A stretch of DNA of 64,000 bases from contig NC_134843.1 in NCBI RefSeq assembly GCF_965363235.1, positions 85,841,795-85,905,794 on the forward strand, written 5' to 3'. A program made the translations under genes and the position numbers. This DNA comes from Mytilus galloprovincialis (taxonomy: Eukaryota > Mollusca > Bivalvia > Mytilida > Mytilidae). Shown one piece after another: positions 1-64,000 of the stretch. The first letter of the stretch is position 1. Each line of letters begins with the position of its first letter. Below the pieces are notes generated by a model, which was not told the origin of the DNA, did no database searches, and saw only the letters and a program-made list of their open reading frames with translations.

Positions 1-59
1 AACAGATTAATATTATATTTGTTATAAATATTATGAAATACATCCTTTAAACAGAGTAC

Positions 60-1328
60 ACATTTTTCAGATATCTGGCAACTCTTTTTGGAACTGGAAG
101 CAAACGTTAACTTTCGAAAATAGTACAACAAGCAAAATCTGCACTGTCCGATATTGGCTTTCATCACATCAGCAGAGACGAAATTATCGAAAACCATATT
201 ACTAATTTCGCTACTCAACTTTTTAGTAACTTCTTACCAGACTCTGTCATCATAATTGTGGATGGGACATATATTTATATACAGAAAAGCAATAAATTCA
301 AATTCCAGCGTCGATGCTTTTCTATGCATAAGCATAGACCTTTACTTAAACCGATGGTTGTTACGTCCACGGATGGATACATATCAAGAATATTGGGGCT
401 TAGCTGATGGCAAAAACAATGATGCTCTCATTGTTCAGCATATGGTGCGTTCAAATGAGGAAAATATGATGAAATGGTTTAAGAAAGATGATATTCTGAT
501 AATAGATAAAGGATTCAGAGATGCATTCGAGTTTTTACATGCCTGTGGGTTTCATACCGAATCGCCTGCGTTTCTTGCTAAATCTGCTAAGCAGTTTTAG
601 ACTGAAGAGGCTAACTTGTCTAAGATACTTAAATTAGATGGACGATTGAATCAGTCAACGCACGCATTAGAATATGGAAGTATTTCGATAAAGTTGTCCC
701 AAATATTGATATCTTAAACCTAAAAGAATACTTGAGAATAGTAGGAGCTATATGCAATAAATTCAAGCCAGCTTTAATTATATCCGTTGAAAAACACTGT
801 GACATAGCTAGAAGTATGTTAGAAAAGTCTTAACAACCAAATCTATTACAAGAAAGAGTTCTGAAAAAGGCATTGGGTAAACGATCACGAGAGTGGATTC
901 CGTTACACGATTGTAAACATTATGACAACTTCCCCAAACTGACAGTAGATTATTTACGATCTCTTACATTTGACTTTAACCAATTATACCAGACTCCTAA
1001 CTACGCCGACCATCATCTTGACAATGACGGTGATATCGATATCTTTTTACATACTGTCTCGTCGTCCATCGTTCAAGCCAAAATACAATCTAGACACTCT
1101 AGCTGTAAACAATACTGTTTTTGGCTTGAATTCAATGAAGTTGGTTGGTTTTGTGAGTGTAAGGCGGGTGCCCGAACTGTGGGATGTTATGTCCATGTAG
1201 CTACGATATTGTGATACATGGGACATGCCAGACATACAGATAATAAAACAAAGACAAACAGATATTCCAATGCATTCAAAGATGCCAGTGTAGACATTGA
1301 AACAGAGACCGATCTTGAACCAGATTAG
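60..1328 (+). pseudogene. Decayed DDE transposase with C-terminal SWIM zinc finger (DNA transposon)
   Basis: A DDE transposase of the DDE_Tnp_4 type can be read in pieces. The first Asp lies in IIVVDGTYIYIQKSNKFKF-like sequence near 245-305, the second in ILIIDKGFRDAFEF (about 490-535), and a Glu in WTIESVNARIRIWKYF (about 640-685). The 873-1214 segment ends in a SWIM finger, CxC then CxH (CECKAG...GCYVH). After a TGA where a Trp codon is usual, it continues as YMGHARHTDN to a TAG at about 1328. At least two frame changes and two stops break the gene, so it is a dead copy. DDE plus SWIM is a combination I associate with abundant transposases in mussel genomes (recall, not searched). No terminal repeats were found; the 5' end may lie outside the window. 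Confidence 0.72.
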
Positions 1329-1624
1329 TTGATTTATATCATAAAATCATTAAATGTGTTTTGTATTAATATTTAATCCTGGCTTTTTATTGTTTTGTTA
1401 GTTTAAAGTTAAAAAAACCTAAAAATTCATGTAAATTACAAATCACATTACAACATTAACACGCTAACTAAGGCGACATATATTTTTTTATCCGGTATTT
1501 AATGCTCCTCATGGGCGTTAACAAACAACATCGATATAGGATTTGATAAACCCAAAAATTCGATAGTGTTGTCCTTGTTAATTGTAGGAATACCTGTTTC
1601 CGGTATGAATATCAATAATATGGT

Positions 1625-2060
1625 AATTTTTGAGTCTTATGTAGACGAAACGCGCGTCTGGCGTAAATTATAATCCTGGTACCTCTGATAACTATTTACA
1701 CAACTGGGTCGATGCCACTGCTGGTGGACGTTTCGTCACCGAGGGTATCACAAGCCCAGTATTCAACACTCCGGTGTTGACAGGAATATCAATAATGGGG
1801 TCATTTTTATAAATTCCCTATTTACAAAACTTTATATTTTGGAAAAAATAAGGATTTTCTTATCCCAGGCATAGATTACCTTAGCCGTGTTTGGCACTAA
1901 ATTTTTGGAATTTTGGATCCTCAATGCTCTACAATTTTGTACTTGTTTGGCTTTATAAATATTTTGATATGAGCGTCACTGATGAGTTTTATGTAGACGA
2001 AACGCACGTCTGGCGTACTAAATTATAATCCTGGTACGTTTGATAACTATTTCATGTACT
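1625..2060 (+). repeat. Dispersed repeat A, two direct repeats flanking a 330-bp core
   Basis: Two copies of a block of about 50 bp containing GTAGACGAAACGCGCGTCT-like sequence (about 1640 and 1990) flank a core that includes 'gatgccactgctggtgga'. The same arrangement recurs at 41060-41470, and part of it in reverse at 4645-4860. Each flanking block holds a short palindrome (GACG...CGTC). The block-core-block layout suggests one period plus of a tandem repeat. No coding capacity is seen. Confidence 0.7.
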
Positions 2061-3978
2061 ATAATTAGTATCTATCGGGCTATTTAAAACATGATTTGCC
2101 GTATTAATCAAATGAAAAAATTCCACGGGAAATTGGCCCTCGCTCTTTGTTATATTATTTATCCTAGAGTGAAATATATTCCTTATCATTATTCATCACT
2201 TCTCTAGTTTTGTATTCGGAAATCACAAGGACAAGATAGATTTTGCATCTTTCTTTATTACTGTTGTAAATCAGTTATGTTATATAAATCAGGACTTCCT
2301 GCATTTCTTTTCATAGGCAGGGTTAACACGTATTTCTACAAAGATATATGGCTATCTTTGACAATTTTTATGTCTGTTTATTTTGTTCACACATTTATTT
2401 TCAATATAATGGATTTGATGCGATTGTCATACAAGAGAGAATTTTAGCTAGCTCTAAAACCAGGTTTAATCAACCATTTTCTACATAAAGAAGTGTCTGT
2501 CCAAAGTCAGTAATATGACAGTTGTTACCCATATTTTCCATGTGTGTGAACTTTGTTTTTTGCCATTTGTTCAGGGACTTTCCGTTTTGCTATATGCGTT
2601 TTTCTAGAAGTTATGAGCAATGTGATACTATTAGCTTTTCAATTGTCAATAATAAACATTCCTCAATTAATGCAATACCCTCGTGCATGTTGAAATTATA
2701 CGGACTTTATCGAAAATAGTGTACCACTGACACAAACAATTCTCAAATAGAGTTATGTGGAAATACGACTTAAACCGACGCTGGATAGTTTTTCGGTCAT
2801 TATCAATAGTTTGTGATCGAAACGATATAATAGAAAGGATATGAAGTATCACTTCGTGACACCAAATCAGTATTTGCGTAAAAAAACACAATCAAAAAGC
2901 AAAACAACAGCGCTTTTATTACTATTCATCCGCTCAAAGTCACAGTAAGACTTCAAAACGTAGCTAATCAATTTCTCACCTCACGACAAGTTTAGGACGT
3001 CCCACATCACCGTCCAGAACGGAAGTCTTAGAAAAAAAATTAGATATACTTTGTAAGCTGTAACACCACCTTATCGGGCCCGGTCAGAAACCACCGTACA
3101 ATAAAGAAGTACATATTTAAAACAAAATAGTTCCTATGAATAAAGGTAAATCTTAGATATCTTAGATATGTCTGGTTTTGACTTGTTTTCGGAGTTTTGG
3201 ATCATTGGATAACAGTGATCTATTATCTGTGAATTTAATTTCTGTACATAATGTCTAAATCTGGTTATGATGGAAAAAAATGTTTCAATCGAAATCTTAA
3301 TTTGAAATCAAGAAATAAGAAAAAAGTGTTTTCCATATTCGTTGCGTACGGAGTAATTGGTCAACACAAATTTGAAAGTGGTAATGTCATTGTGTTGTTG
3401 CCGTTATTTGACATTTTTTTTCTCTTACTGTCCGGATAGTAACAAACGGTTTGAATACAACCTCAATCAATTCATCTTATATACCATTGGCATTTGCATT
3501 TATGGTCATGGTATTGGTCAGATCATTAGTCAATCCATTAGTCTAATCTGTTTACACTTGTTACCGTAAGATGGTTTACTATTGATTAATTCGTTCGATG
3601 TTTTTGATCGTTTGTTTTTGCCATATGATTAGGGACTTCCCGTTTTGAATTTTTCTCGGAGTTCAGTATTTTTGTGATTTTATTTTTTGCAATGTGAGAT
3701 TATCAGAAATGATTAATAAAATATTAACCTGGTGATAAGCTAATAATCAGGTATCGTCCTATAAGCACGATACTTATCACCTTTCAGAAGAACAGATATC
3801 ACTTCGCGAAAACCTTTAGTGTACATATGTTCCAAGTTTTTTAAAATGGCATTGAATAGTGCTATCTTTTGTTTGATATTCGGTTTCGGCGTAGAGGTGT
3901 ATGTCTTTTGTTGTCTGAAAGATAATCATGTACCTGGTAACGGAAATATTTCATCATTTTTTTATATCGATAAATAAA
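2061..3978. other. Stretch without recognised gene
   Basis: AT-rich DNA with only short chance reading frames on both strands. I see no splice-consistent exons, long repeats or RNA genes. A palindromic 'tcttagatatcttagatat' stretch lies near 3150. Confidence 0.5.
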
Positions 3979-4258
3979 GGCAACAGTAGTATACCGCTGT
4001 TCAAACTCATAAATTCTTGGACAAAAAACAAAATCGGGGTAACAAACTAAAGCTGAGGAAAACGTATTAAATATAAGAGGAGAACAACGACACAACACTA
4101 CAATGTAACACACACAGAAACGAACCAAGCATCAGAAAAAATCCCACGAGAATAACAAATATAACATCAAAACCAAAAACATGAATTTGGGATAGACAAG
4201 TACCATGACACGTCTTATCGCAATGTGAATTTACACTAAAAAATAAGAGAAAACCGAT
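3979..4258 (+). repeat. Dispersed repeat B, full-looking copy
   Basis: A block of about 280 bp starting 'cagtagtataccgctgtt' and containing 'gaggagaacaacgacaca'. Closely similar copies lie at 20110-20310 (plus) and 9200-9365 (minus), with scraps at 11783-11815 and 44856-44893 (minus). It is noncoding and I could not define terminal repeats. It may be the end of a longer element. Confidence 0.7.
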
Positions 4259-4644
4259 ATATATTATATATATTAATTAACTGATGAGAACCCTCGCAAT
4301 ACACATCTAGTACCTTTTCCTGAGACTGTGTGTCTTTACTTTTACAGTAAATTTCATCAACGATTTACAAACAATTTTTTGGTAAGGTTACTACGTCATT
4401 GTGGGTGAGAAAAATGTTGTCAAATCTTTCAATCTGTTAAAATTTATTAGTTGTCAATTTAAAAACTTGACCACTTTGCGTAGTAGGATGGTGTTTATAA
4501 GACAAAAGCCTCGTCCGTGGTTGTTGTCTGTCGATTAAAAAAACTGCATCATCGTAATTTTACACTATTCCTGTTTCATCAAAATCCGGGGCCTTTTAAA
4601 AAAATTAAAAATATAAAATCATTTTATTAATTCTATGTGAATAG

Positions 4645-4860
4645 TTATCAAAGGTACCAGGATTATAATTTAACACGCCAGCCGCGAGTTTCGTCTACAT
4701 AAGACTCATCAGTCACGTTCAGATTAAAATAGTTATCAAACCAAATAAGTACAAAGTTGAACAGCACTGAGGGCCCGAAATTCCGAAACGCTGTGACAAA
4801 TATGGCTACGTTAATCTATTCCTGGGATTAGAAAATCCTTAGTTTTAGGCAGACGTAGCT
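4645..4860 (-). repeat. Dispersed repeat A, partial inverted copy
   Basis: Read on the minus strand this matches the block and part of the core at 1625-2060, including the palindromic GACGAAAC...GTCTGGCGT motif near 4675-4700. It is truncated compared with the other two copies. Confidence 0.6.
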
Positions 4861-4939
4861 GTAGAATATTTTTTTGAAATACCGCCTATCAAATATGAAC
4901 AGACTACATCAAATACTTGTTTAAATAATTTAAAATGAA

Positions 4940-5400
4940 CTTTATCACGGTGGGTATGGTTGTCCTGCGAGAGAACGTTCTGTGCTGGTGATTCGGTCCT
5001 GACGGGTGCTGTGATCAATGAAAAAATGTAAACAAAGACGAAAATGATGATTTTTGACGTTTTCACTCAAAAAAAATGGAAGAAAACAGTTGAGATTTTT
5101 CAATTTTGTTTCTTATGGGTTCATATATAAACCATTAAAAAGTTGACCCTCTAAACTGTTTCAGTAAGCGTAACACAAAAATGCTCATTTTCAGAAAATC
5201 TAGAACTGAAAAAATAAAACAAAAATGCTCATAGAGTCCGCTTTCTATACCGCAATCCACACGACAAAACTATTTTGTGAAAAAAAAACTGCAATTTATT
5301 AAAATTTAGCATTTTCTCAATTTATTCATGTCCTGATACTGTGCTGGTGGGTCCTGTCATTGTGCTTGTGGGTCCTGATACGGTGCTGGTGATTTTGGAT
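4940..5400 (-). repeat. Dispersed repeat C with 'ccagcacag' subrepeats
   Basis: Segments at 4946-5015 and 5330-5400 contain repeated 'gtgctggtgggtcctg' units. The first matches, inverted, the segment at about 8565-8655 over roughly 85 bp, including 'gttctctcgcaggacaac'. The minus-strand reading frame across 5322-5555 that shows repeated Ser-Gly-Pro-Thr-Ser-Thr is explained by these subrepeats, not by a gene. Confidence 0.6.
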
Positions 5401-7176
5401 AAGAAGTTGGTCATATTTGAAACAAATGTTACAAAATCAATAAAATTGGGCAGATAATTGTTGTCAATAGGATCTATGACGCCTATTTTAGCTCTTGTGC
5501 GTCCATTTGGCTGTTTAATATGTGTTTTCAAATGATCGTAACTTGTATTACACAATTACATAAAAGGGCAATATCTTTCGTCCAGTATCAGATAACAATA
5601 TATAGTATCTAAAATAAGAATAGTTTTATTAAGATATTAAATGCCCCTAACATTGATGCTTCAACAATGATCAAAGCCCATACCGCATAGACATGTTTGT
5701 TAGCGCTCCGCATACCCCTCCCCACTTCCACCCAACCAACCTTCCTCATTTCCTCCTTCATTGTTACAGTGGTGTACCAACACAACAATTTATCACATAA
5801 AATAATAACACAAAGACACACATTATTGAACAACGAATGCTCGCAGGTACTGAAAGCTAGTTCAAAGCCGCATTTTCAACTAATAGATAAACCATGTTCT
5901 CATATACAAAAGTCCCAATCGTGTCGATTAAAAAAGTCTCAAAACTTAAGTTCACATTTTAATGTTTGATGAAGCAGAACTTTAAAAGTGTGCAGTGAAT
6001 CTTGTGCTCACAACAGTTATTGTCATAATTATGTTTACATAAGACTTACAAAGGAATTAAGAAGGTACCAAGAAATATTTTATACAGTTCAATTTAATGA
6101 TCATGAATGGAAGGAAATGGTACGGAAGTTTACATAGGACAAAAAGAAATTGATAGTATTTTTTGGCGAAAGACGTAAACGCTTATTTGCATCATATAGT
6201 ACAGCTCTTCTATAAAAGCATGCAAAAAAAAACTTTGATTGACTCGTTTGCTTGGATGTTTTCAAACAATAGGTAGGCGGAGTTTCAATAAATACTGGGA
6301 TTTGATTGGACAAATACTAACTGACAGGAATTGAAGTAATGTTTATTGTCCAAACAAATTCTAGTATATAGTAAACAGACTACTTACCTGTCGTTTAAAA
6401 AGATCCAAACAATCATAGCAAGCAATCTGATCAATGGTTTGCTTCGCATATATTTATAGAAGAGCTGTAAATTCTAAAAAAAAATTCTTATTGTCGTAGA
6501 TGGTTAAATCCTCAACAAAATCTCAATAACTTTGTTGGAACGAATAAAGGTTTTAAATCAAATTTCGTGGACTTTTCAGCTTACACCCTGACGAGGCATG
6601 TTAACTGTTCGTATGCTGTTGCACCTGACGCACGGAAACTTCCACATTTCCATCTTCTTTTCTGAAATATTTTACCCAGCTCATACTTGACAGGATTGTT
6701 ATCCTAGAAAAGGTGTAACCAATGAATTGAACACAAGTTAAAAATTCCACAATACTTTATAATCCATTTTATGTGTCAATTTGTTCGAAAAAAAAGTCGA
6801 AAAGAAGAGAGTTTTTTTAATGTCATGATTATCTGTCGCTTTCTAGATCTATGCTTAGCATTTATTTCAGATGACATGGACTCCTCACCCTGGTGACCCT
6901 GCTGCCTTTCATAACTTTATCCGTATACATATATTAATAGATAAACAAAAGGCTGCAACTGGTATTTTTGTATTTAAAATGATTCGTTGTAACGAGAATA
7001 TTTGTGGTGAATGGAAACTGTGGGGTCAAAATCTTAAATTGCTTATAAATGTTGCTGGACCCAGTTTCGTTATCTGATCTGAATTTTCTGAAATGTGCAA
7101 GGTATATAGACATCAGCCTTTTGATTTTTTTACTCGGTAAGTTTTGCCCTAATTGCTTGAACTTTTGCAATATTAA
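5401..7176. other. Stretch without recognised gene
   Basis: Holds a short fragment of dispersed repeat D near 5650-5700 ('cttcaacaatgatcaaagc'). The rest is unrecognised AT-rich DNA. Confidence 0.45.
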
Positions 7177-7440
7177 AGCCGATTTCAATGAGTGTATAGA
7201 CAAAGGGAATATCTTTGGTTATCTTGCTTGCTGAACAGAAAAGTCATTGTTAGGTTATGTAAACTATCCTACTTTAAGAGTAGACTAGTGCGACAAATGA
7301 CACATCTTTCTGTCTGTAGGACCAGGCTACTTCGAAAAGAGGGTAGTTTACCTTACCTAACAATGACTTCACGGTTTAGCTAACAAGCAAGCTAACCAAA
7401 GATATTACCACCTTTGCCTACATACTCAATGGAATCGGCT
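7177..7440. mobile_element. Foldback MITE
   Basis: The sequence is an inverted repeat. The left arm runs from 7177 (agccgatttcaatgagt) to about 7290 and the right arm from about 7320 to 7440 (reverse of agccgattccattgagta), with a loop of about 30 bp. Both arms share 'atatctttggtta' and 'aagtcattgttagg'. No coding capacity; a non-autonomous foldback transposon is the simplest reading. The target duplication is unclear. Confidence 0.72.
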
Positions 7441-7692
7441 GTAACTAAAAACTCGAATACATTTTAACAGACATTGGTCATGTTTGTTGATGAATATTAT
7501 TTTCCTAGGTTAATCATTTGGTAACATTTGGTCAAGTAATTTCAGAAAAGATCTTTTTGTAATTGCGGACACCAAGACAATACATGAACCTCACACGACC
7601 CCTCGACACAGGTGAGCTTACATATGATCTTATATCGATTCGGGTTGATAACCAGTTGAAATTAAGCCAGTTTTTTGTGTGTGTATATTTGT

Positions 7693-7880
7693 ATTGTTTT
7701 ATAAAAAAGAAGATGTGGTATGATTGCAAATGAGACAACTATCCACAAAAAACCATAATGACACATACATTAACAACTATAGGTCACCGTACGGCCTTCA
7801 ACAATGAGCAAAGCCCAAACCGCATAGTCAGCTATAAAAGGCTCCGATAAGACATTGTAAAACAATTCAAACGAGAAAAC
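7693..7880 (+). repeat. Dispersed repeat D (SINE-like), copy 1
   Basis: Starts 'gatgtggtatgattgc' and continues through 'aggtcaccgtacggcc' and 'cttcaacaatgagcaaag' to an 'aacgagaaaactaacggcc' tail. Other copies are at 54150-54470, 55155-55290 and 60578-60680, with scraps at 5650-5700 and 13700-13740. No tRNA-like head was recognised. It may be the 3' part of a larger retroelement (see 49890-50700). Confidence 0.7.
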
Positions 7881-8379
7881 TAACGGCCTTATTTATGTAA
7901 AAAAAAATTAAAAAAATCTATTTTTTTGCTCTCAATTTTTATGCAAAACCTTTTACATTTTTATTTTATGGGTTATTGTTGAAGGTCGTACGATGACGTA
8001 TGGTTGTTAACACATACTTCCTTTGGTTTCTTATGGAAATGTGTCCATTGACAACAAACATACACATCATCTACTTCATATAAGTATTGTAAAAATTACA
8101 ACGTATTTTGGTGATCTTGCAAAATGATCGTAATCCCGAAAATCGTAAACATATTTTCTTATCTTACAAGGGGGCAAGAAGGGTTCCATTAACAGGCCAA
8201 CAAATAAGATTACAGTTAATTTAAAAAAAAATAAAAAAAGAGGTATTTTTTCTCTCATAATAACATTAAACAGATTCACAACAATGTCAATTTCAAGAAA
8301 GCAGACAACAGTTAATTAGTCAATAACAGTACAGCATCAATGATCTTGAATATATGCCACTTTTAACTAAAACATAAAG

Positions 8380-8660
8380 GCACAGAACCAGGACCGTTTT
8401 TCTTATCACCAGCACAGCGTCAGGACAATTCCGTTTAACGAACTTGCACGACTTTTGCAATATAATATTGTTGTAATATACTTTGCATGGTACTTATGAC
8501 GCATCAGAGAAAAATTAAGCAAGAAAACAGTCGTTTAATTGCCGTTCTGATACAATGTAAACAAACCCACCAGCACAGAATCAGGACCCACCAGCACCTG
8601 ACAGGACCAAATCACGAGCACAGAACGTTCTCTCGCAGGACAACCATACCCACCGTGTTT
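8380..8660 (+). repeat. Dispersed repeat C, second locus
   Basis: Contains 'cccaccagcacag' units at 8400-8415 and 8567-8620, then 'gttctctcgcaggacaac', which matches the inverted copy at 4940-5015. On the minus strand this block holds an AATAAA near 8655-8661, which could serve the peptide gene that ends at 8842. Confidence 0.55.
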
Positions 8661-8661
8661 A
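8655..8661 (-). promoter_or_regulatory. Possible polyadenylation signal for the peptide gene
   Basis: AATAAA on the minus strand, about 185 bases beyond the stop codon at 8842. It lies inside dispersed repeat C, so chance occurrence is possible. Confidence 0.3.
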
Positions 8662-8841
8662 TTTGGGTATGAATATGTCTTAATGCTCACACATGCACAG
8701 ATAAGTTGTCCTTTTTTATAGAAAAAAAGCTATATAATAAAATAAAAACAAATATACTCTTCGATGTTGCAGCAATATTCTATAAATCAGATGTATTACA
8801 CAAACAATCACAAATATATACAAGGAATACACAAATAATTG

Positions 8842-10167
8842 TTAGTTTTCACGTTTTCCATTCAGTCTAACATGGTAGCCTCGGGATCTGAGAAGTTGAA
8901 GCAAATATTGCCGAGATATTCTGTGCTGCGGGCGACTCCATTTCTTTTGAGGGAGAACCAGGTCACTTGGCATTGACATTTGAGGTTTGTTATGAATTTC
9001 TGCTTGTATCAGGGACAAAAGAAGCTCAAGATCAGGATTATTAGTCCTCAGCTGTACACTGTCAGCTTGTTCTTTACATGTTACCCCAAGACTCATATTC
9101 AACCTATGAAAAGAATTTAATTATTAATAAAATCCCACAACGTGCATTTAGGAAGAAATATTCATAGGAAATTGGATATAGGATACTAATTTGGTAACTT
9201 ATTCTCCGTCTATTGTGTTACATTTTAATGTTGCGTCGTTGTTCTCCTCTAATATTAAATGCGTTTCCCTCAGTTTTGGTTTGTTACCCCGATTTTGTTT
9301 TTTGTCCATAGATTTATGAATTTTGAACAGCGGTATACTACTGTTGCCTTTATTTACCACTACTGTTTTGTAAAACATATCATTTATGGGGAAAAAAGTT
9401 AAACATTTTGAATTCCAATGGTCACATTTACGTAATGAGGCCAAAAACTAGTCTGCACACAATTCATATGTAAAAATTAAAGGTAGAACTAATTCATCCC
9501 CTTCTACAAGAGATTGTATGTGAAGTCATTAAAACTTGAAGTATTTTAAAACAAGACTATATGTTGAAACCTATTGCAAACTATTGATGGCATTATTATA
9601 ACATTGCATGCATGTTTCATTACAATACGTCATTTTCAATGTCTAACATCCATCTCGCGTTATTATGAAATCCACTTTCATTTCAAAATGAAATGTAACT
9701 TTCATGATGACACTAGCTCTAACAATAAAGCACACAGGTAAATAAAAGGAAACTTGATGGAAATATTATTTTCATGGTCCTGGCAAAACAATGTAATTAT
9801 AAGTATTGAATGCTACTTTAAGCAATGATTTTACACCCCAATAAAAAAAACCCAGAAGAATTCAACTCTTAGATATTTACACACGTGGAGTGAAAAACTT
9901 AGTTTAAACAATTTTCAAAAATAATTATTTTTTTCATCTGCAAAGCACATGTTTTTATTAAACCTGTAACAACATTTGCAGGTTTTCATTGTAAAGTATT
10001 ATTCAAATGATATTTTTGTAACAATATAACGAGATCCATCATTTGGTTTCAAATATTGGTGTAGCATTCTTATCATCTGAAACCATCTAAATTATAATCA
10101 TAGGTATGGTAAATAATACTTACAAGACAATAACAAGAACTGAATAGAATATTCTAATTGTCTCCAT
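8842..10167 (-). CDS. Putative secreted neuropeptide or hormone precursor, two coding exons
   Basis: Join 10167-10124 and 9103-8842, giving 101 residues plus TAA. Exon 1 starts at an ATG and ends in TT followed by GTAAGT. Exon 2 follows a pyrimidine-rich 'ttcttttcatag' acceptor and opens with G, so the junction makes an in-frame Leu. The joined N-terminus is a signal peptide (METIRIFYSVLVIV, then LLNMSLGVTC, residues 1-24), although its halves lie 1 kb apart. Residues 25-67 are an acidic to neutral spacer. Residues 68-69 are KK; residues 70-96 form a basic segment (WSRPQH...YHVRLN) with a likely helix RQYLLQLLRSRGY. Residues 97-99 are GKR, the usual signal for C-terminal amidation after prohormone cleavage, followed only by EN. 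The 'ttttag' just before the ATG suggests an upstream 5' UTR exon. I do not recognise the peptide family; a weak RQYL resemblance to molluscan NPF/NPY is noted but not claimed. Confidence 0.68.
9200..9365 (-). repeat. Dispersed repeat B, inverted copy
   Basis: Reverse-strand match to 3979-4150, including the motif read as 'gaggagaacaacgacgca' and the 'cagtagtataccgctgttc' end. It lies in the intron of the minus-strand peptide gene. Confidence 0.65.
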
Positions 10168-10189
10168 TATTCTAAAAGGAAAATAATAT

Positions 10190-12110
10190 TTGAGTACAGA
10201 TGTCTTTATCTTATATTTTTAGCATGATCTGTGTTTGTTTTTGCCAAAAACTATTTGGAGGTTATTTTGTTTACTTGTCAATTATACTGTTGTACTCACA
10301 AAATGTATCACGAAATATCTTAAACTTTCATAAATCCCACCTTGTTCTGGTAATCTATTGTTTATAAATAGTTCGAACAACCTTCAGTTTGTTTACTTTG
10401 GTTTAGATGGCCGCATTCCGATTTTATGTGAGTTGGTTTATGAATGTTCTACATCATTGTAAGAGTGAGGTCACGGAAGCTGTAGTTTTCCAAACTTTCT
10501 GTATGTAGATTCAGTTTACCTGTTATATTCCTTTTGATTTTGATTGTTTTTATTTCAGTTTCCACGTTTGTTTGTTGAACATTCATTTCGGTATATATTC
10601 CTCATTACTGATATATTTGGTAGCATCTACCTCTTGTGATTAAATTCCTAAATAACTCACCATCTATATAAAACTCTCATCGCTTTTGAACAGACATTTA
10701 TTTTATAACATACCATTTATAAATTCTTCATAAATATATTTAGAAATAAGCCTTCCTTGTGAAGTTCAATCCAAATACTGATCCGGACGTACTTTAATAA
10801 AGCATATTTGCATGTGTTCATGGTCTAACATACATAATTGGTTTTCGTTTATTGTTGAAGTATAAATCAGTATTTCGGTTTTCTCTCATTAAATAAATTC
10901 ACATTTTGTGCATATTGGGTGTTATTTTTTTTTATCTTTCTTCACGGTGTATAATTTTCTCATTTCAAATGCCGTCCGGTAACTTATTACTATTTACAAA
11001 TTTTTCGTTTTAATGACTTTTATACTAGTAATCAATGGTAACCACATTACATCTCCTTAGTTTTTATATCTTGTTTGTATAGTAAACTTAAATACAAAGT
11101 ACGAATGTTGTCCAAAAATATAACATGAAAATTCAAAAAATCTTGTACACATAATAAATATAAACCGAGACAAACCGATAAGTCACAAGTATACTATATC
11201 ATTGATATCACCCTGAATTATACTCGTTTTTTAAGTTTAGACCGGAGAATTCAAGTGACAATATTTGGACATGTAGTAAAGTAGATATAATAAAATATTA
11301 AAGCTCTTTGAATCTCACAAGATGTCAATGATGGCAAACTCAAAATAAAAAAACACAATGAAGGTAGACTCTAAATGAAAATACACAACGAAGTCAAACT
11401 CTAATCAAAAATACACCATGATGGCAAACTGGCAAACTCTAAATGAAAATACACAATGAAGGCAAACTCTCAATAAAAATACACAATTAAAAAAACAATG
11501 AATGGGTTTCATGATATACATACCTTTTTGCAGGTTCCTACTATATTAAATGACAGATGTAAAAACATTCCGGGTTTTATAGGGTTACATGTCATTCATT
11601 ATCAATGATGACTGTGTTCTTCTGAAAGGTTCTAGTAAATGACGTTTTCTGTGATCTGATTACATTGTGCGACTTTTCTCACTTCAAAACTTAATTATGA
11701 TTATAACATGTACTCTAACAATACGCCTTTGTTGTAGTATTTATAAGCCAATTATTTTCAAGCCAATTAAACATTCATGTTGTACTGTTGCCTTTATAAA
11801 CCACTATTTTTGTGAAGACTCCATATGTTTTTGTACTATTTAGGTTCATTTGGTACTGATTTATTGATCTATGTCGTATATCTCCCCTTAGTTGTAAAAA
11901 GAAAATACTCTTATCATTCTCCATTTGAGTCCCGACTTCAATCAATTAAGAATTATACTTCTTATAGGTTAAATAAATGGGTCTTTACTTTTAAGAAAAT
12001 ACAACGAAGCAAACATACTCCCGTTAAACTAGATTCTATGGAAACCGGACAAGTGTTTTCCTAACAATAACAGTTTATTCATTGGATTTTCTTTGCTAGA
12101 ATTGTCTTAA
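10190..12110. other. Upstream region of the peptide gene, with a 30-bp minisatellite
   Basis: About five imperfect 30-bp units built on 'gatggcaaactctaaatg' lie at 11330-11490. The rest is AT-rich with no recognised gene. A 5' UTR exon and promoter of the minus-strand peptide gene should lie here, but I could not place them. Confidence 0.45.
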
Positions 12111-12111
12111 C

Positions 12112-13425
12112 TCCTCGGAAGCTTTTCCCATCACTTTGCGTCCGGCGTCCGTCGTCGTCGTCGTCCGTCGTCGTCCGTCGTCCTTCGTCGTCCGTCGTCC
12201 GTCGTCGTTAACTTTTACAAAAATCTTCTCCTCTGAAACTGCTGGGCCAAATTAAACCAAACTTGGCCACAATCATCATTGGGGTATCTAGTTTAAAAAA
12301 TGTGTGGCATGACCCCGCCTACCAACAAGATGGCCGCCATGGCTAAAAATAGAACATAGGGGTGAAATGCAGTTTTTGGCTTATTACTCAAAAACCAAAG
12401 CATTTTGAGCAAATCTGACAGGGCTAAAATTGTTTATCAGGTCAAGATCTATCTGCCCTGAAATTTTCAGATGAATCAGACAATCTGTTGTTGGGTTGCT
12501 GCCCCTGAATATGTAATTTTAAGGAAATTTTGCTGTTTTTGGTTATTATCTTGAATATTATTATAGATAAAGATAAACTGTAAACAGCAATAATGTTCAG
12601 CAAAGTGAGATTTACAAATAAGTCAACATGACCGAAATGGTCAATTGACCCCTTTAGGAGTTATTGCCCTTTATAGTCAATATTTAACCATTTTTCGTAA
12701 ATCTTAGTCATCTTTTAGAAAAATCTTCTCATCTGAAACTACTGGGCCAAATTAAACCAAACATGGCCACAACCATCATTGGTGTATCTAGTTTTAAAAA
12801 TGTGTCCGGTGACCCGGTCAACCAACCAAGATGGCCGCCATGGCTAAAAATAGAACATGGGGGTAAAATGCAGTTTTTGGCTTATAACTCAAAAACCAAA
12901 GCATTTAGAACAAATCTGACATGGGAAAAATTGTTCATCAGGTCAAAATGTATCTGCCCTGAAATTTTCAGATGAATCGGACAACCTATTGTTGGGTTAC
13001 TGCCCCTGAATTGGTAATTTTAAGGAAATTTTGCTGTTTTTGGTTATTATCTTGAATATTATTATAGATAGAGATAAACTGTAAACAGCAATAATGTACA
13101 GTAAAGTAAGACCTAAAAAGAAGTCAACATGACCAAAATGGTCAATTGACCCCTAAGGAGTTATTGCCCTTTATATATTCATTTTTTTTTAACAATTTTC
13201 ACAAAATTTGTAAAATTTTACTAACATTTTCCACTGTAACTACTGGGTCAAGTTCATTATAGATAGAAATAATTGTAAGCAGCAAGAATGTTCAGTAAAG
13301 TAAGATCTACAAACACATCACCATCACCAAACCACAATTTTGTTTTGAATCCATCTGTGTCCTTTGTTTAGTATTCACATAGACCAAGGTGAGCGACACA
13401 GGCTCTTTAGAGCCTCTAAATTGTC
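12112..13425. repeat. Bivalve dispersed repeat, tandem copies of a 500-bp unit
   Basis: After a GTC-rich simple stretch (12140-12210), a unit starting 'aaaatcttctcctctgaaac' at 12218 recurs at about 12718 with clear similarity throughout ('gatggccgccatggctaaaa', 'tgccctgaaattttcagatg'). A third, partial unit runs from about 13196. The block closes with 'aaggtgagcgacacaggc' near 13390. It is noncoding, and I associate the motifs with a repeat common in bivalves (recall, not searched). Its transposon class is unknown to me. Confidence 0.7.
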
Positions 13426-13504
13426 ATTCTCTTTTAACTAGTAGTATTTACACGCTACCGCTAGCGTCATGCATTATGTTTAATGTTTACTGTTGCTATT
13501 AAAA

Positions 13505-13740
13505 AAAGTAAATAATAGCAAAAAGTTTTGAACTCCAAGGAAAATTCAAAAGTGCGTCATCAAATGTCAAAATCAAAAGCTCAAACAAACCATACGTATA
13601 GATATTCTTGAATTGGTACAGGCATTTTTTCATGAAGAAAAGCGTGTGTTGAAACTGGTTTTATAGCTTTTTACACAATTACTTGTATGATATAAAAATA
13701 AAGGGTATGTGGTATGATTGCCAATGATTATATTATCCAT
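13505..13740 (+). repeat. Dispersed repeat E, with a scrap of repeat D
   Basis: Similar to 58200-58390: both carry 'gaactcc(a/g)aggaaaatt'-like sequence, 'aaagctcaaac', 'ttggtacaggcattttt' and an 'aaactggtt(t/c)tatagct' end. It is followed by a repeat D scrap ('tatgtggtatgattgccaat'). Confidence 0.6.
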
Positions 13741-14948
13741 TAAAATAAATATAGCGCTAGACCACTCGACCACCTTCCTGTATGAAATATATCATAGAAA
13801 AAGTAGAATAATAGTTCTGTAGGAATATTGCTTAAATTCCTATTATAAAAGAGTGATATTCCAATCAGACAATAGTAGGAATCCACACAGAAAATATAAA
13901 AAAAATAATAATTTAGAAGGAATATTACAAAGAATATGCAGGAATAGTATGGCAGAAAAAAAATAAAAATCCTACTAGAAAACCCGATCCGAATGTTTCA
14001 AAATTCCTCCGAGAAAATATCTTTCTGTAGGAATCTAAAAGTATGCAAAATGTAAGTATAGATAATGATATACACATATAGGTTAATCCGTTAAGTTTAA
14101 ATTTCAACTACAAAGAACAGAAAAAATGCATGAAATATATTCATTTTATAAATATGGACTTTTCAAATGTATTTAAAGGAAACTGCAATACATGCAAGCT
14201 AGAAAACATGTACTTGTAGATTAGTAAAAATATTGCTTATTAGATAAAAAGAGTTATGAACAAATAATGAGTATGAGTATAAGTAAAATTTCGCATTATT
14301 ATTGAAATAGTTGATCATTCAAATATAAATGGCAGACAGATAAAAAAAAAATCATTTAAAAGTATTAAAATTACCTTCAGTCCACATGAGCCATATTTTC
14401 TTACATTTCAATATATTGTAACTGTTTGACCTTGCAGCATTATGTTCCAACACAACTTTTCATTATTTCCCCCTCCGAATTTGTAAACTAGAACTTTGTT
14501 GCATTTAACACAACTACACTTGTGTCATTAGCAAACAAGAATCCAGCTTAAGATAAGTAACAAGATTCCAGATCGGAAGATTTTATGGTCATGCTGGAAG
14601 GCATATATTAATTCTGGTAGGAATCTTGTAGTAGGAAAAATTAATAATCTAATCATATTTTCTGTTCAAATTCCTTTTTAAGATTTTCAATAAAAACAAT
14701 TCCATACAGACTTTGAAAATCATAGCTAGATAGTAGGATTTTCCAAGTTAGCGTTTAAAAAAATATAGTCAAAATTTTGTTTATTTTCCCTGTCCGTCTA
14801 CTTTCTATGTAGAATCTTAAATTCTATGTAGATTCCTTCTACATTCCTACTAGTTTCTAGGTGGAATACTGCTACATATTTCGTACGGGTAAGCTCTACA
14901 TATATTAATGTTCTTTCAGTTTTGTTTATCTTATATTTTCCTTATAAT
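13741..14948. other. Stretch without recognised gene
   Basis: AT-rich. Motifs such as 'gtaggaat' and 'attcctac' recur many times in both orientations between 13800 and 14870, which suggests a worn repeat, but no boundaries could be set. Confidence 0.4.
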
Positions 14949-15855
14949 GCCATCTAAACACCCAAAATCCAAGTGTCATTTAAACACGCAAAATCCAAAT
15001 GACATTTAAACACTAAAAATCCAAATGCCATCTAAACACACAAAATCCAAATGCCATCTAAACACGCAAAATTCAAATGCCATCTAAACACGCAAAACCC
15101 AAATGCCATTTAAACACGCAAAATCCAAATGACATCTAAACACACAAAATCCAAATGCCATCTAAACACGCAAAACCCAAATGCCATCTAAACACGCAAA
15201 ACCCAAATGCCATCTAAACACGCAAAATTCAAATGCCATCTAAACACGCAAAACCCAAATGCCATTTAAACACGCAAAATCCAAATGACATCTAAACACT
15301 AAAAATCCAAATGCCATCTAAACACGCAAAACCCAAATTCCATTTAAACACGCAAAATCCAAATGACATCTAAACACTAAAAATCCAAATGCCATCTAAA
15401 CACGCAAAACCCAAATGCCATTTAAACACGCAAAATCCAAATGACATCTAAACACTAAAAATCCAAATGCCATCTAAACACGCAAAACCCAAATGCCATT
15501 TAAACACGCAAAATCCAAATGACATCTAAACACTAAAAATCCAAATGCCATCTAAACACGCAAAACCCAAATGCCATTTAAACACGCAAAATCCAAATGA
15601 CATCTAAACACTAAAAACCCAAATGCCATTTAAACACGCAAAATCCAAATGACATCTAAACACTAAAAATCCAAATGCCATCTAAACACGCAAAATCCAA
15701 ATGCCATCTAAACACGCAAAACCCAAATGCCATTTAAACACGCAAAATCCAAATGACATCTAAACACTAAAAACCCAAATGCCATCTAAACACGCAAAAT
15801 CCAAATGACATCTAAACACGCAAAACCCAAATGCCATCTAAACACGCAAAACCCA
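14949..15855. repeat. 26-bp minisatellite, 35 units, with 78-bp higher-order repeats
   Basis: Thirty-five units of exactly 26 bp run without a single indel. Each has the frame g(c/a)cat(c/t)taaacac followed by gcaaaa or taaaaa and ccaaat. Three unit types, (1) ccatct/gcaaaaccc, (2) ccattt/gcaaaatcc and (3) acatct/taaaaatcc, follow one another in the fixed order 1-2-3 between about 15235 and 15600. That makes a 78-bp higher-order unit. It has no spacers and so is not CRISPR-like. Confidence 0.95.
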
Positions 15856-15889
15856 CAGAAGTAATTGATGTTTCATATTTTAGAAAGTA

Positions 15890-16171
15890 TTAAGGTGGTA
15901 CCCAACACTTTCACTAAAATTAATTTGGCTCGTTTAATTTTCATAACATTTTGTCAAAGTATTTACTTTGAGACTTTAATAAAAATATGAAAATTTTTAA
16001 ATTTTTTAACCAACCGTTTTGTCAGAAAAAAATACACTGGTTATATAGCAATTTGACAAACACCAATTTTGATCATTGAGAAGCTTGATATTCCTTTTAC
16101 AACACAACGTAATTAAAACGTTTAGCTGACTTTACAGAGTTATTTCCCTGTAGTGTTAGGTACCACCTTAA
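15890..16171. mobile_element. MITE with GGTGGTACC terminal repeats and TTAA flanks
   Basis: The element 15894-16167 begins GGTGGTACCCAACACT and ends with the reverse complement of GGTGGTACCTAACACT. TTAA flanks it at 15890-15893 and 16168-16171. It is 274 bp and noncoding. TTAA duplications are typical of the piggyBac superfamily, but the termini are not classic piggyBac, so the class is left open. A more diverged element with the same flank and GGnGG ends lies at 33806-34378. Confidence 0.75.
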
Positions 16172-16259
16172 AAGGAGATGTGAAACATTTATCAGTGAAA
16201 CAGCAACACAAACATTTAATTAGATGAACAAAGTCATTAAAATGTCTTGTTTCTGTAAC

Positions 16260-16930
16260 TCTTTAAGAAATGAAAAAAAGAGAAATCGGAGAGATATTAA
16301 AACTCACAAGTAGAAAAACACCCTGACAATATCAATAATAAAAATCGGAAAAAAAAACAACACCAAAACGATTGAAAACTACACAAAACACAACATAACA
16401 AAACCAAAGACCGATCAACACGAACTCCAACAAAAAACCGATGTGAAAAGCTGCACGATGATAACAACAATTTAAAGTTAATTAGTTATTCTGTTATTCC
16501 TATAATTTCACAAATTTGATGAACACTACATTGCCGAGAATATACCAATTTTTAAGTCATAAGTTTGATCATGCCGCGTATCGAACCCACAATCGACCAT
16601 AGTTCAACTTTCTTCTTATTTTACTCTAATCATGATTTTCATAGACAGTGAAATGTGTTATTAAACAAAAGACGACTATACATATTAATAGCAGCATTAC
16701 ATCTGTAGTAGTGTGAATTTAAAAAAAAGTAATAGCAATTATATTTTATACGGGTGCCGTATACGGTGCAAGAAATGCCTACCCTTCCGGAGCACCCGAT
16801 TTCACTCCCAGTTTTTAGTGGAGTTCGTGTTGTTTCTTAATTATTATTTATAACTGTTGATGTAAATGTCTTTTGGTTTTGTGAGTCTTCGTTTACTCCT
16901 TGGTTTTGATTGTTATTGTCTTATAATATT
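16260..16930. repeat. Worn retroelement 3' end fragments
   Basis: At 16745-16930 (plus) 'acgggtgcc', 'cttccggagcacc' and 'gttcgtgttgttt' match, in order, the 3' tail of RT family 1 (compare 37566-37660), but at clearly lower identity. At 16395-16470 a weak minus-strand match ('caacacgaactcc') may be another scrap. Confidence 0.5.
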
Positions 16931-17593
16931 ACTACTTCAAATACTTAAAACAAGTTTTTTGTATTTATAGCTGGTTAATGATATTTCTTGAAGTATACAG
17001 CTAGTTACAAAATATTAACTAAAAAATGACTGCATGATTGATATATAATTTTGTATTGTGTACGTTGTGTGATCAGGAACATAGAGAAGGCTTACTATCA
17101 TGATTTAATTTTTTCTGTAACGGATACATATATGTGTCCATACAGGTGAATATACAGAACCAATGACAGTGGGCTTTTTCTTTTGACGTAAACGAAAAAA
17201 AAAGAAAGAAATTGTCAAACTTATCGGTAAATCTTAAGGGTAAATCATTTTTACAATTAAAAGAATTACACGTCTATATGTAGATGAAATTATGACCAAA
17301 CTATCAACTGTAAATGGCTGCGTTTCCAATTCAATCTGACATGGATGCCTAAGGATTTTAGAAGTCTGAGAAAGAATGGCTGGGAGAGCATCCTTCTAGA
17401 TGTGTTCCTCCTTGTTCTTGTTGGTGGTGCATATTCGTCCCAGGATACATGCCTTTCGAGGTCTTTGTATGGTTGTGATATTCTCCGACGAAGTAAGCCC
17501 TAGCTCGTTTTTGCTAGTGGTGGATCTCCGTCTCTGGATATGTGCCTTTTAGTGTCTTTAATTCAGAATTCATCATAAACTTAAATGGTGTGT

Positions 17594-18900
17594 AGGTTCT
17601 GTAAAAGAGGAACGAAAGATACCAAAGGGACAGTCAAACTCATAAATCCAAAACAACTGACAACGCCATGGCTGAAAACGAAAATGAAAAAGACAAACAA
17701 ACAACAGCAAACACGACACAACATAGAAAAACAAAGAATAAACAACACGAACCCCACTAAAAAAATAGGGGTGATCTCAGGTGCTCCGGAAGGGTAAGCA
17801 GAGCCTGCTCCACATGTGGCACCCGTGGTGTTGCTTATGTGATAACAAATTCGGTAAATAGTCTAATTCGGTAGGTCACATTCATGAAAGGGAAGGGGAT
17901 TGTAGTTACGACGTAAGGATCATGTCCGATATCATTTGTGAAAACGGTTATTTCATAACGGTCAACCAACTCGTGATGGCGTCCGTAAAATTTACGAAAG
18001 GATGATTTCAACTTCACCATTTGGAACTCTTGGTTTGATAGCTTCCTCGTGAGCAGCAACCCTCTATCAAGAAAATCATAATAGGAAATGCAAGCACGGA
18101 AATATCGTATCAATTGGGAGATATATACCCCGTACGCAGGTGCTGCTGGAATGTTGCTACTTAGAAATGGAAAGTTCACAATTGGAAAGCTGAAATCATC
18201 TCTTTTATCGTTATGTTTTCAACCGACCCTCAGTGTCAATTTCTAGATGTAAGTCAAGATATGAGACCGACTTAACTGTATCTGTAGTATCCTTTATCTC
18301 TAGCTCGATTGGATAGATGCGCTCCACATAGTCACCAAATTTTGAATTATTTAGTGACAGAACATCATCTATATAGCGAAAAGTGGAGTTAAAGGATATT
18401 GCTTACTTCTTATCTTTCTTCCTAAGAAGTTCCTGCATGAAGTCAGCCTCATAATGATAAAGAAACAAGTCGCCAAGTAGAGGGGCACAGTTTGTCCCCA
18501 TTGGAATGCCGACAGTCTGTTGAAAAACACGTCCTCCGAACGTAACAAATATGTTGTCAATCAAGAAATCAAGCATCTGGATAATATCAGTTTCAGAGAA
18601 TTTTTTGTTGGAATCAGAGTGATCCTTTACAAAGTAGGATTTATCCCTCCCTAAAACAAGATACTTGTATCTACGTTGGGCATTCTTTTTTACGAAGCAA
18701 AGCAATACCAACTCTTTCAATTTGTCTTTTAGTTTGGAATGTGGAATACAAGTATAAAGAGTAGAAAAGTCAAATGTTTTAATACTGTTACAAGATGAAA
18801 GAGAGTTAGATTGTATGTACTCTAAAAGATCTTTGGAATTTTTAAGTATCCACATCTGATTCACGTAATGGTTACTGCAGGAATATGGTTCACCCTGTGA
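17594..18900 (-). mobile_element. RT family 1 retroelement, 5'-truncated copy 1
   Basis: Minus-strand reverse transcriptase with Penelope-like features. Motifs in order: FDFSTLYTCIP (first catalytic Asp), VGIPMGTNCAPLLGDLF and, in the sister copy at 36933, FRYIDDVLS. A conserved C-terminal segment follows (NFPFLSSNIPAAPAYGVYIS, then YFRACISYYDFLDRG). No GIY-YIG endonuclease is seen. The tail (17594-17840) is the family's 3' UTR, ending at 'cctctttt' in every copy. The coding part is split over more than one frame, so this is a dead copy. Assignment to Penelope-like elements is tentative and rests on RYIDD and the LYT-IP context. Confidence 0.72.
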
Positions 18901-20109
18901 AAAAAATGAATTAATAATACATTTATATCTTTATGTTTAAAAACTTCTTCCATGGAGCTTGTCAAAGGCAAGCAAAACTCTACAGAGTTATTATTATTAT
19001 TATTTTGCTAATAATGCTTTGGTATTATATTCTGATTGTAGCATAAATTGTTCCTTTTAATGTTTCAGTCTGTTTATCATTTTCACATAATTAATTGGAA
19101 TTAAAATATCCTTGCTTTAAAACAAAACCACAATATCAAGAAATGTTCTAATTGCGTCATTACAACCGATGCCTATTTAAGATATTGCAAAAACAACTTT
19201 TTTTATTATCAAATGCACCGATATATCTCGGGTCTCTCCCAGCAAGTGCTTTGGGATGAAAATGCAGTTAAATTAAACCATAACCCAACTCACGCACAAA
19301 AAGGAATTTCAGATACCAATTTAAATACTGGTCAATACAATTAAAGGATTATTTGAAAGATGAATTTATGTTGTATTATTGGACAATACGAAATGATACA
19401 TCTATACTGCATACTGAATTTACAAACCTTCATTCCCACAATGACGTGTATTGCCACTTAAATCCAAAGAAACTCTTAAGAAGAATAATACATTAAATGA
19501 CAGCGATCAAAGTTGGTCGTTTTATTGATACTTTCATGTTGTATGTGTCATAGATATACCATGTAATCTGATATTTTCAGTTTAAAAAGTAAACATATAA
19601 CACTTTTAAAACTGAAACATAAGATGACAAATTTTACGATCACCACTTTTGATATAGGAAAATGTGTTTTTAATTTTGATTTGATTTCTACCTTTACTCA
19701 TTACCTTTAATAAACACTTACAACACAATGATCAGGATAGGCTGTAGCAACTTCATAAACATCATAAGGAAATAGAAAAATGATACCGATAAATTTGTTG
19801 TAAAATTCTAATACAAGTTTTCTATCATTTAATCATCTTATTTTTTAGGTTAAATGTAACGCATTCAAATAGAAATGTAAATCAGTGTGTGTCCCAAATC
19901 AAGGAGACCTTCAGAAAAAAAGTGAACTCCAATAACGGCTTTGAATTAGAAGAGCTAAATTTTGGAATGAAAAATGTAATGAGATAATTACTCTAGACTT
20001 ATTGGAAAGGATTTACTTGAATGTGGTGTAAAAGGACGATGGAATGGATACCATTTATAAACAATCTCCATTTAGATAGATATGCCACCTTAAGACTTCA
20101 ATGTATAAA

Positions 20110-20310
20110 TAAACAGTAGTATACCGCTGTTGAAAACTCGTAAATCCATGGACATAAAACAAAATAGGGGTAACAAACTAAAACTGAGGGAAACGCATTA
20201 AATATAAGAGGAGAACAACGACACACCATTAAGATGTAACACACACAGAAACGGACTAAGCATTAGACAAAATGAGAATAACAAATATAACATCAAAACC
20301 AAATATATAA
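20110..20310 (+). repeat. Dispersed repeat B, third copy
   Basis: Matches 3979-4170 closely from 'cagtagtataccgctgtt' on, and ends before the last 90 bp of that copy. It is absent from the matching part of duplication copy B. Confidence 0.65.
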
Positions 20311-20876
20311 AACAGAATTACAAAAAACGTGTAATCCGCCAAACTGTTATTTCCAGGTTTATATATAAAAATTTCCCGCCTATGGATAAAAAACTAACGC
20401 ATTTTTAAAAACACGGATAAGTGTTGCTCATTAAGAAGATGCGTCAAGTTTGTGATTTATTCTGTGTGTTTAGAGATTAAACTCGAAAATACAAATTAAA
20501 CATGCAATGCAATAAAAACTTATTATACATTTCCGTCGGATTGAACAAAAGATGCAAAAAGTCGTTCTGTTTTTTTTCCCACAGATATGCTCTTAGCATA
20601 TAAGATACAAACTATATATACCAAACATATATATAAATTATCTCAAAGACAAAATATTCCTACCAAACTAAATTCTACAGTACATGTATATAGTAAAAAC
20701 GCATTTACATAAAAAAAAATAAAATACTGGAATCAGTCTGAGCACTGTGCGCATTCCACAAATCTTAAAAGCAATTAAGAAATAGATTAATATATTAACA
20801 TACCTTTTCCCCAAAAAGATTGGTATTAATATTAACCAACTATATATATGCTCACACATGTCATTCAATAATTAGC

Positions 20877-22626
20877 TACTGTCACCGTGTAGAACGCCAC
20901 ATGCGGGGTGTCGGCTATGTTTAACATTGGGTGGCAATTTTGAAGCGACGAAAAAGTAAGCTCAAGCATCAAAATTTCCTATTTTTAGAAATCTCAGAAC
21001 CATATAATGTATTGCACGGAAGGAACCGCAACATAATCTATTTCCTGAAAGCAGAAGCAGTCGTTTTCAGTGCTCAGTTTTCTCAAACACCTCGCCCTAG
21101 TTTTCCGTGATGCAGATTTTGAACCTTTATATGCAAATTTCGGTATAAAAAACTACTATACACAGCTACCCTCCGTATCATTTATATAGAATTGTATTCC
21201 TCTCATTGACTTAAACCAAATACCAGTTTCTTAGTTAAAATAAATTGGTTTTAAAACTGTCATTCATCAAAATATAAAGTGTCGCTCGGGGTGTCAGATT
21301 TTGCGTCGCAAGGGGTAGAGGCTTGTTATAAAAAAATACATATTTGCATGTAAATTAGTCTTCATACGATACATTTGATTTCATTCACATCTACTTTACC
21401 ATGACAAAATAAGGGTTTTTTTCAATTTGCCTGTTTTTGGTCTTATAAAACATGTGCTTTTGATTTCATTCATAGTAAAAACTGGCTCAAAATATTTAGT
21501 TTTCAAGCTGGTAAACGATTTCTTTTCCTTTTCAGTCACTATATATATCATGGTAAAAAAAGTCAAGGCTATGGCTCAATAAACCAAAACATGGTGGAAA
21601 ATCACAAAATACGTTTATGCATTTACATAATGTCTAAACAACAATTAATCTATTTGGGCGTCGATCAGTTTGGGAAAATAAACTGATACAGTTACTAAAT
21701 AAAAATTATATAAAATCATTTACGATCTCGAATATACATTTGCATTTACGAAATTGAAAAAAAATATCATGGAAAGATTAAAGATGTATATGTTCATAGC
21801 ATTTAATTAAGTATACTCCTATTCAACTCAATTTAAATCATTAATGATTTGATAATTAATCGGGTACACCCTTCTTCATTCGTACGTGTGATTTTCATAT
21901 TCTTACGTCCATTTGTCAATATTTTTGTATTTCAAAGGTATAATATAAAACAAACAACATTACACTTCTATTCATATCCAATTATTTTTCTACTTTGAGG
22001 CTTTATTTGCTATGTTTATCAATACAAATGCACATTACTTGAAAGACTAAAATATGGACCAAATGACATACCTGAAGTTTGTAATTTGTCATCATAACAG
22101 TGTAGGTGTGTTTGAATTAAAAAGTATCAGATAGAGATCGATTTATAAGAAAATTTATTCTTTTTTATGACAAGCCTCTATCCCGTGCGACGCAAAATCT
22201 GACACCCCGAGCGACACTTTATATTTTGATGAATAACAGTTTTAAAACCAACTGATTTTAACTAAGAAACTGGTATTTGGTATAAGTCAATGAGAGGAAT
22301 ACAATTCTATATAAATGATACGGAGGGTAGCAGTGTTAAGTATTTTTTATACCGAAATTTGCATATAAAGGCTCAAAATCTGCATCACGGAAAACTAGGG
22401 CGAGGTGTTTGAGAAAACTGAGCACTGAAGACGACTGCTTCTGCTTTCAGGAAAAAGATTATGTTGCGGTTCCTTCCGTGCAATACATTATATGGTACTG
22501 AGAGATCTGAAAATAGGAAATTTTGATGCTTGAACTTACCTTGTTACTTTTTCGTCGCTTCAAAATTGCCACCCCATGTCAAACATAGCCGACACCCCGC
22601 ATGTTGCGTTCTACACGGTGTACTGT
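20877..22626. mobile_element. Foldback transposon with 455-bp terminal inverted repeats
   Basis: The element is 20883-22620 (1738 bp). It begins CACCGTGTAGAACGCCACAT and ends with the reverse complement of CACCGTGTAGAACGCAACAT. The arms, 20883-21336 and 22161-22620, stay highly similar throughout (shared 'gtgtcgctcggggtgtcag'). TACTGT flanks both ends (20877-20882 and 22621-22626), a 6-bp target duplication, and copy B of the duplication has a single TACTGT with no insert at 42504-42509. The middle 820 bp has no coding capacity, so it is non-autonomous. I cannot name the superfamily. Confidence 0.9.
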
Positions 22627-24599
22627 AGTGTCTTGCTATATCATTGCTCTTCTTTCTGAAGTTTGATTTCGTGATCAGTAAATTAACGTAAGTATATTTG
22701 CACTAACTTAGGATTTTTTTTATACTTTTATATATAGGAAATCAATGTCTTGTTGGAGAAACGTGATTGTTGTTCTATAATAACTTATATTTACATTACA
22801 TGTAAACTATACTTAGAATTCGTAATTAGCTGGCAACAGTCGTGAGCAACTTCAATGTTATATTTCATTTTCACTTCTATGAAAACAGCAGAAAAATGAG
22901 ATACATTTGTAACTCGCAATTTGGTTATATTATAAACGTAATTATGACAAATGAATGCTCCTTTTTGTAAATGTATAGGATTGAAAAAAGCGTACATCGT
23001 GCGTACAAATGTACATTTATAATATTACGGGTTTCTTCTTTTGAAACAGGTCCATAACTTCATTAAAGCAAATGCCTCATGTTAGAAATAAAAAAATGTA
23101 AAAAAAGGTAATAAGTTGAAACAAAATATAATCTTCTTATCAAATTGTTTTCACGACGAGTGTCTTGAAAGAATCATGTTCTGTTGATTTATGACGTCGC
23201 CCACTTTTTTTAAAATCCATGTTTTTCAGTTTTGTAGTGTTCACTGTTGATGGTTGTCGATGTCCAGATAATGTTAGAAAAAATAATTTGACAATATACG
23301 ATGCTACCGGACATAAAACATTTGGTCTTTACTTTAATGGAAAATTAAACTTCATTTAAAAAAAAAATGGTATTCCGTTCTGTGAATGAACTCTAAAAAC
23401 GGACATGGGTAATTTAAATATAATGTTATATTAATTCATGGCATAAAATATGTACCCGCACTTCAAAAAACCAAAAGCAAAAGAACACCGCATGTTGTGC
23501 TTATTGTTTTGAAAGTCACAATTAGAAATTTAACAACATGCAAAATTTCTCTTGTTCAGATCAAATAGTTATATGGCACAATTTTTTTTAGCAACTATGA
23601 TCTTGATATTTGACCTGGAAATGAATAAGGTTTATTTCTCTTTAATCATGTCTACGTGAATTTTATGTTAAACTCACACATGTATCAAAGGAAATACGAT
23701 TTATCATCTGTAAAGGGGGCTTTTATCGGATAAAATGGTATGAAAGAGAACTGCATGTTTTTCATTTAAGAAGAAGGTGGGAGAAGCCTATTTTTATATA
23801 TCATTTTTATTTTCTGTTATGGTATTAACTTCCATCAAATGCAAGTACAATGTAAATGGGGATCTGGAAAAATCGAATAGAGATTGAAGATCTATATAGG
23901 TATATTTGTTTTTAATTACGACCTTATCTGATTGTTTCAAATAGCATTTCTAATGCATGTGAGTATAATATTTTATTTCGAAAATAATAACATAAACATA
24001 ACAAACAAATTAATTTTTACTTTACAAAATTTAAAATTGTTGTTGTCAGGAAGTTAACATTCTCCTGTCGAAATATATAATATGTTTTCTTTAAATCAGA
24101 ATTAAACAAAAACAAAAAACAACTTCAATAAAAGTAAACAATTCTTGGAAAATATCTAACGTCTACGCAATCAGAGGTAGAATGACACACATCGTTTTTA
24201 GTTTTATGCGCGCAAACAATAAAATGGTTCATTCCCTCTATTCCCACTTTTTATAAATCTGGTAAGAAAAGGTAAAATTTCATGTGGGAATAGGAGGAAA
24301 ACTTGTGCAAACAAAGGATTATACTGTAATAACATTTTTTAATCAACTGTTAATTGGTCCAGTGTTTTTTTTTATTAGAACAGGTAATAAGTCATTTTTG
24401 TATCTGTATGAATTCTGCGGTTTTTTTAAACAAAGAAAGAAATTAAAACAAACATAAGTACAATTATTTTATTACTTTTATAACACAAATTCAACTTTGG
24501 ATTCAAGCAAGCATAATATAACAAATTATACAACAGCACTAAATCAAATCACACATTGTAGCAACAATCATTGTATATAAGTATATTAAAGTTTATCAT

Positions 24600-25980
24600 C
24601 TATTCTACGTGAAGAAGATGGGAGGCTGCATCACCAAACTCTATTGTAGTTACTTCTTGGTTGCGGTGTCTAAGCTTAAGTTCGTCCAATCTGATGTTGA
24701 TTTCTACATACTTCTTCTTGGGGGCTGCTCTCTTCCCACCGGCTGCATACTGGATCATAGTCATGGCGTTGAATGCTTCCTCATGTTTCAGTAGTTTAAT
24801 CAGTTCAGAGATGTGCATGGGTGACATGTTTCTTTAGTTTGCTGTGCCATCCTTCTAGATGATTTGTTGTCCTTGGCCCTTGTGTTAGGTAGTGGTTCCA
24901 AAGATGACTATTCTGTTCAACCCAGTATGTTGTTACATAGTCTGTAAAGGCTGTGTAGTAAGTGTTGGTATCGATCTGGTCTATGTCTGTTAGGGCATTA
25001 AACCACACATCTTCAACCTCGGCAAAGGGTATAAGTGGAAGTACAGCAGCACGACGTACCAGTTGGTGAATATTGTCGTCATTCTTGTATGGAACCTGAA
25101 GACCTGTTTCTTGTGCTTTTCTCCAGATGCATTGCGTGTAGTGGAAGAAACAGCCTTTTGCGTTGATGCCAGGAAATATAGAGTATGCTGCATTTCGGAT
25201 GGCGACTTCATAATCCAGGAAGGTAGTATTCGGCTGAAGTTGTAGTTGGTGTTGGTGGCAGAGATCTTTAAGTAGAGTCAGGAACCTTGTATAGACAAGT
25301 TCACTCTTGGCTGGAAGTAAACTGTGTACGAGTGGGTACATTGCTCCGTCAACCATTGCGTGAAAAGTGTATAGTTGGAAGAATAGACTTGGATAGGTGT
25401 AAAATGTACAATCCCCATATATGATATCTGCAGCTGATAAGTGAGTTAGATTCTTTTGTGTACTGAAGATAAGCATACGCCCTTCTGTGTTATCGTCTGC
25501 TAGCAGGAATGGATCACCTTTGGTTGTACGTGTCCAAATGCCATCTATGTTGATTTGGTAAAACTGGAAAGTTCTTCTTGCGTTTGTTGTAATTGTGTTC
25601 TTGCAAGATGGAAACGTTGGAATGTTCTCTACAAGTTCTGGTGTGTCGTCGTGCCAGTCATCTGTTCTGAGTTTAACTAGTTCTTCCTCGTAGATTGTTG
25701 GAATTGGTGTCAGCTCATTTGTGCAGCGAACTTTCATTCTCTGGAGGACATCGTCTACTTTCAGCTGCATGTGGTCAGACCCATGGTTGTGGTTTGCTGA
25801 GACTTTGGTTGGTATGTTGTTCAAAGTATTGATGGTGGCAGGACAGTTTGCAGTTGAACACTTCCAGTAAGTTCTTATGCCCCTTTTGTTCTTTGCCTGG
25901 AACTTAAACCCACTGTGTACAAGGTTTAGGTTCCCGAGTCTGTTTGTAACAAACTTTACTTGTAGTTGTGCATTAGCCAT
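24600..25980 (-). CDS. MULE transposase with N-terminal FLYWCH zinc finger, one frameshift
   Basis: The reading frame starts at the ATG at 25980 (frame open further upstream). About residues 18-70 are a FLYWCH finger (F-KFQAKN, YWKCSTANCPATI, then HNH). The MULE catalytic core follows: the first Asp in IIYGDCTFYTYPSLFFQLYT, the second in TFLDYEVAIRNAA, the CFFHYTQCIWRKAQ segment, and a Glu in TTNHLEGWHSKLKKH. The frame stops after THAHL near 24805. The protein continues one frame over (ISELIKLLKHEEAF) to a stop at 24600. So the copy carries one frameshift near 24825 and is otherwise open for about 460 residues, which suggests fairly recent activity. It could be read as a host FLYWCH gene, but the flanking inverted repeats and 9-bp duplication argue for a transposon. 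Confidence 0.85.
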
Positions 25981-26296
25981 TGTCACTGAATAATGACTTG
26001 ACTGGGCAAGGACCACAATTTATATCAATTTGTAAGCTTGGAGCTCACAGAGCTTGGGGTTGGCATCTGAGTAAGTATTTGTCAGCTAAGTTCTTAGCTT
26101 GCAAAAATGATTCTGATTTTTTTTTAGCTTGGATAACTCAGTCAATTAAAGTTAATCAAATCTGATTGCTGATGCTTTGAAGTAAAGTTAACAGTTTTCA
26201 CCTATTATTTTATATCTTTGATTATTGGTCCAAGTAATTATATTTTAAGAGTATCTTTTTATTCTACATCTTAAATTATACTTGGTTATAATATCA

Positions 26297-26402
26297 TTTA
26301 TTATTGATGCGCAAATATCAGAAACACAGTTTTGGCAGTATTTGGCCACAGCTTTATTACAAACTACAAAATTATAAACACATATAACTAGATAAACAGT
26401 TA

Positions 26403-26460
<58 letters not shown>
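26297..26460 (+). repeat. Repeat X, first copy, left part, ending in an (AT)n tract
   Basis: 'gatgcgcaaatatcagaaac' and the following 110 bp up to 'cagttaagatata' match 30826-30940 almost base for base. The AT tract 26407-26459 is where the Penelope-like element is inserted. The right part of this copy resumes at 30050. Confidence 0.85.
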
Positions 26461-26462
<2 letters not shown>

Positions 26463-26530
26463 GTCTAAGAATATAACTTAAACACACTAATTAATACATT
26501 AAAAAGTTCTATTAGATGTTAAATAGAAAT

Positions 26531-26569
26531 ACGCAATATTTCGCTAAACAAATTAGCTTCATCAGGCGT
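26531..26569 (-). ncRNA. Candidate hammerhead ribozyme, left arm
   Basis: Reverse-strand duplicate of the motif at 29845-29883, carried in the inverted arm of the Penelope-like element. It would be made only from antisense transcripts. Confidence 0.5.
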
Positions 26570-27022
26570 GTGCATCTCTCAAGGTGAAATCGGATGCATG
26601 ACAAAAAAATATTTTTGTAGCTTAATCTATACAAGAGTTGAGGAAAAGTGTAACATATTGATTGATGTTGCATAAAATATGTTTGTAGCTACAACTACAT
26701 GAAGTTGGAATAAAAGTTTAACACATTTATAGATGTTCGATTAATTGTATGAATTTCTATAAATTAATTTGTATGATTTCAAGATAATTATGGTTTTGAT
26801 TTGTTTTTAAATCTTTTTTCGTCTCTCTCATTGAGTCCATCAGGTTCAAGAGTTCGTAACTGGTGCATCCAAAATCTCTCTCTTTTTTGTCTTCCTTGTG
26901 TATCCCAATTTTGATTTTTCTCAATGATTTGAAATGTGACGTTTTCAAAATACAACAAAATACCAAACGGATTGAATATTAAATTGACACCACAAACACC
27001 GGGTGTAAAGTCCTTCAGATTT

Positions 27023-29545
27023 ATGAAACGTTGGGACGAAACTTTATTCAATTGTTCTTTACGGCTTCTCCAACTTTTACTCTCCTTTTCTATCTATTCA
27101 TATAAACAAATCAACTCTGGAATAAATGAAATGCTTTCTAAACCACCAATGTCCATTACTAACGGAGACATGGATTTAATCAAGAAAAGACTATCTGATA
27201 TTGAAAGAATAGAAAGTCAAAATTACAAAAACAAGCAACAAAAGAAATTTACCAGAGATGATCTTAAACAGCAATTTTCAAATTTTGATATAAATAATAT
27301 TTTAAAAGAGAGTGATTTAAAACAACCAAGAAAAAGACGTTTTAAAAAACGGACACACCCCGCGGATAATAATTTAGTTGTTAATCTCTCGTCAACAGAA
27401 TTAACCAATTCAGAAGAAAAATTATTAAGTAGAGGTCTAAACTTCTGTCCTATACCAGCAAACATTAACAACCTACAATTGGAGACAGATGTGGATCAAT
27501 TTGCAAGACGTCTTCGCCTAAAAGAACACTTTAATAGGCAACACAAAAAAAACTTACAAGAAGCCGGAATGAATGATTTGGAATATGAGAGTGATAAAGA
27601 GGACAAGTACATCCCAAGATTTAAAAAGAAAAGCGAATGGAATCCACCAAGGAGTAAGAACGACAATTTAGAATCCTTTATATCATCTATTAAAACTGAA
27701 GTAAAATCATCAGTCAGTGGCAAACGTTTACGGAATCTCTCTGAACAAGAAAGCCAAGCCATTAATAATTTAAAAAGCCGTGATGATATTGTTATTAAAC
27801 AAGCAGACAAAGGAAGTGCAGTTGTAGTGATCAACAAAACCGACTACATTGAAGAAGGGAATCGTCAGCTGGCAAATACAAAATTTTACAAACATTTAGA
27901 AAGTGATCCTACAAAAGAAATAAGTAAACAAATTAATGAGGTCCTTTCAGATATGAACAGCAAAAAACACATAGATGACGACACGTACGACTATCTACGC
28001 CCTGATGAAACCTGCACAGCCGGTCGATTTTACTTGCTCCCAAAACTTCATAAAGAAGGGATTCCGGGAAGACCGATAGTATCTGCAAATGGCCATCCAA
28101 CCGAAAAAATATCTGAATTCGTGGATTACCATCTTAGACCACATGTTAGAACAATGCCATCCTACATTCAAGATACAACAGATTATTTGAAGAAAATGGA
28201 TTCATTAAATCCCTTACCAAACAACACAATTTTGGTATCGATGGATGTGTCTTCTTTATACACAAATATTCCCAAAAATGAAGGAATAGTCGCTTGTGAA
28301 CAAGTATGGAACAATCGTAAGGATAAACATCCCCCAACAGACTGTCTGGTTCAGTTGCTGAGACTAGTGCTGGAAAACAACAATTTTGTATTCAACGACC
28401 AGCACTACTTGCAGGTTGACGGTACCAGTATGGGAACCAAAATGGCACCTTCTTTTGCCAACATTTTCATGGGGAGTCTCGAAGAACGCATCCTTTCGAA
28501 TGTACCATACAAACCCTTGTCTTGGCTCCGTTATATTGATGACATCGACATCAAATGGAACGAAACTGCAGAACGTCTGCAAGAATTTCTCGATTTCTGT
28601 AACAACTTTCATCAATCGATAAAGTTCACATCTGAAGTTTCAAATGAGAAAATTGCGTTTCTCGACACCACCATAACTTTAGAAAACGGAGTCATGACAA
28701 CCGACCTTCACACCAAAAAAACTGATAAACACCAATTTCTCTCTCCGAAGAGTTGCCACCCGAAACACTGCTCCCGGAGCATTCCGTACAGCCAAGCCAT
28801 CAGGTTAAAACGGATTTGTTCATCGGAATCAAAATTTAACCATCGTTTGGGGCAACTCAGACAGCAACTTAAATCAAGAGGTTATAAGAACAAAAATATT
28901 TCAGAAGCTTTCGGTAAAGCAAAAGAAAAAGACCGAACAAACCTACTTGAATACAAAGAAAAGACGGCCCAGACAAATAAAATCCCGTTTGTTGTTAGCT
29001 TTCATCCTGACCTGACAAATCTTTCATCAATTGTCCACAAACACTGGCGTCTTATTGAAAATGATCCTTCCTTAAAAGAGATTTTTCCATCACCTCCCGT
29101 TATGGCTTACCGCAGACCCAAAAACCTCAAAGATATTTTAGTAACATCCAAAGTATCTAAACAGGAGATATCAACAATCGGAGGTTATACACCATGCGGA
29201 AGGGGCAATTGTAAGTGCTGCAGAGTCGCCACTATCGAAACCCAATTCGTCAGCACAGTCACAAAGAAAAAATACAACATATTCATAACATCAAATTGCA
29301 AAACGCAAAATTGCATTTATGTTCTAACTTGTGGAACTTGCAAAATACAATATGTTGGTGAAACAGAAACACCATTTAACATCCGACTAAATAACCATCG
29401 GTCATTTTATACAAAAGAAAGGAACTGCCCAATTACAAGACACCTTTTAAGAGCAGGACATGATTTTGAAAACGTCACATTTCAAATCATTGAGAAAAAT
29501 CAAAATTGGGATACACAAGGAAGACAAAAAAGAGAGAGATTTTGA
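27023..29545 (+). CDS. Penelope-like RT with C-terminal GIY-YIG endonuclease, uninterrupted
   Basis: 840 residues from the ATG at 27023, chosen because the frame upstream (open to 26936 without an ATG) lies in the inverted arm. RT motifs in order: IVIKQADKGSAVVVIN, RFYLLPKLHKEGIPGRPI, VSMDVSSLYTNIP (Asp), GTSMGTKMAPSFANIFMG, LRYIDDIDIKW (Asp-Asp) and IAFLDTTI. A Cys cluster (CGRGNCKCC) precedes a GIY-YIG domain with CIYVLTCGTCKIQYVGET and RLNNHRSFY. Both domains are as expected for endonuclease-bearing Penelope-like elements. The RT copies and pastes the element and the nuclease nicks the target. I see no internal stop, so it may be functional. Confidence 0.92.
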   Translation: MKRWDETLFNCSLRLLQLLLSFSIYSYKQINSGINEMLSKPPMSITNGDMDLIKKRLSDIERIESQNYKNKQQKKFTRDDLKQQFSNFDINNILKESDLKQPRKRRFKKRTHPADNNLVVNLSSTELTNSEEKLLSRGLNFCPIPANINNLQLETDVDQFARRLRLKEHFNRQHKKNLQEAGMNDLEYESDKEDKYIPRFKKKSEWNPPRSKNDNLESFISSIKTEVKSSVSGKRLRNLSEQESQAINNLKSRDDIVIKQADKGSAVVVINKTDYIEEGNRQLANTKFYKHLESDPTKEISKQINEVLSDMNSKKHIDDDTYDYLRPDETCTAGRFYLLPKLHKEGIPGRPIVSANGHPTEKISEFVDYHLRPHVRTMPSYIQDTTDYLKKMDSLNPLPNNTILVSMDVSSLYTNIPKNEGIVACEQVWNNRKDKHPPTDCLVQLLRLVLENNNFVFNDQHYLQVDGTSMGTKMAPSFANIFMGSLEERILSNVPYKPLSWLRYIDDIDIKWNETAERLQEFLDFCNNFHQSIKFTSEVSNEKIAFLDTTITLENGVMTTDLHTKKTDKHQFLSPKSCHPKHCSRSIPYSQAIRLKRICSSESKFNHRLGQLRQQLKSRGYKNKNISEAFGKAKEKDRTNLLEYKEKTAQTNKIPFVVSFHPDLTNLSSIVHKHWRLIENDPSLKEIFPSPPVMAYRRPKNLKDILVTSKVSKQEISTIGGYTPCGRGNCKCCRVATIETQFVSTVTKKKYNIFITSNCKTQNCIYVLTCGTCKIQYVGETETPFNIRLNNHRSFYTKERNCPITRHLLRAGHDFENVTFQIIEKNQNWDTQGRQKRERF

Positions 29546-29844
29546 ATGCACCAGTTACGAACTCTTGAACCTGATGGACTCAATGAGCGAGACGAAAAAA
29601 GATTTAAAAACAAATCAAAACCATAATTATCTTGAAATCATACAAATTAATTTATAGAAATTCATACAATTAATCGAACATCTATAAATGTGTTAAACTT
29701 TTATTCCAACTTCATGTAGTTGTAGCTACAAACATATTTTATGCAACATCAATCAATATGTTACACTTTTCCTCAACTCTTGTATAGATTAAGCTACAAA
29801 AATATTTTTTTGTCATGCATCCGATTTCACCTTGAGAGATGCAC

Positions 29845-29883
29845 ACGCCTGATGAAGCTAATTTGTTTAGCGAAATATTGCGT
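29845..29883 (+). ncRNA. Candidate hammerhead ribozyme in the Penelope-like element 3' region
   Basis: ACGC, then CTGATGA (29849-29855), a perfect 5-bp stem II GCTAA/TTAGC with loop TTTGT, GAAA (29872-29875), TATT, then GCGT pairing with ACGC as stem I. This is the hammerhead core order with a minimal stem III. Hammerhead motifs with short stem III are reported in Penelope-like elements. Stem I is only 4 bp here, so activity is uncertain. Confidence 0.55.
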
Positions 29884-30047
29884 ATTTCTATTTAACATCT
29901 AATAGAACTTTTTAATGTATTAATTAGTGTGTTTAAGTTATATTCTTAGACATTTATATTATCTTAATTCAGTAACTGTATCAGTTTATTTTCACAAACT
30001 GATCCACGCTTAAATAGATTGAATGTTGATTGTTGCTATTTTTAGAC

Positions 30048-30049
<2 letters not shown>

Positions 30050-30090
<41 letters not shown>

Positions 30091-30396
30091 CAAGCAGATA
30101 GATAATTAAATGAACGTAGTCACCTTTCATATTGGCAGACTACAAAAGATAACTAGATAACTAACTAGATAGATAACTAAATATTTACAATAAATGAAGC
30201 ATCCAATAAAATAAAATGAATCCTGGGATACAGAGATTCATTATTTTTTGTGTGGTGGGTCCTGGGATACAGAGATTCATTATTTTTTGTGTGGTGGGTC
30301 CTGGGATACAGAGACCCCCAATATCAAATGTTTTGGATGCTAATTGAAATATGCGACAAAATGACGCATATCTAAAGTAAACGCAGCGAAATGTCT
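30050..30396 (+). repeat. Repeat X, first copy, right part
   Basis: Resumes with (AT)n and 'agcaagcagatagataatta' and runs to 'aacgcagcgaaatgt', matching 31032-31298. It includes two full units and a part of a 39-bp tandem repeat ('cctgggatacagagattc'). The second copy of X has one unit and a part. Confidence 0.85.
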
Positions 30397-30822
30397 CTAC
30401 AATACTTAGTCTTGAAATGGAACACGCACATAACGTTAAGATGGTAAACTTCAACCAGCAAAATATGGACTTAAGATAAGTGCACTAGATACCAAACTGA
30501 TACGCCCCATATACCGTCGACTGCTTAGTTGACATCTCGAACCATTAATTGTAACAGGAACATTCTGAAAAAATACATAAAGACACAGCAAAAATTGTCC
30601 AAATATATTATAAACAAATAGCGGTGGGTGGGTGGGTTTTTTTGAAATCCTCAAAATAAATATACGTCTGCTTTCGTCAAATGTAGCTATTGAAAAGATT
30701 GCATTCGCAGTCATACTGCGGGTGATCAATCGGATAAGTGATAACCCACATTAGACAAAAAGTAGCACGGTCAATGACACACATTGCTTACACTAATAAC
30801 CGAATTTATGCTGAATCATAAA
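30397..30822. other. Spacer between the two copies of repeat X
   Basis: About 425 bp with no recognised gene or repeat; a short Gly-rich purine run lies near 30620. Confidence 0.45.
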
Positions 30823-31298
<476 letters not shown>

Positions 31299-31299
31299 G

Positions 31300-31960
31300 C
31301 CAAATTGACCAAGGCAGTCATACATGACTGACGGGTCAACCGCCATTCCAAGCGGATAGAGCTGCGTAAAAGCTGTGGGCCAAATACAATAATTATATAG
31401 TGGTTAGTCCCACTAAAGTGATTGCAAGTTCATTAAACAAAATTAAAAATAAATCTAACAGGTATAGACATTGTTGTATTCGAATATATGAACGAAATGT
31501 ATCAGACTTCCACCTACCCATAGCCTGAATTTCAGAATCAGATAAACTCAACCCAGAGATATATGATTTGACAGTTGAGGCCGCAGTTCCAGTGAATGAC
31601 ATATAGGCAATTTAGTTAATTATGTGATGCAATGGAATAGGCCATAGATCTTCAAATTGGAATAAGGTCCTAAATTTTTTAAATGACTGTAAAGCTTGTT
31701 GATAAACCTTCGACGTATTCGGTGCAACTGCTGATACAATTAGTCGGTCAATTTCACCTTGGAGATCAGGTCTATGAACTCCTGAGGGACTATTTCTGGT
31801 GTATCCTCCGCCAATGGTGCTAACCTTTTGAACTTTTCTAACTGAAAGCGAGAGAGAGCGTCAGCTATGTTATTTTTGGCACCTACAATATGTTTTGCCT
31901 TAAACTGAATGTTGTAATTCATGGAACGCAACACGAATGGTCGAATTATTGACATTACCC
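31300..31960 (-). mobile_element. Fossil of a DIRS/Ngaro-like retroelement (RNase H and tyrosine recombinase pieces)
   Basis: Two minus-strand pieces are recognisable. One resembles the end of an RNase H domain with an ADALSR motif (about 31740-31955). The other resembles a tyrosine recombinase C-terminus (ISGLSLSDSEIQAMGRWKS, about 31440-31602). RNase H plus tyrosine recombinase points to the DIRS/Ngaro group. The element is an incomplete, broken remnant lying within the MULE. Confidence 0.65.
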
Positions 31961-33805
31961 GTTTTGATTTCGATGTTCTCTTGTTACTCTTATCTATTTA
32001 TGATAATTTTCCTATATTTTTAAGTACAATTTAAAAATTTATTTCTGAAAAATATTTTACTCCAATTTATTTATCATAATTTTTCTTTATTTTCAAGTAT
32101 TTCTTTGGTGAAATAACAAAAGAAACATATTACAAATAAACAAGGTCTTATACTTAAACAGTGTATCAAATATGTTATACTTTGAAAACAAATACAGGTA
32201 AATCTTAGGTGAAATTCCAATTAACCTTGATTACTATAAAAACAAATTATCTATCAAAACATCTATTGTTATTTGCAAGTGGGAATAGAAGGAATAGTAT
32301 TTTTAAAAAGTGGGAATAGGAGGAAGACACCAATAAAATAAATTATAAATACAAGCGATAATCAATGATTTGTCATTTTGTATGAACATAAGTAACATAA
32401 ACAACATATAAGTTAATTATTAAGGTAAGAAGTTGTAACTATTGCAAATGAAGGTTTAATTAAGATACATCAACCGAACAGTCATTTAGAATTAAATGTA
32501 ATACTACAAAGACAAAAGTCGCATGGATGTTTACAAACATGAGGTAAAAAAAAATCAAATTCAGGTGTCTGTATGTCAAGTTTATTTACATTCAATACAT
32601 ATTCTCATCCATGTGCGACTAGTGTAACGTTTATATGTTATGCTATTCCTTATTCTTTTTTAATGTTATGATGAAAAATATACACACAAGCGTGACACGA
32701 AGTACACTTAAAATTTATTTTCAATACATGTGTAATGTCATTCTTTCTTTTCTTTCTCTTCATTTTAGTTATAACGATTTTAACAGTATAAAAGATCATA
32801 TTTTCGTGTTTTAAAAGACTATCCTGAACGTATACTAAAACTTTCTATAACGTATATACCATGCATACATTCTTAGATTAAGAGAGATGTGGGATAAACG
32901 TAAATAAAATTACGTGCCTGTCCCCAGTCAAAAGCCAATAATTCAAAGTGTGTCGTTTGTTGCTGTTAAACATATTTGTTTTTCGTTCATCTTTTTGTAC
33001 ATACATAAGGCTATTAGTTTTCTCTTTTCTATTGGTTTACATTTGTATTTCGTAGCCTCTGCGGTATATGATTTGCTAATGTTTGAAGGCGGAACGAAAA
33101 GCTATAGTTGGTGATGTCTATGTCAAATGTTCTCAAGTGAGTGCGAAGAAAGATGTCAGATATTCACCTTATCAACCGAATCAATAATATTAATAGTAAT
33201 CTAATTCTAAACTCGTTAAACATTATTCTCAAACCCAAACATTTTAAAGTAAGGAATGTATAAAAACGTAGAAATTGTTTGACTAAAAAAGCATACAACG
33301 AACAGCTTTATTTTTGTCAACCTTGCATGAGGCAGTTGAAACATTACTTTCTGATTACTAGTATATCAACGAGGAATTAGAAAAAAAACAACGTTATAAT
33401 TCAGGCTATACCAAATACCTGACTACTGAACTGACGAAACAAAGGGGAACTAATCGCAGTAGTATCGACCGCCAGTACAGGTGTTCGTTGATGAAGTACA
33501 TGTACCACTCCGTTAATTGCATTTTGACAACAATACTAAGAAATGCATAAAATCATGCATCAAAAAAAAAGGCCAAGTTAGATAAAAAAAAAACCAAAGA
33601 ATAAATTTGGCTATCGTCAACTTAGTGTGTGGGAGATAAAACATTGGTTTCTTAATCATTTCTGAATTCATAAACAGTGAATACAATTTTACCGATTTTA
33701 CTGATTTATAATTCAGCTTTGGATACACGATTCTTTTTTATTATCAAAATTACCTTTCAGTAACCGCGTGTGCTCTCAGATCGATGAATTATTTCTGAAT
33801 TTTTG

Positions 33806-34378
33806 TTAAGGGGGCTCCTGGGTATAAATCAAATTTTGTTTCTAATATAGGATTTCGCTAAATTTTTTTTATAAATGAACTTTATCATATACTTAAAAGA
33901 AAAATGAAATAAAAAAATAGGGTCACCGTTCATTTAGGCTCACAATCTGCCTCCGGAAGAAACATACATTTTTGTTAATGTCCTTTTTTCTGTTGAACTA
34001 ATAGGAGAAATAGAGGTTATATCGAAATAAAAAAAATAACCTAATTACAAAAATCGCTTAAATTTTACAATTATTTAGTTGATGTACAGCTTATATAAAC
34101 AAAATAATAAAAAATATAGGTCACCGATGATTTAAAAAAAGATATTTCAAATTTAATGCCAAAAAATGGCTTTTTGCACCACAGGGAGATAATTTGGAGC
34201 TTTTTGAATGATATAAACATTTTAAAAGTCATCTGGAGCCAAACCGAATCGATTTTTTGGGGTTGATTTTTTTACCCATTTAATAAAGTAATAACTAATA
34301 GTGTTATAAATAAAATTTGTGATGAAAAAATAAAGGTTCAATATTTTGCTGAAATTTTTGTACCCACAACCACCTTAA
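33806..34378. mobile_element. TTAA-flanked MITE, diverged
   Basis: The element 33810-34374 starts GGGGGCTCCTGGGTA and ends with the reverse complement of GGTGGTTGTGGGTA. TTAA flanks both ends. It contains 'cacagggagataat', also typical of the GGTGGTACC MITE group (compare 'gttatttccctgt' at 16140). No coding capacity. Confidence 0.6.
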
Positions 34379-34559
34379 GGGTTTTTGGTGTTTTTACGGG
34401 TATGTACTTGCTGTCGTCCTGGTAAATCAATGACAATAATTTTTAAAGGAAAATTCATTGTGACAGCCCTATGACCGCAATAATATTGAAATCGGTCACA
34501 TTTCGTATGTACCAGCTATGAGTATGGTATTCATTGGTTGTCGTTTGTTGACACATTGG

Positions 34560-34930
34560 GAATCATACCCTCCAAAGTCAAAAAGATCTAGGATATCACA
34601 GGTCTTGATTCAGACAGGTCATAACGGAAAGTAGGAGGGATCAGTACTGATTCAAACTAATCAAAAGGTTAAGGAGGAGGGTTCACAACTGCGAAAGACT
34701 GGTCAGAGGATAAGAAAGTATGAGAACTGATTCAGACAGTTACAAGAGTATTGAGACCGGACGATAAATGAGTCAAAATTGTCATATAGGAAAGGAAAAG
34801 GAGGAATGCAGACATAGTCTGACTGGTCTTACGGGTAAAGAAGACCATGTTTACTGAGTAAGAATGGTTATAAGGGAAAAGAGGGGGCGTTTACATTTGT
34901 AATACGGTTAACAAAAGTTTGGACTAGTAT
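34560..34930. repeat. Degenerate minisatellite in duplication copy A
   Basis: Loose repeats of 40-50 bp with 'actgattcaga', 'ctggtc' and 'aagggaaa' recur. The array lies at the same relative place as the longer array at 45430-46020 in copy B, so it predates the duplication. Confidence 0.6.
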
Positions 34931-35690
34931 AAAAAGGGATGCATATTTAATGAATATTTACACTGTACAGCATATTGTTTTGTTCTTTGCTTATCAAATT
35001 TATTTATGTTTTATATTTATCAATTTGTGATTATATTAACTGATGTTACTTGTTTATAACATTTTTATTGATATATTACATGTATTATTCTCAAATTATT
35101 CATTTATCGGAGAAATAAAGAAAAATGACATTTCCTTGTAAGGGATTTTCGTTGACGAATATAAATGTTCAATTAAGCATCAAATCACTTTTTCAAGGTA
35201 CTCAATTAGCTTTCGTCGACATAAAAAGAAGTCTTCTATAACACACACTTCTCATTGTTGAGGTTAGTCATTAAATTTATTTTACAAAATATATGAAGTA
35301 TTGTTATGTAATGCATATGACCCATTTGTAACATGGTGGACATTTAAATTAAATTATCTAACAAAAGCGATTTGCTTTTATGACTTTATTTTTCACCAGG
35401 AACCGTCAAACATTTTACTCTATCTTCAACATTTTAGATAATTGTGCATGATCTAAAACAAGTTTTACATCCTCAATGCAAGATGCAGGACTTGTTTGGA
35501 TTACATATAGTAATGTAATATTTACAACAGTATGCTTACGCTAACATGAAAAGGATAGCACATGCGATGATATAAACATACTGAAGATTACTTTAACGCC
35601 TTTATCTTATTGACGATGCTTATCTACATTAGTCAACACATTAAGAAGCAGAAAAAAATATATGATATAAAAATGATCCATTAAATCTGC

Positions 35691-36880
35691 AGCTTTTGCT
35701 AATCTAACAGAAGATGATTATTTGTGTACACCAATTTAAAGCATACGTATTGCCTGGTAACAAATGACATTATTTCTTTTCATCGGTACGGCAGATTTTT
35801 TTAAAGGACATTATCTCCCCTTTTGGCGCATTTTCGTCCCTGGAGGAATCTGCTCATTCTAGTCCTATGGCAATAAGACTAAATAAGTAGCATATTGCCC
35901 TTTTATATACTTAAGTAATTTCTAATACATATAATGAATCACTTTTGAATAACTATTTGATTGTTTCAGGACAGTAAAGAGCATGCACAAGGTTGTGGCA
36001 GTAGCCCAACATCATATATCAGCAAAAACTGAAGTTCTGAAAATAACAATATTTCATACCAAGGAAACTTTTGAGCAATGCATATCATTTTAAATGAATT
36101 CCCCATTTCCATTCTCTATTTTAATGACTCTTTAAAAGAATAGTATTTAATAAAAACATACAAGAAATTTAAGAAAAATGACTTACATTATGAAATATCA
36201 CTCATTCACCATCGCAACCAATATAATTACACAGAGGGAAGTCAATATGTAGTGGGATGAAAGACATAACGAGACAAGAGTAGAAGATATTTCGAAACAT
36301 ATAAAATCAGTTGTCATATTGCGATTATACCACATCTCCTTCTTTGTATATTGATATGTCCATCTTAAATGTGGAATAAATCAATCATTTATGAACAAGT
36401 TCTGAAGCTATAAATATGAAACCGTGCAAGTTGCACCAAAGCCTCAAACAGTTGATAACTTTCAATTTAAATTATATTGAAAAACCATTTTTGCATAAAG
36501 TTTAAGTAGACCTCCAAATAGCTATTGGGAGTGTGCTGCTGGCTTGCTGTCTCATTAAAGTTTGATCCTTATGCTCATATTAAAAATACATAATAAAGAA
36601 AAATTAGATTTATTTCAATTTCAAGTTAAATTTTTGTTAAAATGATGAGTCTCATTCTTTTTTCACTGTTGTTTCTTCTACTTCTACATGTTTTACATCT
36701 GAAAAAAAAACCACAAAATACCAAAAATAAAAATGTTGAAATTAGTTTGTGCAGTTCGATTGTTTCTATATTTAAATATTTAAAGCTTACTGGTAGTTTA
36801 AAATCAAGACAACAAATAGCAAATGGATTAAAAAAAATTATGAGTAGTTATTAGCTGTTTTCATAGATTTTATGTTTTTT
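35691..36880. other. Stretch without recognised gene
   Basis: AT-rich DNA. The reading frame at 36642-36854 (Leu-rich start, Lys-rich end) has no splice or family support and is not called. Confidence 0.4.
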
Positions 36881-36884
36881 TCAA

Positions 36885-37795
36885 CTGTGACTGTTCGGAG
36901 GACGTGTTTTTCAACAGACTGTCGGCATCCCAATGGGAACAAACTGTGCCCCTCTACTTGCCGACTTGTTTCTTTATTATTATGAGGCTGACTTCATACA
37001 GGAACTTCTTAGGAAGAAAGATAAGAAGTTAACAATATCCTTTAACTCTACTTTCCGCTATATAGATGACGTTCTTTCACTAAACAATTCAAAATTTGGT
37101 GACTATGTGGAACGCATCTATCCCATCGAATTGGAGATAAAGGATACTACAGATACAGTTAAGTCGGCTTCATATCTTGACTTACATCTAGAAATTGACA
37201 ATGAGGGTCGGTTGAAAACAAAACTTTACGACAAAAGAGATGATTTCAGCTTTCCAATTGTGAACTTTCCATTTTTAAGTAGCAACATTCCAGCAGCACC
37301 TGCATACGGGGTATATATCTCCCAATTGATACGATATTCCCGTGCTTGCGTTATCTATCATGATTTTCTTGATAGAGGGTTACTGCTCACAAGGAAGCTA
37401 TTAAACCAAGAGTTCCAAATGGTGAAGTTGAAATCATCCCTTCGTAAATTTTACGGACGCCATCACGAGTTGATTGACGTCGTAACTACAATCCCCTTCC
37501 CTTTCATGAATGTGACCTAGCGAATTAGACTATTTACCGGATTTGTAATCACATAAGCAACACGACGGGTGCCACATGTGGAGCAGGATCTGCTTACCCT
37601 TCCGGAGCACCTGAGATCACCCCTAGTTTTTGGTGGGGTTCGTGTTGTTTATTCTTTAGTTTTCTATGTTGTGTCATGTGTACTATTGTTTTTCTGTTTG
37701 TCTTTTTCATTTTTAGCCATGGCGTTGTCAGTTTGTTTTAGATTTATGAGTTTGACTGTCCCTTTGGTATCTTTCGTCCCTCTTTTCCATAATTG
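36885..37795 (+). mobile_element. RT family 1 retroelement, 5'-truncated copy 2
   Basis: Opens inside the RT domain (FQQTVGIPMGTNCAPLLADL) and reads on for 195 residues through FRYIDDVLSLNNSKF, SASYLDLHLEIDNEG and NFPFLSSNIPAAPAYGVYIS to a stop at 37520. The 3' UTR follows, with 'gtgccacatgtggagcag', 'cttccggagcacctgag' and 'gactgtccctttggtatc'. Being 5'-truncated with a constant 3' end, it looks like an incomplete reverse-transcription product. It is the best-preserved coding copy of this family here. Confidence 0.8.
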
Positions 37796-38239
37796 CTATC
37801 TGGCAATTTGTCTAGTCTGTTTTGTAAAACCTGAAATATTGATCAGGCTTTTTTCTCAGTCAAATGAACTAGTCAATACTTTTAGCATAATTCAACAGCA
37901 GACATGAATACATCTACTTAGTAATTGTTAAAGCCATTTAAAATTATTTATTTAAATATTACTATCAAATTGTTTTTGATTTTAATTATATGACAATGTT
38001 GTTTGGTTGCTGTCTCAACAACATATGGCTAATTTCAATGTTTTCCCTATAACATATTTGTTTCATAATATGTATGAATAACCACCTACCTGATACATTT
38101 TCCAACGTACCCAAGATCTCCAAGTTAGATATCAGCATATCTATCATATCAGTAGAGCCTGGTCAACTAGGCAAGGATAATTCTCAATTTTACTTCAAAA
38201 ATAAATAAAAAAACTCAATTGAAATAATACATATACATA

Positions 38240-38385
38240 TATTGTTAGGGGCCAGCTGAAGGACGCCTCCGGGTGCGAGAATTTCTCGTTGCATTGAAGA
38301 CCTGTTGGTGACCTTCTGCTGTTGTCTGCTCTATGGTCGGGTTGTTGTCTCTTCTGCACATTCCCCATTTCTATTCTCAATTTTA
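38240..38385 (+). repeat. RT family 2 retroelement, 3' tail fragment
   Basis: 'ggggccagctgaaggacgcc' to 'ccccatttctattctcaatt' matches, on the opposite strand, the tail at 49890-50035. Only the last 145 bp of the element are present, as expected for extreme 5' truncation. Confidence 0.75.
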
Positions 38386-38389
38386 TATG

Positions 38390-40020
38390 TATCAAATGAC
38401 TTTCAAAAATGTATATGAGGTTTTTTATGTGCATGACTGTGTGTTCTCATATACAGGTCACAAAAAGGACAGGCAATAACCATATAAAAATATAGAAAAA
38501 ATAATCAATGATGGGTTAAATGATATAACATATCAGTAATGAAGCAACTAAACAATACAAATCTAACAAGAATGTGTCCTTAGTACATATATGCCTCACT
38601 CACACTATTATTTTCTACATGTATGTTCAGTGGACCGTGAAATGTGGTTTAAACATCTAGTTTGGCATTAAAATTAGAAAGATCATATCATAGGAAACAT
38701 GTGAACTACATGTATATTTCAAATTGATTGGACTTCAATTTCATCAAAAACTACCTTGAACAAAAACTTGAAACTAAAAGGGACAGCCGGACAATCTTAT
38801 AAACGGACAAACAGACCAGAAAACTTAATACCCCCATAAAATCGTAAGTAGGGCATATACATTCTCGGTTTTTTTTCTTAGTAAAACGTATTGTAGGTGC
38901 AAAGCACAAACAAATTTATTTAGTTTTTGACACGATTAATCAGATTATTTTTTTTTATTTTATAACACTACCTCCTTATTGAAATGGAAATGGGGAAAAA
39001 ATGAAAGAAATTGAGCATTGAGAATAGGTTTTTTTTTCAAATAGGGGATTAGTTTACATTATATTTGTAAAGAAAATATAACACCTCGCTTTCTTCAATT
39101 CAGTTAATTGTTCAAATTAATTCAAAGTTGATTTAAAAAATATATTGAAGGCATTTTTCAGACAGGAGGTTTTTCTATACTATGCTTGTAAATTAACATG
39201 GTTTAATTAAATTGAGATTGTGTTTTGGGGCCGCAAATACCCTGCCTGTAACAATATTCACCAGTCAATTTCCGCATACAGATGCAGGATTAATTTCATT
39301 AAAGCCCATTTGTAATTATAAGCATTGTGTATAAATTTCAAAACATTTAGTTGAAGCAAACAAGAGGAAGAGAATTAAACCAACAGATTAAGTAATTGCT
39401 CCATTTATAAAGGAACATAAGTCATGAACGGTAAAGTGATGCCACCCAATTTTAAACGTGTTCTGTGTTTTGAAGTAATAAGCATCTTGTACCTATTCGT
39501 TTTTATAACATTTGTTGAGGTAAACTAAAGTAAGGACATGGAAACTCGGCAATTTTACATTTAACTTGTGCTATAGATAAAGACTGCATGTTTTTCTGTG
39601 ATACTGTTTCATTGAAATTGGTTTCAGTGGATGAATGGTCTTAAGTAAATAACTTCCTTATCACTATCCTGTCAACACAAAGGTTATGAATTTCGAAGCA
39701 CACACTTAGCCTTTCAGTTTGACTACAATATTTTATAATTGACTTAGTTTGTCAGTTTTACTATCTTGGATCTTGGTTTTCTACAAGCATTATTTTCTCA
39801 CTCAATTAATAAAAACCGACTACTACGAAATAGTACATAATGCTGAAAGTGGCGTTAAACACCAATTGCCCATTCACATTGATCAGACATAAATCACACA
39901 TGTGACAGAATAATTGAAAATTGGACACCTTTAAATGTGTTTTTGCACTCATGGACTTGCTTTTAATATAGTAAATATTTGATACATGTATTGACAAAAA
40001 TACATATATATAAAGATATA
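38390..40020. other. Stretch without recognised gene
   Basis: AT-rich DNA with only short chance reading frames. No repeat shared with the rest of the window was found. Confidence 0.4.
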
Positions 40021-40027
40021 AAGCATA

Positions 40028-40475
40028 TCACAAGGAAGCTATTAAACCAAGAGTTCCAAATGGTGAAGTTGAAATCATCCCTTCGTAAATTTTACGGACG
40101 CCATCACGAGTTGGTTGATCGTTATTGAATAACCGTTTCACAAATGATATCGGATATGTTCCTTAAGTCGTAACTACAATCCCCTTCCCTTTCATGAATG
40201 TGACCTACGAATTAGACTATTTACCGGATTTGTTATCACGTAAGCAACACGACGGGTGCCACATGTGGAGCAGGATCTGCTTACCCTTACGGAGCACCTG
40301 AAATCACCCCTAGTTTTTTGGTGGGGTTCGTGTTGTTTATTCTTTAGTTTTCTATATTGTGTCATGTGTGCTGTTTTTTTGTTTGTCTTTCTCATTTTTA
40401 GCCATGGCGTTGTCAGTTTGTTTTAGATTTATGAGTTTGACTGTCCCTTTGGTATCTTTCGTGCCTCTTTTACAA
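40028..40475 (+). mobile_element. RT family 1 retroelement, 5'-truncated copy 3
   Basis: Begins at 'cacaaggaagctattaaacc' in the C-terminal coding segment (equivalent to about 37388 in copy 2). It carries the full 3' UTR to 'gcctctttt'. Less than 50 codons remain, so it is inert. Confidence 0.8.
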
Positions 40476-41049
40476 ATAATTGAAAAATCAAATAGCATCA
40501 TCATATTTTCTTAATTCGTGTGCGTTTTGTACAGCGGCTGGTATTAAATCTAAAACAGAAATTATAATATTTTATCTCAAGATTTATAGCATATGTAAAA
40601 AAAAAACAAAATCTAAAAGCCCACATTTTCTTGTTATAACAGATTTAAAACTTGGTCTTTGACTTTGTTTTCACTTGCTGAGAGCTATATATTTGTTGAA
40701 TTGCTGAGTGCTTAATATTTGTTGGATTGCTGTTCATGTCTAATTACCATACTAACATTATCTACTGGCTTATTGATAAATCATTAGTGTATCATTATAC
40801 ATTAAATGAAGTATTTTTTGTCTGTAGCAGTATCTTTGTTTAATTGGTCATTAGTTTTTTTTAAATTTAGTTGTTTTTTGTGGTCTATTTTTAAAAGTGC
40901 ACATATTTTTAAAATAAATATGAGTCATATATATTCTTTAATCTCAACAATTCATCTAATATAAGGACAAACAAATACTTGTTTATATTATAAAAAAGGA
41001 GGGAACTTCATGAAAACGAATTTATTAAACAAATACAGCCGTGTTAAAT

Positions 41050-41475
41050 CCGAGTCTAATGAATTGACAGAACTGTAAACGAAACGCTCGTCTGGCGTAT
41101 ATACAAAATTAAGTCCTGGTATCTATGATGAGTTTATTTACAACCACCGGTTAGATGCCACTGCTGGTGGAGATTTATTTCCCCTAGGGTATCATCAGCC
41201 CAGTAGTCAGCACTTTTGTGCTGACATGAATTATATCATTGATATGGTTATTTTTATAAATTAACTGTTTACAAAATTTTGAATTTTTGAAATACTAAGG
41301 CTTTTCTACCTCAGGCATAGATTACCTTGCTAGGAATTTTGGTCCTCAATGCTCTTTAACTTCGTACTTTATTTGGACCTTTTCAACTTTTTGATTCGAG
41401 CGTCACTGATGAGTCTTTTGTAGACGAAATGAGCGTCTGGCGTATATACAAAATTTTAGTTCTGGTATCTATGAC
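41050..41475 (+). repeat. Dispersed repeat A, third copy
   Basis: Same layout as 1625-2060: 'gaaacgctcgtctggcgtat' at about 41080 and 'gaaatgagcgtctggcgtat' at about 41425 flank a core with 'agatgccactgctggtgga'. Confidence 0.72.
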
Positions 41476-44400
41476 GAGTTTATTGATACTGTTTTCTTGA
41501 AGCAAAGAATAAAATGCCTTCAAAATATTTTTTTCATTTATTTTTTATATTTTTTGTTTATAGAACTTTCTATCTGAATTATATAACAAAAAATATAGGT
41601 GGCAATGAGAAACACCTTTTTTATTAAAAGATGTGTTTTTATTTTTTTTTTACGCCTACCTTTACTCATATTATCATTACACATACTGTTTAATAAACAC
41701 TTACAACACCATGACCAGCTCAGGAGGTGTTATCTTCATTAACATCATTGACCTAAAAGAAATAAATAAAAAAATCAATACCTACAAATTTATTGTAAAA
41801 TTCTAATACAAGCTTTTTATTTATCAATATAAGCTAATAGATAAATGAATAAACACATACCTTTTCCTAAAAAAAAAAGATGGGCAGTTATATTAAAGTT
41901 TAAATATGTTCACCGATGTCTTTCAAAAATTAGAGGGTGGATGCATGGGTATATTTTATTTCTTCAATGTTTAAAACAGAATAACATATAACAAATAATC
42001 CGCAAAACTGTTATGACATTGTCCTGGTTTATATATATATATATATATACATTGTTCGCCTACTACTGTATTTTATTTTCCTATCACGGATAAGTGATGC
42101 TCATTTAGATGATGCGTTGAATGTGTCGAAAATACAAATGGAATATTCTATGCAATAAAAACCTATTGAATATTTCCGTCGGATTTAACAAAAGATGCAA
42201 ACAAACATTTTGTATTTTCCACAGATATACTCTTAGATACAAACTATATATACAGAACATATGTTTACTTTATCTCAAAGACAACATATTCCTACTACCT
42301 AATTTCCATAGTACATGTATATAGTACAAACGCATCAAATAGAAATTAAACACTGGAATCAGTATGAGAGCTGTGAGCATTCAAAATATCTTAAAAGCCA
42401 TTAAGAAATAGACAAATAAATAAACTGACCTTTTCCAAAAACACGTTGGACACTAATAAATTCCAACTTTAAATATGCTCACCGATGTCATTTAATAATT
42501 AGCTACTGTAATCATCAGTAATGTCTTGCTATGTCATTGCTCTTCTTTCTAAAGTTCGATGTCGTCATCAGAAGGTTCACGTATATGCACTTACTAAGGT
42601 GTTTTTCTTAATACTTTTATATATAGGTAATCAATTTCTTGTTGATGAAACGTGATATTTGTTCTATAATAACTTATTGCATTACATATATACTTAGAAA
42701 CTGTAATTGTCTGGCAACAGTGGCAAACCACTCCTATTTCATATTTGATTTACTTATAACTTATAACTTATATGACTGCAGGTGCTGACCGATACCGTGG
42801 TAAAATAATTCATTTAAAAAAACCAGCAAAATGTAATAAACTTGTAACTCTCAATTGATTGTTTCATAAGACGTAATTAAAAAAAATGAATGCTCCTTTT
42901 TTCATATATGAATAAGGTTCTAAAAGCGTTGATCGTGCGAACATTTGTAGTATTAAGGGTTTCCTCTTTCGGACCAAGTCCGTAACTACAGTGAGGCAAA
43001 TGCCTCATGTTAAAAATAAAAAAAAATAAAAATAAGATGAAACAAATATTATCTTTTAATCAAACTGTTTTCACGACGAGTGTCTTGAAAGAATCATGTT
43101 CTGTTAATTTATGACGTCGCCCCTTCTTTTTCAGAATCCATGTTTCTCATTTTGGAAGTTTTCACTGTTGATGGTTGTGTAACGTTATGTGTCTTAATTA
43201 TTCCCAAGTTTGTCTGTGTGTTTTGAATGTTCATTCAATTCTTCACAGACTTTCGACTTTGGAAAGATCTAGGATAACGGTTGAACGTTCGTGTGGTTTG
43301 GCAATGTTGATTTCCACCGATGTCCATAAGACTTAATTATTCCTGAGGTTGTCTGTGTATTGTTACATTAATAAGGTTAACTTTTCTTTCATGTCTATAT
43401 GAATTATATTTTTAAACTAACAAACAAAGGAAATATAATTTATCTGTAAAAGCTGCGTTAATCGGACAAAACGGTATATCTCAGACCAAAATAAGCATTG
43501 ATAAGTGAGAACTGAATATTTTTCTTTTGAAGATTGAAAGTAGTGAAGGGGAGGGAGAGTCGATTTTTATTTTGTGTTTTCTATTATGTTAAAAACTTCT
43601 TTTAGATTGCAGGTAAATAGCATAAAATAAAGATCTGAAAAAATCGAATAGTGAGTGAACATCTAGGTATATATTTTTTTAATTACGACCTTATCAGATT
43701 GTATCAATTGGCATTTCTAATTGTTGTGAGTGTAAACAATATTTTATTTTAAAATAAATAACGTAAATATTACATTATGACAATCTTATTAGGATTTGAA
43801 AACAAGTGGATTTTCACTTTTACTAATTCCTCTCTCAAAATTGTTGTTGTCGTAAGGGTAATACTCTCCCTTCGAAATATAAAATATATTTTCTTTTAAT
43901 CTAACCATTAAACAAAAACAAAAACAACTTAAATAAAAGTAAACAATTCTTGGAAAATATCTTACGTCTACGCAATTAGCGGTCGAATGACACAAACCGT
44001 TTTTAATTGTATGCCCGTAAACAATTAAATAATTATAAAACAAGCCAACATACGATAAATGATCTGTCATTTTGTATGAACATTAATAACTTAAACATCA
44101 TATTGTTAAAGTAAGGTAAGAAAATTGTCACGTTTACAAATGATGTGATAAGATACCTAAAATAACCCAGCCACAAAACAAAAATAAAAATATATACTAT
44201 AAAGAAAAAAGAGACGTGGATATTTACAAACATGAGGGAAAAAGACAACTGCAGGTGTCTGTTTGTCACGTTTATTTACATATAATATATATTCTTCCAT
44301 TTGCGACTAGTGTAACGTTAATGTATTGTGTAATTCCTGATTCTATTTTGATGTTACAAAAAAGTACTTACAAGCGTGACACGAAGTACACGTTAAATTT

Positions 44401-45426
44401 ATATTAGATACATGTGTAGGGTCATTCTTTCTTTTCTTTCTCTTAAATTCAGTTATAACGGAATTGCCGGTGTGAAAGATCATATGATATATGTTCATGT
44501 TTTTAAACAAATTTCTTAAGGTATATTTATTTTAATTAATTCTTTCGATAGAGTATACACTATGCATATATTCTATGCATGAAGAGAGATATAGGATAAA
44601 CGTCAACGACACAGCAAACCAAACAAATATAAAATAGTTTTTTTTTGTAAACTTTATTATAATGTATCTGCATGTCTCAAGTCAGAAGCCTATTATTCAT
44701 GGATTGTCGTTTGTTGCTGTGTTACATATTTGTTTTTCGTTCATTATTTTGTACATACAAAAGGCCGTTAGTTTTCTCGTTTGAAATGTTTTGCATTTGT
44801 TATTTCTAAGCCCCTGAGGGATAGGTTTTGGATTTGTTTTCTCCCAATCGATTCATGACTTTTGAACAGCGATACTGCTGTTGCCTTTATTTTCTAATGT
44901 TCAAAGGCTGAACGGAAAGCTATACTATAGTTGGTAACGTCTATGTCAAATTTTCCCCGATGGAGTGCGCAGAAAGATGTGAGATATACACCAAATCAAC
45001 CCCATGAAAATTATCAATAGTAATCTTATTATAAACTCTCCTTAAATGTTATACTCAAACCCAAACATTTAAAAGTAAGGAATGTATAAACACTTAGATA
45101 CGTTAGGAATTGTTTGACAAAAGGAAGCAAATAACGAACAGCTACAACTTTACATGAGGCAGATGGAACCTTCGTGTATTATTAATTTCTGCATATATCA
45201 ACGTAGATTTAGAAAATTCTAAAAATACATTATAAATCATGCTATACCAAATTACTGACCTCTGAGCTGATTATATCAAGAGGAACTAACCGCACACCAG
45301 CAGTAGTATCATCTCCAGTAATTGTGTTCGCTGATGAAAGAAACACTCAATTAATTGAGAGCGTTGGAAGCACTTTTTAGCATTTATCTTGATCAGAAAC
45401 GCTCAAACCCAAACATTTTGAAAACA

Positions 45427-46020
45427 AGACTGAGTCGAAGTTCTCAAAAGGCTAATGAGGTTGGATGAGGTAGGATGAATACTGAGTCAGAGTGGTCAGA
45501 ATAGTCAAAAGGGTAAAAATGTGGAATGAATACTGGGTAAGAGTGGTTTAAAAGGTAAGGCCGTGATGAATACTGAGTCAAAATGGTCAATTGCGTAAGA
45601 TGAAGGGTCAAATAACTGAGGAGGATGGATGGGTACTGAGTCAGAGTGGTCATAATTGTCAGACGTATTAGTAAGGTAAGGAGAGGGATAAGTACTGAGT
45701 TAAACAGTTACAAGTGTAAGGATAAGGGACGATAACTGAGTCAGACTGGTTATAGGGAAAGAAAGAGTGAGAATGAGGAATGCAGACAGAGTCAGACTGG
45801 TCTTACGGCTAAGAAGGACGTTGAATAATGGGTTAGAATGGCCATAAGGGAAAGGAGTGGGTGAGAACTGAGTAAGATTTGTCAAAGGGAAAAAGGAGGG
45901 ATGAAACTTCAGTTAATCTGATAATATAATATAATAAGGAGAAAGGACACGGAATTGTACTGAGTCAGACTGGTCTTACGGGTAAGGGTGAAATTGTACT
46001 TTAGCAGACAGGTATTAGGA
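45427..46020. repeat. Degenerate minisatellite in duplication copy B
   Basis: Repeats of roughly 40-50 bp built on 'gaatactgagtcagagtggt' and 'aaaagggtaa'. The homologous but shorter array in copy A is at 34560-34930. Confidence 0.7.
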
Positions 46021-46239
46021 GGGATGAATATTGACAGTCTATATAATTATGTATGTCGTTTAGTTCTTTTTTCTTTGCTTATCAAATCTATATACATTTC
46101 CTCTTTATCAAGATTGTGGTTGTATATACTGATAATGCTGGAAAATGTGATAACATTTTTATTTATATCTTAACTGTCTCTTCAACTTTTATTATTTGTA
46201 ACCAGCTTATCGGAAATGTTGACAATTGACGTTTCTTTA

Positions 46240-48500
46240 TAATGCCCGCGTCACACTGTCCCGATTTTTACTCCGATGGCAACACGATAATGGAAATTTT
46301 CAAAATCGGGGCTGATCGTATCCAGATCGGGCTATTCGTAGTGCCATCTTTAACCATTTTTAACCATCGGCCACTTTTTCTAGCCTTCGGGGACAACTTC
46401 GGGAAGGGTTCTAAATTTTTTAACATGTTAAAAAATCCCCGAAGGTGCGCCCGATGTTGAGGGTTCGTATTGAGTTCGTATCACCATCCTCAATATCGTA
46501 ATGTCACCGGGAATGCATCTTTGAACATCGTATTGCATTCGTGTTTCAATCGTGTCCATCGGGCAGTTTTGAAATTACGATGTCTACACGAATGAATCAC
46601 GAAGGTACCCGAAGGTCTTACGATGGCAACACGGCTTCGTGAAGACCTCGTAATACCGTCGTGTTGCCATCGAATAAAAGTACGAAGGCGACAAGATGGA
46701 ACTACGACGGCAATAAATCCAGCTAAATGTAAGTTAATTTTCGCGCTAAAATACATTTAAAGTGCCATGCGCGATATGCACTGGTCAGTCCAATACGACA
46801 GTTAAGAAAGACGTTCACAAAACATGGAGCTCATATCTTATGATTCTATGAGAACAAGAAAGGCGACAGCGTTGTTTCTATTAATTCAAATGGAACAAGA
46901 AGAGCAGCTATTACAGGCTCAGGATTTACTTTTACAAGTAAAATATTATTTTTTGTCAATTTTTTATATCAAGTAACATAATTAAAGGTGACAAAGAATT
47001 TAGAGTTTTTAATTTATATCAGACAATGTCGGAACATATTCAATTTCTTCTATTCACAACAACAACACGAAAAGACAAAAACGTTAGTTATGATAAGAGC
47101 GATATGTTCAGGCCTTTTCCATCTGGATTGTTTCATATCATTACATGCTGGGGTTCCTTTAAATAAACGCGCCTCGTACACCAACACTGCAGGTACACGT
47201 ATATAGGGAAACCAACTTTTTATTCATTATTCTGATTTTTTATGTATCGTCTGAGTTGTTGTCACACGAATGTTTACTCCATAACCATTTTGTTTTCTAT
47301 ATGTCATATTTTGCCGCCTTTGTTGCTTTCCCCACATCCTTCCTTTTGTCTATATTATTGTGATATTCTCCTGGAAAGAGCTCTTTTTGAATAAAAGGGA
47401 TCAACGAACCCATTACCTTACCTTTATTAAGATAGATCAGTAAACATGGGCATAATTATGGGTGATTATTCAGACTAGTGCACACATTTAACAGTTCAAG
47501 CAAGGCAATGCCGAGCGTGGCATCCCCTCGTATGTAACATATTGGGGACAAATATGGACACTATATTTGTATATGACACATGCAGAAAATGGTAAATTGA
47601 ATATGCATATTTGATACATAAACTATTTTTTTAGAAATCAACCAAAACATTTAGTAACTGGAAATACCTTTAATATTGTCTTTAGAACCAGCAGGTAAAA
47701 AAATGAGCAAAAAATTTCCTGTGTATTATGCTATTTCAAGGAGAAAAAACAAGTCCATCTGCATGACCTTGACCTTTGGCCTTGAACGTAAAAAATGTCA
47801 GATCATTACAAGGAGGAACAATATACCAAATGTGGTTAAAATCTTTTGAAGCATATTGGTTTTAGAGTGTCCACAAGGGTGATATTGCCTTGTATTACAA
47901 CTGCCACTGTGACCTTGACCTTTGAACTTTAAAGTCAATAGCGCTTAATATATTCTTAACGAGTAACACCTTACCAAGTTTTGAGCATTTTGGTTCTAGA
48001 GTGTCCATAACAATTTTATCTACTCGCAACTTAAATGTAGTAGGCGAGGGGATAATAAACTAAGTTTTATAAGAATTAGACAAAAAGATCGATTACCCGC
48101 CATGCATGGCAGACTTGTACAGAAACGATATGTTGTCGAAATTCTGTTCGCATGTTTTAGACATCGTATGGCCATCGTGCCATCATCGTAATCCATCGTG
48201 TAGCCTTCGTAATCCATCGTGTAGCCTTCGTAATCCATCGTGTAGCCTTCGTGATCCATCGTGTAGGCTACGGCTGAGATATGAAGCTTAAATACCCGTC
48301 TTCGGTTAACCTTCGTATGTCCATCTTTTGCTATCGTAATCAATTTCGGCACCATCGTATAGACTTCGTTATTCATCGTACTTACTTCGGTCACTTTTTG
48401 GTATTTTAACGAGATCGGGACCAACTTCGTACGAACTTACAATTTTAGCATTCGGGTGTCCATCGTATATAAAAATCGGGACAGTGTGACGCGGGCATAA
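46240..48500. mobile_element. Harbinger-like transposon, probably non-autonomous
   Basis: The element 46243-48497 (2255 bp) starts TGCCCGCGTCACACTGTCCC and ends with its perfect reverse complement; the inverted match runs at least 28 bp. TAA flanks it at 46240-46242 and 48498-48500. Copy A has a single TAA at 35139-35141 in the matching place. A 3-bp TWA duplication fits PIF/Harbinger. Subterminal regions hold dense 'ccatcgt' and 'ttcgta' repeats, including four 21-bp units near 48185-48265. A short exon-like frame (46824-46937) starts MELISYDSMRTRKA and ends at a GT donor; it might be a remnant of a transposase exon. Confidence 0.75.
47521..48053. repeat. Nested repeat with ATCCCCTCG ends and 148-bp internal duplication
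   Basis: Starts 'atcccctcgtatg' and ends with the reverse complement of 'tatcccctcgccta', suggesting short inverted ends. Inside, a unit of about 148 bp starting 'tgaccttgacctttg' is repeated twice. It is inserted in the Harbinger-like element. Confidence 0.5.
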
Positions 48501-49099
48501 CGGATTCCCGTTGAATAACATAAATGTTCAATAAAGTATGAAAAACACTTTGTCAAGATACCTAAGAAGGTGAAGTCGACCTTAACAAAGGTCATTAAAA
48601 AAACCAAAGACTTTTATCATTGATAAGGTTAGTCATTATCATAAAAACTATATGAGTTATAGTTATGTAATTCATGTTACCCACTTATAATATATTATAC
48701 TTTTGTTTTGATAAATGCATAGTAATGTAATGTTAACAATAGTATGCTACGGCTAAAATAAAAATAAAAATACATGCGATGCGATGCTTAAATTAATATG
48801 CATATTAATTTGACGCCTCTATCTCATTAAATATGCTTATCTATACAAGTCAGCAAATTTAGAAGTAGAATTAAAAAAATAAAGTATAATATAGAAATAA
48901 TTCATTATCTACTGATTTCATATAAATAGAACAGTGTTTTCAACCTATACCAACAGTTGAAAGACATATATTCAACCTATCCCTACAAATAAAATACAAT
49001 TATTAATTAATAACAGGTTTTAAAGCAACTTAATTTTACTCTTTGCAAATTCAGAAACAAAAAATAAACTATTGGCTAAATTGTGTTGTACACTAGTAA

Positions 49100-49265
49100 A
49101 ATAGCCACGGACGTTTTACGGACGTTATGAAAAAAGTCTGTACGACATCCGTATAACGGAAGTTTCAATAAATTTACGGACGATTTAAACAGAAAATAGT
49201 AACACGTCCGTAAAACGGATCCTTCATATTACGGACGTTCTCAAACGTTCCGTATCACGGCAGTA
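49100..49265. repeat. Cluster of short inverted ACGGACG/CGTCCGT motifs
   Basis: ACGGACG or CGTCCGTA occurs at least six times in 160 bp, in both orientations (for example 'gttttacggacgtt' and 'acgtccgtaaaacgga'). It can fold on itself. No coding capacity. Confidence 0.55.
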
Positions 49266-49889
49266 AAACACATTGTACATATATTACAATCAAGAAATAC
49301 GTGTAAAGTGTGCTTAAATACTGATAAATATCACATTTATAAGTAAAATAAATTGAATACGAGTAAGATCTTCCATACTGGAATCCTTCTTTCTTTATTC
49401 ATTCGTAAGTAAATGTGGCGCCCAATATACTATTCAATCAATACCTTTCGCAATTCTTGATACTTATGTCAAAATATAGTCTTCTCAAATTGAATATTCA
49501 TGGTTCTTTGGGTCTTTGCTTAAATACATATATTTTGTTCTTTTGACTTTAAATCTCAAATTTCAATCAGTTCCCAGCTAACACATAATATTTTCATGAT
49601 ATTATTGACTGGTTATATATATGTTTGTCAAAAAATTTTACCAAAAAATATTTTATAGACATTTTTTCTACATCAGAATTTATGCATGAATTATATTTTA
49701 TAACACATTTTTTATTAATATCTATGTAAAGCATAGGTTTGATGTATAATAAAATATCTTTTTGATGTAACATCAAGATAATTTTCTTGTCCTAATTAAA
49801 AATATAAAAATGGTTATATCTAATGAATATTTCAATAACATCATAACAATATATCTTTATTGACTTTATTAAGAAAATATTAGTTAAAT

Positions 49890-50700
49890 AAAATTGAGAA
49901 TGGAAATGGGGAATGTGCCAAAGAGACAACAACCCGACCATAGAAAAAAACAACAGCAGAAGGTCACCAACCGGTCTTCAATGTAGCGAGAAATTCCCGC
50001 ACCCGGAGGCGTCCTTCAACTGGCCCCTAAACAAATATATACTAGTTCAGTGATAATGAACGCCATACTAATTTCCAAATTGTACACAAGAAACTAAAAT
50101 TAAAATAATACAAGACTAACAAAGGCTAGAGGCTCCTGACTTGGGACAGGCGCAAAAATGCGGCGGGGTTAAACATGTTTGTGAGATCTCAACCCTCCCC
50201 CTATACCTCTAGCCAATGTAGAAAAGTAAACGTATAACAATACGCACATTAAAATTCAGTTCAAGAGAAGTCCGAGTCTGATATCAGCAGATGTAACCAA
50301 AGAAAATAAACAAAATGACAATAATACATAAATAACAACAGACTATTAGCAGTTAACTGACATGCCAGCTCCAGAATTCAATTAAACTGACTGAAAGATT
50401 ATGATTTCATCATATGAACATCAGGCACAATCCTTCCCGTTAGGGGTTTAGTATCATACCATCATAACATGTATGAGAAGAACATAACCCGTGTCATGCC
50501 AACAACTGGTTTTTGAATAAATGTGTTTAGTTACGATGCAAAGACCCTATAAGTGAATCAATATTAACGCCAACATATGCAATCTTTAATGACCTGACAA
50601 CAGTATCGTAACTATATCCCTTCTTAATAAGTCTATTCAAAGGTTTTGTTAGTTTTTTAGGTGAATACTGACACTTTTGTGCTTTATAAAGAATATAAAG
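49890..50700 (-). mobile_element. RT family 2 retroelement, 5'-truncated 3' end
   Basis: On the minus strand the first 250 bp correspond to the C-terminal coding end also seen at 63600-63790 (compare 'cttattaagaagggatatag'). The long 3' UTR follows, through 'gggaaggattgtgcctgatg', 'caggagcctct' and 'gaaggacgcctccgggtgcg' to 'cattctcaatttt'. The middle of this UTR ('aggctcctgacttgggacag', plus strand) also occurs at the end of dispersed repeat D (54410-54430), so repeat D may derive from this element family. Confidence 0.72.
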
Positions 50701-50721
50701 ACTGTTTCATAATCGTTTTAA

Positions 50722-51304
50722 GGTTCATGTGGACCCTATGGCTAAAATGGCCGTATTTTCACATCAAAAGTTTCTCTGAGTACAGGCAAACCTGTGCATC
50801 TGGAAAAGTTTTAAGGCATATCATGCCCTAGATAAATAGAATTCAAGTGCATTGTATGATTTAAAAAATTCATAACTTAACTGGATTTTGCCGTACACTT
50901 TTTTTTCGTCTCTGCAGAAGATGATAAAATTAACAAACAGTTGAGTTTACCTTGATTTGGTCCACTCAGATACAAAGTTTAAATAACCAATTATTGTCAC
51001 TTATCTATTGTCCATCTAATGTCTTTGTCAATTAAAAATGCTCACTTTAATTTTAACCTGTGGGGAAGTTCTAAAACCTGTTAACCCATTTAGTTTATTT
51101 TGGCACCTTCTGGAGGAATGAAAAAAAGTGCACGGCAAAATCCTGGTAAGTTTTAATTTTTCTAAAACATTAAACATATTTAAAATTCATTTATCTAGGG
51201 CATGCTATGCCTGAAAAAATTTACAGATGCGCAGGTTTGTCTGTACGCAGAGTAAATTTTGAGGTGAAAATACGGCCATTTTAGCCATAGGGTTCACATG
51301 ATCC
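50722..51304. mobile_element. Non-autonomous TIR element with 190-bp arms
   Basis: Starts GGTTCATGTGGACCCTATGG and ends with the reverse complement of GGATCATGTGAACCCTATGG. Arms at 50722-50911 and 51117-51304 both include 'ctaaaatggccgtattttca', 'tagggcatgata'-like sequence and 'ggattttgccgtacac'. There is a 200-bp centre and no coding capacity. The target duplication is unclear. Confidence 0.8.
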
Positions 51305-51319
51305 TTCAGATAATATGTT

Positions 51320-51545
51320 TAATAGATATTTGTAAGATGTATGATAGAAATGTTTTCCAAATGTTTGTTAGTGATGTTTGAGTGAAGCACATGTTTGATA
51401 TGAAAAAAGAAATATTTTAAAAACATTTTTACATAGTATTTCTCATTGATATTTGTAAGATGTACGACAAATGTTTTTCTAATGTTTGTAAGTGATATTT
51501 GTGTGACGCCCATGTTTGGTATGAAAAAGGAAATATTTTTTATAT
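51320..51545. repeat. Tandem duplication of a 120-bp unit
   Basis: 'gatatttgtaagatgtatga' at 51326 recurs as 'gatatttgtaagatgtacga' at 51446, and both are followed by 'catgttt(g)(a/g)tatgaaaaa'. Two units. Confidence 0.7.
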
Positions 51546-52493
51546 ATTTTTTTAATCAGATTATTAAACATTAATGTCTTCTCATTTTTGATAGAAACGT
51601 TTTTACAAATCTAATCTAACTTAGATGAAAATTCCAATCAAGTCAAAAGAAAAATTATCTAGCGAATAACGATTGTGTTTGAAGAGCATTGAGGACTCAG
51701 TAAAAAATCAAATGATAAAGTCATACCAAATAGGTCTACGATAATCTGTGCCTAGAACTAGAAAATTCTTTGTATTTTTCCTAATTCAAAGTTTTTAAAA
51801 CAGTGTTTATAAGAAAATATCATTGATATTTTATGCAACTAAAGAAATATAAGCCAACGTTGTGCCAACAATATGCCAACGTATTAGGTACTTATCTCCC
51901 CTCTTTATACCACATAATTGAATTTTTTTTTTATTCCAACGTTTTAACAAAAAAAAATGTGCTCTTCATTCTATTTATCTAACATTTTCAAATCTGTGTA
52001 GTCATTCAAATGTATTTACCTAAATGTATGGAATGGTAGTGGTTGCATAAATTCGATATTTTTCATTTAAATGCAATATTTTATATTTAATTAATATATT
52101 TCTTCATTTAAATGCAATATTTTTTCATTTGAATGGTATATTTTTTCATTTAGATGCAATATTTTTTTTTTTATTTAAATGGTAAAATTTTTCATTTAAA
52201 TGGTATATTTTTTCATTTAGATGCAATATTTTTTATTCAATTGGTATACAAAATCATTTGCATGCAATATTTTTAATTCAATTGGTATAATAGTTTTTTT
52301 TATTTTTATGCAATAATTGCATCATGGGAAGTTCTTTGACTCCTAAAGGTCAAATTTGCAACAACGTTTGTGATTGGTCGGTATTTATTTGGATTTTTGC
52401 CCCTTTCTTTCTAAACTTGAGTGACCAAGAATTAAAAAAACGCGTTAGCCTCAGAATATCGCCCATCTAACTTAAATTTGGCGTTCGTGCGAG

Positions 52494-54149
52494 TTCGTTC
52501 ACTGGCAATTAATGCCAATATAATGGCCAGGCAGAGCAAAAAAATGCGAGTGACAAGTAATAATAATTAATTTGACACACAACTTGTTCATGGATAGAAA
52601 CAGATGCCTGCATGCATTTCAAAAACATCTCCAATAAAAACCCTTTCTGAAGAAACTCCTCTACAGTCTTCACATTGAAATAAAAAATATATATACATAG
52701 CTAGTCCTCCCCCCTTCTAAGTCCAGATACATGTTATCATGACGTTTTTGTGCTACATGTATATTATTTTTTTTTAACTTTTCTTAATCCTCAGAGATCT
52801 TGCAGGTGGGCAAACATGAACAAAGAATATAAAGCCTTCCATTTTTATCTATCCAGATATCCAAATATTTTATCTTCAAAACTTTTAAATGATTTACTTT
52901 TCAATACTGCATTGGGAAAGGAAGGGGTATACAAGTTTATTTTGTGATACAGTATATAATATAAGTATAGGTATCCAACAAATTATATGATTGTACGTTT
53001 AGCTATTATCTAGACCCGTACAAAATGTATATATTAAGACACACATAACAGGGGCGGATAAAAAACCTCAGTGTCTTAGGGGGAGGGGGAGGTTCAAATT
53101 TAGATATTTGTATAGAGATGTATATATGCGAGTATTGGCAGCAATGGTTATGGTGTGTGTGTGTAGGGAGGGTTACAGATCAAAGATCGTTTCTATAATT
53201 CTATATCTTTTAGTTTTTTCCATTTCACTCAATTCTTTATCCTTTGATCTCTATTATATTTCTCCTAAACATGCATGAGATATTTGCCACTGGACATAAG
53301 GCAACCAAAAATCAATCAACTTATTCTGTATATTTCATCATCTCTTCTCTTTATTATGTTAACTATAGGTTTGGTCCCGCCCCTTATCTATTTTTTGTTT
53401 ATATATTTGATAATGCCATTTTTTTTTCGAAAAAAGGTAAGGGCAAGGCGTTTTTAAAAACGTATTAATGGGTCGCGTTTTTTGTTTTTTTTTTTTGTTC
53501 TTCGGAAGTGAGCCAGAAGAAGTCTATTGATTTTTTTTTTTTGCATTTGGAAGATCTTCTAGTTCTCTTTTACCTCTTCTTTTTTGATAGGTTATCAAGA
53601 CGGTAGAGGCATATAACAAACATGGCGTCGTTTAGTCTAAATGAAATTATTAATTTATGAATGCAGATATATAAGAATGTGGGCTCTTTATAAACGTTTT
53701 TTATGGTATGACAGTAGGACGATAAGCTGGATAAATATAAGAACTACACGGACAATAACTGTTTTAAAGGGACAATTATTTGATTTTCTAGGGAAGGGTT
53801 TTTGATTCATTAGTGCTTAACGCTACTGTCAACACTATTGGGCTATTCCATGGTGGTCAGTTTAAATTTATAAATGAAGGATGGGGAAGGGAAGGGAGAG
53901 CATTATTACTCAATTCAATCTGTCACTAATCAAGCATATTTTTCAGCTCTTACCAGGCAACCATATTCATATATAAAATCCTTCTGTTCTGTCCCCCACC
54001 CGAACAAATAAATAAATACAAAATGGCTTTTATTTAACACAAGTTTATATTGATTGATTGTATGTTGCTAATTTTAACACCAAGTGACAAATATTTCATG
54101 CTTGTTCATGAAAACACGAGTTAGAAGTCAGATATATAATATAAAAACG
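52494..54149. other. Interior of the 4-kb element, no recognised gene
   Basis: AT-rich with T-runs near 53490 and 53530. Short frames at 52750-52947 and 53244-53468 have no family or splice support. Confidence 0.4.
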
Positions 54150-54470
54150 AAGAGATGGAATGTGATTGCAAATAAGGCAACTATCCACCGGAGTTCAAAT
54201 ATGAAGTGGATGTAAGCAATTATAGACCATCGAAAGGCCTTCAACAATGACAAAAACCTGATAATGTAAAGTCGTCTATAAAAGGCCCGACATGAAAATG
54301 TAACGATTCAAACGAAAAAAACTAACAGCCTAATTATACATGACAAAACACTTGACAAAATATCAAATATGAGTCGAGACATGAACCAACGACAGCCACT
54401 AAACAACAGGCTCCTGACCTTGGACAGATAAATAAAGAATATCAGGCGCGAAGCTACGTTTACGTCAGAA
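54150..54470 (+). repeat. Dispersed repeat D, longest copy
   Basis: Contains 'ggaatgtgattgcaaataag', 'aaggccttcaacaatga', 'aaaactaacagcctaat' and an 'aacaggctcctgacctt' end. It extends further 3' than the copy at 7693 and reaches a segment shared with the RT family 2 tail. Confidence 0.68.
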
Positions 54471-54559
54471 CGCCCGTGCGTACACTTGACTTTTGTTATT
54501 CTTAAAGTCTGAAACTATTGTGAATCCTTTTGTTTAAAGCAAACTATTATCTGGTGAGA

Positions 54560-55140
54560 CAAAAGAGGGACGAAAGATACCAAAGGGACAGTCAAACTCA
54601 TAAATCTAAAACAAACTGACAACGCCATGGCTAAAAATGAAAAAGACAAACAGAAAAACAATAGTACACATGACACAACATAGAAAACTAAAGAATAAAC
54701 AACACGAACCCCACAAAAAACTAGGGGTGATCTCAGGTGCTCCGGAAGGGTAAGCAGATCCTGCTCCACATGTGGCACCCGTCGTGTTGCTTATGTGATT
54801 ACAAATCCGGTAAATAGTCTAATTCGGTAGGTCACATTCATGAAAGGGAAGGGGATTGTAGTTACGACGTAAGGAACATATCCGATATCATTTGTGAAAC
54901 GGTTATTCCATAACGGTCAACCAACTCGTGATGGCGTCCGTAAAATTTACGAAGGGATGATTTCAACTTCACCATTTGGAACTCTTGGTTTAATAGCTTC
55001 CTTGTGAGCAATAACCCTCTATCAAGAAAATCCTGATAGGAAATGCAAGCACGGGAATATCGTATCAATTGGGAGATATATACCCCGTATGCAGGTGCTG
55101 CTGGAATGTTGCTACTTAGAAATGGAAAGTTCACAATTGC
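54560..55140 (-). mobile_element. RT family 1 retroelement, 5'-truncated copy 4
   Basis: The minus strand reads from IVNFPFLSSNIPAAPAYGVY through YSRACISYQDFLDRGLLL and VKLKSSLRKFYGRHHELV, followed by the family 3' UTR ending at 54560. It lies inside the 4-kb inverted-repeat element. It is inert. Confidence 0.8.
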
Positions 55141-55154
55141 ACTCTTCATCCAAG

Positions 55155-55290
55155 TCAAAATTTATAAATGTAAGCCATTATAGGTCAAAGTACGGTCTTC
55201 AACATGGAGCCTTGGCTCAAACCGAACAGAAAGCCATAAAGGGCCCCCAAAAATGACTAATGTAAAACTATTTAAAGTCTAACCTATTTT
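55155..55290 (+). repeat. Dispersed repeat D, partial copy
   Basis: 'taggtcaaagtacggtcttc' and 'aaagggccccc' match the middle of the copy at 7693. It directly abuts the 5' end of RT family 1 copy 4. Confidence 0.55.
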
Positions 55291-56978
55291 TAAAAAAGGT
55301 ATACAATGTACTTGCATATATATCTATATACAATGGAAGTTTTTGAAAAGTGGCCCGAACGTTGTGACCATCGAATTTTGCAATAGAAATACTAGTCAGG
55401 ACCACAAGATTTTAATAAAACAGCCAGTGCAGGACTCGCACGAACGCCAGATTTAGTTAGAGGGGCGATATTCTGAAGCGTTTTTTTAATTATTGGTCAC
55501 TCAAGTTTAGAAAGAAAGGAGAGAAAATCCAAATCAATACCGACCAATCACAAACGTTGTTGCAAATTTGACCTTAAGGCGTCAAAGAATTTCCCATGAT
55601 GCAATTATTGCATATACATATAAAACTATTATACCAATTGAATAAAAAATATTGCATGCAAATGTTTTTGTATACCAATGGAATACAAAATATTGCATTT
55701 GAATGAAAATTATAGCATTTGAATGAAATATTATACCATTTGAATGAAAAATTATACCATTTGAATGGAAAATTATATCATTTGAATAAAAAATATTGCA
55801 TTTGAATTAAAAAAATATTCTATTTAAATGAAAAATTATACCATTTAAATAAAAAATATTGCATCTAAATGAAAAAATATACCAATCAAATGAAAAAATG
55901 TTGCATTTAAATGAAGAAATATACCAATTAAATATGAAATATTGCATTTAAATGAAGAAATATACCAATTAAATATGAAATATTGCATTTAAATGAAGAA
56001 ATATACCAATTAAATATGAAATATTGCATTTAAATGAAAAAGTATCGAATTTTTGCAACCAATACCATGCCATATAAATGATTGAATAATCTTATGCACA
56101 AACAAAAAATATGGTAAACCAGCCCAAAACAACAAATACAATTTCTCATCTTATTACAAATCAACAGATCATTGACACGAGTAATTTTCTTGCTTTCCAA
56201 TTGACAGTTGTGAAACTACTGATTATATAGAATATAGCATTAACTAGTAGATTTTTATGAGATGATTCATAACCTTTCATTTCAATACATTAATTGTTTA
56301 TTGTCATGGGTACATGGTTGACAGACTGTATATAAAAATTTGGTAGACATCCATAAAACATATCCTAGACATGAGAAGAATATTTTGTCAAGATGTTTGA
56401 AAGATTTTGTCTGGATATTTTCAATTGACACTGAATAATATCAAAATTATGTTATTTCAATATTAAATCAAGATATTTAAAAACAAAATGCTCTTTAAAC
56501 ATTCAGAACAAATATTTCCAGAAAATATGCTATTCACATGAGCAAAGCGTGACATATCATGTCAAAAACATGTTTTTGAATGATATTTTGGTGACATTTT
56601 GCAATATATTTTGTGCTACCTGGGTTAGATCATTCAAAAATGGATGGTTAGACTTAATGTAACTGTAATGAATTACTATTGCACAAAAACATTACGTTCT
56701 TCCAACAAATATTTATGTCCCGTCTTCCAATCCAATATATCAAATGTCGGAGAAACCTGGACACAATACCCAAAACTAATGTTATTCAAAGAACACAGCA
56801 CAAACAGATAAAAACATGATAGTGCGTGATCATTGCATCAACACCACATGTACATATTGTTACAACAACTTATTTGGAAGAAACTCATACAATTGTATGT
56901 TGTAACATAAATTGGAATTTTCTGTTGATGTCTTAGAGAAATAATTTGCTTAAAAAATGTGTTGAGAGAAAACCATGG

Positions 56979-57143
56979 TATTATAAACAGATACACCATG
57001 TTAAGGAGGGGTATTTGTGAAAAATACCAGTAGAGAGAATGTTAAATTTCGCGAGCCGTAAGGCGAGGGAAATTCATTCTCAAGACTGGTATTTTTCGCA
57101 AATACCCCTCAAGAACATGCTATATAGATCTGTTTAATTACAC
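56979..57143. mobile_element. Near-perfect foldback palindrome, 165 bp
   Basis: The left arm (taaacagatacaccatgtt, aggaggggtatttgtgaaaa) mirrors the right arm ending near 57143, around a short centre near 57061. A related 'ggcaaatacc' motif recurs at 57205 and 57254. It is noncoding and probably a MITE. Confidence 0.65.
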
Positions 57144-57865
57144 CGAATGTTAATGTTCAAAAACGCATTGATGATTGCGATGTTACAAGCGTCCAGTCGT
57201 GGCAAATACCACAGCAGAGAGGGTAAAAAAGGCATATCCTTTTGGCAAATACCCCGGCGGCGTTTCAAAATGAACGATATTCATTTGATAACAGTAAATT
57301 GGTGAAAAAATACACTTGTTATCAACCAATCAAAATCTAGGATTCTTAAATAAGGTGAAATTATATCTGCAATTTGATGTTGAACCATACTTTGCTAATA
57401 AAATATGCGACTCAACTAGATCTAAAGGAAAGAAGGCGGAGCTTAGCTTAGATACAACATATTCGTTTTTATGGTATTCCATGGCTGATGCTCCACCCTT
57501 TTCTTTTTAAAGGTATCCGCCTCTGAAATATTTAGGAAATTGATCATGTGTACCACATCTTTTGAAACCTTATACAAACTAAATGGGATTGTTACGAGTT
57601 CCTTTATATCTTGAGATATCTTGAAAACCAAAAAAATAAAACAATTCTTACCGTCATTCGAATAATTATTTAATCCTTGTTGCTGAAATCCGACATTTTT
57701 GTTTACTTTCTGATGGCATAATGAAATTACCTGCGCATACGATCATACACGGGGCGAAACCCTTGGTTGCGAGAGCTTTCTGTCATTGAAAAAAAAACGG
57801 TAACGTGATCAATTTCTTATTTTAGTTCAAGCTGTCAATCATTTTATTTATATTTAAAATTTTAT

Positions 57866-57962
57866 ATACCATGTGTCTTACTCATTAACATATTTAAACA
57901 CACCCATCCTTCGGATTCGTTTATTTAAATATGTTAACTCGAAATAACCATGGTATATATAG
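57866..57962. repeat. Palindromic repeat overlapping the four-domain gene's promoter
   Basis: TATACCATG at the left and CATGGTATA at the right bracket 'ttaacatatttaaa' and its inverse 'tttaaatatgttaa'. The TATATATA at 57954-57961 overlaps the right end. Confidence 0.55.
57954..57961 (+). promoter_or_regulatory. Candidate TATA box
   Basis: TATATATA lies 91 bases before the ATG at 58052. That would place the transcription start near 57985 and give a 5' UTR of about 65 bases. The box lies within a palindromic repeat, so it could be chance. Confidence 0.4.
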
Positions 57963-58051
57963 TACTTGACAACAACGTCAGACAGTTAGAATATTTGGAA
58001 GCAATAATTGTATAGCTTGACACTTATTTTAAAAGACCTCTGCAGGGAATC

Positions 58052-61000
58052 ATGATTTGGAGTGGAACAGTTTTCTTAATCTCCATTTCACTTATAACGG
58101 TGGAGTCCTGCCAGCAAAATGGAAGTAAGTCAACATTATTTTACTTATTTTTACCATAGGTCGTGTAATTCTTCAACAGGAGCATTTGCCATGTAATAAA
58201 AAAAGTAAGATAACAAAAATACCGAACTCCGAGGACAATTAAAATCGGAAAACCCTTAATCAAATATAAAAAATCTAAAGCTCAAACTCATCAAACGAAT
58301 GGATAAAAATTGTCATATGCCAGATTTGGTTGGTACAGGCATTTTCTTATGTAGAAAACGGCGAAATAAACCTGGTTCTATAGCTAGCTAAAAGGTTGAT
58401 TTGATTGCATTATTGTCAACTTATAAAGGTGAACCAAGAAGAATATAACTGATGGACACTTTTATTCATGTCCTAGGCCTTAAATTAATAATATCATTTA
58501 TATTTTTTCACAAACAACAGCAACGGGATAAATTTGCATTTTTACAGGCTGGCGTTATCAAAGAATAGTGTTATTATCAAAATAAAAGCCGATATTGTTA
58601 AAAATACAAAAGCGATAAACAAACAAAAGATTTCACTTGTGTCATGTAAGCAAATATTCATGCAAAAGCTACCGACGACTGACAGTAATCATATATGAGT
58701 CTGAATTTCTGTCGTGCTACTTTTAATGTTTGAAACCAGCAATATGTCGTTTTCAGTCAGGATTAAAAACTAACAAAATTTTATTCAAATTTTTGTTCCT
58801 CATAAAGGTTTTCCAGTTCTGTGGCATTAAACAAAAATATATATTCAAAATATTTATATTGTGTGTAAACATAACGTTGAAAACCGCACACATATTTGAT
58901 GAATAATACTTGTTAAAATGTTTAGTTCTCCCTGTTTGGAAATTGATAATTTACTTCTGTTCAATACAATCTTGTGGTGTTATTTAAGTTGCATTGCATA
59001 GGTCTAAGAGTTTCTAAGCTATCAGGGTGGAATCGAATGCATTTTATATGTCATTTTTCCCAACTATCGCAACTGGACCAAGAATTGCAATTGAAAACGG
59101 CACAATGTATTTCAGAAACAATTTACTTTGTTCGACATAAACTATGACAATTTCAAAAAAGAATCATGATTATGTCCAGCCAATTACTTTCTCTGAAGTC
59201 ATTTATGATGAACACTTATTTTTTTTGTCTTCGAAAAACTCTCTCATTCAGTGTACAGATTATTCATAAATGCTTCACATGTTCTTTGTGTCAACATATT
59301 GAGGTCGTATCAATGTGTTCTCATGCTATTCTTTTTATTTCATATAGTAACCTGTGGGAGCGAATGGGTACAACAATTAGAGAATAACCAACAAGGCAAT
59401 GTAGTAACCGGTAGTAAAGAAACGCTTCGACAGGATATCTTGAGTGGTGCAAAAGTTCGGATCAGTTTTGGAAATTATTATGCAGATACCCAGTTTACGT
59501 ACATCCTAAATGATGAAGTGTGTGTACAGTCACTTTTTCATATCAGCAAGAATGGTTGGGATAAACATCAAACTAAGGCATATTGGTGGTTTCTCAACGT
59601 ATGTACTACTGGAAATGTACACATGTCTCGGTGGTTTGTCGGAAATCATACTCAACAGTCAACACCAGAAACAAAAACTAAATACAGTGTCAGATGGTTT
59701 ACAAGGTATATAAAGAAATAAATAGCTTTCTTATTACTTTTTAAAGTAGCGAGTGTGGAAAAACAGGTATATAGGTGGCACAGTAGTATTTGCATTCCAG
59801 AATTTAGGTTATTCTTTTGTGTACCCTACCTAAGTCAATGTATCTGAACAGTGTGCTTGAACATAAAATATAGTATCAACTGCACACACTTTCCCAAACT
59901 GAGGGATGAATCATGTGTAGAAAAATATGAAATAATTTTACAAACAGATGAAAATGAATTTTTAAGATTTTTTTTAATTGTGTATTCAATGCATGATAAA
60001 AGACTTAAAAGCACTAGTGGCCTTAAATTTTTGAAAATAGCAAAAAAAGTAAGCGGTCATGATACACATTTATATTTATTTCTGAATTGTCAAATGAAAG
60101 TACTTTAGTTAACTGTGAAAGTTATTTTTTTTAGCAGTGTTCGAAAGTGGTCAAAATTCTAAAAAGGCTATAATTATCCCTTATGGGCCAGGAAATACTA
60201 CCGTACATATATTATGACTCTCTTGTATTAAATTAAGGTCTGTTTCTTTTCATACAAAGCACTGATTCTTTTTTACGGATTTCACTATATCTTAAGTACT
60301 GTTTGGATCGAACAGCCCTGCAGCATATGTATTACTTTATGATCTTCGAATAGTCCTGTCTCAAGACATTAATTGTCGGAATGCGCTTCTGATGAAGGAA
60401 AGTTGATAACGGTAATGATATGATATTCTTCTGTGGCTTTGTCAAATGAAACTTCAATCTAAAAACATTACAGATGATAACATGTCCATCAATCTTTGAG
60501 GACATGTTTCATCAAGTTGAACGTCATAAAATCAAAAAATCGAATAAGGTAGAAGTTTGCATTGCTGATTATATAAATAGATGATGTGGTATTATTGCCA
60601 ATGAGATAACTGTTCACAAGAGACCATATGGCCATAATAGGTCACCGTATGGTCTTCAACAATGTGCTAGGCCCATATAATAAGTTTTTCTCAGAGTGCT
60701 TTGTTTGTTTGTTGTTTCTTTTTCATTTAACACCTCATTACTAGTATCTTATACTGAAATAATAATTGCCAAACCAATGTTCTCTCTATTTTCAGACAAT
60801 TAAGTTCAGAGTCAAATCCTCAAACTCCCATTTACTGCAACTCAGACAGTGGATCAGCAAGCTGTGGCAATATAACACATCTAACAAGAGCTGTTGCTAA
60901 CGGAGCAGAAATTCACGTTACGAATGTAAAAGGTAAACAAGCGGCAGCTCTTGAATTTTCAAATATAGCATATAATAAAGCTGAAACGAAAGTAGCTGGA

Positions 61001-61930
61001 ACACATTTGTGGCAAGTAAGTCAGTCAATTGTCGGAAATCATATAGAATTCCAGCAGAATGCGTATTGGTTTTTTACTCTATGGTCAACCGATGGAACAC
61101 GCGATTTTTCAAGATGGTCTGTTGGTGAACATACTGACCGAGGACATTCTAATGGCAAAGCATCGATGAAATGGTTTGCTGATACATGTTGGACCTTAGC
61201 ATATGAACATGACAAAGACGGACAAGTCATCGATGGTTCCCTGGAGTTCTTACGCTCAGCTATTTTAGTTGGCAAACGGGTGAGGCTAGTTTACTCAGAT
61301 TATACGTACGGAATTGAAGCTGACCAGTTAGTGGTAAGAAACGGTCATGTAACTGCGCAAGTTCTAGGCCACGTATCGAAAGCAAATTTACAGAAATTTC
61401 AGGACAACGCACACTGGTATTGGCAAAATGTTGCGACGACCGGAAATGTAGAAACCATCCGCTACAATGTAGGTTCTCACACTAATCGTGGCAGTTCCAA
61501 TGAGAGACAGGCAACAAAGTGGTTCATTGACTCCAGGCCTTGGCAACACGCGTATTCCAACTCAGAAACAGGTGTTACTACACATGGATCTAAGGCGTCG
61601 TTGATACAGGGAGTTAAAGATGGAAAGATGCTCAGATTCACTATTAAATCTACTACATGTAATCAACTAAACAATGATTATATTGCTGTCTTTAATGCTG
61701 ATAATGCAGACTTAAGTCCGGATGGAAATGATCTTGCTGCACAGCATATTCGGTCGATTGGGTTGACAAAAGATGGGTTATATAATGTAGCATTTGGATC
61801 TAAACCCTATTGGAATTTTATGATCGCTACGACAGCTGGTAAATTAGACGAAACAAGATGGACTGTTGGTGAACACCAGAGTCAGGGACACGTCAATTCC
61901 AGTTCCGCTATTGATTGGTTTGTTAGTTAA
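58052..61930 (+). CDS. Secreted protein of four tandem divergent domains, three exons, function unknown
   Basis: Join 58052-58124, 59348-59705 and 60796-61930, giving 521 residues. Donors are GTAAGT and GTATAT and acceptors 'atatag' and 'tttcag'; both junctions keep frame (Ile25, Arg144). Residues 1-20 are a signal peptide (IWSGTVFLISISLITVESC). Four repeats follow: 25-144, 145-273, 274-389 and 390-521. Each tends to run: W...Y near the start, GS..(F)L...V..GK.VR, a central .V.AQ.L.H.SK, AYW....TTGN....RW.VG.HT.RG.S, and a closing WF. Repeat 1 is exactly exon 2. Single Cys residues sit at repeat starts (CGSEW, CWTLA), and sequons occur at GNHT, GNIT and NSS. No membrane segment follows the signal. 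I do not recognise the domain; extracellular, shell-matrix, mucus or defence roles are all possible and unsupported. Stop is at 61928-61930. Confidence 0.85.
58200..58390 (+). repeat. Dispersed repeat E, copy in intron 1
   Basis: 'taccgaactccgaggacaat', 'aaagctcaaactcatcaaac' and 'ttggtacaggcattttc' match 13505-13690. It lies in intron 1 of the four-domain gene. Confidence 0.65.
60578..60680 (+). repeat. Dispersed repeat D, copy in intron 2
   Basis: 'gatgtggtattattgccaat', 'gagataactgttcacaagag' and 'gtcaccgtatggtcttcaac' match the start of the copy at 7693. It lies in intron 2 of the four-domain gene. Confidence 0.7.
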
Positions 61931-62380
61931 GATGGAACTAATTCTCTGCATACTTATACACTGTATAAAGGATATAATCAAATAGTTATTGTTAATTGGT
62001 GATTATTTTCTATATCTCACTATACTAAAATGGAAACAAACGTTCAAGCAGTTTTATCGCACTTACACCAGTTAACATAATAAGTTGATTTAGTTATGTA
62101 TATTTCAAACAATATATGATTCTTTTCTTTACTCTCAATTTCAAAAATTCGTAGCTAGCAATACATTCTCTACTTTCCTTCATTTTCTATTCCCCAGTTA
62201 ATATTAACAGATCTCACTGCTTACATTCAAGTAACAATAGTTGACTCATTACCAATCGTACCACTTCTGCTTTATTTTATATGTATATAAAGATATATAT
62301 TCAACAATCAGTAGACCCTAAAATGTGTAGTAATAGAGTAATATAGTAACTTTTCAAATACAAAACCAGCGGACTAATGT

Positions 62381-62386
62381 AATAAA
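62381..62386 (+). promoter_or_regulatory. Candidate polyadenylation signal of the four-domain gene
   Basis: AATAAA about 450 bases after the stop at 61930, with another at about 62405. No earlier AATAAA was noticed in the 3' flank. Placement is tentative. Confidence 0.35.
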
Positions 62387-62654
62387 AGATAATACACATG
62401 TAATAATAAAACAGGCAGACAGCAACCTTGTAATTTCGTGTTCCTTACTTGAGAAATAAATAATATCGCGTGGTTGAAAATATAAGTGAGCAACCAACCT
62501 TTCCAACTGGACAAATGGTGTCACAATAATCACAACATAAAACCAAACTGAAAAAATAGAAGGAAAAGGTTTGACACCTTTAAATTTAAACTAAGCACAC
62601 ACATAACAAAATCACAACAAAAGACACATAAACAAGGTATTGATATTGAGAGGC

Positions 62655-62996
62655 ATAACAATTAACCAAAGGGACATTCAAACTCAAAAGTCGAGAATGA
62701 AATGATAACACCAATGTCTAAAAAAAGCAGACAAATAACAGTACACCAAAATACAACATAGAATACTTAAGACTGAGTAACACAAACAATCTAAAAAAAA
62801 TGGGAATGATGTCAGATGCTCCGAATGGTAAGTCGATCCTTCTCTATATGTGGTACCCGTCGTATTGCTCATGTTTGTACACACCTGGTAGTAAGCCTAA
62901 TTCGATTGTTCACAGAACAGGATTGTAGTCAAGACAGTTGGAAAATATCCGTTGTCATCAGTAAAACATATATTCAAAAACGATCAACCAAATTAG
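62655..62996 (-). repeat. RT family 1 retroelement, old 3' end fragment
   Basis: 'aaagggacattcaaactcaa', 'gatgctccgaatggtaag' and 'gtggtacccgtcgtattgct' follow, in order, the 3' UTR of RT family 1 (compare 17618-17840), with clearly higher divergence than the other copies. Likely an older insertion. Confidence 0.65.
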
Positions 62997-63297
62997 ACGA
63001 TTTTTTCTTCCTATTTCTTGACCTGGAAGACTGAGAGAAGCTGATAGATGAACCCAACTGCAGTCTGCATGTAGAGATGACTAAAATGAAAACATTAACC
63101 CTAACAGTTCTTAGGTTGGAGTGAAACTGGAACTGGTACAGCAGTCTATAGAAAGTCATTTTTACAAAAGAAATTCGGAACTTTTCGATTTTTTTCCCGA
63201 TTTTTTTACTTCAACTGGACCTGCGACCGGAAGTACTTGTTTCTTGGTATTTCAATAATAGACACGAATAATAGTCCTATGCCCGCGGGTTTACACT

Positions 63298-64000
63298 ATG
63301 TTAGGAAATTTTAGGCATTCAAAATACGCACTTGTTCCAACATCGAAGGGAAACTCACTCCTTAAATGTCATGATGTTTATATATCTCAACTTGTACGAT
63401 TCGCTCTTGTATGTAACAATGCTTTAGATTTTAACGAGAGGAATTTATGTATTACTGAAAAGTTATTACACCAGGGTTTTCGATATCACAAACTAGTTAA
63501 AACGTTTACTAAATTTTATCATCGGTATAAGGACATCATTCGTAAATATAGCTCAACATGCAGACTTCTTATACGTTCAGGTATTTCACATTTGATATTT
63601 TATAAAATTTTCTTTATAAAGCACAAAAATGTCAGTATTCACCTCAGAAGCTAACAAAACCTTTAAATAGTCTTATTAAGAAGGGATATAGGTACGATAC
63701 TGTTGTCAGGTCATTAAAGATTGTATATTTTGGCGTTAATATTGATTCACTTATAGGGTCTTGTCATCGGAACTTCACACATTTATTTAAAAAATAGTTG
63801 TTGGCATGACACGAGTTATGTTCTTCTCATATATGTTATGATGGTATGATACTAAACCCCTCACGGGAAGGATTGTGCCTGATATTCATATGATGAAGAG
63901 AAAATCTTTCAAGCAGTTTACTGAAAGTCTGGAGCTGGCATGTCAGTTAACTGCTAGTAGTCTGTTGTTATTTGTGTATTATTGTCATTTTGTTTATTTT
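63298..64000 (+). mobile_element. RT family 2 retroelement, 3' part, runs off the window
   Basis: The plus-strand frame 63298-63654 gives a C-terminal RT-associated segment: HDVYISQLVRFALVCNNALD, RNLCITEKLLHQGFRYHKLV and FTKFYHRYKDIIRKYSSTCR. The layout parallels the end of RT family 1 (YISQLIRYSRAC, KLLNQEF, KFYGRH), so the two families are related. The coding end continues past 63654 in another frame, with GYRYDTVVRSLKIVYFGVNI near 63685-63745. The 3' UTR ('tgaaagtctggagctggcat') goes beyond the window edge. Compare 49890-50700 for the rest of the tail. Confidence 0.75.

Follow-up and report, generated by a model that had tools for sequence, protein, structure and literature searches.

A tandem family of genes predicted to encode secreted, cysteine-free cationic peptides in Mytilus galloprovincialis

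Introduction

Precursors of antimicrobial peptides (AMPs) of the magainin/cecropin type consist of a signal peptide, an acidic propeptide, a basic cleavage site and a cationic, helix-prone peptide, often followed by a Gly for amidation. Molluscan amidated prohormones (ELH/DH44, PDF/cerebrin, DH31) combine a signal peptide and dibasic sites with a helix-prone peptide of 18-40 residues and a C-terminal Gly with basic residues. According to a 2025 paper, the only linear AMPs so far known from Mytilus are the myticalins, and bivalves as a whole lack any described AMP of the amphipathic helical type (PMC12294457). The same paper describes myticalin genes as arranged in tandem, with many pseudogenes, and as being made of a 5′ UTR exon, a signal exon and an effector exon (PMC12294457); their mature peptide is presented as hypervariable in another report (PMC5577615).

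A gene with two coding exons, hereafter called main, was studied in a window of 64,000 nucleotides (the whole stretch of DNA that was analysed, G000:C6:85841795-85905794), together with searches of the 1.38-Gb genome. Its architecture, relatives and substitution pattern are described in the following, and the possible functions of its product are then weighed. By layout, the myticalins are the nearest analogue of the family to which main belongs.

Gene structure and predicted precursor

The two coding exons of main (table 1), as joined, give a precursor of 101 codons, METIRIFYSVLVIVLLNMSLGVTCKEQADSVQLRTNNPDLELLLSLIQAEIHNKPQMSMPSDLVLPQKKWSRPQHRISRQYLLQLLRSRGYHVRLNGKREN-stop. A first-pass annotation made from the letters of the window had proposed this two-exon structure, and its exons, splice sites and phase proved exact, as did its account of the 101-residue join, with KK, the 27-residue segment W70-N96 and the GKR-EN-stop end. 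The 44-nt coding exon also stands as an exon, but it is probably the second and not, as had been proposed, the first, because a T-rich tract and AG precede the ATG, ending 4 to 10 bases 5′ of it in seven of the eight loci of the family (4 bases in main), so that an acceptor is kept there in all but the decayed locus D2. This is most simply read as a sign of a non-coding first exon further upstream, which would bring each gene to three exons. On the 3′ side, AATAAA follows the last coding codon of main after 182 bases, and AATAAA or ATTAAA is found at 184 bases in L002, one of its close copies.

In the precursor, the mature segment with its flanks reads KKW...RISRQYLLQLLRSRGYHVRLN-GKR. The signal peptide, judged by eye, has a hydrophobic core and V/A-T-S/C before the cut, and inspection of the sequence revealed no internal repeats. 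These parts make up the general layout of a prohormone, i.e. a signal peptide, a peptide flanked by dibasic sites and an amidation Gly, and the prediction is well supported that the precursor is secreted and dibasically processed to release a basic peptide of 27 residues, which is probably amidated. The AlphaFold2 model of the effector exon alone, whose mean pLDDT of 53.5 is low, placed one helix in the spacer (residues 23-38) and one in the mature part (64-73).

Table 1. Features of the main gene and of loci related to it (positions are those of the window unless a contig is given).
Feature	Position	Strand	Basis or remark
Main coding exon 1 (signal peptide), 44 nt, with ...GTCTT at its end and then GTAAGT	10124..10167	-	length and donor equal in 7/8 loci; 41 nt in D3
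Probable acceptor site (TTTTCCTTTTAG), then 4 nt of 5′ UTR up to the ATG	10168..10183	-	suggested by acceptor conservation
Main intron, GTAAGT...TTTTCATAG, phase-2 GT-AG, 1,020 bases	9104..10123	-	splice sites and join
Interspersed 143-bp repeat within main intron, outside gene proper	9214..9356	.	genome DNA search
Main coding exon 2 (effector), covering the signal-peptide end, the acidic spacer, KK, the 27-mer and GKR-EN-stop	8842..9103	-	262 nt; paralogues, dN/dS
Main predicted mature peptide WSRPQHRISRQYLLQLLRSRGYHVRLN, net charge +6, amidation Gly next	8860..8940	-	identical in L002
Main polyadenylation signal AATAAA, ~180 bases past coding end	8658..8663	-	near-equal distance in L002
D1 precursor locus (L026)	G000:C6:85805704-85806066	-	internal duplication of ~27 residues
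D2 decayed effector exon (...MLSQPFFLRLLKSLGIHVRLNWKR...)	17293..17568	-	76% identical to D1; interrupted by two stops in frame
D2 signal-peptide exon (MMFMKLLQPILIIV), which retains its donor but has lost the acceptor 5′ of the ATG	19722..19765	-	profile scan, DNA similarity to D1
D4 orphan signal-peptide exon (MMLMKITPPELVMV)	41705..41748	-	81% DNA identity to D1 over 187 bases

The repeat within the main intron recurs on many contigs, accounting at 80-98% identity for 39 of the 44 genomic places listed (4343 first-look candidates, 40 of them scored), as a SINE- or MITE-like element presumably would. Other parts of the window hold open frames of a different kind. A 404-codon frame at 24805-26019 (minus strand) has FLYWCH zinc finger and MULE transposase domains, and an 870-codon frame at 26933-29545 (plus strand) encodes a reverse transcriptase, with a sub-cutoff match to GIY-YIG at the C-terminus, a layout which we take to be that of a Penelope-like element. 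A sub-cutoff reverse transcriptase match is also found in the frame at 36891-37520 (plus strand), to which a frame at 18403-18930 (minus strand) is similar by eye. At 59212-61930 (plus strand), frames of 169 and 390 codons show, by eye, a repeated unit (...W...GNV...RW.VG.HT...KWF...) and gave no Pfam match.

The tandem family on contig C6

The family comprises eight loci over ~127 kb of contig C6, all on the minus strand. Three of the close copies (main, L002 and L003) are intact, while L008 has an internal stop; the distant loci are D1 (intact), D2 (decayed), D4 (an orphan signal exon) and D3 (a probable relative), so that three of the eight (L008, D2 and D4) are broken or lack one exon. In a DNA search of the whole genome the effector exon was met three more times, always on the contig and strand of main, and with the protein of this exon as the query the five matches at E <= 10 were main, L002 (88%), L003 (70%), L008 (69%) and D1 (E 4.62).

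Main, L002, L003 and L008 all retain the 44-nt signal exon, the GTAAGT donor and the phase. The conservation of the reading frame, which the first-pass annotation had proposed to look for in related mussels, is borne out by the paralogues, with exons, splice sites and phase kept in three further loci. Intron length is 860 bases in L002, 1656 in L003, 4466 in L008, about 884 in D1 and 1684 in D3. L002 reads ...KKWSRPQHRISRQYLLQLLRSRGYHVRLNGKR-stop, its mature peptide being the same as that of main, and both have GKR. In L003, whose mature peptide would be a 28-mer, the end is ...KKWSRRPQSRISRQYLLQLLRSRGYNVNLN-stop and GKR is absent, and the stop codon of L008 falls within the mature segment. 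Overall, the amidation Gly is present in two of the seven loci having an effector exon. What follows the mature part is also variable (EN in main, nothing in L002 and L003, NHLQLLLWS in D1).

The distant loci were reached by other routes. A profile of the signal exon, built from four exons, indicated three more minus-strand loci, namely D4 (score 12.1), D2 (7.7) and D1 (1.5), the best plus-strand background being 3.8. The signal exon of D1, below background by this measure, rests on the DNA similarity of its region to D2 (69% identity over 829 bases) and D4 (table 1) and on its kept splice sites. D1 encodes an intact, longer precursor ending in TKRNSSRRMISRPFFLRLLKSLGIHVRLTWKRNHLQLLLWS; its internal repeat has 12 identities in 27 positions, a level reached by none of 500 shuffles, and the helix-prone core is absent after the first unit. 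As a genome-wide query, D1 gave five matches, i.e. itself, D2, main, L002 and a weak match on C3 with two stops (E 1.04). No effector exon of D4 was found by DNA comparison and a core-motif scan of 184 kb. Over these 184 kb the core motif, in a loose form, matched 10 times; seven of these matches, each on the minus strand, belong to the family, and the remaining three lie near stops. An additional 50 kb of flank yielded no further member, with two chance-level tblastn matches (E 0.51 and 0.97) and one occurrence of the motif, among stops.

D3 lies 60 kb beyond main and encodes 75 residues on the same two-exon plan, with KR-WGRSYGYLYKLLRKNGFQVKNKFSL. In tblastn within the 184 kb the two loci matched at E 0.047 (main as query) and 0.012 (D3 as query), and in Smith-Waterman comparison none of 20000 shuffles scored as high as the D3 and main peptides. 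The likeness of D3 to the D1 peptide is weak (4.7% of shuffles reach the score), a 4-row HMM of family members did not list D3 at E <= 10, and D3 as a genome-wide query matched nothing besides itself. Taken together, these comparisons make D3 a probable member of the family.

The charge pattern is shared across the family. The net charge of the mature part is +6 in main and L002, L003, D3 and D1 if cut after KR (+4 if D1 is cut after RR), that of the spacer is -3 in main, -4 in L002, -3 in L003, -1 in D1 and -4 in D3, and Cys is absent from all five mature strings computed. The absence of cysteine, the net positive charge and the acidic pro-part are traits of linear cationic AMPs. For five strings, each taken at three window sizes, the hydrophobic moment (muH 0.39-0.74) was in no case above that of composition-matched shuffles (15 tests, p 0.06-0.53), and amphipathicity gave no proof of AMP nature.

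Selection on the mature peptide

Between main and L002 the effector exon shows 12 synonymous and 9 non-synonymous changes (dN/dS 0.19; Fisher p = 0.0004 on rounded counts), of which the mature region contains three synonymous and no non-synonymous ones, while the introns differ by 23% over the first 180 bases (158 aligned) and by 18% over the last 60. At 20% divergence, the probability that 68.8 non-synonymous sites remain without any change by chance is 2e-7. In the other pairs, dN/dS of the pro part and of the mature part is 0.51 and 0.17 for main and L003, 0.82 and 0.17 for L002 and L003, and 1.08 and 0.22 for L002 and L008, respectively, and the non-synonymous contrast between the two parts has p = 0.016 (main-L002) and 0.028 (main-L003). 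The mature segment is the best-conserved part of the precursor. The youngest pair, L003 and L008, shows no constraint (dN/dS 1.11 overall), as expected because one of its members is broken. The substitution pattern therefore indicates that the frame is real and that selection acts mainly on the mature peptide. Main is more than a product of chance, because L002, L003 and L008 retain both exons, the splice sites and the phase, with substitutions of the coding type between the intact copies, and, as judged from these sequences, it is a real protein-coding gene and a member of a tandem family.

Relation to known peptide families

The first-pass annotation could name no family for the mature peptide, and the searches agree with it, since no match was found in Pfam or the PDB, nor were exact strings found in the main texts of papers. 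At E <= 10 no Pfam family was returned for the main, L002, L003 and D1 precursors, and kinship with orexin, NPB/NPW, NMU or ELH was considered as far as Pfam reaches; the D3 precursor gave weak sub-cutoff matches to HTH_58 and Chlorosome_CsmC and nothing over cut-off. Nothing beyond chance level came from the PDB, which was searched by sequence and with a profile of five rows (best E 0.52 and 1.1).

A resemblance to NPF/NPY had also been noted, on account of an RQYL motif and the position of the amidation site, with GKR close behind, but it is coincidental. Indeed, the genome has its own NPF-type exon elsewhere, being the sole match over cut-off to Hormone_3 (PF00159), at C2:64488338-64488433 (E 2.4e-8), where the sequence reads ...LRRYLKELNDFYAIVGRPR and the open frame ends; NPF genes usually have an intron at this point. 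Main, in contrast, has no PF00159 match, ends in VRLN without the RXRF/RXRY terminus and lacks an intron before GKR, its intron being differently placed. NPF/NPY identity was rejected on these grounds, and a divergent gene of this type is the least probable of all the readings considered.

The myticalins are alike in more respects. They share with the C6 family a Cys-free cationic mature peptide, a signal peptide and dibasic processing, an amidation Gly in some members, tandem arrays that include pseudogenes, and the succession of 5′ UTR exon (probable in the present case), signal exon and effector exon (PMC5577615, PMC12294457). However, the acidic part is an N-terminal spacer in the C6 family and a C-terminal extension in myticalins, the intron is of phase 2 (main, L002, L003, L008, D1 and D3) and not of phase 1, the mature peptide is conserved instead of hypervariable, and it is rich in Leu and Arg, has a helix-prone core and lacks the PRY repeats seen in the myticalin that was described first. 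On account of intron phase and precursor order, with no anionic C-terminal extension, the C6 genes were not counted among the myticalins.

In more general terms, the order of parts is also that of magainin/cecropin-type precursors, likened here from their general description, although the hydrophobic moment of the C6 peptides is unexceptional for their composition. With the molluscan amidated prohormones the family has in common the signal peptide, the dibasic site, the helix-prone peptide and the C-terminal Gly with basic residues, and it differs from them in having no Pfam match at E <= 10, in forming a multicopy array and in an amidation site that is not fixed.

Another group of mussel peptide genes was met in the course of the searches. 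Myticin-prepro (PF10690) has 19 matches in the genome, 17 of them over cut-off, and none in 14 control genomes, which suggests a mussel of the Mytilus kind, and three myticin-like groups with intact and stop-bearing copies lie at C10:51838130-51883736, C10:43908985-44112956 and C1:94607997-94641584; this clustering was counted in favour of a defence role for the C6 array.

Possible functions of the C6 peptides

A family of secreted, cationic host-defence peptides of the mussel, antimicrobial or immunomodulatory, is the reading favoured here over that of a hormone, and it is given about an even chance of being correct. It is weighed in this way because the array has three of eight loci broken or incomplete, the amidation site is loose, the charge remains similar despite divergence and the spacer is acidic (net -1 to -4); indeed, the array with its broken members, the Gly in only two of seven loci and the +6 charge make defence at least as good a fit as a hormone. 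The clustering of all eight loci on one strand within ~127 kb and the failure of Pfam to return a hormone family at E <= 10 point the same way, as do the parallels with the myticalin genes, likewise in tandem with many pseudogenes and similar in their order of exons. The exact splice sites of the two coding exons and the lack of non-synonymous change between main and L002 in the mature region were also entered on this side. Against it stand the conserved mature segment, the reverse of the hypervariable myticalins, the low AlphaFold2 confidence and a hydrophobic moment not above that of shuffles. The core common to main and D1, ISR..(Y/F).L.LL(R/K)S.G.HVRL, also counts against defence, as it would fit recognition by one particular partner, for instance a receptor. 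On the favoured reading, the gene would be transcribed with a putative non-coding first exon, the signal-peptide exon and the effector exon; once the signal peptide is removed, the acidic spacer (net -3) may mask the basic segment until, by known processing rules, a convertase of the furin/PC type cleaves after KK, and a cut at KR followed by carboxypeptidase and PAM action would leave a 27-residue W...N-amide with charge +6 and one short helix. Such a peptide would act on microbial membranes or surfaces, and the family would have diversified through birth-and-death duplication.

The first-pass annotation had described the product as an amidated hormone. The layout of a prohormone (signal, spacer, KK, GKR) stands, but the identity as a hormone is not established, given the tandem array, its broken members and the loss of the Gly in most loci. 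An amidated peptide hormone, neuropeptide or pheromone, in which the 27-mer amide, along with a non-amidated version from L003, would be the ligand of a specific receptor, probably of the GPCR class, with the tandem copies as dosage or paralogue variants, is a serious if lesser possibility, weighed as such because the mature segment is the best-conserved one, the opposite of myticalins. The identity of the mature region in main and L002, with introns that differ by 18-23%, the GKR kept in both and the peptide core that main and D1 have in common, with diverged spacers, speak for it as well as the layout does. The Gly in only two of seven effector-exon loci and the three damaged or incomplete loci speak against it, together with the blank Pfam result for main, L002, L003 and D1 (sub-cutoff, non-hormone matches only for D3) and the finding of nothing alike in passages of three papers on molluscan neuropeptides (PMC8398477, PMC6425005, PMC5996578). 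That the family is secreted, basic, confined to one locus and tandemly duplicated would also suit a byssal, shell-matrix, mucus or gamete peptide whose basic segment has polyanions, and not a receptor or a microbe, as its binding partner; dibasic release and an amidation site are not easily accounted for in a structural protein, and the absence of repeats from the main precursor (by inspection) adds to making such a product improbable. Chance open frames or a dead locus, as the shortness of the exons and the damage to three other loci of the array might suggest, are very improbable in view of separate copies that have conserved their splice sites, their frame and the mature peptide, and of the unchanged non-synonymous sites.

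Concluding remarks

Tentatively, and on the doubtful side, the C6 array may be the first bivalve family of helix-forming, C-terminally amidated antimicrobial peptides, unrelated to myticalins, in which the core I-S-R-x-Y-L-x-x-L-L-R-S-x-G-x-H-V-R-L would be kept for a specific target and amidated and non-amidated versions would come from neighbouring genes. Cationic peptides without Cys, encoded at one locus by a family that has expanded in tandem and is under selection, would represent either this missing class or a hitherto unrecognised peptide-signalling family.
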